In this document: positions 1 through 45,809 of the stretch, piece after piece
How the letters are laid out: each line of letters starts with the position of its first letter
Position numbering within the stretch: position 1 is the stretch's first letter
Source: a virus
Virus record (IMG/VR): IMGVR_UViG_3300014497_000282
Span: 1-45,809 of that record
Reading direction: 5' to 3' (one strand)
Length of the DNA: 45,809 nt
Position numbers and translations under genes: made by a program
Notes under the pieces: model-generated
The model's database searches: none
What the model saw: the letters and a program-made list of their open reading frames with translations, nothing else
What the model was told of the DNA's origin: nothing

Positions 1-273
1 TCATGGCAGCCCTTCCGTGTCGTTGGCGCGATCGTAGCCGGCCCGACCTGGTGCCATCCAGTGCACCCACAGCCCGCGAATCCACGCAGCTACGTAGAGC
101 ACGCTCACGGCGAAGATGCCCCACTGTTCAGCCTTCCAGCTGGCGTAGAACCAAAACGGCTGCCCAACGATTCCGAAGATGCATGCCCAACGGCCCCAGG
201 ACTCGCGGCGCTCCTGCGAGCACCAGGCCGCGAGCGCGCCGAGGATGGGAATTGCGATCTGGTCGATGGACAT
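1..273 (-). CDS. Small phage membrane protein
   Basis: Predicted 90-residue protein on the minus strand, with its stop codon at the very edge of the window. I chose the ATG at 273 rather than the upstream one at 312 because the first 13 residues of the longer form are basic and arginine/proline-rich, while the shorter form begins directly with MSIDQIAIPILGALAAW. Two hydrophobic stretches (about residues 5-17 and 27-60, rich in Trp and Phe) make an inner-membrane protein likely. Its family is not recognised. Small membrane proteins of this kind are common near phage tail-fibre and lysis genes, so the prophage probably extends left of the window. A role in holin or antiholin function is possible but unsupported. 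Confidence 0.55.
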   Translation of the reverse strand: MSIDQIAIPILGALAAWCSQERRESWGRWACIFGIVGQPFWFYASWKAEQWGIFAVSVLYVAAWIRGLWVHWMAPGRAGYDRANDTEGLP

Positions 274-320
274 AGTTGATTTTGCCGCGGGGGGCTTGCG
301 TGCACGGCACAATTTGCGCC

Positions 321-563
321 ATGACGGAGACCGATAAGCTACCTGACGACGAGCTCAGCCGGCTAGCTGCAGAATGGCGACGGCGGGCACTTCAGGGGGA
401 TCTGAATGCGCGGGGCGTGGCACACGAACTGGAAACCGAGTTGCGGCGCCGCAACGGCAAATTGCCCCTGGGGCTCGAAAGTCTAGACACCCGTTCCCTT
501 GAGACCAGAGAAAAGCAGTCACGGTGGGGTCGGTTCTGGCGGAATACCCTTTTTGGGGGATAG
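321..563 (+). CDS. Small charged hypothetical protein
   Basis: An 80-residue acidic/basic helical protein starting MTETDKLPDDELSRLAAEWR and ending RWGRFWRNTLFGG. I chose the ATG at 321 because the residues before it in the open frame (from 276) overlap the divergent membrane gene and look non-coding. The composition (regular Leu/Arg/Glu spacing over residues 8-50) suggests two amphipathic helices. There are no recognisable catalytic motifs. It is divergent from the gene at 1-273 and sits in the accessory region. The function is unknown. Confidence 0.6.
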   Translation: MTETDKLPDDELSRLAAEWRRRALQGDLNARGVAHELETELRRRNGKLPLGLESLDTRSLETREKQSRWGRFWRNTLFGG

Positions 564-616
564 CTAAAGTACAAGTAAAGCGCTACCTTCCGCCCTCCAC
601 AGGTTGGAGGTACTGC

Positions 617-868
617 ATGCTGTCCCTGAGCCAGAAAGAGTCGATTCTGCGGAAGAAAAATGTAACGATTCCCGCATTTCCCAGGCGATCCGCACCTCAT
701 CGCTATCACGGATACGACGATCTTCTCCTGACTCCGATGCATGAGCTTGAGGAACGCCAACTGAGAATAGCCGTCGTCGGCTGGCGGGCCGAGGTTGAGG
801 CGCTCTATAGAGCTCACATAGCACTAAACTTACAGCCTAAGGGCCGGCCTGTCGGCGAAGACCCCTGA
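617..868 (+). CDS. Hypothetical protein, accessory region
   Basis: An open frame of 83 residues from the ATG at 617 (MLSLSQKESILRKK) to the stop at 866-868. The C-terminal half contains a plausible helical stretch (MHELEERQLRIAVVGWRAEVEALYRAHIAL). It follows the previous gene on the same strand after 53 bases and could be cotranscribed with it. I recognise no domain. The frame is open upstream to 524, but that part overlaps the preceding gene. It may be a real small gene or a degraded remnant. Confidence 0.4.
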   Translation: MLSLSQKESILRKKNVTIPAFPRRSAPHRYHGYDDLLLTPMHELEERQLRIAVVGWRAEVEALYRAHIALNLQPKGRPVGEDP

Positions 869-1027
869 GCGCGCACTGAGACACTTCAGTTGCGCCGAGA
901 CTCGCCACCTTTCCGAAGATCTGCCTTCGGACCGTCCCCAGAGCCCCAGCGTCTGTCCTGCTTAACGACTTCCGCGCCTACGCTTAACACATGCGCAAGA
1001 TGCCGCGGCTGCCAAAACGGCCGCAGC

Positions 1028-1309
1028 CTAGCGCGCGGCGATGCGCCGCAAAGCCCTTAGGATCTCTTTCAACGCTTCAGTGCTCATCGATTCCGCCGTC
1101 TCCAGCAGTTCCTCTGGATGACGCTGCGAAGGCGGCGTTAGAACCGACCGCAGTTCGTGTGCGGCGAGGGAATATTGTCCGCGGAGAACGGCGGCCATGG
1201 CTCGCAGCATCCTGTGCGACTCCCACATGTCCGCGTTGCGGCAATCCTCCTCTATACCGCGAATGATGCCGCCAACAGCGTCGAGCACAGCATCTTGCCT
1301 ACACTCCAC
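1028..1309 (-). CDS. Hypothetical protein, possibly 5'-truncated or frameshifted
   Basis: A helical, charged 93-residue frame read from a GTG (MECRQDAVLDAVGGIIRGIEE) and ending STEALKEILRALRRIAAR. The same frame stays open upstream to about 1398 without an ATG and reads sensibly (FQNLIPTDETLESLA). In the neighbouring frame the sequence just upstream also reads like protein (LVMQRIKLKKAQDK). This pattern suggests a gene broken by a frameshift near 1350 or one that has lost its start. No domain is recognised. The stretch 1310-1731 shows no other convincing gene on either strand. Confidence 0.35.
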   Translation of the reverse strand: MECRQDAVLDAVGGIIRGIEEDCRNADMWESHRMLRAMAAVLRGQYSLAAHELRSVLTPPSQRHPEELLETAESMSTEALKEILRALRRIAAR

Positions 1310-1731
1310 AGCGAGGCTCTCCAGCGTCTCGTCGGTCGGAATCAGATTCTGAAACTTTGTCTTGGGCCTTCTTGAGCTTAATTCTCTGCATCACGAGCAG
1401 CGCGCATTTCTGGATAGGAGATTGTGCGCGACACCTGCACAGCAGCCTTGCCGAAGATGACCAAGTGGACCGAGGACTCGGTCGATCTACCTTCAGGGCG
1501 CCGAGCACTGAGTACGACACACCCGACGCCGCGAAAATTCGCTCAGAATACCTATGACGCCGCCTCCAAGCATCAATTTGGTCAGGAGATGCGCCAGCGC
1601 TTTTAATATCCGGCAGCAAGATTAACTCTTCATCTCGCCCAATAGCGCATTCTTGACCGGCAGAGTTACTTGCGATGCGAGAATCAGCTTTAGATTCGCC
1701 AGAGTCTCCGTGCATCTATTTGGCATCACCG

Positions 1732-1947
1732 CTAACGGCGAGCACCGCCAATGCATCTGGAAATCGAAATGTAATCAGTAACTTCGACCTCTGCTTCCAC
1801 CATAGAGCGCAATGAAGAGAGAGCGTTAGCCCAAGCGACGGATCGCGAGGAAAAACCGCCCTCACCCAGAACCAAGTTGTTGCCATCAGGACCGTCTAAG
1901 CGCCAATACCACTTTCCATCATACTGCTGAAAAACCATAATAGTCAT
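1732..1947 (-). CDS. YegP/DUF1508-like small protein
   Basis: A 71-residue protein starting MTIMVFQQYDGKWYWRLDG. The start at 1947 is supported by a GGAGG four bases upstream on the minus strand; the frame is open further, to 1998, but without such a site. The order 'F-x-x-Y-x-x-K-x-Y-W-R-L-x-x-x-x-G-x-x-L-x-x-x-E-G-F-x-S', followed by a helix with A-x-x-x-L-x-S-L-R, is the layout of the YegP-type (DUF1508) alpha/beta module, here as a single copy. Family members are small and of unknown biochemical role. It sits between unrelated accessory genes, so cargo is likely. Confidence 0.5.
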   Translation of the reverse strand: MTIMVFQQYDGKWYWRLDGPDGNNLVLGEGGFSSRSVAWANALSSLRSMVEAEVEVTDYISISRCIGGARR

Positions 1948-2239
1948 AACACCTCCAGCATAGTCTCCCATCCTCTGATCTGCGAACCCATCTCTCATAG
2001 CACCGTAGATCCGAGTGGTACCACAGCTAACGTGATTCGTTATGAAAAACGTCGAATAGTTGTGAAGACAGCCACAACTTACTGAACCTCAGCTGAACGA
2101 AGGATAAACTGGGTAATACATAAAGACTACGTCGTCAAAATGCAACATACAAAGACCGCACTGACGCATCCGCTCACAAATGCCTGGCAAGCCTTACAAT
2201 CCCTTTGCGGCCTTGATTTTTTATGCATGTGGAGGGAAC

Positions 2240-2458
2240 ATGAGGATGTTAAGAGAGGGCTGCAGTTGCGGCCCTTTATTGCTAGAGCGCGTTAAGCGAA
2301 GCTTATGGATGCGCCTGCTACCGGGGCTTAGAGCTTATCGGTGCCAAGTATGCGGAGAGTCATTTTTGGCGTCAAAACAGAAGATTACGGATCTCCAAAT
2401 CAATGAGCGCCTAAAAGTACTAGTGGCATCCAGCCGCCAGAACACTAAGATGCGCTGA
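2240..2458 (+). CDS. Zinc-ribbon-like small protein
   Basis: A 72-residue protein from the ATG at 2240, which has a strong GGAGGG four bases upstream (2231-2236); this is why I prefer it to the in-frame ATG at 2180. Two Cys pairs (C-x-C at residues 8-10 and C-x-x-C in YRCQVCGESF, about residues 34-37) bracket a basic region with WMRLLPG, giving a probable zinc ribbon. Similar small Cys-pair proteins ending in a '...YRCxxCGxxFL' motif occur widely in Burkholderiales, without known function. It is followed after 19 bases by the YfbU-domain gene and is probably in one unit with it. Confidence 0.6.
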   Translation: MRMLREGCSCGPLLLERVKRSLWMRLLPGLRAYRCQVCGESFLASKQKITDLQINERLKVLVASSRQNTKMR

Positions 2459-2477
2459 TGCACGACTAGAGATCACC

Positions 2478-3026
2478 ATGACTATTACTCCGCCAGTAAA
2501 GCTCATACTTTCGATGCTTGCCGCGCTGCATGAAAATCTCAACATCGATCCGCAGACTGCGCGGTTCGTTAAAGCAGCGGTTGCGAGCGACAATACTTGG
2601 GCGCTTAGCTGGGAGTTTCCGGAGTTCTTCGGAGAGCAGGTTGAGCCTTTTCCGACAGTAGTGACAGAAGTTTCGAACTATCTTCACATGTGGACGTGTA
2701 TCGAAAAAAGTCTCAAATTTCTACCCATCCAAGAGCGCATCGAAGTTGCCCAATCCGCCAAAGGTCCAACCACCTTTCCAGGCTTTGATAGCGAAAAAGA
2801 AAGCGAGCATTTCAGTTCAGCGCATTTTATTATTACCCACATGCGCCGATTCACGAATTTCAACGCCATCGAACTGGACGCTCACTATCCAACTCTGCCG
2901 CGAATTGAATCAATGTATGCCAATTTCGCAATGCTTCAAATGCAGTGTAACGTTCGGTGCCTAACCAAGGCAGAACTTATTGCAATATTTGATGTGACCA
3001 AAGATACGGGAATTGTCAGGGCCTAG
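2478..3026 (+). CDS. YfbU domain protein
   Basis: 182 residues. The pattern TPPVKLILSMLAALHEN at the start, then VVTEVSNYLHMWTCIEKSL, FPGFDSEKESEHFSSAHFI, RRFTNFNAIELDAHYPTLPR and the closing CLTKAELIAIFD follow the YfbU family order (N-terminal LIL helix, 'ev.dile.y..l..s', 'F.GFD...E......a.f....'). E. coli YfbU is about 164 residues, so this is full length. Its biochemical function is not established. The surrounding DNA is visibly richer in A+T than the structural genes, which fits recent transfer as prophage cargo. A toxin role is sometimes suggested for YfbU, but nothing here proves it. Confidence 0.65.
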   Translation: MTITPPVKLILSMLAALHENLNIDPQTARFVKAAVASDNTWALSWEFPEFFGEQVEPFPTVVTEVSNYLHMWTCIEKSLKFLPIQERIEVAQSAKGPTTFPGFDSEKESEHFSSAHFIITHMRRFTNFNAIELDAHYPTLPRIESMYANFAMLQMQCNVRCLTKAELIAIFDVTKDTGIVRA

Positions 3027-3341
3027 GGCTTAATACAGGCCAACTTGGTGTCGAGCAGCCGTAAATTCCCAACAAGGATAGCCCCCGAGCTTAGTCTCGT
3101 TTCAATTTCTGCAGCTGTGCTCAGCGTGGAAATAGGCTATTAACCTTAGGCAAAAAACTCACTCGCATTGATCGAAATATTTATCTTCCTTAAAGCTGCG
3201 CAATTGTGTTGATATGTTGATCAAGGGGGAAAAACACTCGTGTAAAGCATGACCCAATACCTCCAGGCGCGTTCCTGTCGAATAGACCAGAGCGAGGATC
3301 TAAGGCTTAACGTCAGCATTCAGCAGGGGTAGACTGCCGCC
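3027..3341. other. Intergenic, A+T-rich, no gene seen
   Basis: About 315 bases between the YfbU-domain gene and the next plus-strand gene. It is A+T-richer than the flanks. I see no open frame with a plausible start, no tRNA and no strong hairpin followed by T. It may hold the promoter for the genes at 3342-3863, but I could not assign one with confidence. Confidence 0.5.
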
Positions 3342-3624
3342 ATGACCTACGCCGTCACCCTCGTGGACTTCCCAGCTGCGCCGCCGGACGTGATCCATGC
3401 GGCCGAAGCCCGGTTCCGCGCGGCATTGGACAAGACTTTGGCCGACCAGGTAGCGCCGACGCTCCGGGCCTTCCAGAGCGCCAGCGAGTCGAGCCAATGA
3501 GCTCACCAAAGACGAAGTGAAGCTGGCCGGCGACTGGGCGACCGCCTATGCCAAGGCCAGGGAGGCCGGCTTCCGCGGCCTGGGTGATGCCGAGGAGGCC
3601 TATTTCGAGGTGCGTCTCGCTTGA
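3342..3624 (+). pseudogene. Small phage gene split by a +1 frameshift
   Basis: The ATG at 3342 opens a 52-residue frame (MTYAVTLVDFPAAPPDVIHA ... AFQSASESSQ) that stops at 3498-3500. The downstream frame, reached by skipping one base near 3495-3498, continues without a break as NELTKDEVKLAGDWATAYAK and ends in AYFEVRLA at 3624. Joined, they make one coherent helical protein of about 93 residues. The second part has no ATG of its own (only a GTG at 3517). The simplest readings are a one-base insertion in this copy or a sequencing error; a programmed +1 shift at the TGA is less likely. The function is unknown. The next gene overlaps or follows closely. Confidence 0.5.
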
Positions 3625-3656
3625 GATTGACAGCAGTTCACAGCTACGATTTCCAG

Positions 3657-3863
3657 ATGCCACAGAACAACCCTCGCCTGACGCTGGACCAGAAGCTCGC
3701 CGCCCTCGCTTGGCAGGCGGCGTGCGAGAAGCTTGATCACTTTCTCTGCGCGACACCGGGATACCCCGAGATGAGCCCGGAGGAGGTGATCCACATGATG
3801 GACACGACGGAAAGCGCCTTGCTTGATCTTCGACGCGTGTTCGCGGACCGCTCGCCGGGATAG
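3657..3863 (+). CDS. Small hypothetical phage protein
   Basis: 68 residues from the ATG at 3657 (MPQNNPRLTLDQKLAALAWQ), helical and acidic, ending LDLRRVFADRSPG. An alternative TTG start at 3621 overlaps the stop of the preceding frame (TTGA), so translation may be coupled to it. No domain is recognised. It is convergent with the long tail-fibre gene, and a shared hairpin terminator lies just after its stop. Confidence 0.55.
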   Translation: MPQNNPRLTLDQKLAALAWQAACEKLDHFLCATPGYPEMSPEEVIHMMDTTESALLDLRRVFADRSPG

Positions 3864-3882
3864 GCAGGCCTCCCCACAACGC

Positions 3883-3916
3883 AAAAAGAGCCCCCAGCGC
3901 CGAAGCGCCAGGGGCT
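3883..3916 (-). terminator. Intrinsic terminator after the tail-fibre gene
   Basis: Read on the minus strand, AGCCCC(T)GGCGC, a TTC loop and GCGC(T)GGGGGCT form a long G+C-rich stem followed by TTTTT. It lies 38 bases past the stop of the tail-fibre gene and so would end the late operon. The A run on the other side may let it also serve the convergent plus-strand genes. Confidence 0.8.
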
Positions 3917-3953
3917 ACACGGTGGACCGCACAGTCTCCACAAGCCCAAGCCC

Positions 3954-6785
3954 TCATGTTGTCGGCGGCGTGAAGGGGAAGGCGGGTCCGCTGCCCCCGA
4001 CGATGACCTTGCACAGGTCGGCCCATCCTCCCTGCAGGCCATAGCCGGGGTTCTCGGGCTGGTTCAGGACGCCGAAGCGGCCAGTGAACACGTCCGTGAC
4101 GTTTGTGCGAGTTGCCAACGCGGTGCCGTTCAGGCCGAGGGCGAGCGTGTTGGCGTCGTCGCGGCTCAGCGAGAGATAGCCCGGCGTGTTGGCAGGCCAG
4201 CCGGCGGCAGAGGCTTCCATCAGTTGATCGCCCCCCACCGCGCTTTGCTGGCGGTAGACCTCCAGCCTCTCGCCGTTGATCTCGATGTCCAGATAACTGG
4301 CACCGTTGTAGTCGCCGAGCGCGAACACGCACCCATTGCCGTCATGCACGGCCCAGCCGCCCCAGAAGAATTTCCCGTCCAGCGTCAGCGTTTCGGTCGA
4401 CACGACACCCGGGTCGCTGAAGCCCGGATCGCGGCGCTGCAGCGCGCGCAGGCCTTCCTTCACGCCGATGCCGGTGCTGATCCAAGTTGCCCCGCTGGGG
4501 ATTGAGAATGTCAGCGCGCCGGGGCCAGTCGCCGAGTTGGTGATGACCTGCGAGCCCTGCGTGCCCTCGAAGCGCAGATCCGCGACTGTCCTCTCGTCGG
4601 CCGCGGCTGCGCCGATCGTCAGGCTCCAGTTGAGCGTGATGTTGCCGGTCGACGTGGCGATGACCGCCGCGCGCGCAGACTGTGCAGCTGGGGCCGAGGG
4701 CGTGCCTGTGAGCCGCACCTCCTGGCCGCTGCGCGTGTAGCTCAGGCCCGCCGGCAGGGCGCCGGTAATGCCGGTCAGCGTTCCACCCGACACCGTGGTC
4801 AGGAGCACGTCGATCGCCTCATTCGCCCTGGCCGCGACATCTGCCGAGGCCGGATTGATCGAGGGGCCCGCCGCCACGACGTTCGCGGCCAGGTTGAAAG
4901 TCACCTCACCCGCCGAGGTGCCGACCACGATGGCCGTTTGGTAGGTGCCGGCGGTCGACGGGAAGGTGCCGGTCGCCACAAGGGTTTGGCCGGACATGGA
5001 GAACGTGACGCCCGGGACGACCGGCGTGACCGACACGATGCCGGTCGCAGTGCCGTTGGAGACGGTGCCGAGGTTGCCTGCGGCCGAGCTACCCGGGGCG
5101 CCGGTGATGGTCAGAGACGACGGCCTGATGGCCACGCTGGGCGGTGGCGAGATACCGCCGTAGAAGGCCTCGGTCAGCTTCTCGAGCACGCTCTGCGCCC
5201 CGGTGATGCCGACCCACTCGTCACCCGCCTGCGTGTAGTGGCCATCGCTGCCGAGGTAGACATCGGCGTTCCCCTCCCCCGTCTCGCTGCCCTGTTTGCC
5301 AAGCCCGGTGATGGGAGTTTCGGGGTAGCGTGCGCCGTCCACAAAGATCAGCAACGGGTCTGCCTTGGCGGCAATAGCAGCCTGGAAGGCGTCATTGAAG
5401 GCCTGGATGTCGGGGTTCAGCGCGTACTGTTCCGCCGACCACAGCAGGCCCAGAACGATGACCGGCATCTGCGGGAACTCGGAGCGCGCGGCGTTGAACT
5501 CGCCCATGATCCGCGTGACGGCGGCCGACAGGGTGAACTCCCCGTTCTTCACCACTTCGCGGTCGACCCACGACAGATTGAAGAACAGGATGTCCGGCTT
5601 CGGGTCACGCCAGTCGTTGCGGCGCTCATGCCAGACGAAGCCGCCGATGTTGGCCTGCAGCTCGCCGGTGGTGTGGATGGCCGAGATCCAGTGGTCTTCG
5701 ATGCCGAGGTGAGCAGCCATGACGCACGAGTGGCTGCCACCGTGGGGGCCGTTGACCCCTTGGATGTTGCTGTCACCGATGTGAACCGCGCGCAGGAGCT
5801 GCTTCGCGGGCCGCACGATCTGATCCTGCTTGGCGACATAGGTGCCGCCGAAGCGCCCCGCGGTGGCCGTGGCCTCGACAGGCTGGAAGAACGGCGACTC
5901 GATCCAGAAGCGGCGGCGCGCGCGCGGGCCGGTCGGGTTCGGGAACGCGATGCGGTACACCTGCTGGCCGGTGCCGGTGGCGATCGTGATGCTCGAATCG
6001 GGCACGTACTTCATGACGCTGTCCTCCTCGACCAGCAGCCGGTACGGGGTGCCCTTCTCCAAGATCACATTGCAGGCGTTGCCGTCGATGATCTGGTCGA
6101 CCCAGTAGAGCATGCTGAGCTTCACGCCCGGCTTGAAACTCGTGTTGATGCCTCGGATGCCGAAGCCGTCGACCACCGGCGCGCCGCCCAGGATCTGCCA
6201 TGGCTTGGGGCCGTCCGTGATGGCGCTGTAGCCGCGCGTCATGGCGCCCTCGATCGCGCCCACCGGCGTCATCGTGGGCGCGTCTCGCAGTGCCGATGTG
6301 CGGAAACGGTTGTTGCCCATCGTGAAGGCGGCTTTGCTGATGAGGGTCTGCAGCACGCGATCGGCGCGCGAGCGCTCGCCGCCGCCCGGGGCGTCCTGGC
6401 CAGGCGGTCCAATGAGCGAGGCCTCCCAGGCCGATTCACTGCCGATGAAGCCGTTCTTCACCGCGATCTCGTAAGCACTGAGACCCGGCGGCCCCGGCAC
6501 GGTGGAGTCGGCACCGGGCCGGCCTTCGAGGGATGCCAGCCACTGCGCCTCCGTGCCCACGAAGCCGTTTTTCACGGCGACTTGATATGCACTGAGGCCA
6601 GGGGGTCCGCTTCCGCCCGAGCCCCCGCCATGGAGGGATTCCAGCCACTCCGCTTCGGTGCCGACGAAGCCATTCTTGACGGCAACCTCGTAGGCGCTGA
6701 GCCCGCGAAGACCGCGAAGCATCGCCTGCCACTGGGCCACGACGAGCGGGTTGTCCGATCCGAAAGAAATTGCTACCTGGTTCAT
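3954..6785 (-). CDS. Tail fibre with SGNH-hydrolase-like domain
   Basis: 943 residues from the ATG at 6785 (MNQVAISFGSDNPLVVAQWQ). Residues 28-124 hold three copies of a GLSAYxVAVKNGFxGxExxW repeat separated by Gly/Pro-rich linkers, a pattern of phage fibre shafts. A central region has SGNH-esterase features: a GDSN block I (VHIGDSN), MPVIVLGLLW, and a D-x-H near the domain end (GSDGHYTQAG), giving a Ser-His-Asp set. Next come two Ig-like putative repeats (Val/Thr/Gly-rich, about residues 590-740) and a C-terminal LamG/concanavalin-like beta domain. It is likely to bind and deacetylate surface polysaccharide. Its start overlaps the stop of the next gene upstream, so the two are coupled. Confidence 0.8.
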   Translation of the reverse strand: MNQVAISFGSDNPLVVAQWQAMLRGLRGLSAYEVAVKNGFVGTEAEWLESLHGGGSGGSGPPGLSAYQVAVKNGFVGTEAQWLASLEGRPGADSTVPGPPGLSAYEIAVKNGFIGSESAWEASLIGPPGQDAPGGGERSRADRVLQTLISKAAFTMGNNRFRTSALRDAPTMTPVGAIEGAMTRGYSAITDGPKPWQILGGAPVVDGFGIRGINTSFKPGVKLSMLYWVDQIIDGNACNVILEKGTPYRLLVEEDSVMKYVPDSSITIATGTGQQVYRIAFPNPTGPRARRRFWIESPFFQPVEATATAGRFGGTYVAKQDQIVRPAKQLLRAVHIGDSNIQGVNGPHGGSHSCVMAAHLGIEDHWISAIHTTGELQANIGGFVWHERRNDWRDPKPDILFFNLSWVDREVVKNGEFTLSAAVTRIMGEFNAARSEFPQMPVIVLGLLWSAEQYALNPDIQAFNDAFQAAIAAKADPLLIFVDGARYPETPITGLGKQGSETGEGNADVYLGSDGHYTQAGDEWVGITGAQSVLEKLTEAFYGGISPPPSVAIRPSSLTITGAPGSSAAGNLGTVSNGTATGIVSVTPVVPGVTFSMSGQTLVATGTFPSTAGTYQTAIVVGTSAGEVTFNLAANVVAAGPSINPASADVAARANEAIDVLLTTVSGGTLTGITGALPAGLSYTRSGQEVRLTGTPSAPAAQSARAAVIATSTGNITLNWSLTIGAAAADERTVADLRFEGTQGSQVITNSATGPGALTFSIPSGATWISTGIGVKEGLRALQRRDPGFSDPGVVSTETLTLDGKFFWGGWAVHDGNGCVFALGDYNGASYLDIEINGERLEVYRQQSAVGGDQLMEASAAGWPANTPGYLSLSRDDANTLALGLNGTALATRTNVTDVFTGRFGVLNQPENPGYGLQGGWADLCKVIVGGSGPAFPFTPPTT
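6414..6704 (-). repeat. Three tandem GLSAY-VAVKNGF repeats in fibre shaft
   Basis: Within the tail-fibre gene, residues 28-51, 63-86 and 101-124 each read GLSAY-(E/Q)-(V/I)-AVKNGF-(V/I)-G-(T/S)-E, then W, then SL. They are joined by Gly/Pro linkers of 11 and 14 residues. The repeats are 97-116 bases apart at DNA level. They could vary in number by recombination between copies. Confidence 0.85.
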
Positions 6786-7129
6786 GCTGTGGGTTCCGTG
6801 ATGGCGCGGAGGACGCGCAGACCTTTGGTCTGGCTGTTGAGAGAATTTCCGTCTTGGTCGACGAAGCGAAAGTCGAAGACGAACAGGCGCGCGATCGGCC
6901 CGCTGTTCCATGCCTTGGTGACTGAGGCATCAGCACTCAGCGTGAAGGGCGTAAGGCCGTCCACGGGCGTGCCGAGCGCGAGCTCGAGCGGCGCAATGAG
7001 CTCGTGTGTGTCGAAGTGGCGCAGCTGGCAGGACGCGGACCAGAGGCCCGGTGGCAGCGCGGCCGTGCCTACTTGGGCAAACGTGCTGCCGGCCTTGAAG
7101 TCCCTCCACGAGTCGTAGCAAGAGGACAT
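6782..7129 (-). CDS. Hypothetical tail-associated protein
   Basis: 115 residues, starting MSSCYDSWRDFKAGSTFAQV and ending LRVLRAITEPTA. Beta-rich with alternating hydrophobics (LWSASCQLRHFD, FVFDFRFVDQDGN), as in small phage baseplate/fibre accessory proteins. Its stop overlaps the ATG of the fibre gene (ATGA), so the two are probably translated together and the product may be a fibre partner or chaperone. No family name can be given from the sequence alone. Confidence 0.65.
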   Translation of the reverse strand: MSSCYDSWRDFKAGSTFAQVGTAALPPGLWSASCQLRHFDTHELIAPLELALGTPVDGLTPFTLSADASVTKAWNSGPIARLFVFDFRFVDQDGNSLNSQTKGLRVLRAITEPTA

Positions 7130-7158
7130 TGAGTGAACCTTTCTGTTCGATGTCTTGT

Positions 7159-7698
7159 TCAGGGCGCGAGCAGCGCGCGGTCGCTGCGCACGATGCCCAG
7201 CAGCAGGGTTACTTCGGCGTCTCGCCGCGCGAGAGCACGTCGAGCTTCTGCAAGTAGCTCTCCACCCTCTGCAGCAGCGGCTGCGATGAGCTCGGATCGA
7301 TCTGCGACACGCTCGCAGGCAACGGGGTCGCTACGGGCCGCGGCGCGATCACGGGCGGCGGCGGTGGCGAACTGGAGGCGCACGCGCTCAGCGTGAGCAG
7401 CATCGCCAGCGCGGCCAGCTTCCAGGGTGCGGATGGTTTGCTCGAAGGCATGGACGGTCTCCTGCTGCTGGGCAGCGTGGGTGAGTTGCAGGGTGGCGAC
7501 GCGCTCGGACTCGCGCAGCGCGGCGCGATTGCGGTCGTTGGTCTCGGTGGCGCGCGCGAGGCGCTCGGCGGCCAGCTCTTCACCACGGTTGGCCAGGCGC
7601 ACGGTCTGCAGGCCCAGCGCGGCCAGCAGACCGGCCACCAGCACGGCGACGACGATCGGCCGCCAGTTCACCAGCAGGAAGCGACCGGCGGCGATCAC
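7159..7698 (-). CDS. Rz: Inner-membrane spanin (Rz-like)
   Basis: 179 residues from a GTG at 7698 that overlaps the endolysin stop (GTGA), which fixes the start. A single N-terminal membrane anchor (WRPIVVAVLVAGLLAALGL) is followed by a long Ala/Glu/Arg-rich coiled coil to the end. This is the i-spanin layout: anchored in the inner membrane and spanning the periplasm to meet the outer-membrane lipoprotein during lysis. A second frame inside it encodes that lipoprotein (7209-7451). Confidence 0.8.
   Translation of the reverse strand: MIAAGRFLLVNWRPIVVAVLVAGLLAALGLQTVRLANRGEELAAERLARATETNDRNRAALRESERVATLQLTHAAQQQETVHAFEQTIRTLEAGRAGDAAHAERVRLQFATAAARDRAAARSDPVACERVADRSELIAAAAAEGGELLAEARRALARRDAEVTLLLGIVRSDRALLAP
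7209..7451 (-). CDS. Rz1: Outer-membrane spanin lipoprotein (Rz1-like), embedded in Rz
   Basis: 80 residues from the ATG at 7451, read in a different frame and lying wholly inside the Rz-like gene. A signal peptide (WKLAALAMLLTLSA) ends in a lipobox LSAC with Cys24, followed by SSPPPPPVIAPRP, the proline-rich stretch typical of Rz1 proteins. After lipidation it would sit in the outer membrane and fuse membranes with Rz at lysis. At about 57 mature residues it is within the usual range. The fully embedded arrangement is known from lambda. Confidence 0.8.
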   Translation of the reverse strand: MPSSKPSAPWKLAALAMLLTLSACASSSPPPPPVIAPRPVATPLPASVSQIDPSSSQPLLQRVESYLQKLDVLSRGETPK

Positions 7699-8342
7699 GC
7701 TGCCACCTGCAGGGCGCGGCGAACCTTCACGAGCATGTCCTCGACCTCGCGCAGGCCGAACGTGCCGCCGTTGACGACCTTGCGGACCTTCACGGTGTCG
7801 GCCAGGTACGCGTCGGGCACCTTGCCCTCCCACCAGTCGAACGCGAACTCGAGGGCGAAATGCGGCTGCTCGGCGAGCTCAGGGAGCACAGTCAGATCCT
7901 GGCCGCTGCGCTTGCCCTGCCAGAGGTAGCCCTCGTAGAAGGTCAGCATGATCAAGCCACGGCCCGGGTAGCGCGCGCCGTCGCCAGCGCCTTCGGGCCG
8001 GTTGCCGCCGCGGCCGCCGTAGCAGGCCTCGAAAAACTTCTGCTCGTTAAATGCCAGCTCCTCGGCGCGCGGCACCAGGGAGCGCCACCGGCTACCGGGC
8101 GGCGATGCGTTGCCCAGCTCCCGGATCCGCGCGGCGCTGTAGTTGCCGCTCTCCTTCAGCTTCTGCAGGCCCTGGCTTTCGACCAGGACGTTGGCCAGGA
8201 ACTGCGCCAGGTCGGCGTCGCCCTTGCTGAAGAGGTCCATCTTCGGCGTGTGGGCGAACACACCCGACCACGTCGCAACCTGCGCCGGCTTGATGCCGCA
8301 TAGGGTCAGGATGCGCGCCCAGTCGTCCTTCGTGCGCGTCAT
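7695..8342 (-). CDS. Endolysin, glycoside hydrolase family 19 type
   Basis: 215 residues from the ATG at 8342, which overlaps the holin stop. FLANVLVESQGLQKLKESGN carries the probable catalytic Glu of the GH19 fold (helix before the NYSA loop). The YGGRGGN and RYPGRGLIMLTFYEGY segments match the GH19 substrate-cleft motifs seen in phage lysozymes that cut the glycan strand. No signal peptide is visible, so release depends on the holin encoded just upstream. Translation is coupled on both sides (ATGA with the holin, GTGA with Rz). Confidence 0.85.
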   Translation of the reverse strand: MTRTKDDWARILTLCGIKPAQVATWSGVFAHTPKMDLFSKGDADLAQFLANVLVESQGLQKLKESGNYSAARIRELGNASPPGSRWRSLVPRAEELAFNEQKFFEACYGGRGGNRPEGAGDGARYPGRGLIMLTFYEGYLWQGKRSGQDLTVLPELAEQPHFALEFAFDWWEGKVPDAYLADTVKVRKVVNGGTFGLREVEDMLVKVRRALQVAA

Positions 8343-8782
8343 GCGTCGCTCCTTGGCGGCAGGCGGCCGAAGCTGCTGCCGATCGTTCGGTTGTAGATGT
8401 ACTCGCAGGCCTTCGCGCCGCCGAAGCTGATGGCAGGCACGAAGAACCCGACCAGCAAGCCCGGCATGCCGAAGTGCGCCGCGCTGAAGAAGCCCATCAG
8501 GCCGGCCAGCCACGACCCGCCCATGTGCGCCGCGATGAGCAGCGGCAGGTTTCGGATGGGCGGCACGATGGCGTCGGGCGGCGCGTCGTTGATCTGTGCG
8601 CTGATGCGGATGAGCAGTGCGGTGCCGCCGCTCAGCGTGGTCAGCACCAGGACGAGCAGCCACTCCAGGCCGGTGATGGTCTCCACCGCCTGGCCGAAGG
8701 TGAGCTGCGCCGCGATGACCGATGGCGGCCAGATGGCCACCGCGCAGGCCTTGAGGCCGGCAACCGTTCGCACTCTGATCAC
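8339..8782 (-). CDS. Holin (LydA-like)
   Basis: 147 residues from a GTG at 8782 that overlaps the upstream stop (GTGA). There are several hydrophobic segments: VAIWPPSVIAAQLTFG, WLLVLVLTTLSGGTALLI, LPLLIAAHMGGSWLAGLMGF and PGLLVGFFVPAISFGG, giving three to four membrane passes. The position directly before the endolysin and the predicted topology support a LydA-type holin that forms the membrane lesion releasing the endolysin. Assignment is by topology and position rather than by a sequence signature. Confidence 0.7.
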   Translation of the reverse strand: MIRVRTVAGLKACAVAIWPPSVIAAQLTFGQAVETITGLEWLLVLVLTTLSGGTALLIRISAQINDAPPDAIVPPIRNLPLLIAAHMGGSWLAGLMGFFSAAHFGMPGLLVGFFVPAISFGGAKACEYIYNRTIGSSFGRLPPRSDA

Positions 8783-9222
8783 AGGTCGGCCCTTTGCGAG
8801 ATGCGCTCGAGCCGCGACTCGCGCTCGGCGCGTGCGTGGTCTAGCACGCCGATGACAGCGATCCATGCGGCCATGAAGGCGTCGAGAACGTACCGGCCAG
8901 CCGAGGGCTTCAGGTCACCGGACTTCACCAGCGCGAGCACCAGCGCGACCTGGCCGATGGCGAGCAGCATGAAGACGACGTGCCGGTGGCGGTGGGTGCA
9001 GCGCATCGAGTACCGATCGGGCAACACGTCGTTGATCAGCACGTCGACAATGCCGGCGAGCGCGATCAGGCCCAGGAGGCTCATCGCGATCAAGCCGCCA
9101 TAGCCGTCCTCGGCCATGGCGAAGCGGTGCTGGCTGTACGGATCCCAGCCTGCGATCGCAGCGGTGACCGCCACCGATGCGCTGACGTAGAACCTCAAGG
9201 CCGCAGAGAAGTGGGTCTTCAT
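8779..9222 (-). CDS. Phage membrane protein of the lysis cassette
   Basis: 147 residues from the ATG at 9222 (MKTHFSAALRFYVSASVAVT). Four hydrophobic stretches are visible: residues 8-24, 42-65 (LIAMSLLGLIALAGIVDVL), about 80-98 (VVFMLLAIGQVALVLALV) and 112-128. It opens the lysis operon and overlaps the holin start by four bases. It might be an antiholin or second holin, but no motif decides this. A terminator lies just upstream, so this cassette probably has its own promoter or relies on antiterminated late transcription. Confidence 0.6.
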   Translation of the reverse strand: MKTHFSAALRFYVSASVAVTAAIAGWDPYSQHRFAMAEDGYGGLIAMSLLGLIALAGIVDVLINDVLPDRYSMRCTHRHRHVVFMLLAIGQVALVLALVKSGDLKPSAGRYVLDAFMAAWIAVIGVLDHARAERESRLERISQRADL

Positions 9223-9242
9223 CGCGCGCTCCGTTCGGGCAA

Positions 9243-9265
9243 CAAAAAACCCGCCGAAGCGGGTT
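9243..9265 (-). terminator. Intrinsic terminator upstream of the lysis cassette
   Basis: On the minus strand AACCCGC, loop TTCG, GCGGGTT is followed by TTTTGTT. It lies between the fibre-partner gene ending at 9287 and the lysis cassette starting at 9222. It would limit transcription into lysis genes unless transcription is antiterminated. Confidence 0.8.
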
Positions 9266-9286
9266 GGGTGGTGGGGTGGTGCATGG

Positions 9287-9673
9287 TCAGCGTTTCGCCG
9301 CGGCCGTGAAGAGCGCATCGAGCGCAACGGCATCGAGGCCCAGTGCAGCGCCGAGCAGCGCGACCAGCTCCGAGCCGCGCTCGACGGTGGCCGAGTAATC
9401 CCATTCGATCTGCGCGGCCTCCTTGTGGTCTGCGGGCAGCGAGGCAATGGCTGCACCTACCGCGTTCAGTTTGCGCGCAGCAAGGAGCTCCAGGCGGGCC
9501 TGGCGCATCGTCACGATGGCCGGCACGACTTCGACGACTGGCGGCGGCGCGCCGGGCGTGTTGCCCTCCCCCAGCCAAGCTAGGTAGTCCGCATAGTCCA
9601 CGTTGAGCGGATCGAGCGGGATCATGGCGGCGTCTTCACGGCGCTCAATATGGGTCACGTGATCGATGTACAT
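9287..9673 (-). CDS. Fibre-associated protein / tail fibre chaperone candidate
   Basis: 128 residues from the ATG at 9673, overlapping the stop of the fibre gene upstream (TGATG). A second in-frame Met at about residue 17 (MIPLDPLNVDYADY) follows a GAGAGG-free region, so the first start is preferred for coupling. The C-terminal half, VTMRQARLELLAARKLNAVG ... EWDYSATVERGSELV, is a helical conserved segment often encoded beside phage tail fibres. It probably assists fibre folding or attachment; this is inferred from position. Confidence 0.6.
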   Translation of the reverse strand: MYIDHVTHIERREDAAMIPLDPLNVDYADYLAWLGEGNTPGAPPPVVEVVPAIVTMRQARLELLAARKLNAVGAAIASLPADHKEAAQIEWDYSATVERGSELVALLGAALGLDAVALDALFTAAAKR

Positions 9674-10590
9674 CACAGCCGGGCCGAAAGAGTGCCAGCG
9701 ATGGCGATTGAACCAGGCCAGCCAGCGACAGCGCCGAAGTACGGGTAAGCCAGCAGTACGGTGGCTCCCACCTGACTGAGGGCGCCGGCTGTGTTTGCAG
9801 CGACCGGAGTCTGGAACCAAGCCGACCCGGTATAGATAGCGGCCGATGCGCTTCCCGCGCCCGATGCAGCATTCGTCACAGTGGGCGTCGCACGCATCTG
9901 CACGCCAGTGGCAACAGAGAAATGCAGCGCGTTGGCTGCGCAGGTCGTACCGCCAAAGTAATTGAACGGCTGGAAGTAGCGCTGGCAGAGGCTTAGCTCG
10001 AGGCCGAAGGGGCGGCGCTCGAAGGGAGTCACTACCGTGCCGGGCTCGACCTGCACCAAACTCAGGGTGCCGGTCCCGAACTCCACAGAGAGCGTCGAGC
10101 CGCCGGCAACACCGGTGATCTGGAAAGGCGCCGCCGCATACACGCCGCCGAGTACGCGACCCTGGGCGGTGCCGGTGCGCGAGACGGTGTAGGTTCCAGC
10201 CTCGATGTTCAGGCCCTCGATGGGCTGAACCAACGAGCCCGCGGTGATGGTGATGGTGGTCACGCCGCCGACCGTCGCGAAGCTGTACGTGCACCCGGTG
10301 GGGCCGGCCTTCCACTGGTCATGCCCGTAGGCTCCGGCCGCCAGCGTCACGGGGCTGGTCACGCCCAGCTGATTGATGGCGAAGTTCCCATTGACCAGGC
10401 GCTGCCGGCCGCTGATGGTCGAACCGATGCCGAGCGCAGCGCGTGCTTCGGCCGGGTTGCCGGTCGATCCCAGCAGCCCGCCCGCCCCGAACAGGGTCTC
10501 CCACAGCTTGCCGAAGCCGGCGCGCGCGGTCGCATTGGATGGGTTGGGGAATGGCGCCGAGATCTCGGCCTTGTCGGGAGGTGCTGCCAT
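9673..10590 (-). CDS. Tail fibre / collar-like protein
   Basis: 305 residues, MAAPPDKAEISAPFPNPSNA. After a short helical head comes the pattern RQRLVNGNFAINQLG ... YGHDQWKAGPTG, seen at the start of many phage carbohydrate-binding fibre domains. Beta-rich repeats follow and the segment ERRPFGLELSLCQRYFQPF, which is a recurrent phage fibre motif. It lies two bases downstream of the J-like gene, in the usual place for the side fibre or tip extension. Confidence 0.75.
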   Translation of the reverse strand: MAAPPDKAEISAPFPNPSNATARAGFGKLWETLFGAGGLLGSTGNPAEARAALGIGSTISGRQRLVNGNFAINQLGVTSPVTLAAGAYGHDQWKAGPTGCTYSFATVGGVTTITITAGSLVQPIEGLNIEAGTYTVSRTGTAQGRVLGGVYAAAPFQITGVAGGSTLSVEFGTGTLSLVQVEPGTVVTPFERRPFGLELSLCQRYFQPFNYFGGTTCAANALHFSVATGVQMRATPTVTNAASGAGSASAAIYTGSAWFQTPVAANTAGALSQVGATVLLAYPYFGAVAGWPGSIAIAGTLSARL

Positions 10591-10592
10591 GG

Positions 10593-13500
10593 TCAGTAGC
10601 CTTTCAGGGTGATGTCGGCAGTAGCGCCGGAAACGGATGTTTGGTTGCTGTCGAGCGCACGAATCACGGGCGCCAGCGGCGCGGTCTTGTCGGTCTCGAC
10701 AGTGATTGCGCCGCTGGCGTTGGCCTGCAGAGTGGCTTGCACGGTCTTGATTGAAGTGAAGTGCTTGGCATAGGGGATCACGGTCCCGCCGGCGCCGATC
10801 ACTACATCTGCGAGATGCTCCTCGAGGTCAGGCGCGTCAACTGTGAGCACCAGCGATTCGAGGACACTGCGAGTCGTACCGGCGCCAATGGTCACGCGGA
10901 ACTGGTATGCGTCGTTCGCTGCAGCAACCTGGCCGGGCCATGGCATCCAGCTGCCCGGCGGCCCGTAAAACGGCTCAGCGTCCAGCCCATAGAACGAATC
11001 GTTGTCACCGCCGTAGAGAGTGCCCTGGCCTGCGAGTCGATACTCGATCCGCAAGTCGGTGCCTTGGGTCTGCGCCTCGAGCGTCATGATCGAGCCCGCC
11101 AGCGCGGACCCGATGGGCACGTCGGCGGTCACGAACACCATCTGCCCATAGGCCTCAATGTCGTAGAAGGGCTCGGTGTCAGCGCCATAGAAACTCTGGT
11201 CGTCTGTGCCGTAGAGCGAGTCGAGCGCATTGGCAGAAGGATTTCCGCCGACCAGCGTCCAGCCGCTCTGTTCGCCCTCTGCGAAGGGCCAGCCCATGGC
11301 GCCGAAGTCCCATTCCTCAACGACGTTGGCGATCGGCGGATCGCCCAGGTCCATGATGATGTTGCCGCTCGCCAAAGACACATTGCCGCTCGTGTCGATC
11401 GCCTTCACCATGATCGAGACCGGCCCCCCGGGCCTGGTGATCGGCTCCCAAGGGCTTTCCGTGATGATGCCCTCGTGCAGCGGTGTCGCGCTGTTCCAGT
11501 CCAGATTGCTGCCGTAGTGGAAGCGGAACACGAAGCCGGCCAGGTCCGGCACGCGCCGTGGCAGGCTCCAAGACAGGATCCCGCCACTGATCGAAAGATT
11601 CTCGACGTTCGGCGGCGGCTCGGTCTTGCCGACGACGACATGCGAAACCAGAAGGCTCCAGTTACTGATCGCCAGCGTGTTCCGGCTGCGCGCGATGATG
11701 GTGATCAGTTCGCCGTCCTCGAAGCCCGTCGCAACGGCCTCGGTCGCATTGCCTGGCACGGTGACAGTGCGCACCTGCCCGGTCGCCATCGTCCGGAACT
11801 GAACCTCGATGCTGCCGGACTCGCGAATGGCAGCATCGAGCACAGGACTCCAGGTGACGCGTACGCCATTGACGATGGTCCCGTCGCTCTGCACGATCAA
11901 TTCGTCTTCGCCGCTGCTTACCGAGGTGATCGTCGGCGGAGAAATGTCCCAGGGCCTCGGCAAGCCCGAATTGCTCACCAAGCCTTGAGGAACGAACGGT
12001 GCGCCGAACTGGTAGATGTTGGCGGTGTTTTCCTTAAGGGTGAGCTGCACAAAGCCGTCCGGCAGGAACGTGCGGCCAAGCACCTGAAACTCCTTGTTCA
12101 CCCAGCCATAGCGGCTCGAGGTGAACTCGATGCAATCGAAGAGCTGCACGGGGTAGGCGCGCAGTTTGAACGGGGCTGTCACGGTCAGCGGGTCGCGGCC
12201 GTCGCGCAGCATGATCCCGGCGATATGGAATGCCTGGCCGGCGTAGAAGATCGCCGGCATGGTCACTTCTTGCACCAGCTCGGCACCATCCGCAGCGACA
12301 AGGGCATCGGCTCGGAAGGGCGTGATGGGCGTCTCAACGTAGGCGGCAGCCTCGTCCCAGATCCGTGCCAAAACCGTATTGATCTTGTCGTTGCGGGCGC
12401 GGTGCGTGCTGATGGTCACCGGGTTCTGAGTCGACCCGCCACCTTCTGTCCGCTGGACCACGGCCAGATCGGCGTCGTTGAGCGACATCGTCGGCGCCTG
12501 GTAGACACCAGCTCGCACGAAGATCTCGCCCGCGGCGTAGGCCCACTGTCCGCCCATCGCCTGCGACAGGTCGTCGAAGACATCGCGCGCCGGTGCACCG
12601 AAGGGCACCACCATGGCGGCGCGGTACATCGGGACCCACTGGGCGCCCGTGTAGTCGATCATCGTCTCGCAGGCATTCGCAGCGGCGATGATTCGCGCGT
12701 CCTCCGCGGCGCTCGGGCCTGACCGCTTTCCGAACTGGGGATGCTCGAGCACATGGCGGATCATCAGTGCTGGGTTTTCGGTGAAGCCCGTGACCGCGGT
12801 CCGCGGGTCGTAGATCTTGGCCCCGCGAACCAGCGCGGTCACGTTTGGCAGGCCGCTCGGGTAGGCGGTCTCGTCGTAGTCGAACTCGCAGATTAGGTAT
12901 GCGACGCCGGAGACACGATGGGCGGCCGTCCAGACGCCCGGCAGCAGCGACATCAAACGAGGATCCGCGCTTTGCCCCGGCGCGCCCAGATACCACCGAA
13001 CCCGAGCCGTCGTAGTGAACTCCTCGTGCTGATAGAGGATGGAGTAGCTCGACGTTGGGTCGTAGCTCGCGATCGTGACGACGTTGCCGTTGACTATCGG
13101 ATTGAGCTGCTCTGTCAACACATCGATTCCACTACCGATGACGCGCTGTCCTACCACTGACCCAGGCAGCGGCGTATGCGGCAGAGTCACACTTGTGCCG
13201 GTCATGGGTGCCCCGGCGAGCACAGGCTTCGACCGACCCCACGGCCCCGTGAGAACCTCCCCGCTGCTGCTCACGTCGACCGGCAAATCGTTGAAGTAGA
13301 TTCGCTCTACAGCATCGATCTCGTGCGACGCAAGCGCCATGCACATCACGAACTTCTCTTTGTACTGGCCGACACTCGAACGGAAGAACACGGTGCCGCC
13401 CTTGCGCATGCGGCCGAGCACCAGTTCGCGCGAAGCCACAGTAGCCGGAACGTTGGCAAGGCGGTCGACTTGTGCCGCATCGAAGGCGGCGCGCGCGGCG

Positions 13501-13640
13501 CGCTCGGCCTTGTTCTTCTGGTAGCTCGACAGGGCGAGCATCCCAACGACCGTGATGGCATAGGCTGCGAACGTGATGGCCGCCGTGACTGTGCCCGCCG
13601 TGAAGATCGCAGCGAGACCGTATGCAATTACCTGAGGCAT
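10593..13640 (-). CDS. J: Tail tip protein, J-like (host specificity)
   Basis: 1015 residues. The N-terminal 90 residues include hydrophobic segments (YGLAAIFTAGTVTAAITFAA, ITVVGMLALSSY), then the phage tail-hub region (VYRAAMVVPFGAPARDVFDDL, QAMGGQWAYAAGEIFVRAG), fibronectin-like modules around residues 555-745 (SPPTITSVSSGEDELIVQSD) and a C-terminal beta region. Two copies of an SFYG-x-D-x-EPFY motif occur near residues 805 and 870. The family caps the tail tube and contacts the receptor. Its ATG overlaps the stop of the gene upstream (TGATG). Confidence 0.85.
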   Translation of the reverse strand: MPQVIAYGLAAIFTAGTVTAAITFAAYAITVVGMLALSSYQKNKAERAARAAFDAAQVDRLANVPATVASRELVLGRMRKGGTVFFRSSVGQYKEKFVMCMALASHEIDAVERIYFNDLPVDVSSSGEVLTGPWGRSKPVLAGAPMTGTSVTLPHTPLPGSVVGQRVIGSGIDVLTEQLNPIVNGNVVTIASYDPTSSYSILYQHEEFTTTARVRWYLGAPGQSADPRLMSLLPGVWTAAHRVSGVAYLICEFDYDETAYPSGLPNVTALVRGAKIYDPRTAVTGFTENPALMIRHVLEHPQFGKRSGPSAAEDARIIAAANACETMIDYTGAQWVPMYRAAMVVPFGAPARDVFDDLSQAMGGQWAYAAGEIFVRAGVYQAPTMSLNDADLAVVQRTEGGGSTQNPVTISTHRARNDKINTVLARIWDEAAAYVETPITPFRADALVAADGAELVQEVTMPAIFYAGQAFHIAGIMLRDGRDPLTVTAPFKLRAYPVQLFDCIEFTSSRYGWVNKEFQVLGRTFLPDGFVQLTLKENTANIYQFGAPFVPQGLVSNSGLPRPWDISPPTITSVSSGEDELIVQSDGTIVNGVRVTWSPVLDAAIRESGSIEVQFRTMATGQVRTVTVPGNATEAVATGFEDGELITIIARSRNTLAISNWSLLVSHVVVGKTEPPPNVENLSISGGILSWSLPRRVPDLAGFVFRFHYGSNLDWNSATPLHEGIITESPWEPITRPGGPVSIMVKAIDTSGNVSLASGNIIMDLGDPPIANVVEEWDFGAMGWPFAEGEQSGWTLVGGNPSANALDSLYGTDDQSFYGADTEPFYDIEAYGQMVFVTADVPIGSALAGSIMTLEAQTQGTDLRIEYRLAGQGTLYGGDNDSFYGLDAEPFYGPPGSWMPWPGQVAAANDAYQFRVTIGAGTTRSVLESLVLTVDAPDLEEHLADVVIGAGGTVIPYAKHFTSIKTVQATLQANASGAITVETDKTAPLAPVIRALDSNQTSVSGATADITLKGY

Positions 13641-14035
13641 CAGATCTTCCAGGCCGCGATCGCGGCGCTCATATCCATCACAGCAAGGCCTTCCGGCCCC
13701 GGCCCGATTGCGGTCGTGCCATTGCAGACTGCAAGCAACTCACGCCCCTCGTTGAGCATCAGGACAACGTCGCCGACGCCGGCGCGATTGGGCGAGACCG
13801 GTGCGCCCCAAGCATCGATCGCAAGCTGGCGGATCCCGCCCTGCTGCTCGATGACACGGGCGGCCGCTAGTGCGGTCGTGTAGCCGCGGAACTTCGCGGC
13901 ATAGTCGACGCCGGTCATCGCCAGCACCGCGTCGACTGTGAAAAGGCAGCAGTCATTCCGTCCCCACTCGAACGGCATCGACACGCGCTTCTTCGCGAAC
14001 TCCGCTAGGCGTAATTGCCAGTCGGCGCGCCTCAT
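13640..14035 (-). CDS. Tail assembly protein, DUF6950-like
   Basis: 131 residues from the ATG at 14035. The segment FEWGRNDCCLFTVDAVLAMTG is typical of a small papain/NlpC-like tail protein family in which Cys sits in a D-C-(C)-x-x-F motif; the later GDVVLMLNEGRELLAVC resembles the His/Gly strand, but a clear catalytic His is not obvious. It sits directly before the tip protein, like lambda K. It probably helps assemble the tip and may have peptidoglycan hydrolase ancestry. Confidence 0.65.
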   Translation of the reverse strand: MRRADWQLRLAEFAKKRVSMPFEWGRNDCCLFTVDAVLAMTGVDYAAKFRGYTTALAAARVIEQQGGIRQLAIDAWGAPVSPNRAGVGDVVLMLNEGRELLAVCNGTTAIGPGPEGLAVMDMSAAIAAWKI

Positions 14036-14607
14036 TTGCCCGGTCTCCATTCCTTGGTAGGCCAGACAACCGGTTGATTGGCCTGCGGTAGCACGTACTC
14101 GAACGCTCGATCGCCAGGCGCAAGCATCTGCTGATCGGCGTTGCTGTACGTCAGCGCAGCGCCACGCAGCAAGTCGACTGCAGAGCTCTCCGCGGTGACC
14201 TGGATAGTGCAGGTCTCGCCGTCCTCGACGATGCTCATGGTGTCCAGCGTGCCGGACCATTCGAGGGGCGCGTCGACAATCTGGTACGTACCGGCGTCAA
14301 GCACGGCCGTGCGAATGGCCACACGAGTGCCCTGCACCACCGCAGAGTCATCCAAGGCGAGCGAGATGTACGCGGCGTCAACGCCGGAGAGCGTGAACTG
14401 CAAGCCCTTGACCTCGCCGGGCGAGTCTTCGATCTCGCTCACACTCCCGATGCCGTAGGCGCCACGGTAGGTGATGCCCTCGAAGACCAAGTCCCAGTTC
14501 GACGAATTGAGGGCGATGGGCGTCGGAAATGCCAACAAGACGAGCTGCACCAGGGGGACCATGGGCGCACCCAGCGCGGCCACTGTGGCGCCGGATAGGA
14601 CTCTCAT
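14032..14607 (-). CDS. Minor tail protein (distal tail region)
   Basis: 191 residues from the ATG at 14607, overlapping both neighbours by ATGA. Beta-rich: NWDLVFEGITYRGAYGIGSV, GLQFTLSGVDAAYISLAL, TRVAIRTAVLDAGTYQIVD, then EWSGTLDTMSIVEDGETCTI. This looks like the DUF2163-type minor tail protein that lies between the tape measure and the cell-wall peptidase in several siphophage clusters. It is probably part of the hub at the tail tip. Confidence 0.6.
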   Translation of the reverse strand: MRVLSGATVAALGAPMVPLVQLVLLAFPTPIALNSSNWDLVFEGITYRGAYGIGSVSEIEDSPGEVKGLQFTLSGVDAAYISLALDDSAVVQGTRVAIRTAVLDAGTYQIVDAPLEWSGTLDTMSIVEDGETCTIQVTAESSAVDLLRGAALTYSNADQQMLAPGDRAFEYVLPQANQPVVWPTKEWRPGK

Positions 14608-15209
14608 ACGACCGCCTCCAAAAAGTCCAGCGTGACGCCCTCCGCGTAGCCCGGCACGTACTGGATCGAACTCTGAGACACGAGGCGGAAGGGTGCGGTG
14701 GGCTTGTCCCAAACCACAGCCGTGCCGGCCTCAATGGTGCGGCGCAACCTGTTCACGATCGGTACGGTGCAGCGACGCATGGCGCCGTCGATGGCTCCGT
14801 CGGCGATGCAGTCGTCCTGCACCTGCAGCAGCAGGCCGCCAACGCCGAGCATGTCGCCAGCGAGCAGCGTGCTCAGCGCCGGCGCGGCAATGACGAGGGA
14901 TGCTGCACCCTGCAAGGCAGTCACCACGATAGGAGCACCGCGCATCGTGCCGCGTGGAGCCTTGCGGACGAAGTGGAAGAGGTTCACCACGTTGGCCATG
15001 CCGCGCAGCGAGGCCAGAAACGCCTCCTGACGCGCCGCATCGCCGCTGGAGCGGGGGGGAAGAGACAGGGATGCCGTCCAACGGTCATTGAGCAGGTCCA
15101 CCACTTGCTCACTGCCGCCGAACGGTGACGCATGCGACCGCTGCACGGGCGCCGGGCGCATCGAGAATTGGTTCGGGCGAAAGCCCACCGGCAAGGCGAT
15201 GACCGTCAT
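14604..15209 (-). CDS. Minor tail protein
   Basis: 201 residues from the ATG at 15209, overlapping the tape-measure stop. It opens MTVIALPVGFRPNQFSMRPA and has a mixed alpha/beta body (NRLRRTIEAGTAVVWDKPTA, FRLVSQSSIQYVPGYAEGVT). The position immediately after the tape measure corresponds to the distal-tail protein of long-tailed phages. No specific motif gives its family. Confidence 0.6.
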   Translation of the reverse strand: MTVIALPVGFRPNQFSMRPAPVQRSHASPFGGSEQVVDLLNDRWTASLSLPPRSSGDAARQEAFLASLRGMANVVNLFHFVRKAPRGTMRGAPIVVTALQGAASLVIAAPALSTLLAGDMLGVGGLLLQVQDDCIADGAIDGAMRRCTVPIVNRLRRTIEAGTAVVWDKPTAPFRLVSQSSIQYVPGYAEGVTLDFLEAVV

Positions 15210-17671
15210 GCGAGCGCGCCCCCATAACGTCGGCTGCGTCCGATCTGGCCGGCTATGCGCCGTTCGGAGCCTTGAACCGCATCGCGCAGTTGCGACTGCG
15301 TGGCGATGTCGCCGACGCTCCAATGGTTGGTGATGTGCACAGGCGCGCCGCTGCCGGCCGCTCCGGTCGGTGGCGCGGACGCGAAAGGCACCTGCCCGAC
15401 CACACCGCCGTCGGCATATCCACGCATGCCGAGACGCATGGCTTCGACGACGCCGACGCCGCCGGCGTTGCGCACATCGTTCTGGCTCCACACCACTTCG
15501 CCAGCGTGCACGACGCCTGCAACCTCATTCTTCGAACCATGCCCCGTGTACCCGCCGTCTGCAAAGCCGAGCCAACCGGCAACGGTCTTCATCCACCCAC
15601 CTGCGCCCCCGGCACTTCCGAGTAGTCCGGTCATGACCTTCTTCGCCTCGATGCGAGCCAGCTCGGCGAGCGTCGTCTTCACAAACGACTTCACGTCGAG
15701 CTTTCCAGTGGTGAAGAGCTGGGTCAGAGCGTCCTCCATGCTCTTGAAGGTGCTGCCCCATGCCTGTTCAGCTTGCGCCGCAACGTTGCGGTTCGTCTCC
15801 AGGTAGTTGGCCAGCGCCTCCGAGGCGCCAACGTTCCAATCCCCTTGCTTCTCACGCATCTGCGCGTAGTAGGCCTCGTAGGCGGAAAGGGATTTTTTGT
15901 GGAACGTGTCGATGAGCTCGAGCTCGCGCTCGTACTGCGCCTGCGCCTCGGGCTTCCATTCGCCCTTGAGCTGCGCCTCCCGCCGCACGTCCTCGAGGCG
16001 GTCACGCTGACCGGCATACTTGTCTCCGATCTGGTTGACGCCGGCGAGCTTCTCGCGGGCCGCCGTGCCCATCCCCATGCCGCGCAGATCGGCGGCGTAT
16101 CGGTCGAGCTCGGCGTTGAACTCGCGCTGTGCAGACGTCTGCGCGTTGCTCATGGCGAGGTCACGCTCCCGCTGCTTGGTCAGATCCTTCTGCATGTCGA
16201 TCAAGGTGGCCAGGCCCATCGCCCGATCGCGCTCCGTGTCGTTGAGCGTGATCTTGCCCTCGCGCATCTGCCGCAGCACATCCTCGACGCTGGTCAGCTC
16301 CTGCGTCTTGGCGATCTGATCGTTCAAGCCCTGAATGAAGGTCTTCGCCTTCTCCCGCTCGGCCTTCTCCGCCGCAATGGCCTTCTTCGCCGCCGCTTCC
16401 GATGCCGAGGCCGCCGCCTTCGCAGCCTTTGCGCGCGCAGCCTCGCCCGTCGCGTCGATCGGCGTCGCCTTGGCGTCCGAGGCCTTTGGGGTGCCCGGGT
16501 CGAGCGGGGATTGGGTGTTGGCGTACTCCTTGACCGCCTTGGTCGCAGCCAGGGCCTTCGCCTGCGTCTCGTCGATGCTCTGCCGGGTCCGCGCCATGTT
16601 GCGGATCAACTGCTCGTTGCCAGGGTCGCGCGACAGCGCTTCCTGATAGCGCTCGTAGCGCTCCGTCAGGAGCTTGAGGTGGTGGCTGTGCTCGGCCGCA
16701 GCGCCGGTCAGCTTCCCGAACTCGTCACTGCCCGTGAGCAGGTCCAGCTTGTTCTTGGCGTTGATGAAGGCGACGAGGTTGGCCGTCCCGCGAACGACCG
16801 CCGTGGACAGCTCCGTCATCCAGCCGATCAAGGTCTGAATCGAAGCCTTGGTCTCGGGCGAGGCCAGCGTGCTGTTCATCTCCTCGACGCTGGCCTTCAT
16901 CTTCTTCATGCTGCCGGTGTCGCCGGTCAACAGGTCGTTGATGGTGTTCTGCAGGGCCGAGAGAGCGCCGCCAAAGGTGTCGCGCGCAGCGGCGGCAGCG
17001 CCGCCGTAGGTTGTCTCCAGCGCCTGCAGGATGATGCCCTGCGCTTCGGCCGTTCGACCGGTTTCCTGCAATCGCTCGGCGAGCGCCTTCTGGTCCTCGG
17101 TGAACTTGAAGCCCTGCTTCGACAGCGCCGACATCCCGTCCTTCGGAGAATCCAGTGCGCGACCGATGACCTCGGCCGCGGCGCCAATTTCCATGCCGCG
17201 GCGTGTGGCCATGTCGGCGGCGTACTGCAGCGCCTTCGGGTAGGTGTCGCCGACGATGCCCGTGAATTCGAGCAGCGTGGTCTGAGCCTTGTTGATGTCG
17301 CCGCCGCTGAAGATGCTGGCCTTCGACATCGACTCGGCCATGTCGTTCAACTTGTCCTGGCTCCAGCCGGCCGCCTCCCCGGTGGACTTGAGCACGGCCG
17401 CGAGCTGCACCTGCTCCTGCTCAGCGTTGCGCGTCTCAGAGATGAACTTCTGAAAGACGACGCCGACCGTCACCGCCGCGATGGCCTTGCCGATCAGGTC
17501 GCCCACCTTGCTCCACGCCTGCTCCGTTTCCTTCGCGCGCTCCTTCGCCGCCTTGGCGATTTCTCGCCCCTTGCGGTCACTGGTGCGCGCTGCGCGATCC
17601 ATGCCCTGCTCGAAGCCGCCGATTTTCGCGATCAGCTCGAGCGTGAGCGTTCCAAGGCTGCGGCTGCTCAT
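15206..17671 (-). CDS. Tail tape measure protein
   Basis: 821 residues, MSSRSLGTLTLELIAKIGGF. The start LTLELIAKIGGFEQGMDRA is the lambda-H/tape-measure opening. Residues 50-300 are the conserved tape-measure head domain (WSQDKLNDMAESMSKASIFS, QTTLLEFTGIVGDTYPKALQ). Long Ala/Lys/Glu coiled coil covers about 400-640, and a Gly-rich C-terminal end (WLGFADGGYTGHGSKNEVAG) is typical. It sets tail length and is ejected with DNA. At 821 residues it predicts a tail of roughly 120 nm, by the usual 0.15 nm per residue rule. Confidence 0.9.
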   Translation of the reverse strand: MSSRSLGTLTLELIAKIGGFEQGMDRAARTSDRKGREIAKAAKERAKETEQAWSKVGDLIGKAIAAVTVGVVFQKFISETRNAEQEQVQLAAVLKSTGEAAGWSQDKLNDMAESMSKASIFSGGDINKAQTTLLEFTGIVGDTYPKALQYAADMATRRGMEIGAAAEVIGRALDSPKDGMSALSKQGFKFTEDQKALAERLQETGRTAEAQGIILQALETTYGGAAAAARDTFGGALSALQNTINDLLTGDTGSMKKMKASVEEMNSTLASPETKASIQTLIGWMTELSTAVVRGTANLVAFINAKNKLDLLTGSDEFGKLTGAAAEHSHHLKLLTERYERYQEALSRDPGNEQLIRNMARTRQSIDETQAKALAATKAVKEYANTQSPLDPGTPKASDAKATPIDATGEAARAKAAKAAASASEAAAKKAIAAEKAEREKAKTFIQGLNDQIAKTQELTSVEDVLRQMREGKITLNDTERDRAMGLATLIDMQKDLTKQRERDLAMSNAQTSAQREFNAELDRYAADLRGMGMGTAAREKLAGVNQIGDKYAGQRDRLEDVRREAQLKGEWKPEAQAQYERELELIDTFHKKSLSAYEAYYAQMREKQGDWNVGASEALANYLETNRNVAAQAEQAWGSTFKSMEDALTQLFTTGKLDVKSFVKTTLAELARIEAKKVMTGLLGSAGGAGGWMKTVAGWLGFADGGYTGHGSKNEVAGVVHAGEVVWSQNDVRNAGGVGVVEAMRLGMRGYADGGVVGQVPFASAPPTGAAGSGAPVHITNHWSVGDIATQSQLRDAVQGSERRIAGQIGRSRRYGGALA

Positions 17672-17844
17672 CGTGGAGTTCCGTCAAGAAAAGTTGTCGC
17701 CGGGGCCGGGTCGCCCTCCTCCATCCCCTGCGCCATCAGGTTGTGGATCGTCTCGGCCTGAAGACGGATCGTCTCGGCCTGCGTCGCCACAGTCTGCAGA
17801 AGCAGCTTCATCTGTTCCGCCGAATCGCGCTCGGAATCGTTCAT
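17668..17844 (-). CDS. Small coiled-coil protein before tape measure
   Basis: 58 residues from the ATG at 17844 (MNDSERDSAEQMKLLLQTVA), with a clear heptad helix (TQAETIRLQAETIHNLMAQG). Its stop overlaps the tape-measure ATG (ATGA), which supports it being translated. It overlaps the C-terminal half of another frame (17684-17914); of the two, this one has the better protein character over the shared stretch. Confidence 0.55.
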   Translation of the reverse strand: MNDSERDSAEQMKLLLQTVATQAETIRLQAETIHNLMAQGMEEGDPAPATTFLDGTPR

Positions 17845-17914
17845 ATGCAATCGCTGTCCATTTGTTGATCCACTCGCGCCGCTCGGCGCATCCGCTGCAC
17901 TCGTCCCAGGTCAT
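17684..17914 (-). CDS. Small Cys-containing protein after tail chaperone
   Basis: 76 residues from the ATG at 17914, which overlaps the stop of the G-T extension (ATGA). The first 33 residues ([20 protein letters not shown]) look like a real protein with a C-x-x-C pair. The remainder is Gly/Asp/Ala-rich and reads like the shadow of the coiled-coil gene in the other frame. The gene may truly end early in evolution or overlap the next gene extensively. Function unknown. Confidence 0.4.
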   Translation of the reverse strand: MTWDECSGCAERREWINKWTAIAYERFRARFGGTDEAASADCGDAGRDDPSSGRDDPQPDGAGDGGGRPGPGDNFS

Positions 17915-18524
17915 CGCCACTCCTGCATAGCCTTCTCGAGCTCGGCCGCGTCATCGACGGGCGTTCGCTGGACAAGGAAGTCATCGAAGGGGACAGTGCC
18001 GCCGACGCTGCGATTGACGGCGACGGACACCACTGCCGCCGCGTGCTCGATGGCGCGCACGGGGTTGAGGCTTCCGTGCAGTCGCCGGTAGGCGATCCAG
18101 GCGCGCAGCTCGTGATCCGAGAGGCGCGCCTTCGCTTCCGCAATGGTTCGGCCACCGATGCCATGTAGCACGAGCTCGTGCCACACCTCATCGGTGGCTG
18201 TCAGTTTTTTGGAGCGCTGGCCTCGTTGATCGCATTGACCATCGCCCACGCCAGCGAAGGGTTCAGGCTGAAGGCCTCGTCGTAGGTCATGGGTTCGCGC
18301 TCGTCGCCCAGCAGGACGCAGTGCGCGATCATTTGCGACGACCGGCTGCGGTCGCCGTCATCCGCCATGATCTTGTCGATAAGACCGAAGGCGCGGCGGC
18401 GCACCCAGATGTCGAAGGTGTCGGTCTTGTCGCCGTCGGCCGTCTTCCGTGTCCAGGTGACGGGCACCTTGACCGGCTCCGGCTCGACGAAGGCGCCCAT
18501 TTCGCGGAGTTCGAGCAGGTTCAT
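17911..18524 (-). CDS. Frameshifted tail assembly chaperone, G-T-like fusion
   Basis: A -1 shift at the A AAA AAC site takes ribosomes past the G stop into a frame that reads [20 protein letters not shown] ... [12 protein letters not shown]. The fusion is 204 residues. The T-like frame has no good independent start close to the junction. In lambda the G-T fusion is produced at a few percent and is needed for tail assembly. The T part is cut off by a stop at 17911-17913, overlapping the next gene. Confidence 0.8.
18201..18524 (-). CDS. Tail assembly chaperone, G-like
   Basis: 107 residues, [20 protein letters not shown], ending INEASAPKN. Located between the tail tube and tape measure, the position of lambda G. 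Its last codons form CCA AAA AAC TGA, so the stop lies immediately after a slippery heptamer. The short product is expected to be made in excess and to coat the tape measure before the tail tube polymerises. Confidence 0.8.
18204..18210 (-). other. Programmed -1 frameshift site, A AAA AAC
   Basis: On the minus strand the zero-frame codons CCA AAA AAC immediately precede TGA, giving the canonical X XXY YYZ heptamer with X=A and Y=A. The position at the very end of the G-like frame and the sensible T-like protein in the -1 frame make it functional in all likelihood. Confidence 0.85.
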
Positions 18525-19252
18525 GGCGACACCTTCGGAATCCAGGTCGAACCGCCCGAACGCTGGATGGCAGCCTGCGTGACGACGACAGCGTTCCCGG
18601 TGAAGTCGAACGGGAAGTCGGAGACGTAGCCCTGAAAGGTGAACCAGGTACGGGTCTGCGGCAGCACGAAGTCAGGCACGACGGAACGCACGGCCGTAGC
18701 AATTGCACCGCTGCCCGCGCCGCCGGTGAAGGCGACGGTCGGGACGCTGGTGTAGCCCGTTCCCTTGTTCGTGATCGTCACGCCTACGACGGCGCCACCG
18801 CTCACCACCGCCGTCGCCGTCGCACCGCTGCCGCCGCCACCCGTGATCGCCACCGTCGGGGCCGAGGTGTAGCCCGTGCCGCCGGCCGTCACGTTCACGC
18901 TTGCGATGCTGCCGGCAACGGCCAGCGTCGGCTTGACGTTCTTGCCGTCAGACCAGCCGACCGCCCACTTCAGCGGGGTCTGATCCTCGCTGTTCGACAG
19001 TTGATGGAGGCGCAGGTGCGATGCGTTTCGCGAGTCCGCGTTGACCGTGAGGCTCGCGGAGCCGGGCGTGCGCAGGCCGCGCAGGTAGGTGCGCGCGTCG
19101 GTTTCCTCGAGGCAGGTGTCCTCGATCTGGTCCGAGGGCGAGCCGCCGGGGTTGAATGCCGTCGCGCATTCGATGTTGAGTACCTCGTACCCGCCACCGC
19201 CGACGAGGGGGGCCAGCACGTAGATCTGGGTGCCTTGCGTGAGCATGCTCAT
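18521..19252 (-). CDS. Major tail tube protein with Gly-rich repeat insert
   Basis: 243 residues, [20 protein letters not shown]. The ends match a siphophage tail tube ([40 protein letters not shown]). Residues about 115-190 carry two copies of a Gly-rich beta repeat ([20 protein letters not shown] and [20 protein letters not shown]), which would form an exposed domain on the tube surface. Its stop overlaps the G-like start. Confidence 0.8.
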
Positions 19253-19271
19253 TTTGAAGTCCTTCTGGAAT

Positions 19272-19293
19272 GAAAAAACCGCCCATAGGCGGC
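19272..19293 (-). terminator. Hairpin terminator between tail terminator and tail tube
   Basis: On the minus strand CCGCC-TATG-GGCGG followed by TTTTTT. It sits in the 50-base gap between the tail terminator gene (stop at 19304) and the tail tube (start at 19252). It could attenuate read-through or protect the 3' end of the upstream message. Confidence 0.75.
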
Positions 19294-19303
19294 TGGTTGA
19301 GAA

Positions 19304-19669
19304 CTAGCGCTGGACGATCCAGTCGACTCGGAACGTGAAGCGCCATCGCTTCGTGGTGGGGTCTCTCGACTCACCGATCCAGGCGGTGATGTGGGCGTGT
19401 GGCTCGATCGCGTCGCGCAACGCATGCCCTACCTCGATGACCTTTTCCGGGTCATCGGCGTAGGCGTCGACTTGCAGCTCCATCGAATCCACGTCGGGCA
19501 GGTCGCCGAGGTAGTTTTCAGGGGTGCCACCAACCGTCTGCCACACCGCGTAGGGCACTGCGCCGCCTTGTTCCGCGACACCGAAGAGAGTGAAGCGCGT
19601 GGGAGCCTCGCCGAGCAGTGCGCGCGCTGGCGCGTGAGCCCTGACGGCCTCGAAGATCGTGAGGCTCAT
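19304..19669 (-). CDS. Tail terminator, DUF3168-like
   Basis: 121 residues, MSLTIFEAVRAHAPARALLG. The segment VPYAVWQTVGGTPENYLGD, then SMELQVDAYADDPEKVIEVG and a final strand WRFTFRVDWIVQR, is the DUF3168/lambda-U pattern (small alpha/beta fold, 'V.iD.ya.....'). It caps the tail tube and stops its growth. Its start overlaps the stop of the gp10-like gene (ATGA). Confidence 0.8.
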   Translation of the reverse strand: MSLTIFEAVRAHAPARALLGEAPTRFTLFGVAEQGGAVPYAVWQTVGGTPENYLGDLPDVDSMELQVDAYADDPEKVIEVGHALRDAIEPHAHITAWIGESRDPTTKRWRFTFRVDWIVQR

Positions 19670-20121
19670 ACGCCCATCTCCTTGAGGGCTGCAGTCAATT
19701 CCGTGGCTGTCTTGTCAATGACCGCGCCGATGTTGTTCGTCAGCGCGGGCAGCATGAAGGGATCGGCCCGCATCTTCTCGGTGCCGAGTTCGACCAGGTG
19801 CCAGTGAGGCGTCGGCCCCTTGGCGCCCTCGTCAGGGTTGCCCTTCGGAATCCGTCCTTTGGGCGTCGCCACGCCAACACGAAACATCACGTCACCGGTC
19901 TGCTTGTAGGTGCGGCTGGCGAAGCGCTGCTGCACGTTGTTGGCGATGCGCCGGCCCGTCTCCGAGTCGTCAACGCGCAGCGCGTTGGCCTTGGCCGCCT
20001 TGGTGACGATCCGGGTCGATCGGCTCATGGCCCGCACCAGGCCCCGCTTGCGCAGATCCTGCGGCAGCTTCATCAGCTTCTCGACAGCCTCATCGAAGCC
20101 GGTCAGCTTGGTCTCAACCAC
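19666..20121 (-). CDS. HK97 gp10-like neck/tail completion protein
   Basis: 151 residues. GFDEAVEKLMKLPQDLRKRG and then ATRIVTKAAKANAL-like helix, followed by HWHLVELGTEKMRADPFMLP, the classic C-terminal motif of the HK97 gp10 family ('..v.fGt.k..a.PFl.pA'). Acts at the head-tail junction during assembly. Placed exactly between the closure and terminator genes, as expected. Confidence 0.85.
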   Translation of the reverse strand: MVETKLTGFDEAVEKLMKLPQDLRKRGLVRAMSRSTRIVTKAAKANALRVDDSETGRRIANNVQQRFASRTYKQTGDVMFRVGVATPKGRIPKGNPDEGAKGPTPHWHLVELGTEKMRADPFMLPALTNNIGAVIDKTATELTAALKEMGV

Positions 20122-20449
20122 GATTCACCCCCTCACTGCAGGGCAAAGTCATGTACTCGACGCCGCTTTCGCGATCAGCAAGCACGCCGACGATGTTGTA
20201 GATCGTGCCGCGGTACTCGATCCGCATCGCGGCAGTGACGCCAGCACGGGAGCGGATGGTGATGCGGGTGGTCACCTCCGACTGCACCGCGTGCGCGGCC
20301 ACGAACTCGCGTGCGCTCATCGGCTCGATGGATGCCCAGAGGTCTGCGACAAGAACCCAGTTGTCGACGATCGCGCCGGTAGCGGCGTTCTGCTGCGTTG
20401 GCCTGTTGCACCACAGGCTCACAAGGTGCCGGAGCTTGCCGATGCGCAT
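20114..20449 (-). CDS. Head closure / head-tail adaptor (SPP1 gp16-like)
   Basis: 111 residues, MRIGKLRHLVSLWCNRPTQQ. The pattern 'GKLRH.v.l........G......W..va.vwA.I.p..g.E...A.......t..i.iRyr..i....ri.y.g..y.I..v.d....' is that of phage head-tail adaptors (SPP1 gp16 / PF05521). It seals the portal after packaging and receives the tail. It overlaps the gp10 gene by 8 bases. Confidence 0.85.
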   Translation of the reverse strand: MRIGKLRHLVSLWCNRPTQQNAATGAIVDNWVLVADLWASIEPMSAREFVAAHAVQSEVTTRITIRSRAGVTAAMRIEYRGTIYNIVGVLADRESGVEYMTLPCSEGVNRG

Positions 20450-20925
20450 CAGACCCCCAGGCCCACGCGATAGGGGAAGAGCAGAGCCTTGGCGCCACTG
20501 GGCAGCGCGGTCGCGGTCGTCCCCGTCACGACTTCCTCACGGTTCTCGTGGAGGTGACCGAGGATCAGGAGCATGGCCGCCTTGATCAGGTCGTCGATGA
20601 CCATGCCGTAACGGATCTCGAGCGCCGCCTTTTTCGCTTCCGCGTAGACCCACGCTGCATGCTCGACGGCCGCGTTACGCTCAAAGCCGTCCGCCAAGGC
20701 CGCCGCGTTCTGCGTGGCGGCCTCGTAGGCCGCGCGCGCAGTGGCGAGCGCCTGGGGGACAGCACCCACGGCTTCGGCGCGCGTCGCCTCACTCTCGTAC
20801 AACCGACGATTGAGGTACTCCATCGTGAAGCGAGCTGCCGCGAGGAGATAGGGCGCAATCTGTTCGGTGGGATAGCAGTCGTCCACGCGCAGATGCACGC
20901 GCGCCTCCTCGAACGTCAGCAGCAT
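20449..20925 (-). CDS. Head-tail connector (gp6-like)
   Basis: 158 residues. The opening LTFEEARVHLRVDDCYPTEQ and LLAAARFTMEYLNRRLY match gp6-type phage connectors; usually about 95-110 residues, it is longer here because of an Ala-rich helical insertion (residues 55-105). The end, DDLIKAAMLLILGHLHENRE, is the conserved final helix. It sits between capsid and closure genes, as in HK97. Confidence 0.8.
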   Translation of the reverse strand: MLLTFEEARVHLRVDDCYPTEQIAPYLLAAARFTMEYLNRRLYESEATRAEAVGAVPQALATARAAYEAATQNAAALADGFERNAAVEHAAWVYAEAKKAALEIRYGMVIDDLIKAAMLLILGHLHENREEVVTGTTATALPSGAKALLFPYRVGLGV

Positions 20926-21165
20926 TCAGGTCGCCCGGTTAGACGCGCGGCGGGCGGTCCGAGCAGCCGCCGGAGCCGGTGCAGCGGTCGAGTCTGCGGC
21001 TGGAGCGCTCTCGGCGCTCGACGGCGCTGCATCCGCTTCCTCGACCTTCACGCGAGAGGCGAGGCCCTTGAGCTCCAGTTCCTTGGCGTGCTGTTCGTCG
21101 GTCTCGAATTCGGTGCGAGCCTCGCCGTTGATCAGCAGCGGGCGATCGGATGTCATCTTGATCAT
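20926..21165 (-). CDS. Small Ala-rich protein downstream of major capsid
   Basis: 79 residues starting MIKMTSDRPLLINGEARTEF. I chose this ATG because a GGAG sits six bases upstream of it; an in-frame ATG at 21177 would place that site inside the gene. After a conserved N-terminal half (residues 1-40) there is an Ala/Pro-rich, then Arg-rich tail (APAPAAARTARRASNRAT), flexible and basic. It may bind DNA or decorate the head. No family is recognised. Confidence 0.6.
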   Translation of the reverse strand: MIKMTSDRPLLINGEARTEFETDEQHAKELELKGLASRVKVEEADAAPSSAESAPAADSTAAPAPAAARTARRASNRAT

Positions 21166-21177
21166 GTGAGTCTCCAT

Positions 21178-21206
21178 GAAAAAGGGCCGCACAGTGGCGG
21201 CCCTTT
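21178..21206 (-). terminator. Intrinsic terminator after major capsid gene
   Basis: On the minus strand AAAGGGCCGC, CACTGT loop, GCGGCCCTTT forms a perfect 10-bp stem followed by TT. It lies 16 bases after the capsid stop and would give capsid mRNA a stable 3' end, as is common for abundant capsid messages. Confidence 0.85.
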
Positions 21207-21221
21207 GGGGGTTGATCGAGA

Positions 21222-22439
21222 TCAGGCGGCCGGCGGCACCGGCAGCGTGCCGAACACGAAGGCCTCGGGACGGTACACGGCCAGCGCGGCGCGCTCTTCA
21301 CAGCGCACGGTGACCATGTTCTTTTCGAAGTCGTCGGTGTTCTCGGTCGAGATCACGACGTTTGCATCCTCGCGATCGAAGAGCTGCGCGGCGGTGGCGA
21401 ACGCGCCGGTCAGGAACTTGCCCAGGAACGCCGGGATCTCGGTCGGGACGACCGGGAGGTTCCACAGCCGCGGCTCGGTCGTGCCCTGGGGGTTGCCGAT
21501 GATGTAGCGGCCGAGCGTGTCCTTCTGCAGCTCGATCTTCGCCCAGTCGGTGAAGTGCAGCACATGACCCGATGCCGGCACGCGCGCGAGCTGCGTCTGC
21601 AGCATGGCCCAGCGCAGTGCATCGATCGACGTTGCGCCGGCGGGGATGCCCGTGGAGCTGTACGCCGTCGCTTGCGGCACGATACCCAGGAGGTGCACAC
21701 CGGTGCCGTCGCCGAAGAGCACCTCTTGCTCCTCGGCGTACTTCAGGCCGTAGTTCATCTCGAGGTCGATCAGGCTCTGCAGCTGCGCGAAGTCATCGAG
21801 GATCTGCTTGGACGCCTTGAACAGGTGGGCGATGGTGCTGACCGCGGTGATCTTCGACGCGAACGTGATGTCGCTGTACGGCTTGGCCGTGTTCTCGGCC
21901 ACGACCCGAGCGGCGTTGGTGAAGCCGGTTTGCTGCACCCAGAAGATCGCCGGAGCGGTCGTGCGGCCGGGTGCGATCAGGTCTCGGATGAAGAGACGCT
22001 GCTTGGGCTTCACGTCGATGCCGGGCAGCCGTTGCGGTTCGACGATGCCCTGGGCTACACCGGTCGAGATCAGCGCAGCATTGACGGGAATGCTCACTCG
22101 GCTGCGCTCATTGCTGGCGACGCGCGCAGCGAAGTCCTTCAGGCCTTCGTGGCCGATGACCTGGGCGCCTGCCGACATCGCGACAGCGCGCTGACCGGCG
22201 CCGCCCGAGCTTGCGACCACGGCCTGCTCGACTTCACCGAGCTGGGCCTTGAGCGCGGTCTGCGCCTGGTTGAGCGCGTTGAAGTCCGAAGCCACCTTGT
22301 CGATGGCGGCCTTCGTGGCGGTGGTCATGTCGCCGGCGGCCTTGGCTTCCTTGAATGCCGCTTCGGCCTTGGCGGTGAATTCGCCGGATGCCTTTTCCAG
22401 GCTGGCCGTTACTTGCTTGAGAAGTTCGTCGTTGGTCAT
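21222..22439 (-). CDS. Major capsid protein, HK97 family
   Basis: 405 residues from the ATG at 22439. Residues 1-75 form a Lys/Ala/Glu coiled coil, the scaffold-like delta domain removed by the prohead protease. The mature part carries HK97 motifs: RLFIRDLIAPGRTTAPAIFW, KITAVSTIAHLFKASKQILD, the E-loop/DINFE-like LIDLEMNYGLKYAEEQEVLF and GKFLTGAF near the end. Upstream are the protease and portal genes, the standard HK97 order. Confidence 0.9.
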   Translation of the reverse strand: MTNDELLKQVTASLEKASGEFTAKAEAAFKEAKAAGDMTTATKAAIDKVASDFNALNQAQTALKAQLGEVEQAVVASSGGAGQRAVAMSAGAQVIGHEGLKDFAARVASNERSRVSIPVNAALISTGVAQGIVEPQRLPGIDVKPKQRLFIRDLIAPGRTTAPAIFWVQQTGFTNAARVVAENTAKPYSDITFASKITAVSTIAHLFKASKQILDDFAQLQSLIDLEMNYGLKYAEEQEVLFGDGTGVHLLGIVPQATAYSSTGIPAGATSIDALRWAMLQTQLARVPASGHVLHFTDWAKIELQKDTLGRYIIGNPQGTTEPRLWNLPVVPTEIPAFLGKFLTGAFATAAQLFDREDANVVISTENTDDFEKNMVTVRCEERAALAVYRPEAFVFGTLPVPPAA

Positions 22440-22449
22440 TTCGTGTCTT

Positions 22450-23340
22450 TCAGATGGTGGGAGTGGTGGTGCTCGCCTCGAAGCGCGCCAGGGCGCGGTG
22501 CAGGTCGAACACATGGGTGGGCGTCATGCCCTCTTCGGCAGCGCTGGGCGTGCCATCGAGGGCAGCGCCTGGCGTGCCCTTGATTTCTTGAATGAGCTTG
22601 CGGCGCTCGCTGCGCGGCAGGCCCTGCTTGGCGAGCAGTACGTCCAGGCGGTGCGCGGCATTGGCGCCGCGGCCCGGCTCACCGTCCTCGCCGATCGCGT
22701 CGGCCGCGAGCAGCAGGTCGGCGAAGCCGTCGTCGACCGCTTGGGCGCCGCCGATCCATGTCTCTGCGTCCATCAGCTTGGCGGCGGCCTTGTCGTCGAT
22801 GCCAGCTCGTGCGGAATAGATGCCCGCCATCGCCGCGTCGAACGGCTCGAGGGTCTTGGCGACATCCCGCAGGTCATGACGGTTGCCCACCGCCATAACC
22901 CAGCAGTTGTGCACCATGAGGAACGCGGCGCGGCCGATCTGGATCTCGTCGCCGGCCATGGCAATGATCGACGCCGAGGAGGCGGCCAGTCCCAGCACCT
23001 TGACGGTCACCTTCGCCGGATGCTCGCGCAGGATGTTGTAGATCGCCAGCCCCTCGAACATGTCGCCGCCGGGGGAGTTGACGTGGACGGTGACCGGGTT
23101 CTTTCCGATCGAGCGCAGCGCCGCGCTGATGCGCTTCGCCGTCACGCCTTCGCCTGACCACGGGTCGTAGCCGATGGGGTCGAGAACCGAGATGGTGGCC
23201 TGGTCTTCAGCCTCCGAGGCCGCGGCGCGAACGCCGGGCTGCCAGAGCTGCAGAGCCTTGGGCGAAATGTCCGACGAGACGGACGCGCGCACCGAAGCGG
23301 CCGGCGCCGCGGGTGCCGCGGGCAGGGTCAGAAGCGACAT
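22450..23340 (-). CDS. Prohead protease, ClpP/S49-like
   Basis: 296 residues. After an Ala-rich N-terminus, the ClpP fold is visible: NPVTVHVNSPGGDMFEGLAI, VKVLGLAASSASIIAMAGDE (catalytic Ser at about residue 121) and AFLMVHNCWVMA (catalytic His at 144). An Asp is expected in the following helix. It would cut the delta domain from the capsid protein. It starts 9 bases after the portal stop, and the capsid gene begins 10 bases after its own stop. Confidence 0.9.
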   Translation of the reverse strand: MSLLTLPAAPAAPAASVRASVSSDISPKALQLWQPGVRAAASEAEDQATISVLDPIGYDPWSGEGVTAKRISAALRSIGKNPVTVHVNSPGGDMFEGLAIYNILREHPAKVTVKVLGLAASSASIIAMAGDEIQIGRAAFLMVHNCWVMAVGNRHDLRDVAKTLEPFDAAMAGIYSARAGIDDKAAAKLMDAETWIGGAQAVDDGFADLLLAADAIGEDGEPGRGANAAHRLDVLLAKQGLPRSERRKLIQEIKGTPGAALDGTPSAAEEGMTPTHVFDLHRALARFEASTTTPTI

Positions 23341-23349
23341 GGAAGTCCT

Positions 23350-24699
23350 TTAAGCGGAAGTGAGAGCGTCGATCTCGGCGCGATCGCGGGCGATCTGCTC
23401 GGCGGCCGAAGCGTCGGGGTTTGTCTGCAGCGTCGAGAGCCATGCCTGCAGTGCAGCACGAGCTGCGTCGGCCGGGCTCTTGGCCTGGCCCAGTTGGTCC
23501 AGCGGGGAGAGGTTCGTCTGCACGGTGTAGATGTCGCCGCCCGGGATCGGTGGCATGTTCTCCAGGCGCCGCACCTCGTTGCGCGACATCCAGCCGTTTT
23601 GCAGCGCGATGTTGTAGAAGCTGGCGCGGCCGGCGCTGTCAGCGCGCAGCAAGGCCTCGACGCCGAACTCGGCATAGATCTCGTCTCGCTCGCCGGCGTC
23701 GACCAGGCATCGGCTGATCTCCTGCTCGATGTTGTCGAGCATCGGGCGCAGGCTGTGCGTGAGGAAATGCAGGTTCTGGCCTTCGACGCTCGACGGCCAG
23801 CTCGACTGCTTGTCCATGTGGCCGATCATGAAGGGCGGCACCTTGAACCAGCTGCAGACCTGCTGGATGCCAAATGCGCGGGTCTCGAGCATCTGGGCGT
23901 CTTCAGGGTTCATCGTGATCCCCTGGTACTTCAGACCGGCCTCAAGCACCATCAGCTTGCCGGCGTTCTTGGAGCCTGCGAATGTGGCCAGGCTCGTGCG
24001 CAAGAGCTCACGCTGATCGGGCTTGAGATCCTTGTCCGAGCTGAGAAAGCCCGAGGCCTGCATGCCTTGGGCGAACACGCGGGCCGAAGCATCCTCCGCA
24101 GCCATCGCGCCGCCGAGAACTTCTCGACCGGTGGCGACGGGGTGCAAGCCGGACACACCATCGAGACCGAACCCACGGATGTGCATCAGATCCTTGGCGG
24201 CGATGATGCGGCGCCCGGTCCGCTCGGCATAGCTGTACTGCAGCACGCCGTTGTCCAGCCGCTTCACTTCCATGTTCTGCGGCAGCAGCGGGTTCAGCGC
24301 GACGACGCGCCCGGCGATCTTCTTTTTCTCGATGAAGGCATTGCCACGCAGACAGAGGGACGCCACCACGAAGAGCATGAACCGACCGGGTGTCATCTCA
24401 GAGTTCGGCGTCTGGCTCAGCAGGCGATGCAGCGGATGGTCACGGGCCGGCGAGCGCGAGCCGTCAGGGTTGCGGCGGTAGACCTTGATCGGCAGTGTGG
24501 AGACCGTCTCCGACAACAGGCGCACACACGCCCAGACCGCGGCGAGCTGCATGGCCGAATCGACCGTCACGTTCTTGCCGCTGATCGAGGTGCCCCCGAA
24601 GAACTCGCGCCAGAACGCGCCGTCCGTCAGGCGGATTTCCTTGTTCAGCCAGTTCACTAGCGCGGCTCGCACGCGACCCGGCTTTTTGCTTGCTGCCAT
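23350..24699 (-). CDS. Portal protein, HK97 family
   Basis: 449 residues. SAMQLAAVWACVRLLSETVS with TLPIKVYRRNPDGSR is the HK97-portal opening. CLRGNAFIEKK, GLDGVSGLHPVATGREVLGG and GIQQVCSWFKVPPFMIGHMD-like segments are family hallmarks, and RNEVRRLENMPPIPGGD closes the conserved part. A dodecameric ring at one capsid vertex for DNA packaging. Its ATG overlaps the TerL stop (TGATG). Confidence 0.9.
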   Translation of the reverse strand: MAASKKPGRVRAALVNWLNKEIRLTDGAFWREFFGGTSISGKNVTVDSAMQLAAVWACVRLLSETVSTLPIKVYRRNPDGSRSPARDHPLHRLLSQTPNSEMTPGRFMLFVVASLCLRGNAFIEKKKIAGRVVALNPLLPQNMEVKRLDNGVLQYSYAERTGRRIIAAKDLMHIRGFGLDGVSGLHPVATGREVLGGAMAAEDASARVFAQGMQASGFLSSDKDLKPDQRELLRTSLATFAGSKNAGKLMVLEAGLKYQGITMNPEDAQMLETRAFGIQQVCSWFKVPPFMIGHMDKQSSWPSSVEGQNLHFLTHSLRPMLDNIEQEISRCLVDAGERDEIYAEFGVEALLRADSAGRASFYNIALQNGWMSRNEVRRLENMPPIPGGDIYTVQTNLSPLDQLGQAKSPADAARAALQAWLSTLQTNPDASAAEQIARDRAEIDALTSA

Positions 24700-26396
24700 C
24701 AGATACCCACCATGATTGGATTCGAGAAGATGTCGTCACTGCGGACCCGGCTCACCGGGTTCAGTGACAACAGCGTCAGCGCGTTGAAAGTTGACAGCAG
24801 CGGGTCGATCTTTGCCGTGCCCGATGCCTGCTTCGTGATGATCACGGCGTTGCCCGCGGGCACCACCTTCGCGTTTCCGACGCACCACGCCATCATTGGC
24901 TGACCGCCGTGGAGCAGCCCGCCTTCTGCGAGCTTTCGCTCTGTCGTCTTGATGACACCGGTCATCTTCCAACCCTGGGTGATGCCGATGATCTTTTCCT
25001 CCGGCACGCCGGCCTCTGCCAGCGCAGCAAGGATGCCGCCCAGGCCCGACGGGTCGCAGCCCACCATTTCCAACAGCCCGGACTCTTCGCACTCGGCGAC
25101 ATACGCGGCCAGCTCGACCAAGTCATCGCCGATCTTCTCGACCAGCGTCAGGTCGCCGTCATCAGAGAAGTCCTTGAACCGTGCGGCCTCAGATTGATGA
25201 CGCTCGAGCACGGTCGGGTGGGCCCATGCGTGCGTCCAGACGAGCCATCTGCCGGTGAGGAGCTCGCGTCCCGAAACGGTCAGCGCCAGCAAGTCGTCCA
25301 GTCCGCCGCCGTCGATGCCGGCCGTGACCACTTCGCACCGCTTCAGCAGCGCGGAGAGGGTGAGCTTCTTCTCGGTGCCCAGCGGCTCCCAGAACAGCGC
25401 GCCGGCCCAACGATCCGCGCGCAGCGCAAGGCCGATCTCGACGTTCAGGTGCTTCGCCAAGAAGCCGCGCATCGAAGCCTCGCCGTCGTTCTTCGCGATC
25501 TTGTGCTGTCGCTCGATGTACTCGACATCGACGGACGCCCCGAGATTGGGGTTGGTCACATAGAAATTCTTCGGCTCACGCTCCTGCTTCGCGGCCAGCA
25601 TCGCCTTCGGGAACTCGTACAGCACCGGCAGAAACTTGGGGTCCACCACCAGCCCATCGCGCACGTCGCGTGCGTACTGCAGCTTCTGCTTGAAGACACC
25701 GGCGGGCGGCTGGTCGGATTGCGTGGTCAGGTAGATCACGAATCCATCGGGCCGCGAGGCCAGGCCGCCAGTCGCTTCGCGCAGCATGTTCTCCGCGTTC
25801 GGCTGCTTGCCCAGTAGCCACAGCTCGTCAACGAGGACGCCGGTCGCCTTCTTTCCGCCCACCGTGTCGCTGTCCGCTGCCACCACCTTCAGCGTCGCGC
25901 CGGTCTCGAGGTGCGTGATCGTGCGGATGTTGTCCTGCACATGCAGCAGCACCGACAGCTCGGAGTCGTGCTTGACCATGTCGCGCGCCGGCTTGAACGA
26001 GTTGTTCGCGATCTCGATCGTCGGCGCGAGGATCAAGAACTCCGCCGACTGCCGCCAGTTCTTGACCAGCGCGGTGAGCATGATGCCGGCAGCCGTTGTC
26101 GACTTCGTGTTCTTCTTGCTGATGAGCAGGAAGAACTCTTGGATCAGCCGCCGGCCCGCTTCGGCGTCGTAGGCGCCGAACACCGATGACACGAACTCCA
26201 GAATCCACGGGCGGCTGAGCTCGCCCATCGTCGGTGAGTCGTCGCCCGACCCCATGTCGACGACCTTCAGCTCCCGGAACACATCCAGCGCTTCATCGGC
26301 CTGGTCTTGGAACAGCGGCGGAAATGCGATCAGCGACTCGCGCGCAACGATCCGCCGCTCCCAATCAAGGCAGCTGGTCGACCAGGTGGGAAGCAC
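24699..26396 (-). CDS. Terminase large subunit
   Basis: 565 residues from a GTG at 26396 that directly abuts the TAG of the small subunit. A Walker-A-like segment, SKKNTKST (about residues 93-100), lacks the usual Gly run but is typical of this terminase group; Walker B and the catalytic Glu are in TGVLVDELWLLG. The C-terminal nuclease half contains Asp-rich segments (TAGIDGGGLDDLLALT, EMVGCDPSGLGG). It packages DNA by ATP hydrolysis and cuts concatemers. Genes follow in the usual order TerS-TerL-portal. Confidence 0.9.
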   Translation of the reverse strand: MLPTWSTSCLDWERRIVARESLIAFPPLFQDQADEALDVFRELKVVDMGSGDDSPTMGELSRPWILEFVSSVFGAYDAEAGRRLIQEFFLLISKKNTKSTTAAGIMLTALVKNWRQSAEFLILAPTIEIANNSFKPARDMVKHDSELSVLLHVQDNIRTITHLETGATLKVVAADSDTVGGKKATGVLVDELWLLGKQPNAENMLREATGGLASRPDGFVIYLTTQSDQPPAGVFKQKLQYARDVRDGLVVDPKFLPVLYEFPKAMLAAKQEREPKNFYVTNPNLGASVDVEYIERQHKIAKNDGEASMRGFLAKHLNVEIGLALRADRWAGALFWEPLGTEKKLTLSALLKRCEVVTAGIDGGGLDDLLALTVSGRELLTGRWLVWTHAWAHPTVLERHQSEAARFKDFSDDGDLTLVEKIGDDLVELAAYVAECEESGLLEMVGCDPSGLGGILAALAEAGVPEEKIIGITQGWKMTGVIKTTERKLAEGGLLHGGQPMMAWCVGNAKVVPAGNAVIITKQASGTAKIDPLLSTFNALTLLSLNPVSRVRSDDIFSNPIMVGI

Positions 26397-26840
26397 CTAC
26401 CGAACCGCCCGCAGTGGAACGCGCGTTGTGGCGAACTTCCCCTTGCCCGCCTGCTTGGCTGCGTCCGCGCGCGCTTCCTTCTTCCCCTGGTCGCCCACCT
26501 TTCCGTGCACGAACGGCATCAGCGCCTTGGCAGCGTCGATCCGAAACTTCGCGTCGAGCGCAACGTCGTTCATCGCCGCCAGCAGGAACGTCTTCGGGTC
26601 CGCGTGCTGCAGGGCCTTGGCCAGGTCGAAGGTCGGTCGCTGCTCCTCGGGCTGCTGGCCCTTCTCGGCCGCAGCGCGGTGGGCCGCAAGGTACGCAGCG
26701 ACCTCCTTGTCTTTAACAAGACGCGAGCCGGCCGGCGATGCCGTGGCAGGGCTATACCCGGCCTTGATCGCAGCGTCCCTATTGGAGGAACCCGCCAAAA
26801 CGGCGTCCGCGAAGAGCTTCTTCTTTGCGGTCAAGGCCAT
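26397..26840 (-). CDS. Terminase small subunit
   Basis: 147 residues from the ATG at 26840. MALTAKKKLFADAVLAGSSN then DAAIKAGYSPATASPAGSRL forms the helix-turn-helix of small terminases (the 'A...AGYs...A...gs.Ll....' pattern). A Lys/Ala-rich tail follows. It recognises the packaging site and hands DNA to the large subunit. The frame is open upstream to 26873, but this Met begins the conserved part. Confidence 0.8.
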   Translation of the reverse strand: MALTAKKKLFADAVLAGSSNRDAAIKAGYSPATASPAGSRLVKDKEVAAYLAAHRAAAEKGQQPEEQRPTFDLAKALQHADPKTFLLAAMNDVALDAKFRIDAAKALMPFVHGKVGDQGKKEARADAAKQAGKGKFATTRVPLRAVR

Positions 26841-26997
26841 TAACAGAATCCCTTGAGGGAAAAATAATCGCAAACGAGGGGAGGCGTGGTGTCCTGAGCT
26901 TCGAACCTCCAGACTTTTGCCTCCCCCTCCCCATTTTGGTGCATGACGCTCGAATCGTCGTGTTTTTGCAACATCGCGAGCGAAATGCGGCCGTTCC
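26841..26997. other. Gap between HNH and TerS genes, candidate cos/pac region
   Basis: 157 bases without a gene between the HNH endonuclease and small terminase, the usual location of cos in HK97-type phages. It includes a partial inverted repeat (GAGGGGAGGC at 26876-26885 and GCCTCCCCCTC starting at 26919), with A+T-rich flanks. Assignment as a packaging site rests on position only. Confidence 0.35.
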
Positions 26998-27315
26998 TCA
27001 TCGTCCCGCCCTCTGGGCTGCCTCTGCCTTCGTCTTCTCGGCGTGGCAAGGCTCGTTGCACAGCGGCTGCAGGTTGGACTCGTCGTTGCTGCCGCCCTGC
27101 TCGCGGGGGATCTTGTGGTCGATGTGATCCCGGCTGCTGATCCACACCCGGCCGCACTTGGCGCAGCGATAGCCGTGAGCCAGCGCCACCCGTTCCCGCT
27201 TGGCCATCCATGCGCGACCGCGCTCCATCGGTGTGGCGCCCGCCTTGGTCTCGAGAATGCGCGTCGCAGTCGTTTTGAGCGTCGCGAGGCGGGGCTTGAG
27301 GGTGGCGAGGCTCAT
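26998..27315 (-). CDS. HNH endonuclease
   Basis: 105 residues. HGYRCAKCGRVW provides the first Cys pair, then SRDHIDHKIPREQGG is the HNH core (His-Ile-Asp-His), NLQPLCNEPCHAEKT the Asn and second Cys/His set. Phage HNH proteins beside the terminase are needed for cos cleavage in HK97-like phages. The gene lies just upstream of TerS in the direction of transcription, as expected. Confidence 0.9.
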   Translation of the reverse strand: MSLATLKPRLATLKTTATRILETKAGATPMERGRAWMAKRERVALAHGYRCAKCGRVWISSRDHIDHKIPREQGGSNDESNLQPLCNEPCHAEKTKAEAAQRAGR

Positions 27316-27317
27316 CG

Positions 27318-27617
27318 TCAGTTCCTGAAGCTCTCGTCCTGCATGGCGATGTAGCGCGGGCCGCTGTCGCCGAGGGTGGTGATCTCGACCAAGCCGTAGA
27401 TGCGCGACTCTGCCGCGGCCGTCGCCAGGTTGAGCTGGAAGTCGTCGAGCCGGCGCGTGTGGGCAGCGGGCGGGTCCTTCGGGCTCAGGCAGTAGGCGCA
27501 GGCGCTTTCATGGTCCTCATGGGGTGCGCCGCACTGGGTGCAGGTGGGGCGACGAAAGGAGCGAGGAGCTGGCGACGCGGGCAGCCGCATGGGCGGGACT
27601 TGGTGACCCACGTTCAT
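27318..27617 (-). CDS. Small phage protein with Cys pairs
   Basis: 99 residues, with a C-x-x-C in PTCTQCGAPHEDH and a second in ACAYCLSPKDPP, a probable zinc ribbon (about residues 26-46). The C-terminal half (DFQLNLATAAAESRIYGLVE) is alpha/beta. It lies between the HNH gene and an 87-residue gene whose stop it overlaps by ATGA. The role is unknown. Confidence 0.6.
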   Translation of the reverse strand: MNVGHQVPPMRLPASPAPRSFRRPTCTQCGAPHEDHESACAYCLSPKDPPAAHTRRLDDFQLNLATAAAESRIYGLVEITTLGDSGPRYIAMQDESFRN

Positions 27618-27877
27618 GCCTCTGGGTACTTGGCCTGCAGGTACACCAGCAGCGCGCGCTCGACGGCTTCAGGGAGCACGGCGCCACCGATGCGGATCTG
27701 CGCGCCGATCTCGATGTCCTGCGCTCGGGCGATCAGGTGCAGGCGCACGGTGTTGGGCTCACCCACGCCGATGGATACCTCAAGGCCAGCCAGGCGATCC
27801 ACCTTCACGCCGTCGACCAGCACCTCAGTGCCCTGCGCGTGGCCGTGGGGCGCCGTGATCTTCACTCGAGCTTCCAT
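27614..27877 (-). CDS. Small hypothetical phage protein
   Basis: 87 residues: MEARVKITAPHGHAQGTEVL, predominantly beta (VKVDRLAGLEVSIGVGEPNT, VRLHLIARAQDIEIGAQIRI) with a final helix. It starts 3 bases after the preceding gene's stop on the same strand. It resembles small phage proteins of unknown function and carries no motif that indicates activity. Confidence 0.6.
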   Translation of the reverse strand: MEARVKITAPHGHAQGTEVLVDGVKVDRLAGLEVSIGVGEPNTVRLHLIARAQDIEIGAQIRIGGAVLPEAVERALLVYLQAKYPEA

Positions 27878-27880
27878 GGC

Positions 27881-28168
27881 TCAGGCTCCCCAGGACGATG
27901 CCGGCGGCACCGCCGGTGCCACCGCGCCGAGGCTCAGCGAGCGATCCAGCACCAGCACACGATGGCCAGGGATGTGCTCGACGAGGATTGCGCGCAGATG
28001 CTCGCGGGCCTTGCCTGTCAGGATTTGATCGGTCTGCACCACCAGCACGTCGCCGGGCAGCACCTGCAGGCGATGCAGGTCACCCACGAAGCGGATGGGC
28101 AGATCGGGCTGCGGCTCGGGCTGCGGCTCGGGGCGGAAGAGTGCGCGGAAGCTCTCGATGAGGCTCAT
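27881..28168 (-). CDS. Small hypothetical phage protein
   Basis: 95 residues from the ATG at 28168, preceded by AAGGA seven bases upstream. The core (DVLVVQTDQILTGKAREHLR, AILVEHIPGHRVLVLDRSLS) looks like a small alpha/beta fold. The same frame remains open upstream through a sensible segment (CTIVIKRGADGSPQRPARDV) to a GTG at 28288, so a 135-residue version is possible. Function unknown. Confidence 0.6.
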   Translation of the reverse strand: MSLIESFRALFRPEPQPEPQPDLPIRFVGDLHRLQVLPGDVLVVQTDQILTGKAREHLRAILVEHIPGHRVLVLDRSLSLGAVAPAVPPASSWGA

Positions 28169-28331
28169 GGTGTCGTCCTTATGTTCTGCCACCCATCGGG
28201 CTACGTCCCTTGCGGGGCGCTGGGGGCTGCCGTCCGCACCGCGCTTGATGACGATGGTGCAGTCGCGTGAGTCCCCCGCTGAGCCCACAGCGGGCGCGCT
28301 CAAGCTGCGCGAAGGGACGGGGAGAAAGCGA

Positions 28332-28407
28332 TGGAGCATCCCGAGGGAATCGAACCCTGCTCTGCGCAGCTTGGAAGGCTGGCGACGCGGCCCGCGCGCT
28401 GGGATGC
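28332..28407 (-). tRNA. tRNA-Gly(TCC), phage-borne
   Basis: 76 bases on the minus strand. The acceptor GCATCCC (28401-28407) pairs with GGGATGC (28336-28342), followed by T and an encoded CCA. The anticodon loop reads CTTCCAA, giving anticodon TCC for glycine GGA codons. The T arm has AGGGTTCGATTCCCT. Single mismatches at the bottom of the anticodon stem and at one end of the T stem suggest some decay, as is usual for phage tRNAs. It lies just after the terminator of the Rex-like pair. Confidence 0.75.
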
Positions 28408-28412
28408 GGAAA

Positions 28413-28446
28413 GGAAAAAGCCGCCGAGGCGTGAACCTGGGCGGCT
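28413..28446 (-). terminator. Intrinsic terminator of the Rex-like operon
   Basis: On the minus strand AGCCGCC and GGCGGCT flank a 14-base loop and are followed by TTTTTCC. It is 28 bases past the stop of the membrane gene and 6 bases before the tRNA. It isolates the two-gene unit from the downstream late genes. Confidence 0.7.
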
Positions 28447-28473
28447 GTGCAGACGGCGTCGCGTCGAGCGCGG

Positions 28474-29070
28474 CTACTTCAATGGGATGGTGCGATCGGG
28501 GCTCGGCGGTTGGTGCAACCGATCACCCAAATAGTAGAGGCCCCAAAACGTCGCAACGATCAATTGCCAACACAAGAACACCGTCACGAAGACATACAAC
28601 CCCGTGAAATATGCATGTGACGAAGGCGAGAAAATCTCCTTGAGCGACGGCGCAATCGCTCCACCGACGATGGTCAAGAAGATGATCCCCAGGCTCTCTG
28701 CGGTCAGGAACGCAAACATCGAACACAGGAAGCGGCGTCGCGTCAGATCGATCGGAAAACTATGACCATGGACTTGCACATTGAGCCGAGGAGCCGGCGC
28801 CGGCATTACAAAGTCTATGTCCGTCTTATTGAATGTGGCAATTGCCGCAAGGGCGGCAATATAGAAGCCAGGCAAAATTTGCACAAACCCTAGAATTCGG
28901 CTTGAGAGCCCAGAATTGGAAAATATATCAATCTTCGAACGGGAGTCAAGCAATAAAAAGGCAGCCATACTCAAAACCGTCAACACGAGCGGCACATACC
29001 AATCTATCTTTCTCTTGAAAGCATGACGTATGCGCAGGTAATTAAAGGGCCCAAGAAGATGCTCAATCAT
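28474..29070 (-). CDS. Four-TM membrane protein, RexB-like architecture
   Basis: 198 residues, with four hydrophobic segments: about 24-42 (WYVPLVLTVLSMAAFLLL), 57-80 (GFVQILPGFYIAALAAIATF), 112-136 (FAFLTAESLGIIFLTIVGG) and 152-178 (YVFVTVFLCWQLIVATFWGL). A Glu-Ser-Leu-Gly turn within TM3 parallels the Glu-Leu-Gly of lambda RexB TM3 and TM2 has a similar IAAL run; these are comparisons from memory. RexB is 144 residues; this one is longer in the TM2-TM3 loop. It overlaps the preceding soluble gene by 8 bases. The DNA is clearly richer in A+T than its neighbours. It may be a channel-forming exclusion effector. Confidence 0.55.
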   Translation of the reverse strand: MIEHLLGPFNYLRIRHAFKRKIDWYVPLVLTVLSMAAFLLLDSRSKIDIFSNSGLSSRILGFVQILPGFYIAALAAIATFNKTDIDFVMPAPAPRLNVQVHGHSFPIDLTRRRFLCSMFAFLTAESLGIIFLTIVGGAIAPSLKEIFSPSSHAYFTGLYVFVTVFLCWQLIVATFWGLYYLGDRLHQPPSPDRTIPLK

Positions 29071-30022
29071 CGTCAGCCAGCCTTCTTATGTGTTCCAACA
29101 GTTCCGGATGAAAGGCGTCATAAGACGATTTCAGCGGAACACCGAACCTCTTTAACAGCTCTTTTCTAATATATCTCTCTTCAAATCCAGAATCCGAATC
29201 CCATGCGACTCGTTGCTCGGCGCCGGTCGGGCTTTTGAATTTAATTTTCGCCTTGGAAAAGTCGTCCTTCTTGTTCCTCAATATTCGAGTCAACTGCTGC
29301 AGCCGATCCACAACCTTGTCGTATTGCGGATTAACTTTCAAGCGAACAGTACTAGCCGTCTCAATAAAGTAGCGTTCTTCATCGAACCCCTCCTCCACCT
29401 CTCCCTCCGAAATGAGCTCGATGTCGCTGAACGTGCCTCGGTTCAAATCGGCCGCAAAGTCAGCCGATACAACTCCGCGAATTTCAAAATCGTGATGGAT
29501 TTTGAACTGAAGAAGTTTTCCCTGTGCATCAGTGGCGCCATTTGGCGCGTTCTGCAAGAAAATTTGAGGATTTTTCTTACGAGTTCTTCGCAGGAGTTGA
29601 CGAAGAACTACGGCGATGCGACTAGCCCCAAGCCCTTGTGCGCTTTCTAAATACATCTTCGCCGGCATGAGCGGATCAGCAGCAAACCTAATAACTGCAT
29701 GAGCTGAGAACGCGTGACCCTCGTCGACATTCTTATTGATCTCACGGAGCGCTCGGCTCTGGTGATTCCGGAAAATCGGGTCTGCGTGTTCCTTATCCGA
29801 TCGATAAAAGAGAAACGTAGCTTCTAACTCGCTCAATCGACAATCGGATATTCCGAAAACTTGCTTCGCACCTTTGCGATCAAGTTGCCGCTGTTGTGCG
29901 GAAAGCTGACCAATTAGAACGCATGCGTCACGTGCGGTTAACGGAGTTGGACTGGGATGACCGACCGACGAAACGACCATCTTTAGGTCATAGAAGCAAA
30001 TGGTCCGCTCGTTCTTCTTCAC
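29063..30022 (-). CDS. Cytosolic partner of the membrane gene, RexA/KwaB-like candidate
   Basis: 319 residues from the GTG at 30022, chosen because GGAG lies five bases upstream and a promoter ends just before it; the frame is open to 30112, but those residues fall in the promoter. It opens MKKNERTICFYDLKM and contains ATFLFYRSDKEH, DEGHAFSAHAVIRFAADPLM, GLGASRIAVVLRQLLRR, HDFEIRGVVSADFAADL and DFSKAKIKFKSPTGAEQRVA. The order of short beta and alpha elements, with a late 'kakikfks' strand, resembles RexA or KwaB-type proteins (RexA 279 residues, KwaB about 315). No catalytic site is visible. Together with the next gene it forms a soluble-plus-membrane pair. Confidence 0.5.
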   Translation of the reverse strand: MKKNERTICFYDLKMVVSSVGHPSPTPLTARDACVLIGQLSAQQRQLDRKGAKQVFGISDCRLSELEATFLFYRSDKEHADPIFRNHQSRALREINKNVDEGHAFSAHAVIRFAADPLMPAKMYLESAQGLGASRIAVVLRQLLRRTRKKNPQIFLQNAPNGATDAQGKLLQFKIHHDFEIRGVVSADFAADLNRGTFSDIELISEGEVEEGFDEERYFIETASTVRLKVNPQYDKVVDRLQQLTRILRNKKDDFSKAKIKFKSPTGAEQRVAWDSDSGFEERYIRKELLKRFGVPLKSSYDAFHPELLEHIRRLADDD

Positions 30023-30046
30023 GCCGTCTCCGCTTACAAAGCGGAC

Positions 30047-30075
30047 AGTATCTTGGACGTTGCACTTTGTTGCAA
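30047..30075 (-). promoter_or_regulatory. Promoter for the Rex-like pair
   Basis: TTGCAA (30070-30075), a 17-base spacer and GATACT (30047-30052) on the minus strand, each matching four of six consensus positions. It would start transcription about 20 bases before the GTG at 30022. Moderate score, but the spacing is ideal and the location is just where a moron promoter is needed. Confidence 0.5.
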
Positions 30076-30242
30076 CAGTGGGAACCAAGGTATTCAAGGC
30101 GAGCGCATCCATCTAGGGCGGCTCGTCAGACTTTCGCCTGGGAGAAGTTCGGCCAGCGCGGCGGCTGGGGGTGACTGCGATAGGCCAGTGTGTCGTCCTA
30201 TGCGGTGTCGGGCCGCAGGGTATCACATTGGCCTACTTTCGT

Positions 30243-30995
30243 CTATGCGTGGTGCTCCCCTCGCGACATGAAGCCGCGGATCTTCTTCATTGCGTCGTGC
30301 CGCGCTTCGATCATTCCCCGCTCCATCAACCGGCCATCCTGCGTATATCGATCGTCGAAGGGCAGCGGGCGCTCGCCGAGCCCTTGGCAAAGCGTGCATA
30401 CCCGGCACGATCCGCGCCCGCCGACCGACACCGGGTCGAGCATCGTGCCCAAGCACTTGGGGCACCGGTGATCGAGCCACCAGGCCAGCAGCGCCAGCGC
30501 CTTCGCCTCGGGGTCGCGGATGCTCCGCTGCGTCGCCCAAGCTGCGAGCGCATGCTGCGCCAGCGGCAGCGTGCGCATGCGGCCGATGATTCGCACGCGC
30601 TCCTTCTCGTACCACTCGGCGGCCTGGGCCCGGCCCATGGCGTTCCGCTGCTTCGCCGTCGTGTGCACCTGCCGGGGCCGACCGACCGCATCCAGCACCG
30701 GCTTGCCCTCGTCGTCGGTCATGTCGACCTGCATCGGCATCGTCGAGATCAGCGCCAGGATGTCGTGCTCGCGCGGCGCGCGGGGCTGCTCTGACGCATC
30801 CCACTCGGCTTCAACCGCCAGCAGCGCGCGGCCCAGCACCAGCGACGCGGTGCCCTTGGTCCAGCCGGCCGCCGTGATCAGGTCGAGCGTGTTGAGCGGC
30901 AGCGTGCTGTCGCGCTGCGGCGAAAGGTTCGAGCTGCTGACGGCGTTGGCCAGTCGCTCGTCGATTGCGGGTTTGGTGGTGGTGTCCGTGCTCAT
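30243..30995 (-). CDS. Zinc-finger phage protein, Q-like antiterminator candidate
   Basis: 250 residues from the ATG at 30995. A helical N-terminal two thirds is followed by a compact Cys cluster near residue 175-205: CPKC, then GSCRVCTLCQGLGE, i.e. CxxC...CxxCxxCxGxG, as in Q antitermination proteins of the phage 82 type. It is the last gene of the leftward early operon, upstream of packaging and structural genes on the same strand, exactly where a late-gene antiterminator would sit. Direct similarity to a named Q protein is not established by eye. Confidence 0.55.
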   Translation of the reverse strand: MSTDTTTKPAIDERLANAVSSSNLSPQRDSTLPLNTLDLITAAGWTKGTASLVLGRALLAVEAEWDASEQPRAPREHDILALISTMPMQVDMTDDEGKPVLDAVGRPRQVHTTAKQRNAMGRAQAAEWYEKERVRIIGRMRTLPLAQHALAAWATQRSIRDPEAKALALLAWWLDHRCPKCLGTMLDPVSVGGRGSCRVCTLCQGLGERPLPFDDRYTQDGRLMERGMIEARHDAMKKIRGFMSRGEHHA

Positions 30996-31276
30996 TGAAG
31001 CGTGTCTTCCATTGCACGGTCTCGAGCAGCGAGCGTGCCGCGCACGCTGTTGGCGACGCCCTGGATCAGGTCTTTCGTCCCGAGCACCAGCGGCACATAG
31101 TCCATTCGACGGTTCTCGGCGTAGGCCGCGCGGTTCGAGTCCAGCATCCTGGCCAGAGGCTCGACGTGCAGCGCGTTCTGGCTTTGACTCCAAAGCAGAA
31201 CCCACAGGTCGGGGCGAAATTCGACGTGCCCGGCAGCGAGCGCCGGCGTGATATCGGGGGTGTTCACCATGGTCAT
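30992..31276 (-). CDS. Small hypothetical phage protein
   Basis: 94 residues from the ATG at 31276. The segment VEFRPDLWVLLWSQSQNALH then MDYVPLVLGTKDLIQGVANS suggests a small alpha/beta protein. It overlaps both neighbours by four bases, between the primase-helicase and the Q-like gene. Function unknown. Confidence 0.6.
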   Translation of the reverse strand: MTMVNTPDITPALAAGHVEFRPDLWVLLWSQSQNALHVEPLARMLDSNRAAYAENRRMDYVPLVLGTKDLIQGVANSVRGTLAARDRAMEDTLQ

Positions 31277-33078
31277 GGCTGGGGGTCCTGGGTGGAAAAA
31301 TCTACGAAGCGCAGCGGGTGTTGCCGCTGCTGCGTCCGGTACTGCATGGAAGCTGGGTCGAACCAGGTCCACTGCGTGAAGTTCTGGACCTCGCCGTTGC
31401 GCTGCTTTTGCAACTCGAGCTTCCCGTCCGGACTGCCGTCGGCGTCTTCCCCGCCGGCCTGCGATCGATCCTTCTGAGCGCTCCAGACAGAGAAGAGGTT
31501 GTCGGCGCCGTCCGTGATCTTTCCGGAGCCAGCAACCTGCATCTTGTTCGGGGCCTCAGACTCATCGCGCGCCTTGCGCGGGTGCGCCACCAGGTGGACA
31601 TGCACGTCGTAGCGCTTCGCGAAGGCGACCAGCTTGCGGATGGCTTCCTTCTGGAGAGTCATGCCACCAGGGCCGTCTTCGGGCACGTCGGTCATCATCA
31701 GGCTGTCGATGACGAAGTGGGTGCAGCCGTAGCGCTTCGCGGCATAGGTGAACACCTCGAGGAGGCGGTCGAGCTTCGCGGTGCCCTGCAGGTCGAAGAT
31801 CCAATACCGCTCGCGCATCCACTCGCCGACTGCGCGGATGTACTCACGCGATGGTTGTTGCAGACCGGTCGCCTGTTTGATCGAGCGCATGAGCAGTCGA
31901 GCCGGCCGCATCTCCCCGCTGAAGACCACGAAGTGTTCCCCCTGCGCCATCAGGCCAAGCTGCACCTGCGACAGCAGCAGGCTCTTGCCATGACCGTTGA
32001 TGCCGGTCCAGACCGAGACCTCGCCGCCGCGGAACTCGAACCACGGCAGATCCTTGTCGATGTGCAGACAGGAATTTCGGGGCGCGTTCGGGTTCGGATA
32101 GAACAGGGCCTCGGCCTGGGGGATGTAGTTCGCGGCGGTTCGCAGCTCATCCGGGTCCATCGGCTGGGCGCCAACGATCAGGTTCTCGAAGTCGACCCGC
32201 TCCGCGCCCTGCTGCAGGTACTCGTTCGCATCCTTGGCGCCATTCACCATCTGGACCCGCTTGCAGCGCTCAGGGCCGAGGCGCTGGATCACCTCGCGGG
32301 CACCCTTCTCGCCGGCCTCGTCGCAGTCGAAGAAGATCAGGATCTCGCTGAAGCGCTCCAGCCGCTCCCAATCGTTCTCGATCCACTGGTGGTTCCCGGC
32401 GCCAGCGTTCACCGAAAGCGCAGGAATGCCGCACTGGTGCAACGACATCGCGTCGAGCTCACCCTCGGCGATGGCCACGGTGCGGGCCTTCGGGTCGATC
32501 AGGTGCCAACCGAACAGGCACGGCATGCCGCCGGCCTCCTGCCGCATGTCCTTCTTGTCGTCGATGTTACGCGTCTTGCCGTTGATGTATTCCCCGGTCT
32601 CGCTCAGGTACGGGAACAGGGCATAGACCTTGTCGCCGCGCAGTTGCTCGACAACCTTGAATGCCTCGATGGTCTCGACCGTCAAGCCGCGGCCATTGAG
32701 CCAGACGAGCGCCCTGCCCTCGGTTTTGGCCACGGCCTTCCCCTTGGGCTTCGGTGGCATCGTGAACACCTTGCGCTCGCGCTCGGGGAGCGTGTCGCGC
32801 AAGCCGAGGTACTGCTTGATGTCGACCATGGCCTCGGCCAAGGTCTGACCACGCACAGCCGCCCACAAGTCAGGCAGATCGCCGCCTTCACCCGACTGGA
32901 AGTCTTTCCACATCCCGGCCTTGGCGCCCTGCAGACACACCGACAGGCTGGAGCCAGGCTCACCCGTGATGCCGCCGACCTTCAACTCCTTACCCGCCTT
33001 CTTGCCCTGCGGCAGGAGGTAGGCCGCAATGTTGGCGGCGTCGGACGCCATGCGCTGACTGATTTCTCCGATGTTCAC
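31273..33078 (-). CDS. Phage primase-helicase, T7 gp4/Twinkle-like
   Basis: 601 residues. Residues 1-100 are an N-terminal part without the zinc-binding Cys of T7 primase. The TOPRIM domain has EGELDAMSL (Glu205) and FFDCDEAGEKGA (about 249-260). The DnaB-type helicase half has Walker A GINGHGKS (359-366), Walker B HFVIDSLMM and an arginine-finger region near the end. It would unwind and prime DNA at the fork. Translation is coupled to the initiator gene upstream by a four-base overlap. Confidence 0.9.
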   Translation of the reverse strand: MNIGEISQRMASDAANIAAYLLPQGKKAGKELKVGGITGEPGSSLSVCLQGAKAGMWKDFQSGEGGDLPDLWAAVRGQTLAEAMVDIKQYLGLRDTLPERERKVFTMPPKPKGKAVAKTEGRALVWLNGRGLTVETIEAFKVVEQLRGDKVYALFPYLSETGEYINGKTRNIDDKKDMRQEAGGMPCLFGWHLIDPKARTVAIAEGELDAMSLHQCGIPALSVNAGAGNHQWIENDWERLERFSEILIFFDCDEAGEKGAREVIQRLGPERCKRVQMVNGAKDANEYLQQGAERVDFENLIVGAQPMDPDELRTAANYIPQAEALFYPNPNAPRNSCLHIDKDLPWFEFRGGEVSVWTGINGHGKSLLLSQVQLGLMAQGEHFVVFSGEMRPARLLMRSIKQATGLQQPSREYIRAVGEWMRERYWIFDLQGTAKLDRLLEVFTYAAKRYGCTHFVIDSLMMTDVPEDGPGGMTLQKEAIRKLVAFAKRYDVHVHLVAHPRKARDESEAPNKMQVAGSGKITDGADNLFSVWSAQKDRSQAGGEDADGSPDGKLELQKQRNGEVQNFTQWTWFDPASMQYRTQQRQHPLRFVDFSTQDPQP

Positions 33079-33995
33079 GCCATCACCTCGCGATCAACAG
33101 GCAGCCGTTGGCCGTCCCTGAATTTGTTGGCGTTGTGGGCGTAGCACCCCGCGTTCTCGGCCTCGAAGCGGTTGGGGAAGCCAGCAAGTTCGAACCATGC
33201 CGCGGTGCCTGACACCCCCGCCGACGTGCTGCCACAGACCTCCTCGTCCTCCCAGAACCGCTGGTTGAGCCAAGTCGATGCGTGGTGCCGGTACTTGCCG
33301 CCCTCCTTCGTCCATCGGTCGTGTCTGCACCACGTCCGGAGTCCAACGAGCATGGTCTGCCGAAGGTCGGCCGACGGCTTGAGCGCAGCCCATGCCTTCA
33401 TCGCAGCCTTCTTGCCGGTCTTGAGCGGGTACACGCTCCAGAACTCCGGGAAGCCATCCGGTTCGACGGCCTGCACTCCGCTGCCCCCGTCGGGGGTAGG
33501 GGGTGTATTTATTGGTTCAATGACGGATAACTGATGGTTAATTGATGGATTGGGTGCAACTGGTGCACCCCGTTCTGTCGTCATTTGCACCCCGAGCTGT
33601 TGTGGTTTGCACCCCGTGCTGTCGTCGTTTGCACCCCGTGACTCGTGGGGTGCAACTGGTGCACCCCGTTCTGTCGTCATTTGCACCCCGTGCTTTACCG
33701 ACTCGGCACCCATCGCGATGTCGTAGCAAGCAGGCCGCTTGTCTCCGCGCTTGATGTATGCGGCGACGATTGCGGGATCACCAGCCTTGATGGCGCCGGC
33801 TTCTTGGAGCGCGTCGAGCTTGTAGCGGACCGATCGCTCCGAGAGCCCTGTGTCAGCCATCAGCGCCTGCACGCTCGGGAACGCGCCGCGTCCGTCACGG
33901 TCAGCGTAGTTGGCCAAGCAGAGCAGCACATGGCGCGCGGCTTGCTCGGTGACGATCTGCTGCGACAACGCCCAGCTCATTGCCTGAACACTCAT
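33075..33995 (-). CDS. Replication initiator, O-like winged-helix protein
   Basis: 306 residues. Residues 1-75 form a winged helix (LLCLANYADRDGRGAFPSVQ, GLSERSVRYKLDALQEAGAI), as in phage replisome organisers and lambda O-type initiators. A repetitive middle (two copies of GVQMTTERGAPVAP, residues about 104-150) is encoded by a set of DNA iterons. The C-terminal part (FWSVYPLKTGKKAAMKAWAA, WCRHDRWTKEGGKYRHHAST) is the conserved partner-binding region. It precedes the helicase gene, like O before P. Confidence 0.8.
   Translation of the reverse strand: MSVQAMSWALSQQIVTEQAARHVLLCLANYADRDGRGAFPSVQALMADTGLSERSVRYKLDALQEAGAIKAGDPAIVAAYIKRGDKRPACYDIAMGAESVKHGVQMTTERGAPVAPHESRGANDDSTGCKPQQLGVQMTTERGAPVAPNPSINHQLSVIEPINTPPTPDGGSGVQAVEPDGFPEFWSVYPLKTGKKAAMKAWAALKPSADLRQTMLVGLRTWCRHDRWTKEGGKYRHHASTWLNQRFWEDEEVCGSTSAGVSGTAAWFELAGFPNRFEAENAGCYAHNANKFRDGQRLPVDREVMA
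33563..33690 (+). repeat. Six iterons inside the initiator gene, candidate replication origin
   Basis: Six copies of (T/G)TGCACCCCG start at 33563, 33585, 33607, 33629, 33659 and 33681. Spacing is exactly 22 bases except one of 30. Inverted copies (GGGTGCAAC at 33552, GGGGTGCAA at 33647) lie beside them. A 22-base period is about two helical turns, as for iterons bound by an initiator dimer. The same arrangement, an origin inside the initiator gene, is known from lambda O. Confidence 0.7.
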
Positions 33996-34939
33996 GCAGC
34001 ACGCACCTCCGGCTGAACTCGGTAGTCCTTCTCGACACGGCCGTTCTCGGCGTTGCCGACGACACAGGAGTTCACCCAGACGCGGCGGTCCTCCGACACC
34101 CGCCGGATATGCCCGCGGCGCAGATGCTGGCGAACATGCCCGGTCTTGCTGCCTGCGTCGATCCGTGCAGCCTGCTTGCCAGGGACATGGACGGTGAGCA
34201 CCTTGGTCTCTAGAAGAGGCAGCTTCCCGTCACGCACACGCCGCGCGTTTACCGCCGCAGAAGCTCCCCCGAGCACGCCGGTTCCAACGTTCGAGCACGA
34301 CATGGCTTCGCAGAAAGACAGGACCGCGTAGACCTCGGCCGCGATGTTGTGCGCCAGCTCCTTCTGGGCGCGCTCAACGCCGATCGCGTCCGCGAGCTCT
34401 CGGGCGACTTCCTTCATCCAAGGAAGGACGGCACCCACAGCGGGCGGCATTCCGGCCTTCGCAGGCACCAGGCCGTCGGACGCCGAATAACCCGCGTAGT
34501 CGTCCCATCTCTCATCGAGAACGAAGGCGCCGATGTTCGGCAACCATTGCCCGTTCTCCTGGTACATCGAGAAGATGGCGACGCGAGCGCCATCTACGCC
34601 GGCAAGGCCGAGCGCCTCAGCGGGCACTTCTGCCGCCACGATAACGACACGCGAAACATAAACCGGCGCCTCGGCCAGCAACGTTGCCGACGGCGGGATG
34701 AAGTACTCAAGGGTGATCTGGGGAAAGGGCAGCCGAATTCGCTGGCCCGCGAGGCCACGCAGACCGTCCTCAAACAGTTCGGCGTTGTCGGGCAGTGCGA
34801 AGTGCTGGGCTTCCTTCATGAGGCTCAGAACGAGTGCCAATCGAGCCGCATCGGAGCTTCCTGATGCATGCAGATCAGACACGTGTCCAAGGAGCGCACG
34901 CTGCGCCTGCGCCGCATAGTTCATTGCGGAGATGGTCAT
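33992..34939 (-). CDS. Conserved phage protein, early operon
   Basis: 315 residues from the ATG at 34939 (MTISAMNYAAQAQRALLGHV). The C-terminal part, KTGHVRQHLRRGHIRRVSED then VWVNSCVVGNAENGRVEKDY, is the common 'H.R.HlRRGH.R.....WV....VG.....v.k.Y.V' block of uncharacterised phage early proteins. The rest is alpha/beta. Its function is unknown; its place between CII and the initiator suggests a replication or nucleic-acid-related role. It overlaps CII by ATGA. Confidence 0.65.
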   Translation of the reverse strand: MTISAMNYAAQAQRALLGHVSDLHASGSSDAARLALVLSLMKEAQHFALPDNAELFEDGLRGLAGQRIRLPFPQITLEYFIPPSATLLAEAPVYVSRVVIVAAEVPAEALGLAGVDGARVAIFSMYQENGQWLPNIGAFVLDERWDDYAGYSASDGLVPAKAGMPPAVGAVLPWMKEVARELADAIGVERAQKELAHNIAAEVYAVLSFCEAMSCSNVGTGVLGGASAAVNARRVRDGKLPLLETKVLTVHVPGKQAARIDAGSKTGHVRQHLRRGHIRRVSEDRRVWVNSCVVGNAENGRVEKDYRVQPEVRAA

Positions 34940-35460
34940 GCTGGCGTCCTGTCGTACTCGGCGCGCCACTGGCCAACGCTCTGGGTTTGCACACCGCCCG
35001 GCTTGCCTGCGGCGTTCTTCTCACGCAGGCTGCGTTCGAGCTGCTGCAGCGCCTCGCGGGCCTCGCCGATTTGAGGGAGCGCGCGAGCCAGGTCGTTGTC
35101 CGAAATCACGCCGTCGGCATCGACCTCGATGGTCGACACCGAGACATCGCTGAATTCCTTGATGACTTCCGCCAGGCTGCGCTGCACGCACGCTGGGCTT
35201 GCCATCTCCCGCACCGGCAGGCGCACGAATCCACCGCTGCTCGCGGTCACGGCATTGACGAATGCACGGCAGTTTTCGGAGTCCGCTTCGATGCAGAGTT
35301 CCGAGATGGTCATCGCGGTCAAGAGCCCCAACTTGAAGCCACCAGCGCCAGCCAACTCTTTGCGCAGGACCTCCACCGTCTTGCCCAGGCGCAACGCCAT
35401 CACTTCAATGCCGCCGGGGTAGTGCTTGACCATCAGGCGGAGCGAATCGAGATCGTTCAT
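34936..35460 (-). CDS. cII: CII-like regulator (Phage CP76 family)
   Basis: 174 residues from the ATG at 35460. MVKHYPGGIEVMALRLGKTV then LRKELAG and LGLLTAMTISELCI is the CP76/phage regulatory CII pattern ('..yPGG...lA..lg.s...lrnkl.......lt..ea..i'). A helix-turn-helix lies in residues 12-45. The lower half is alpha-helical. It would act as an activator of lysogeny or a similar switch. The position between Cro and the replication genes matches lambda CII. Confidence 0.75.
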   Translation of the reverse strand: MNDLDSLRLMVKHYPGGIEVMALRLGKTVEVLRKELAGAGGFKLGLLTAMTISELCIEADSENCRAFVNAVTASSGGFVRLPVREMASPACVQRSLAEVIKEFSDVSVSTIEVDADGVISDNDLARALPQIGEAREALQQLERSLREKNAAGKPGGVQTQSVGQWRAEYDRTPA

Positions 35461-35777
35461 ATCTCGGTCTCCCAGTTTTGGATATTGATGAGGGGGCGCG
35501 CGACGAGCAAAGTGCGGTGCATGAACACACCACCCCGCTTTGAACCAGTCCCCGCCCTTGAGCTCGCCGACGGCACTGCGCTGCACGAAAGCAGCCGGAC
35601 GGGCATGAGCAAGAACACCGACGCCTGCGGCCGCAGCACGCTTGACATCTCGACCTCGAGGCTGTCGATGGATGTGGTCGGCGGCGCGCTGCGCGTGCGC
35701 TTCACGTCGCATCGGAGCAATGGCAACCGGCTGCCGGTGGCGCGCTCGCGGCGCGTGGGAATGCGGCGGTGACGCAC
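35457..35777 (-). CDS. Small hypothetical protein between Cro and CII
   Basis: A 106-residue frame whose stop overlaps the CII start (ATGA) and whose first Met is 3 bases after the Cro stop. Only the C-terminal part (SKRGGVFMHRTLLVARPLIN) looks conserved, so the true start may be an internal Met (for example 35648 or 35522). The first 40 residues are Arg-rich and may not be translated. Function unknown. Confidence 0.4.
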   Translation of the reverse strand: MRHRRIPTRRERATGSRLPLLRCDVKRTRSAPPTTSIDSLEVEMSSVLRPQASVFLLMPVRLLSCSAVPSASSRAGTGSKRGGVFMHRTLLVARPLINIQNWETEI

Positions 35778-35780
35778 GGT

Positions 35781-36053
35781 CTAAGCCTCTGCCCTGGCTT
35801 CGACCTGCGCGTCGCCGAGAGGTGCGCCCTTTGCGCCGATCAATTCGGGCCAGTGCTTCTTCCAATCAGCGCGCAGATTCCAACGTCGAACCGCGCGGTT
35901 GGACTCGCGCTCTATCGACACCGCAATGTCCGTCGCGCACGGCTTGAGGCCGTACATCACGTTCTGAAGGTGCCCGAGGGTGGTGCCGCAGCGCTCAGCG
36001 AAGGCGATGCGGTCTGGCTTCGGCATGGCCGATAGAAAGGCTTTGAGTTCCAT
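35781..36053 (-). CDS. cro: Cro-like repressor, YdaS type helix-turn-helix
   Basis: 90 residues, MELKAFLSAMPKPDRIAFAE, with a helix-turn-helix in RIAFAERCGTTLGHLQNVMY (residues 15-34), and the YdaS/Cro ending CATDIAVSIERESNRAVRRW. GAGG lies five bases upstream of the ATG. It is divergent from cI and is the first gene of the leftward early operon. Its promoter and two operator-like sites lie in the 76 bases between the genes. Confidence 0.8.
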   Translation of the reverse strand: MELKAFLSAMPKPDRIAFAERCGTTLGHLQNVMYGLKPCATDIAVSIERESNRAVRRWNLRADWKKHWPELIGAKGAPLGDAQVEARAEA

Positions 36054-36062
36054 GGTGGCCTC

Positions 36063-36091
36063 ATTACATCAAATGGTGAACGAATGGTCAA
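36063..36091 (-). promoter_or_regulatory. Early promoter for cro (leftward)
   Basis: On the minus strand TTGACC (36086-36091), a 17-base spacer and TGTAAT (36063-36068). Two operator-like 14-mers lie over the spacer/-10 side and just upstream of the -35. A near-copy of the same arrangement lies at 37209-37237. Confidence 0.75.
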
Positions 36092-36104
36092 CATCATTCG
36101 ATGT
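36066..36104. promoter_or_regulatory. CI/Cro operator pair, cro side
   Basis: Two 14-bp sites: ACATCAAATGGTGA at 36066-36079 (imperfect inverted repeat) and ACATCATTCGATGT at 36091-36104 (perfect ACATC-4-GATGT). Their starts are 25 bp apart. They bracket the -35 and -10 of the cro promoter, so a repressor bound here would block cro. The sites also lie 26-64 bp upstream of the cI ATG. Confidence 0.7.
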
Positions 36105-36129
36105 ACGTCCAGTGGTGCACTCAGCCACC

Positions 36130-36834
36130 ATGACCCTCAAACTCGTCCGCATCGCCCGTCTCAAGCGCTTCGCCAAGGAGAAGCAGTTGGAGGGCCCCGT
36201 GGAATTGGGAAAGGCGATCGGCCGCAAGACCAACCAAACCAGCGATCTACTAAACGGTCGCGCCTCTTTCGGCGAGAAGATCGCGCGCAGCATCGAGGAA
36301 TTCGCTGCGCTGCCGCCTGGTTGGCTGGACTCGGACGAAGACGGCGACATCAGCCGCTTAACCGCAAAGCAGACTAAGGCTCAAGAGAAGGGGTTGCGGC
36401 GTACCGATGGCGCCATCGAGGTGCCGTTGCTGTCAGCCGCGGCGTCCATGGGGCCCGGCGCCGAAGTTCACGAAGAGGTTGTTGTCGGTCGACTCACGCT
36501 CTCGCCTCGATGGGTCACACGCACCATGTCCCCTGGCACCAAGCCCGAGCAACTCCGATTCATACACGGCTACGGCGACTCGATGGAGCCGACCTTCATG
36601 GACGGCGACGTGCTGCTGGTCGACACCGGTGTGCAGGCCATCAGAGTCGACGGCATCTATGTGCTGCAAGCCAACGACCGCCTTTACGTAAAGCGCGTTC
36701 GCCAACGCATCGACGGCGGATTCGAGATCAGCAGCGACAACGCAACTGTGAAGACGGTCGACGTACTCAACGGCACCAGCGCGGTCGAGGTACTGGGCCG
36801 CGTGGTGTGGGTCTGGAACGGTAAGAAGCTGTGA
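36130..36834 (+). CDS. cI: CI repressor, S24 peptidase family
   Basis: 234 residues from the ATG at 36130; no clear ribosome-binding site precedes it, so translation may be leaderless. Residues 22-57 form the DNA-binding domain (ELGKAIGRKTNQTSDLLNGR). The linker has a possible autocleavage bond in LSAAASMGPG (about 101-110). The S24 domain has Ser151 in GYGDSMEPTF and Lys188 in RLYVKRV, the Ser-Lys dyad. RecA-stimulated self-cleavage at DNA damage would induce the phage. Divergent from cro. Confidence 0.9.
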   Translation: MTLKLVRIARLKRFAKEKQLEGPVELGKAIGRKTNQTSDLLNGRASFGEKIARSIEEFAALPPGWLDSDEDGDISRLTAKQTKAQEKGLRRTDGAIEVPLLSAAASMGPGAEVHEEVVVGRLTLSPRWVTRTMSPGTKPEQLRFIHGYGDSMEPTFMDGDVLLVDTGVQAIRVDGIYVLQANDRLYVKRVRQRIDGGFEISSDNATVKTVDVLNGTSAVEVLGRVVWVWNGKKL

Positions 36835-36854
36835 ACTAGAACCTAGGTGAAGCG

Positions 36855-37172
36855 ATGAAAAGACTGGCTCTGTATTTGATCCTTGCGGCTGGGCTTCCCG
36901 CCGTGGCACAGGACAAGACCATCGCACGCGAGCACGCGTTCGGGTGCGCCGATAGCGACTATTACTCAAGCCTCGTTGGCTTCGCGGTGCAGAAAGACGA
37001 AGCGGCTTTCAAGAAGGGATTGCTTGCCGGCATGCTCCGGGAGCAATGCGCCACGTTCACCGTAGGTCAGCCTGTCTACTTGGAGAACACCAAGATGTTT
37101 CGAGGGCAGGTTCAGATTCGACGGAAGGGCGAAACGAAGAAATACTGGACTGCCATGGAGAACGTTCGCTGA
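36855..37172 (+). CDS. Secreted lysogenic-conversion candidate
   Basis: 105 residues with a signal peptide (MKRLALYLILAAGLPAVA, cleavage after AVA) and a mature part of about 87 residues: two Cys (AFGCADSD, EQCATF) that could form a disulfide in the periplasm. It follows cI after 20 bases, so it is probably expressed in the lysogen. No domain is recognised. The mature part includes a short SH3-like beta stretch (PVYLENTKMFRGQVQIRRKG), too little to assign. Confidence 0.65.
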   Translation: MKRLALYLILAAGLPAVAQDKTIAREHAFGCADSDYYSSLVGFAVQKDEAAFKKGLLAGMLREQCATFTVGQPVYLENTKMFRGQVQIRRKGETKKYWTAMENVR

Positions 37173-37195
37173 GTCTTGAAGTATTTTCAATGCAT

Positions 37196-37237
37196 ACACC
37201 ATTCGATGTTGACATCGTAAACACCGTTTGATGTAAT
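37196..37237 (+). promoter_or_regulatory. Second CI-regulated early promoter with two operators (rightward)
   Basis: TTGACA (37209-37214), 17 bases, TGTAAT (37232-37237). Operator-like 14-mers ACACCATTCGATGT (37196-37209) and ACACCGTTTGATGT (37221-37234) start 25 bp apart. This is the same layout as at the cro promoter, including the overlap with -35 and -10. It would drive the operon from 37275. Confidence 0.75.
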
Positions 37238-37274
37238 CACTTCGTCGCCCCGCAGTTGGGGCATGGAGTGAACC

Positions 37275-37583
37275 TTGAGCACCTCGCCCCCAGTCGCCGC
37301 AGCCCAGGCCGCGCGCGCATCACAGAAGTGGCGCACCGCCGCCATCCTCTTCACGGCAGCCGCTGACGCGCTGCCCGCAGACCCGCACGGAAACGTGACC
37401 GCCGAAGAGCGCGGTCTACGCCGTGACGCGCACCTGTGCTTGTGCCGGACCGAGCAATTCAAGCAGTACCGCGAGCGTCAGCACAGCGTCAAGCCGCGGC
37501 CGGACTTGTCGGGCGAATGGAAGCAGCCCAGCGGTGCGCTGGTGTCAATGCTGCTCTGCGCACGCAAGCGGGCTGCAGCATGA
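37275..37583 (+). CDS. Early operon protein, TTG start
   Basis: 102 residues from a TTG at 37275 (MSTSPPVAAAQAARASQKWR), chosen because GGAG lies six bases upstream and no ATG or GTG fits the frame. Contains a possible Cys pair (AHLCLCRTEQF). It begins 38 bases after the -10 of the rightward early promoter and its stop overlaps the next start (ATGA). Function unknown. Confidence 0.6.
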   Translation: MSTSPPVAAAQAARASQKWRTAAILFTAAADALPADPHGNVTAEERGLRRDAHLCLCRTEQFKQYRERQHSVKPRPDLSGEWKQPSGALVSMLLCARKRAAA

Positions 37584-37795
37584 GCGCAGCGAAGCACACC
37601 CCCTGCCGTCAGTGCGCCGAGTGCGAAGGCGCGTGCCTGCAGCCTGCGACGATCGATGACGCCATGACGGCGCTCGCCGTGGCATGCACGCGGCGTGACG
37701 AACTGATCGCGTGCGAAGCGCTCGCCGCCGCCGCACTGGCGCGGGCACAGCAGCTGCGCGCCGACATCGCAAAGACCGCCGGGGCTTCGGCATGA
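37580..37795 (+). CDS. Small Cys-rich early protein
   Basis: 71 residues from the ATG at 37580 (MSAAKHTPCRQCAECEGACL), with four Cys in the first 20 residues (CRQCAECEGAC), probably binding zinc. A helix (IDDAMTALAVACTRRDELIA) follows. It overlaps the preceding and following genes by four bases. Small Cys-rich early proteins often act against host functions, but here that is inference. Confidence 0.6.
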   Translation: MSAAKHTPCRQCAECEGACLQPATIDDAMTALAVACTRRDELIACEALAAAALARAQQLRADIAKTAGASA

Positions 37796-37929
37796 GCACG
37801 CTGCATGAAGCCCAGCACCGGGCCTCGCAGCGCTTGCGCCGCGCGGCCATCGGCGTGCTGCTCACCGTCGGCCTGTTCGCGCTCTTCGTGGTCGGCCTTG
37901 CATTGCGAGCGCTGTGGAGGGCCGCGTAA
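37792..37929 (+). CDS. Single-TM small membrane protein
   Basis: 45 residues, MSTLHEAQHRASQRLRRAAI then one transmembrane helix (GVLLTVGLFALFVVGLALRA). Start overlaps the previous stop (ATGA) and the next gene starts at its stop (TAATG). No domain. Tiny inner-membrane protein in the early operon. Confidence 0.55.
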   Translation: MSTLHEAQHRASQRLRRAAIGVLLTVGLFALFVVGLALRALWRAA

Positions 37930-38522
37930 TGGAGTTCGAGCTCACCGGCACCGAGACGGCGGACGAACTCATCAAACAGCTCGTCTACTTGCGCATGCTG
38001 GCGCGCATCACTATCTCCCACGAGCGCCAGCGCCGCGAGTTGCGCGACGGGTGGGCCCGCATCCGTGCCGAGACCCATGACCATTTCGCGGCCACGCGCG
38101 CGGCCAATGAGATCGCCGAGCACGACGAGAAACTGCTGCAGATGAAGTTCGACCTGATCGACTTCGGCAACTACCTGATGCCGCTGTGTGACGCGCTCGA
38201 CCGCGAGGCGCCGAAGGCGGCCGTGCTGGAAGCCCTGGCCGTGAATCGCAGCGAGTGGGACAGCGCCGACATGCTGAAGTACGGCAGCAAGACGATGCAC
38301 ATCATCGCCGTGCTCGATCTCGAGAGTTCCGCCACCAAGGCCGACGGCATCGAGATCAAGCCGCTGAAGTGGTGCCAAACGATGGCCTTCATGCACGCGC
38401 TGCAGACCAACGAGAAGCTGGACCGTGTCGTGCACGACGGCGCGCACGAGTTTTTCAATGGGGCGTTCGGAGAGTACCGAGAGCGCCCGTTGACGGAGCG
38501 GCTTGCGGGCCAGGCGGTATGA
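37929..38522 (+). CDS. Early operon protein, uncharacterised
   Basis: 197 residues from the ATG at 37929, MEFELTGTETADELIKQLVY. Mostly helical (ERQRRELRDGWARIRAETHD) with a central hydrophobic part. It ends just before a long perfect hairpin (38523-38544). The gene is the last of the four-gene rightward set. It has no recognised domain. Confidence 0.6.
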   Translation: MEFELTGTETADELIKQLVYLRMLARITISHERQRRELRDGWARIRAETHDHFAATRAANEIAEHDEKLLQMKFDLIDFGNYLMPLCDALDREAPKAAVLEALAVNRSEWDSADMLKYGSKTMHIIAVLDLESSATKADGIEIKPLKWCQTMAFMHALQTNEKLDRVVHDGAHEFFNGAFGEYRERPLTERLAGQAV

Positions 38523-38544
38523 ACCGGCTCAGCTGTGAGCCGGT
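38523..38544. terminator. Perfect inverted repeat between convergent genes
   Basis: ACCGGCTCA, loop GCTG, TGAGCCGGT gives a perfect nine-base stem directly after the early operon stop and just before the stop of the convergent Arc-type gene. There is no T run, so if it terminates it does so without a classic U tract; it may stabilise both 3' ends. Confidence 0.5.
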
Positions 38545-38548
38545 CGGC

Positions 38549-39076
38549 TCAGGCCCTGGGCTTGCGACTTCGCGCAGCGGGCTTGTTCAGGACGAGCTCA
38601 CGCTGACCGGCTGGTTCGTCTTTCGCCACGAATTCCAGCGTATAGCCAAGGTCCTGAAGGCGCCCCTCGATCTCCAGCAATCGACCATCGATGCCGACAA
38701 GCTCCTGACGAAGGTGCGAGGCCTTGAGTTTTGCATCTTGGGCGCCTCGCTTAGCTTCCTCGACATCGCTCGGGTCAGGGTTGGCCAGCCGGTAGGCGCG
38801 TTCCTTCTTTGCGTCTGGCGTGCCAGCAAAGAAAGCTCTGCTTGCGTCGGCCTGAACTTGGGCGCGTCGCAGCAAGAGTTGCGTGCGCCTCATCTCCAAC
38901 ATCAACGCTTCGGACGCTGCCAAGTCTTCGGACGCGAAGCTCCGTTCCAGCCGTGCGATGAGTTCGCTGTTGAGACTTTTCCCGCTCGCAGTCGCCGCCT
39001 CCTGAATCTTCGCGTGCAGGTTTCTCGGAAGCCGCAACGCGGTCTTCATGTAGTCGTCTTGGTAGGAGGTGGCCAT
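38549..39076 (-). CDS. Arc-type (ribbon-helix-helix) repressor with coiled-coil tail
   Basis: 175 residues from the ATG at 39076. Residues 10-50 (MKTALRLPRNLHAKIQEAAT, SGKSLNSELIARLERSF) match the Arc/MetJ ribbon-helix-helix: a basic beta strand and two helices. The long C-terminal part is helical, Lys/Glu-rich, perhaps for oligomerisation or protein partner binding. It is divergent from a second Arc-like gene, with an inverted repeat in the shared 87 bases. Like Arc of phage P22 it may repress the neighbouring antirepressor-like gene. Confidence 0.75.
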   Translation of the reverse strand: MATSYQDDYMKTALRLPRNLHAKIQEAATASGKSLNSELIARLERSFASEDLAASEALMLEMRRTQLLLRRAQVQADASRAFFAGTPDAKKERAYRLANPDPSDVEEAKRGAQDAKLKASHLRQELVGIDGRLLEIEGRLQDLGYTLEFVAKDEPAGQRELVLNKPAARSRKPRA

Positions 39077-39088
39077 GCAGAAAGTTTA

Positions 39089-39127
39089 TCCCTAATTTGA
39101 AGTCATATATTGCCTTCACTTTAGGGA
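39089..39127. promoter_or_regulatory. Inverted-repeat operator between the divergent Arc genes
   Basis: TCCCTAATTTGAAG (39089-39102) and CTTCACTTTAGGGA (39114-39127) are inverted copies matching at 12 of 14 positions, centred on an A+T-rich 11-base spacer (TCATATATTGC). A third partial copy (ATCCCT and CTTCAATTTAAAG) follows at about 39136-39160. Such inverted half-sites suit a tetrameric ribbon-helix-helix repressor. Confidence 0.65.
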
Positions 39128-39163
39128 CAATGTACGATCCCTCAACGCCTTCAATTTAAAGAC

Positions 39164-39337
39164 ATGACCACACAAAAAGACTTTGTGAAGACCGCGCTCC
39201 GCGTTCCGCCCGACCTGCACCGTGCGCTGCACGAAGCGGCCGTGGAAAGCGAGCGCACCTTCAACGCCGAGATCCTCCATCGCCTGCGCTCGACCTTCAA
39301 GGCCAAGCGCACCATCACCCCGAAAGGAACCCCGTGA
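39164..39337 (+). CDS. Small Arc-type repressor
   Basis: 57 residues: MTTQKDFVKTALRVPPDLHR then LHEAAVESERTFNAEILHRL, a single ribbon-helix-helix (P22 Arc is 53 residues). Its DNA-binding strand (VKTALRVPPDLH) is close to that of the divergent Arc-type gene (MKTALRLPRNLH). Its stop overlaps the GTG of the ORF6N gene, so the two are translated together. Probably the autoregulator of the ORF6N gene. Confidence 0.75.
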   Translation: MTTQKDFVKTALRVPPDLHRALHEAAVESERTFNAEILHRLRSTFKAKRTITPKGTP

Positions 39338-40206
39338 GCAACATCGTCAAAATCAACAACACCGACCTGCAAGTGATCGAGTACCGCGGTGCGCGCGTCG
39401 TGACCCTCGCCCAGGTCGACGCCGTGCACGAGCGTCCCGAAGGCACGGCCCGACGCAATTTCAACGAGCACCGCGCCCGCTTCGTCGAGGGCGTCGATTT
39501 CTTCGATCTGGACCAACCGGACGAAATTCGTTCGCTTGGTTTCACGCGGCCGCAGGGTGGCACACCCGGCAAGGTGAGCCTGATCACGGAGTCCGGCTAC
39601 ACCATGTTGGTCAAGCCGTTCAACGACGATCTCGCGTGGGACGTGCAGCGCAAGCTGGTCACCCGGTACTTCGCCGAACCGCAGACCGCGAAGACCATCA
39701 CCAGCAAGCCCGCCCCGGCCTCCCTGGCGTACCGGGAAGCAGCAGCCATCACCCGCGACCACCTACGGGTCTGCAAGCTGCTGGGCGTGGATGACGGCAT
39801 GGCAAAGGCGGTTACCGCCAACCAGGTGCGGATCGCCACCGGCCTGGACTTCACGCCGCTGCTGGCGACGAATGTCACACTGGATGTGCCAATGACACCG
39901 TCGCAGCTTGCAGAGCGCATCGGCGGCGGCGCGGTCGCTGCGCACATCAATGCCGCGCTGCGCGATCTGGGCATGCAGGAGCAGCACACCAGCGCAGGCC
40001 GAGGCGGCAAGACGAAGAAGAAATGGGTTCTGACCGCAGCCGGCGAGCAGTACGGCGCCATGCAGCCCTATCAGGGCGACGGCTCCGAACACAGCGGCTA
40101 CCGGCCCATGTGGTTCGCCCGAGCCATCGAGTTGATCCGCCCCATGCTGGAGATGCAAGGCGCCTACCGCGCGAAGGCGAAGGAGCCCGATGCAGCAGCA
40201 GCGTGA
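39334..40206 (+). CDS. ORF6N-domain protein (antirepressor-like)
   Basis: 290 residues from a GTG overlapping the Arc stop. Residues 1-95 are an ORF6N domain (LQVIEYRGARVVTLAQVDAV, HERPEGTARRNFNEHRARFV, SGYTMLVKPFNDDLAWDVQR). The C-terminal half (MTPSQLAERIGGGAVAAHIN, AGRGGKTKKKWVLTAAGEQY) resembles the KilAC/antirepressor C-terminal DNA-binding part. Phage proteins of this class act as antirepressors or regulators. Arc plus antirepressor in one unit is the P22 immI plan. Confidence 0.8.
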   Translation: MSNIVKINNTDLQVIEYRGARVVTLAQVDAVHERPEGTARRNFNEHRARFVEGVDFFDLDQPDEIRSLGFTRPQGGTPGKVSLITESGYTMLVKPFNDDLAWDVQRKLVTRYFAEPQTAKTITSKPAPASLAYREAAAITRDHLRVCKLLGVDDGMAKAVTANQVRIATGLDFTPLLATNVTLDVPMTPSQLAERIGGGAVAAHINAALRDLGMQEQHTSAGRGGKTKKKWVLTAAGEQYGAMQPYQGDGSEHSGYRPMWFARAIELIRPMLEMQGAYRAKAKEPDAAAA

Positions 40207-40288
40207 CCCCGAAAAAGGTGGCGGACGAGTGATTGAGCCCACTCGACCGCCTGCGAAGCCCCACCCCGTCAAGAGAAGGAATTCACCC

Positions 40289-41014
40289 GTGAATGCTACT
40301 ACTACAGCGCCTACCCGCAAGGTCCGGGCGACTTCCACCCCTGCTGACCCCCACGCCATCGCGCCGGCCGCGCTGCAGCCCGAGGCAGCGGCCATTCAGC
40401 GGCTGTTCACCACCATCGCGCTCGCATTGGATGAAGCTAGCCTGACCGATGAGCCGCAAGAATGGTCTGGAGATTCCGATCGACTGCTGCGGGTCGCATC
40501 GTTTCTGGCCGAGCGCGACGCAGGCCGAAGCTATGGCGCAGAAGAAGCCGAGTGCTCCGCCTACGACATCGCCGCGCTGATCAAGGCCGCGCGCCTCGTG
40601 CCCGGAGACACTGAGTCTTCGAAACGATCGGAACTGATCGCGACCGCCGAGGCCGCCCTGGTCGTCCTGACCGAAGACTCTGACTGCCTTGTCGAGGGCG
40701 CTACGCGACCACCGGCGCCGTCACGGAAGAACGCGGCCTCAGCTGATGCGCTGACCGACATCGACAAGGATGACCTGGCGAACTGCGCGATGGTGGTCAA
40801 CGGCTTGGTTGAGTGGGTTATCTCAGCCAACGACTTGCTCCAGGACATCCGCACCTGGTCGCTTCACGATCCCACGCTTGATGCGGCATTGAGCACGCAC
40901 AAAATCCGGGTGAACTCCCCCGACTGGGCGTCCTGCGACATGACCAATGCGATGACATATCTCCTGGGCCATCAGAAAGAGCTGATCATGAAGCTCGCGG
41001 GAGCAGAAGCATGA
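40289..41014 (+). CDS. Uncharacterised phage protein
   Basis: 241 residues from a GTG at 40289 with AGAAGGA eight bases upstream; an ATG at 40190 overlaps the ORF6N stop and would add 33 residues. Helical, acidic (LLRVASFLAERDAGRSYGAE, ALIKAARLVPGDTESSKRSE) with an end (MTYLLGHQKELIMKLAGAEA) that is helical. No domain recognised; overlaps the next gene by ATGA. May belong to a family of repeated helical phage proteins with the next gene. Confidence 0.5.
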   Translation: MNATTTAPTRKVRATSTPADPHAIAPAALQPEAAAIQRLFTTIALALDEASLTDEPQEWSGDSDRLLRVASFLAERDAGRSYGAEEAECSAYDIAALIKAARLVPGDTESSKRSELIATAEAALVVLTEDSDCLVEGATRPPAPSRKNAASADALTDIDKDDLANCAMVVNGLVEWVISANDLLQDIRTWSLHDPTLDAALSTHKIRVNSPDWASCDMTNAMTYLLGHQKELIMKLAGAEA

Positions 41015-41874
41015 ACGCGGTCGCAACGAAATCGCGCGTCCGCAAGGCTGCAGCCGCCAGCATCAGCAAAGCCGTGCCGCTGGTGTACGTGCGTCCGGTG
41101 CACCACTATATCGCCTCGAGCGCCGACACACCGGTCGCCCAGAGAATCGAGACGCTGCGGGCCTCCCTGTATGAGGCCGACGAGAAGATCGAGCAGGCAT
41201 ACGACGCCGCGGAGCGAGGCAGCCCCGTCGACCTTCTGCTCGATCACATCGGGCACGAGCTCCTGGCTGATGCCGTGCGGCCGATCTTGCAACGCGAGGA
41301 AGATCTCACCGACGCGAAGGCCGACGCAGCACGGTCCGCGCTCTTCACGGTACTGGCAGCGCTCGAAGGGGCGATGGCGCTGTCGCTCGGCACGGTCTTG
41401 TCGGCGAATTTGGCAGAGGCATTCAACCTACTCGACTGGGCTACAGACGAGCTCGAAGACCTGGAGCTGCACCGGCTGTTGCCCGAAGCCGCTTCGGCTG
41501 CGGTGCCCATCACCACCAGCGCCAGCAAATTGGGTGCTCGCGACCAGCTTCTCGACGATGCCTCGGCCCATTTCGGCCATGCCGCGGCAGTCATCGAAGT
41601 GTGCTGTAACGACAGTCAGAAATGCACGCTCGTATGGGCCGCGGACAGCCTGATTACGCATGAAACGGCGGCCCTAGATCAGGCGCTCCGCACCGAGGAT
41701 ATCGACTCTCTCCAGGATGCAACTGTGGCTCTGCAGAACATCAGGGCGGTGCTTGCCGCTGCCGCGCATGCGTGCGACGCCGGCGATCAGAAATTGGTGT
41801 GGGCCGCTCATTCGCTCGTGGAGTTGGCCAACAGCAAGGTCGAGCAATTCGTCGATCGGAAGGTAGAGGAATGA
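41011..41874 (+). CDS. Uncharacterised helical phage protein
   Basis: 287 residues from the ATG at 41011 (MNAVATKSRVRKAAAASISK). Rich in Ala/Leu/Asp helices (FTVLAALEGAMALSLGTVLS, TVALQNIRAVLAAAAHACDA). It may form an all-helical bundle. The gene ends 26 bases before a convergent gene on the other strand. Its function is unknown. Downstream of the ORF6N gene, it could be accessory cargo. Confidence 0.55.
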   Translation: MNAVATKSRVRKAAAASISKAVPLVYVRPVHHYIASSADTPVAQRIETLRASLYEADEKIEQAYDAAERGSPVDLLLDHIGHELLADAVRPILQREEDLTDAKADAARSALFTVLAALEGAMALSLGTVLSANLAEAFNLLDWATDELEDLELHRLLPEAASAAVPITTSASKLGARDQLLDDASAHFGHAAAVIEVCCNDSQKCTLVWAADSLITHETAALDQALRTEDIDSLQDATVALQNIRAVLAAAAHACDAGDQKLVWAAHSLVELANSKVEQFVDRKVEE

Positions 41875-41900
41875 CCCACTTGTCCATAGGAGCGCCCTGC

Positions 41901-42134
41901 TCAGCTCAACCTCGAGCGTTTGCGCCATTCACGTCGGAGGATCTCGCGCGTAGCGTCGGATTCGCCCTGGCTGAGAGCAGTTTCAACATCCGTCCAGCCC
42001 ACAACCGAGAGCTCGTAGTGCTCGACGCCGTCGATGGCATACACCCAATGGAACCTCGGACCGAGCTGGCGGGCGGCGACCTCAACGCGCCGTCCCATGA
42101 AATCAAACGCCTTGCTCTCCCCCAGCAGCGTCAT
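41901..42134 (-). CDS. Small hypothetical protein, reverse cassette
   Basis: 77 residues, MTLLGESKAFDFMGRRVEVA, alpha/beta with FHWVYAIDGVEHYELSVVGW then a helical acidic/basic tail. Transcribed opposite to its neighbours with the 42147 gene 12 bases upstream, so the two form a unit opposing the early genes and xis-int. Not recognised. Confidence 0.55.
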   Translation of the reverse strand: MTLLGESKAFDFMGRRVEVAARQLGPRFHWVYAIDGVEHYELSVVGWTDVETALSQGESDATREILRREWRKRSRLS

Positions 42135-42146
42135 CTCGGCGAGCCC

Positions 42147-42452
42147 CTATGCTTTTGCTTCACCGCCCCCCGCAAGGGCGCTTTGCCCGCTGAACCCGGG
42201 CTCGACACGGCGCAATCGGAGCGCCCCGCGGCGCCCTTCCAAAGAGCCATCCGTCATCAACTCGAGTCGGTCGCCCGAAGTCGCAGAGTAAAAGGAAGAC
42301 ACACCAGTGGGCCTCTGGCCAGCTCGAATGCCGTAGAGCACCGGCGTCGCCACCTCTCTGCGCTCCGCGACAGTATGCACCCGCCCCTCTTCGTCGACTG
42401 CGAGGAAGCGGTCGATCTCCCGCAACGACTTCACTACGTTTCTTCTTGGCAT
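42147..42452 (-). CDS. Small hypothetical protein, reverse cassette
   Basis: 101 residues from the ATG at 42452 (MPRRNVVKSLREIDRFLAVD); two upstream Met (42479, 42503) are possible. Segments FLAVDEEGRVHTVAERREVA then PVLYGIRAGQRPTGVSSFYS suggest a beta-rich protein; the tail is Gly/Arg-rich. Its start faces the excisionase gene across about 96 bases. No family recognised; expressed opposite to integration genes, so it could be a lysogen-expressed gene. Confidence 0.55.
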   Translation of the reverse strand: MPRRNVVKSLREIDRFLAVDEEGRVHTVAERREVATPVLYGIRAGQRPTGVSSFYSATSGDRLELMTDGSLEGRRGALRLRRVEPGFSGQSALAGGGEAKA

Positions 42453-42548
42453 GTGTCGAGTTTCGCCAAAGCTTGGCATGCGTGGCACTTCAAGCCTTCG
42501 CAATCAGCAGGTAGGAATCTTGAAATTTCATTTGTAGGAGGAGAGTAA

Positions 42549-42797
42549 ATGCGCTGGGTGACCATCGAGAAGGCGGCCGAAGAAACTGGCCTGCCAGGTA
42601 CGTTCTTCCACGAGCGCACGGGCGCGTCTGGGGTCTGGCCAGAAGGCCCCGTTTGGAAGTGGTTCGACGGCCGCAAGCTCGTCGACCTCGATGCGCTGTA
42701 CGAACTGATCGACAAGCGCCCCAGCATCCAGAGCAACCGAGGCCGCAAACGCGAGCAACCGACATGCCAAGACCAACGCAGCCCGCAACCGGCGTAA
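42549..42797 (+). CDS. xis: Excisionase
   Basis: 82 residues, with the ribosome-binding site GGAGGAG just upstream. The motif MRWVTIEKAAEETGLPGTFF and VWPEGPVWKWFDGRKLVDLD is the phage excisionase / winged-helix pattern of the MerR-like DUF6283/Xis families. It overlaps the integrase start, so both are made from one message. Xis would bend DNA at the attachment site and drive excision. Confidence 0.8.
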   Translation: MRWVTIEKAAEETGLPGTFFHERTGASGVWPEGPVWKWFDGRKLVDLDALYELIDKRPSIQSNRGRKREQPTCQDQRSPQPA

Positions 42798-43918
42798 TCG
42801 TCCGCGACGCCCATCTGCAGATCGACCTGCGCCGCCACGGGTACGGCAAGGAGCGGCTGCAGCTGGCACCCACGCCGGCGAACATCCGCTATGCGGAGAA
42901 GCTGCGGAACGAGATCCTGGGGAAGATCGAGCGGGGCACCTTCGCCCTGTCCGAGTACTTCCCGGACAGCCCGCGCGCCAAGGCCGACGCTCCCAGCATG
43001 ACCTTCGCCGAGGTGGCGGCCGAGTGGATGACGGTGAAGCGGCCGACGGTGCAGCACAGCACCGCGCACCACTACGACCAGACGATCGGCAGCCTCCACT
43101 TCGCCAGCATCCGGGACAAGCGCATGGCCGATCTGGATTACCGCGCGGTGATGTCGCTGCAGGCGGCGCTGCCTGCGCACCCGAAGACATTCAACAACGT
43201 CGCGTCCGTCATGCGGCAGATCCTGCAGTACGCCTTCAAGGCGAAGCTGATCCGCGAGCCGCTGCACGAGCACGTTGAGATGCGCAAGTCCCAGCACCCT
43301 GGGCCCGACCCGTTCACGCTCGCAGAGACCGAGGCGCTGCTCGCGAGGATCAAGAGCGACCGGGGCCGCAACTACTACGAGTTCGCTTTTTTTACTGGCC
43401 TGCGCCCGTCGGAGCAGATCGCGCTGACCTGGGGGAACATTGACCTGGTGGCCGGCACCATGAAGGTCGACACCGCCCTCACCCGTGGGAAGGAGAAAGG
43501 CACCAAGACCGGCAGCGTGCGCCAGGTGGAGCTGACGGGCCGCGCGCGCCAGGCGCTTGAGCGGCAGCGCGCGATCACGCAGCTCGCCGGCAAGCGGGTT
43601 TTCTGGAGCGAGGCGGGCGAGCCCTTCACGTCGACCTATGGGCCGCTGAATGAGTGGTGGAAGCCCGCCATGAAGCTGTCAGGCATGCGGCACCGCGACG
43701 CCCGGCAGACGCGCCACACCTTCGCGACCGTGTGCCTGCTGGCCGGCATCAAGCCCGGCTGGGTAGCCCAGCAACTCGGCCACGCGCTCGAGATGTTTTT
43801 CCGGGTCTATAGTAGGTGGATCGAAGGGGCCGATCAAGGAGCCGAGCGGCGCAAGCTCGATGCGTTCATCAGCAGCCCGAAAACCGGGACCAAAACCGGG
43901 ACAGAAAGGACGAAATAG
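42764..43918 (+). CDS. int: Tyrosine integrase
   Basis: 384 residues from the ATG at 42764. Catalytic set: Arg214 in TGLRPSEQ, Arg317 in TRHTF (the usual box II HxxR is RxxR here), His340 in LGHALEMFF and Tyr349 in RVYSRW. Residues 8-55 form the arm-binding domain; 78-170 the core-binding domain. It ends 73 bases before a tRNA-3'-end-like att site, as is normal for P2/lambda-type integrases that recombine in tRNA genes. Confidence 0.9.
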   Translation: MPRPTQPATGVIVRDAHLQIDLRRHGYGKERLQLAPTPANIRYAEKLRNEILGKIERGTFALSEYFPDSPRAKADAPSMTFAEVAAEWMTVKRPTVQHSTAHHYDQTIGSLHFASIRDKRMADLDYRAVMSLQAALPAHPKTFNNVASVMRQILQYAFKAKLIREPLHEHVEMRKSQHPGPDPFTLAETEALLARIKSDRGRNYYEFAFFTGLRPSEQIALTWGNIDLVAGTMKVDTALTRGKEKGTKTGSVRQVELTGRARQALERQRAITQLAGKRVFWSEAGEPFTSTYGPLNEWWKPAMKLSGMRHRDARQTRHTFATVCLLAGIKPGWVAQQLGHALEMFFRVYSRWIEGADQGAERRKLDAFISSPKTGTKTGTERTK

Positions 43919-43991
43919 ACATGGTTCATCGGTGCCGTCAGAGGGGACTGACCTACGAGGAACCGCCGAATACAGCCGATCTCGGGCGAAA

Positions 43992-44019
43992 CCAGGTTCG
44001 ATTCCTGTCGAGGGCACCA
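43992..44019 (+). other. Attachment site, tRNA 3'-end-like
   Basis: CCAGGTTCGATTCCTGT then CGAGGGC and ACCA match the T arm, acceptor strand and CCA end of a tRNA. The 5' half (which would start GCCCTCG, of a leucine- or threonine-type acceptor) is not present within the preceding 100 bases. The full tRNA would be at the other end of the prophage, outside the window. This is the integrase-proximal prophage end, so the host starts to its right. Confidence 0.7.
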
Positions 44020-44050
44020 GCCGGTCGGCGCACCCGATCGCACCGAACCA

Positions 44051-44081
44051 CCCGCTTGCCGCAAGGCAAGGCGGGTTTTTT
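44051..44081 (+). terminator. Intrinsic terminator downstream of the tRNA 3' end
   Basis: CCCGC-TTGCC-GCAA-GGCAA-GGCGGG forms a strong stem with a single bulged G, followed by TTTTTT. It was probably the terminator of the host tRNA gene, now behind the prophage right end. Confidence 0.8.
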
Positions 44082-44085
44082 GTCG

Positions 44086-44456
44086 TCTTGCCGCATCGCC
44101 GGGCACGCAGGCGTGGCTTCTCGGCCACAGCACTTTTGTGACCTAGGACACAAACTAGAAACATTTACGAGTGCAACAAAATGAAATAGTTCCTACTATC
44201 CATTGCTTGTTCACTGCTCCCGTTTCGAGCGCGCCGCCGATGACTTCCACCTCGTTTCAGATGCATGTCCCGTGCCGGGGCGGGTGCCAGAGGAATGGGC
44301 TGCATCCTTGAAACGGCGGACGGTGTTCTCCGTTCCGGGCGGCAGCCCGGCGCGGAAGGCCCATCCCACCCCCTCCCCTCCACCTCTCGCCATGGCGGGC
44401 GGCGGAGCACCGCCCGCCAGGAACACAGGTCAGCGACCGGTCCCACGCATGCCGCC
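44086..44456. other. Host intergenic region
   Basis: About 370 bases without a gene on either strand. It probably contains the promoter of the downstream EAL-domain gene; a G+C-poor stretch (44140-44220) is the best place, but I could not pick -35/-10 elements with confidence. Confidence 0.5.
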
Positions 44457-45809
44457 ATGCCCCAGCCAGACAGCCATGCGATGAGCGCATCCCCGATCAA
44501 ATCCGCCGCGCCCGCGCAGCCGGCCGATGCATGGGTCGACTCGATGTCGGAGCCCTGCCGGTGCGTCTTCGTCTTCATCGGCAATGCGCCGCACCTGGCG
44601 CAGGCCTTCAGCGCCGGCCTGGCCGCGGCGGTCGGGCGGGAAGTCGGGCGGCGGCTGATGGCGCTCGCCAGCGCGACGGCCGGCCCGGAGGTGATCGAGA
44701 TCCGCGACGACTGCTTCCTGCTCTGGTCGCCCGGCGACGCGGCGGGCGGGGGCTACGGCGGATCGCCGAGCGTGAGCGAGAGCATCGAGCACCTGCTGTC
44801 GGCGCTGTCCGCCGAGCCCGTGCGATTCGACGGGCTGGTGGCCCTGCCCGAGCTGCATGCCGGCTGGATCGAGGTCTCGGACCCGCGCACCCTCGATGCA
44901 ACCGAGATCGACCTGATCCTGTGGGCCGCGCAGCAGTCGCCTTCGCTCGACGAGGTGCGCGCCGAGGATTGGCGCGCCGGCTATCGCGCCGACATGGCGG
45001 TCGCGGTGCGGGTGTGGGAGGCCGCGCGCGCCGGGCGGCTGCAGACCCGCTGGCAGCCTGTGGTGGACGCCTACGCCGGCGCCGCCACGCTCTACCGCGA
45101 GGGCTGCGTGCAGGTGGCGCCGGCGCCGGAGCACCATGCGCCGCTGGCGTCCGGCAGTTTCATGCCCAGCCTGGAGCGGCTGCGGCTGACACGGGCCTTC
45201 GATCGCCGCGTCGCCCACCAGGTGCTCGACGCGCTGCGCCAGCAGCCCGGCGCGAACATGGGCCTGAACCTGTCGGCGCACAGCGCGCGGCTCGACCATT
45301 GGTGGGCCCTGTTCCTGGACGCCCTCGCGCGCGAGCCGCTGCTCGCCCGACGGCTGGTGGTGGAGATCAATTGCGCGCGGGCCCAGTTGCAGGACGCCGA
45401 GGCCGTGCGTGATTTCTGCCGCTGCCTGGCGGCCTATGGCTGCCGGATCGCCATGGACGCCTTCGGCGCGGGATCGGCCGGCCTGACCTTCGTGCAGGCG
45501 TGCAAGCCCGAGATCGTCAAGCTGGAGGCGGCCTTCGTGCGGCGCGCCGGCGAGAACCAGTTCGGCTTCGAGAGCCTCAAGGACATGCTGGGGCTTTGCG
45601 CACGCCTGGCCCCGCGGACCGTGGTGGCCGGCATCGACCGCGAGGCCGACCTGCACGTGGCGATGCGCGCAGGCGCGCAGTGGCTGCAGGGCTGCTACCT
45701 TGGCGGCGGCCAGGCCCTCGCCCGCCACCGTGGGCCGGCCCGGCGCGGTCTCGCTTCGATGCGAGGCGAGGCGGCCCCGTCGGACCGACCGAGGATCCAT
45801 CCCCTCTAA
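44457..45809 (+). CDS. Degenerate EAL-domain protein (host)
   Basis: 450 residues from the ATG at 44457, ending at the window edge. Residues about 200-430 follow the EAL fold: RLQTRWQPVVDAY (the EAL Glu replaced), MGLNLSA (Asn kept), VVEIN (Glu kept), AMDAFGAGSAG (DDFG lacks the second Asp), IVKLEAAFVR (Lys kept) and VVAGIDRE (EGxE lost). It therefore probably binds but does not cleave c-di-GMP. The N-terminal 170 residues are unassigned. It lies outside the prophage. Confidence 0.75.
   Translation: MPQPDSHAMSASPIKSAAPAQPADAWVDSMSEPCRCVFVFIGNAPHLAQAFSAGLAAAVGREVGRRLMALASATAGPEVIEIRDDCFLLWSPGDAAGGGYGGSPSVSESIEHLLSALSAEPVRFDGLVALPELHAGWIEVSDPRTLDATEIDLILWAAQQSPSLDEVRAEDWRAGYRADMAVAVRVWEAARAGRLQTRWQPVVDAYAGAATLYREGCVQVAPAPEHHAPLASGSFMPSLERLRLTRAFDRRVAHQVLDALRQQPGANMGLNLSAHSARLDHWWALFLDALAREPLLARRLVVEINCARAQLQDAEAVRDFCRCLAAYGCRIAMDAFGAGSAGLTFVQACKPEIVKLEAAFVRRAGENQFGFESLKDMLGLCARLAPRTVVAGIDREADLHVAMRAGAQWLQGCYLGGGQALARHRGPARRGLASMRGEAAPSDRPRIHPL

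What the first reader, a model, noticed from the sequence alone, without database searches (positions are those of the whole stretch)
28413..30075. Self-contained two-gene moron with a soluble protein and a four-TM membrane protein, resembling RexA/RexB or Kiwa
A promoter (TTGCAA-17-GATACT), two overlapping genes (319 and 198 residues) and an intrinsic terminator stand together between the Q-like gene and a phage tRNA. The DNA is visibly A+T-richer than the rest. The gene order (soluble first, then a membrane protein with four hydrophobic segments) is that of lambda rexA-rexB; TM3 of the membrane protein contains an Ser-Leu-Gly turn after Glu, as RexB has Glu-Leu-Gly. The soluble partner shows the beta/alpha order also seen in RexA and KwaB (DUF4868). 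This would be an abortive-infection module in a phage family where it has not been described, and its location is unlike that of lambda rexAB, which follows cI.
Basis: partly seen in the sequence, partly recalled or inferred. Interest (0 to 1): 0.8.

Follow-up and report, generated by a model that had tools for sequence, protein, structure and literature searches.

The report
Prophage RexAB-type phage-defence gene pair
A virus dormant in a bacterial genome carries a two-gene module, a likely DNA-sensing protein and a four-helix membrane protein, that belongs to a family of which one member, in a Pseudomonas prophage, has been shown to stop other phages by damaging the cell membrane.

Summary
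At 28474-30022 (minus strand) lie a 319-codon soluble gene and a 198-codon four-helix membrane gene, overlapping by 8 nt, A+T-rich (GC 0.50 against 0.64), with a strong terminator beside tRNA-Gly. The proposed promoter is weak.

Both match PADLOC's unvalidated candidate PDC-M53 (4.9e-79, 2.7e-69). They are homologous to PP_5643/PP_5644 of Pseudomonas putida prophage P1 (22%, 1e-15; 44%, 1e-41), published in January 2026 as the RexAB-type system RexABpp; I identified that locus by synteny, mass and 6 of 7 published residues. The soluble protein's model best matches RdgC and Iml3/CENP-N, published structural relatives of lambda RexA, though with modest scores. So "RexAB-like" is supported, "Kiwa-like" is not, and "not described" is overtaken.

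Pfam and PADLOC RexA/RexB models do not match, and common origin of the membrane protein with lambda RexB is undecided. The soluble gene accompanies the membrane gene in 157 of 161 records. One relative's equivalent site carries other defence candidates. Verdict: new member of a known kind; my searches found no paper linking PDC-M53 with RexABpp.

The parts
29063..30022 (-). Gene A: soluble protein, 319 codons, GTG start; PDC-M53A / RexApp homologue, predicted RexA/RdgC-type DNA-binding sensor
   Evidence: PADLOC PDC-M53A 4.9e-79; 22% identity to the PP_5643 locus protein over 332 columns, E 1e-15; AF2 pLDDT 94.8; Foldseek RdgC 2e-4
28474..29070 (-). Gene B: four-helix membrane protein, 198 aa; PDC-M53B / RexBpp homologue, predicted membrane-damaging effector
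   Evidence: PADLOC PDC-M53B 2.7e-69; 44% identity to the PP_5644 locus protein, E 1e-41; AF2 pLDDT 94.5, four long helices
28415..28446 (-). Intrinsic terminator of the pair (stem-loop then T run)
   Evidence: -19.2 kcal/mol, z -3.15
30047..30075 (-). Promoter-like TTGCAA-17-GATACT (weak, 8 of 12 consensus positions)
   Evidence: present; not listed by the consensus scan
30028..30031 (-). GGAG, Shine-Dalgarno-like, 5 nt before the GTG of gene A
   Evidence: read directly
28332..28407 (-). tRNA-Gly (TCC), next to the module; neighbour, not part of it
   Evidence: ARAGORN
30243..30995 (-).
   Evidence: relatives L226, L227; no Pfam hit (longer ORF 30243-31205), no PHROG or PADLOC hit

Best explanation
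The pair is a prophage-carried RexAB-type abortive-infection module of the family that PADLOC calls PDC-M53 and Rosendahl et al. call RexABpp. Gene A makes a dimeric, non-specific DNA-binding protein of the RexA/RdgC type that senses an invading phage's DNA or replication intermediates. Once triggered it switches on gene B, a four-helix inner-membrane protein that self-associates and makes the membrane leaky. Growth of the infected cell stops and the infection is aborted, protecting the other lysogens. Shown here by computation: the pair, its homology to RexABpp, the four helices of B; supported but not proven: the fold of A. Shown by others for the P. putida homologue: defence needing both genes, non-specific DNA binding by A, self-association of both, B-dependent growth arrest and dye permeability when A is overproduced. 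Inferred for this phage: expression in the lysogen, the trigger, contact between A and B, and protection itself.
For: Both proteins hit the PDC-M53 profiles, and the P. putida pair hits the same profiles at 8e-157 and 3e-72. L121 is the P. putida P1 locus: repressor, HIRAN gene, small gene, A, B, then two genes in the hicB-hicA place, in the order the paper gives (the hic names of those two ORFs are read by eye), computed mass 37.47 kDa against 37.5 published, and 6 of 7 published RexBpp residues at offset 0 against at most 2 at the 12 other offsets tried (T103 is Asp in L121). BLASTP of the window proteins to it, E-values for a single comparison: B 44%, 1e-41; A 22% over 332 columns, 1e-15. 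Model of A: RdgC is the only PDB match with E <= 0.001 (2e-4, probability 0.99); the second look is led by Iml3 4it3 (Z 6.6, rmsd 3.0, 109 aligned), with RdgC 2owl_A at Z 5.5 and CENP-N 6eqt_B at 4.8; PMC11077077 reports RdgC, Iml3 and Chl4 as relatives of the lambda RexA crystal structure (passages). The position of the published inactivating Y181H is Tyr in the window protein and in 79 of 91 aligned sequences. A is present with B in 157 of 161 records, with gaps from -35 to 100 nt in 157 of 162 B hits. The equivalent site of relative L226 carries PDC-S33 and putAbiC genes.
Against: No experiment on this pair. The match of A to RexApp is distant (22%). The RdgC match has a TM-score of only 0.28 and rmsd 13.3 over 329 columns; Z-scores of 5-7 are in the range the tool warns may mean only a common arrangement, and RexA (8TWQ) is not among the rows shown. 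Neither protein reaches the Pfam or PADLOC RexA/RexB models even at E 5, although those models find lambda's own proteins. For RexABpp itself no A-B contact was seen in two-hybrid tests, no depolarisation was detected, and expressing A from another site did not restore defence (PMC12894663). Three of the four published substitution sites (F35, L55, S145) are not the same residue in the window protein (S34, S56, I146).
Confidence: 0.82

Rival explanations
1. Roles reversed, as reported for mycobacteriophage Butters gp30/gp31: the soluble protein is the antiviral effector and the membrane protein only anchors or restrains it.
For: Such a Rex-like system is described in the discussion of PMC12894663. 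A DNA-binding protein could block phage DNA metabolism directly.
Against: In the closest tested homologue both genes were needed, and of 38 escape mutants of A overproduction 30 had lost the prophage, 7 had mutated B and 1 had lost the A cassette. B is the better conserved partner (mean column identity 34% against 27%).
Confidence: 0.08
2. A member or close relative of Kiwa (KwaA/KwaB): the membrane protein senses the injected phage and the soluble protein acts on its DNA.
For: One four-helix membrane gene beside one soluble gene of about 310 residues.
Against: No KwaB (PF16162) or Kiwa profile match at E 5; profile comparison of A with 7 KwaB proteins gives probability 0.28% and of B with 6 upstream-gene proteins 0.18%; the partner gene precedes KwaB in 7 of 7 loci read (11 of the 18 fetched were dropped because no plus-strand ORF over 280 aa spanned the midpoint).
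Confidence: 0.02
3. A lysogeny- or recombination-control pair: A is an RdgC-like DNA clamp that adjusts the lysis-lysogeny switch or recombination, and B is a membrane partner, with no defence role.
For: RdgC is the best structural match; lambda RexA affects the lambda switch (abstract of PMC11077077).
Against: Deleting RexABpp did not change its repressor's promoter activity. The module occurs in different sites and elements, including non-tailed Vibrio elements and a plasmid, and lies about 6 kb from the window's repressor-like gene.
Confidence: 0.05
4. A lysis-timing accessory (holin/antiholin-like membrane protein with a regulator), suggested by its place beside holin genes in SfII and F1055.
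For: SfII: between Q and holin S; F1055: directly before two genes annotated as holins.
Against: Opposite strand to the lysis genes in SfII; in P. putida it lies in the repressor operon; in the window the spanin-like gene is at 7159-7833, 20 kb away.
Confidence: 0.03

Closest known systems
RexABpp (PP_5643/PP_5644), P. putida prophage P1, Rosendahl et al. 2026 (PMC12894663)
   Same: Homologous proteins, same order and near-zero spacing, four-helix membrane partner, prophage cargo; same PADLOC family
   Different: Best PDC-M53A model is PDLC04694 against PDLC04696 here; lies in the repressor operon, whereas the window pair stands alone between a conserved phage gene and a tRNA
PADLOC phage defence candidate PDC-M53 (A and B)
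   Same: Both profiles match over nearly their full length
   Different: No mechanism attached in the PADLOC hit table; no paper in the library names it
Lambda RexA/RexB
   Same: Soluble-then-membrane order; best structural matches are those published for RexA; four-helix membrane protein (RexB's helices by eye); a similar TM2 stretch G..IA.L.A..TF
   Different: No match to Pfam or PADLOC RexA/RexB models; B is 198 aa against 144; not next to cI
Shigella phage SfII genes SfII_50/SfII_49 (hypothetical proteins)
   Same: Same pair, PDC-M53A 2e-32 and PDC-M53B 3e-54, beside a Q-like antitermination gene
   Different: Annotated as hypothetical; 20% and 43% identity to the window proteins
Kiwa (KwaA/KwaB)
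   Same: Membrane plus soluble partner of similar size
   Different: Opposite gene order, no profile match

Membership tests
PDC-M53 (PADLOC) | Soluble protein matches a PDC-M53A profile | tested here: met
   E 4.9e-79, residues 32-346 against profile 2-318 of 320
PDC-M53 (PADLOC) | Membrane protein matches the PDC-M53B profile | tested here: met
   E 2.7e-69, 2-188 against 3-187 of 188
PDC-M53 (PADLOC) | A directly upstream of B on the same strand | tested here: met
   8-nt overlap in the window; in relatives 157 of 162 B hits have A at -35 to 100 nt
RexABpp-type | Homology of both proteins to PP_5643/PP_5644 | tested here: met
   BLASTP 1e-41 (B) and 1e-15 (A) to L121
RexABpp-type | Membrane partner with four transmembrane helices | tested here: met
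   AF2 model; 71 of 90 aligned members score four segments
RexABpp-type | Both genes needed for defence; B is the membrane-damaging effector | not testable with these tools
   Published for P. putida only
Lambda RexAB (strict) | Match to Pfam/PADLOC RexA and RexB models | tested here: not met
   No hit at E 5; lambda's own proteins hit
Lambda RexAB (strict) | RexA-type fold related to RdgC and Iml3/Chl4 | tested here: inconclusive
   Leaning to met: RdgC E 2e-4, Iml3 Z 6.6, RdgC Z 5.5, CENP-N 6eqt_B Z 4.8; but TM-score 0.28, modest Z, and RexA 8TWQ itself not listed
Lambda RexAB (strict) | Sequence homology to RexA/RexB by profile comparison | tested here: inconclusive
   A against RexA: 6 of 60 shuffled profiles score as high; B against RexB: 5 of 60. 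RexB against KwaA-type proteins scores higher (20.0) than RexB against B (18.5). TM2 14-mer of lambda RexB beats 911 null scores narrowly; a 20-column version does not stand out
Lambda RexAB (strict) | Genes follow cI | tested here: not met
   Repressor-like S24 gene at 35980-36834, plus strand
Kiwa | KwaB (PF16162) / Kiwa profiles | tested here: not met
   No hit at E 5
Kiwa | KwaA (membrane) gene precedes KwaB | tested here: not met
   Order is reversed here; in 7 of 7 Kiwa loci read (of 18 fetched) a gene of 184-226 codons precedes KwaB, 6 of them with 3 or more hydrophobic segments and 1 with 2
Kiwa | KwaB fold | tested here: inconclusive
   No such row among those shown; absence is not proof

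The most novel reading that the evidence does not exclude
PDC-M53/RexABpp and lambda RexAB are one ancient family in both partners: the soluble proteins share the RdgC/Iml3-type DNA-clamp fold and the membrane proteins share a TM2 core G..IA.L.A..TF that would be the gate or oligomer interface. If so, the rII exclusion system of lambda is a small outlier of a widespread defence family carried by tailed phages, corticovirus-like elements and plasmids.
Probability: 0.45. Interest if true: 0.55.

Novelty: new member of a known kind. Interest (0 to 1): 0.38.

Why it matters
It gives a tested name and mechanism (RexABpp) to a PADLOC candidate family (PDC-M53), so the members seen in Shigella phage SfII, in non-tailed Vibrio elements and on a Sulfitobacter plasmid become predicted membrane-damaging exclusion systems. 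It also supplies 153 loci found by sequence search (73 from genomes, 80 of 126 from viral contigs; near-identical copies not removed) and conserved residues (P27, G68, R112, the TM2 core, Y180) for asking how a RexB-type protein breaches the membrane. How the lambda system is triggered is still unknown, according to the discussion of PMC12894663.

Tried and rejected
Kiwa: rejected. RexA/RexB sequence homology by profile comparison: first with shallow lambda-type profiles, then with 25 RexA and 20 RexB unique sequences; not above shuffled controls (6 and 5 of 60 reach the observed score), and a control pair, RexB against KwaA-type proteins, scored higher (20.0 against 18.5). Rank test of profiles against ORFs: RexB at best rank 10 of 6838 and RexA at best rank 40 of 6051; the RexA and RexB profiles each rank PDC-M53 members first and second, at bit scores of 4.8 to 10.6 that mean little. 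TM2 motif: 7 of 7 positions in 20 of 20 RexB and 108 of 136 family B proteins, and in 1 of 456 other multi-TM ORFs, which turned out to be a family member fetched later (L187). The motif was chosen after seeing both sequences. In the version chosen from B alone (14 columns), lambda RexB and 12 other RexB score 1.4 against a null maximum of 0.7 without L187, but 7 RexB score -0.1, which 3 of 911 null scores reach, and a reversed RexB reaches 0.9; with 20 columns 46 of 912 null scores (one of them L187) reach the RexB median. Fold search of B in the PDB: no match at E <= 0.001; bundle matches up to Z 9.7 (NINJ1) are below the about 13 that the tool asks of helical bundles. PDB sequence search: nothing for A, chance-level rows for B. 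Kiwa and RexA folds do not appear among the structural rows shown. First loci scans with protein A alone found nothing, as did tblastn of A in phages; protein B and its alignment were the productive queries. Prevalence: 1 of 399 genomes of the order of G001 has PDC-M53B, and that one was the seed; 0 of 14 control genomes. The SfII version is in 9 of 5426 E. coli genomes. Four of 161 records have B without a detected A: in two (L062, L105) the match starts at a contig edge; in L026 and L027 no A-like ORF stands upstream.

Papers: PMC12894663, parts 1-4 of 9, the discussion and one term search; PMC11077077, abstract, outline and passages; PMC12988326, passages only; all others seen only in search listings. 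The statement that no paper was found linking PDC-M53 with RexABpp rests (12 of 52 papers listed), in a library without bioRxiv preprints. That PDCs are putative candidates from a guilt-by-embedding screen is from passages of PMC12988326.

Full report
WHAT IS THERE. The window is a virus record of 45,809 bases, by its genes an integrated prophage: integrase, S24 repressor-like gene, primase-helicase and terminase, portal, head and tail genes, and an EAL-domain gene at the right edge, probably host. On the minus strand, between a phage gene at 30243-30995 and tRNA-Gly at 28332-28407, lie two overlapping genes. The soluble one runs from the GTG at 30022 to 29063 (319 codons); the PADLOC profile and 4 of 6 first-aligned relatives place the start there, and a GGAG stands 5 nt upstream. 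The membrane one runs from 29070 to 28474 (198 codons) and overlaps it by 8 nt. A stem-loop of -19.2 kcal/mol with a T run follows. GC is 0.50 against 0.64 for the window. The proposed promoter is present but weak, and the 'Q-like' label of the upstream gene has no profile support.

WHAT IT IS. Pfam has nothing for either protein at E 5 and NCBIfam only hits far below the cut-off. PHROGs gives families of unknown function. PADLOC gives one clear answer for each: PDC-M53A (4.9e-79) and PDC-M53B (2.7e-69), an unvalidated candidate system. Searching phage records with protein B found the same two-gene unit in Shigella phage SfII (between Q and holin, opposite strand), Salmonella phage F1055, Moraxella phage Mcat23 and two Vibrio elements classed in Vinavirales with genes noted as PM2-type capsid protein; protein A found a Sulfitobacter plasmid copy next to a type ISP restriction gene. 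Alignment-based scans gave 73 genome loci and kept 80 of 126 viral loci. In 157 of 161 records (the window, its copy L001, and 159 others; near-identical records not removed) A is present with B. Gaps from A stop to the assigned B start range from -14 to 48 nt in the 150 records where both genes were full-length enough to measure.

THE TESTED HOMOLOGUE. A paper of January 2026 (PMC12894663; parts 1-4 of 9 and the discussion read) shows that PP_5643/PP_5644 of P. putida prophage P1 protect against phages and that both genes are needed. The soluble protein binds DNA non-specifically; overproducing it arrests growth only if the membrane protein is present, with dye leakage in a subpopulation but no depolarisation signal. 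The authors named the system RexABpp on the basis of an HHpred match to lambda RexA, a DALI match to RexA (8TWQ, Z 8.8) and gene order; their HHpred found no homologue for the membrane protein. One of my loci, L121, is this locus: neighbours occur in the published order, the mass agrees (37.47 against 37.5 kDa), and 6 of 7 published residues of the membrane protein fall at the right positions while none of 12 other offsets gives more than 2; the exception is T103, where L121 has Asp. L121's proteins match PDC-M53A and PDC-M53B at 8e-157 and 3e-72. The window proteins align to them over nearly their whole length at 22% (1e-15) and 44% (1e-41). So PDC-M53 includes RexABpp, and the window carries a member of that family. 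The main text of the paper mentions neither PADLOC nor PDC, and no paper in the library names PDC-M53.

FOLD. AlphaFold2 models are confident (A pLDDT 94.8, B 94.5). For A, E. coli RdgC is the only PDB match at E <= 0.001 (2e-4, probability 0.99), but with TM-score 0.28 and rmsd 13.3 over 329 columns, as would fit domains set at a different angle. The second look lists Iml3 (4it3, Z 6.6, rmsd 3.0, 109 aligned), RdgC (2owl_A, 5.5) and CENP-N (6eqt_B, 4.8); chains N of three kinetochore entries at 5.0-5.7 are, by recall of the naming, Chl4/CENP-N too. RdgC, Iml3 and Chl4 are the relatives that the lambda RexA crystal-structure paper reports (PMC11077077, passages). The Z values are modest and RexA itself is not listed, so this supports the fold without proving it. 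For B, no PDB match is informative.

WHAT IT IS NOT. Kiwa fails on profiles, gene order and profile comparison. Strict lambda RexA/RexB membership fails on profiles and location. Profile comparison with lambda-type RexA and RexB is inconclusive (6 and 5 of 60 shuffles reach the observed score), and RexB scored higher against KwaA-type proteins than against B. One lead is left: the most conserved 14 columns of B (PGFYIAALAAIATF) score lambda RexB's TM2 above 911 null scores, narrowly (1.4 against 0.7). Seven of 20 RexB score lower (-0.1), a reversed RexB reaches 0.9, and a 20-column version does not stand out (46 of 912 null scores reach the RexB median).

SITE. A scan that reaches close relatives only found two other viral contigs with the upstream gene. 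In L226 the next 3 kb carry an ORF with a putative AbiC domain (PF16872) and, on the other strand, a RelA/SpoT-domain gene that matches PADLOC PDC-S33 at 3e-119; the window's 87-aa gene follows at 9606. In L227 only ORFs of 150 aa or less and a tRNA-Pro intervene before an HNH match at 8472. This looks like a cargo slot with exchangeable defence content; three examples are few.

HOW IT MOST LIKELY WORKS. By homology: A, a DNA-binding protein, reports phage DNA metabolism and activates B, which self-associates and breaches the inner membrane, halting growth. For this pair everything beyond sequence and models is inference. The best-conserved residues of B (P27, G68 and R112 in 90 of 90; L181 in 89 of 90; Tyr at the Y180 column in 79 of 91) lie in the TM2 core and near helix ends, where an effector mechanism could be tested.

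VERDICT. It is a new member of a known kind, recently explained through a homologue.

Noticed in passing
L226 6739-9605 (relative of the window site): The equivalent site in another prophage carries a putAbiC-domain ORF and a RelA/SpoT-domain gene matching PADLOC candidate PDC-S33 (3e-119), suggesting an exchangeable defence slot after the upstream gene.
   Followed up: partly
window 2478-3026 (+), in the other A+T-rich patch of the window: Second low-GC patch holding a YfbU-domain protein (PF03887, 2.1e-9; PHROG 6084 unknown), possibly another cargo gene; no PADLOC hit.
   Followed up: partly
L003, L004 (Vibrio 10N.286.54.C7_PE001 and 10N.286.52.C10_PE001): Elements with PM2-type capsid genes carry the same pair near one end (beside the integrase gene in L003), so the module also rides on non-tailed viruses.
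   Followed up: partly
L007 4794-6330: Plasmid copy of the pair directly downstream of a large type ISP restriction-modification gene.
   Followed up: partly
L026 7959-8534 and L027 7989-8534: Membrane protein B without the soluble partner; in L027 the ORF just upstream looks, by eye, like a different membrane protein.
   Followed up: partly
lambda RexB TM2 (L161 826-1260) and window B residues 67-80: Shared stretch G..IA.L.A..TF in the second transmembrane helix of lambda RexB and PDC-M53B; statistically marginal in the version chosen from B alone.
   Followed up: partly
window 44265-45809 (+): EAL-domain protein at the right edge, probably host DNA beyond the prophage end.
   Followed up: no

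Follow-up and report, generated by a model that had tools for sequence, protein, structure and literature searches.

A temperate tailed phage with a very probable lambda-type replication origin in its initiator gene

The iterons of phage lambda are inverted repeats bound by dimers of the O protein, and transcription helps to fire ori-lambda. This origin occupies the centre of gene O and consists of iterons and an A+T-rich tract which is opened upon O binding (PMC7466680, PMC5043065). The origin oriL of Bacillus phage SPP1 is also located inside a gene, gene 38 (PMC6316719). Lambda-type origins with six iterons are present in the Stx phages P27 and 933W.

The locus described here was found in a 45,809-bp stretch of viral DNA, referred to below as the window. 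As in lambda, the central part of the initiator gene contains iterons about 20-24 bp apart and in several reading frames, with an A+T-rich tract after them. The gene directly downstream serves the helicase, encoding a helicase loader in lambda and a primase-helicase in the window. The two differ in that the window has GGGGTGCA half-sites with two dyads where lambda has palindromes of 18-19 bp, in that the DNA-binding domain is HTH_36 rather than Phage_rep_O, and in that the window encodes its own primase-helicase while lambda uses the P loader and host DnaB. With SPP1 oriL and gp38 the locus shares direct repeats and an A+T-rich DNA-unwinding element (DUE) within the gene of the origin-binding protein, together with a phage-encoded helicase. 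SPP1, however, has a separate loader (gp39) and a DnaB-family helicase (gp40), and it has a second origin, oriR, whereas a single array was found in the window. The initiators of Pseudomonas phages JBD68 and vB_Pae_U2 are 63% identical in the N-domain and have GGGGTGCA/GGGTGCAA iterons in the gene, but they are without the C-terminal tail described below and are followed by genes for a DnaC-like loader and a DnaB-like helicase. Iteron plasmids (RepA/RepE/TrfA/pi) also have direct iterons on one DNA face and an A+T-rich region, but their iterons are usually outside the rep gene and the initiator of the window has no Rep_3-type match. In the open literature covered by the search, no description of the GGGGTGCA iteron family was found.

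Initiator gene and iteron array

The window is the whole of an IMG/VR virus record. It has genes for terminase, portal, major head, tape-measure and integrase and is therefore a temperate tailed phage. A low-GC island (~49% compared to ~64%) lies at 28474-30112 between the packaging and replication genes, and two adjacent genes in it match the PADLOC candidate defence pair PDC-M53A (E=5e-79) and PDC-M53B (E=3e-69). A YfbU-domain gene (2478-3026, E=2e-9), which is probably cargo, lies close to the left end, where the GC content is low. An Arc/RHH protein encoded at 38549-39076, in the same phage as the integrase, matches partition-annotated PHROGs. The genes and protein domains considered here are as follows.

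42764-43918: integrase
33075-33995, minus strand: replication initiator gene, 306 aa, with HTH_36 winged helix, iteron-coded linker, C-terminal domain and C-terminal tail
33717-33995, minus strand: winged-helix DNA-binding domain, residues 1-93 (AlphaFold2 pLDDT mostly 85-96)
33798-33839, minus strand: recognition helix, residues 53-66
33480-33692, minus strand: iteron-coded linker, residues 102-172, predicted disordered (pLDDT <50 nearly throughout)
33321-33458, minus strand: C-terminal helical domain, residues ~180-225 (pLDDT ~90)
33105-33203, minus strand: C-terminal tail WFELAGFPNRFEAENAGCYAHNANKFRDGQR, 34 residues, candidate helicase-docking element (tail HMM match E=5e-17)
31273-33078, minus strand: primase-helicase (Toprim and DnaB/RecA-like), the gene after the initiator, presumed to be the replicative helicase brought to the origin (phrog_239 DNA primase/helicase, E=4e-109)

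The initiator matched Pfam HTH_36 (E=1e-8), besides which there was just a sub-threshold RP-C match. No match to the Pfam model Phage_rep_O (PF04492) was obtained, and the Rep_3-type winged-helix pair of iteron plasmid Rep proteins was absent among its Pfam matches. Its PHROG matches were the replication initiation proteins phrog_1032 (E=8e-37) and phrog_270 (E=3e-31) and the O-like phrog_678 (E=2.5e-16). An AlphaFold2 model was built with 21 aligned sequences. The winged-helix domain of the model has helices at residues 3-11, 18-30, 42-49 and 53-66, and short helices are present near the C-terminal end. A structure search with the full model gave generic winged-helix proteins only, none at E<=0.001, and no sequence relative of the initiator was found in the PDB. 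The primase-helicase has Toprim_2 and AAA_25 Pfam domains, so that a Toprim domain and a DnaB-like ATPase are contained within a single chain.

The original prediction was of six (T/G)TGCACCCCG repeats at 33563, 33585, 33607, 33629, 33659 and 33681, spaced by 22 bp, with inverted neighbours and lying between the winged helix and the C-terminal part. An exact match was present at all six positions. The 22-bp spacing held for four of the five intervals and failed for one, the actual spacings being 22, 22, 22, 30 and 22 bp. The inverted neighbours, which had been mentioned but left uncounted, are an exact copy and a 7-base copy. The AlphaFold model places the sites between residues 1-93 and residue ~180, and the encoded peptide block GVQMTTERGAPVAP occurs twice as claimed. 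The observation was confirmed, with the sites slightly undercounted. The elements are listed in the direction of the gene.

33682-33689, minus strand: iteron 1, GGGGTGCA, codon phase 0
33660-33667, minus strand: iteron 2, codon phase 1, arm of dyad 33647-33667
33647-33654, plus strand: inverted exact iteron, other arm of dyad 33647-33667
33630-33637, minus strand: iteron 3, codon phase 1
33608-33615, minus strand: iteron 4, codon phase 2
33586-33593, minus strand: iteron 5, codon phase 0
33564-33571, minus strand: iteron 6, codon phase 1, final direct site ahead of the A+T-rich stretch, arm of dyad 33552-33571
33552-33558, plus strand: inverted partial iteron GGGTGCA, 7 bases
33504-33551, no strand: A+T-rich stretch, presumed DNA-unwinding element (base composition; directly after the array)

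Single iteron half-sites are asymmetric, and the two dyads of ~20 bp (GGGGTGCAACTGGTGCACCCC and GGGTGCAACTGGTGCACCCC, in the order listed) each combine a direct and an inverted site. Eight copies of GGGGTGCA occur in the 45.8-kb window, seven of them within the 126-bp array, compared to 1.9 expected per window from dinucleotide shuffles. None of 200 Markov-1 simulated windows had as many as six copies of a single 8-mer inside 150 bp (simulated maximum 4). The array was the only one found in the window.

The GC content falls to 38% at 33500-33549 from ~63% around it, and the best 40-mer after the last iteron is 70% AT against a background of 35%. The window has the repeats inside the initiator coding sequence, an adjacent A+T-rich tract and an adjacent helicase or helicase-loader gene. 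The predicted likeness to lambda in the placement of the origin was upheld by running the annotated ori-lambda as a control, with matching anatomy: four annotated iterons with spacings of 20, 24 and 23 bp in phases 0, 2, 2 and 1, then a 78% AT tract. GC skew in the window gave no origin signal, with no switch at 33.5 kb. No consensus sigma-70 promoter was found upstream, so transcription of the kind that helps fire ori-lambda is only assumed.

Conservation of the array in the initiator family

The family comprised 133 distinct members from viral contigs, bacterial genomes and named phages, reduced to a non-redundant set of 72 at 90% DNA identity. The linkers of these 72 relatives contained 361 exact GGGGTGCA sites compared to 12.0 (sd 3.3) expected under synonymous recoding, in which the same peptides were encoded with each gene's own codon usage over 500 rounds (maximum 21 sites). 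In the first set of 52 distinct proteins the site density was ~5.0/kb in the gene compared to 0.015/kb in the flanks, and the commonest spacing by far was 22 bp. The extended iteron consensus across the family is aaCGGGGTGCA. In 66 of 70 relatives, the best 40-mer directly 3' of the last iteron ranked among the top 5% of the surrounding sequence in AT. Over 70 members the mean AT was 58.5% in the bin that lies 25-49 bp beyond the first base of the last iteron and ~39% elsewhere.

Recognition helices of the S-x-R-T-V-x-Y/S/L-K-L type (e.g., SERTVRYKL) go with GGGGTGCA iterons. In a SESTIRRKL side clade (L089, L147, L150, L151, L152 and L164) the iterons are changed to GGGGTGTCA in several frames with the 22-bp spacing kept, which appears to be a natural specificity swap. 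In a Phage_rep_O group beside the same helicase, L199 has GGGGTGACC and L202 has GGGGTTACC, and the helices are different. The co-variation comes essentially from one clade plus L199 versus L202, few independent events, and is therefore supportive and not statistical. The initiator itself is probably the binding partner of the iterons. Helices ending in VQAKL, VQTKL or VQNKL (L038, L039, L046 and L052) were found with mixed arrays in which GGGGTGAA-type sites occur among GGGGTGCA sites, possibly an intermediate specificity. A Phage_rep_O-type initiator (L208, 2762-4004) has a duplicated iteron block, with 10-14 GGGGTTACCGA-like words in a single gene.

Function of the array

The encoded peptide repeats had been proposed to be a by-product of a DNA signal. 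This was supported by the sites lying in three frames and by the ~30-fold excess over synonymous recoding in the 72 relatives, and the signal of the array resides in the DNA and not in the protein. The six direct sites are in codon phases 0, 1, 1, 2, 0 and 1, and one DNA word reads GVQ, TGC and RGA. A low-complexity linker expanded through tandem duplication, with no role for the DNA, would fit the predicted disorder and the one duplicated block that is visible (GVQMTTERGAPVAP, ~47 bp, 98% identical DNA). Such an origin of the repeats is nevertheless extremely improbable, as the 22-bp period is not divisible by 3 and the inverted copies encode different residues, and it was rejected on the reading frames and the synonymous-recoding test.

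It is very unlikely that the array serves as an operator, for the initiator itself or for a different phage regulator, in place of an origin. Iteron-binding initiators often also act as repressors, and the phage encodes an S24 repressor and an Arc-type protein. The array, however, is deep in a coding region with no consensus promoter nearby, its sites are confined to the initiator gene with almost none in the flanks, they co-vary with the initiator's own recognition helix, and an A+T-rich stretch comes after them. Slighter still is the chance that an RHH protein binds the array as a partition (centromere-like) site or for incompatibility. Centromeres can consist of short repeats and the RHH protein noted above has its partition-annotated matches, but the array is kept in many relatives and tracks the initiator N-domain, and the integrase points to an integrating prophage.

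The array is very likely the replication origin of the phage, built like ori-lambda, at which the initiator would bind, open the A+T-rich stretch and recruit the primase-helicase. The original prediction of an origin inside the initiator gene is supported by the excess of sites in the linkers, the A+T-rich stretch in nearly all relatives, the co-variation of helix and site, and the ori-lambda-like anatomy. Also in favour of this reading are the helicase or loader gene that comes next in most relatives, the predicted disorder of the linker and the domain swaps joined at the origin. Points against it are the asymmetry of the half-sites, the missing GC-skew switch, the lack of a consensus promoter upstream and a DNA-binding domain other than Phage_rep_O. 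The N-terminal winged helix would bind the GGGGTGCA iterons, which would lie on the same DNA face since 22 bp is about two helical turns, and fold them into a nucleoprotein complex. This complex would strain and open the A+T-rich stretch, and the C-terminal domain and tail would bring the phage's own primase-helicase onto the opened strands for firing. The linker peptide (GVQMTTERGAPVAP etc.) would be unstructured, a by-product of keeping the DNA sites. By mechanism this would be a lambda-type origin although the DNA-binding domain is HTH_36 and not Phage_rep_O.

Mosaic initiators and the C-terminal tail

The window and relative L001 are 70% identical in the N-domain and have the iteron word in common, with no detectable similarity in the C-terminal part. 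The window and L180 are 46% identical in the C-terminal part, with no detectable N-domain similarity and different iterons (TCGGGCA). L147 and L089 have 78% of the N-domain in common, and also the variant iteron, but their C-terminal parts are not shared. Of the next genes in the family, 38 encode a P-like loader, 22 a DnaC-like loader, 4 a window-type primase-helicase and 8 another or unassigned product. The C-terminal part alone as query recovered one relative, L177, so the downstream helicase was used to fetch loci. Among these L199, which matches PF04492, has a C-terminal part related to that of the window. From these patterns of sharing and the types of next gene, iteron arrays travel with the DNA-binding domain and the C-terminal part with the helicase system.

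The C-terminal tail, which no Pfam model covers, was present in all four family initiators beside a primase-helicase and in none of the 68 others. The tail HMM was partly built from the same sequences and the four members are related, so that the 4/4 is not independent while the absence elsewhere is. The tail was also present in most other loci fetched by the window-type helicase, whatever their N-domain. Four named phages with helicases ~40-42% identical to that of the window have initiators without it. A tail universal for phrog_239 helicases was consequently rejected, and the association is claimed only for helicases in the clade near that of the window. Three of these four have another ending, PFxPPRGYxxExHEFWH-like in L210 and L213 and looser in L212; these initiators belong to named Pseudomonas phages (L210 1105-2004, L212 1156-2004 and L213 886-1992). 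This points to a separate initiator tail for each helicase clade, and in the simplest reading the tail may be a docking element specific to a helicase clade.

This kind of origin is already textbook knowledge, to which the family with its iteron word, the modularity and the tail add usefully. What is new is that the initiators, judged from their sequences, are mosaics joined at the origin. Evenly balanced for and against is the fuller proposal of exchangeable cassettes joined there, a winged helix with matching iterons and a C-terminal domain with a tail matched to the helicase clade, in which the tail WWxxAGFxxxxEAxNxxCxxxNxxxFRDGxR docks the phage primase-helicase directly, with no need for a loader of the P or DnaC type.

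The arrangement of initiator and origin is known, yet a large unstudied family retains it, and it illustrates how the starter protein, the start site and the unwinding engine are exchanged as parts. In a large group of prophages of Pseudomonas and Burkholderiales the initiators mostly bear the annotation 'hypothetical' or just 'replication initiation protein', and for these prophages the origin can now be called with confidence, together with its binding-site sequence and unwinding element. The natural swaps open two testable questions, namely which residues read each iteron and which feature of the initiator chooses the helicase system.
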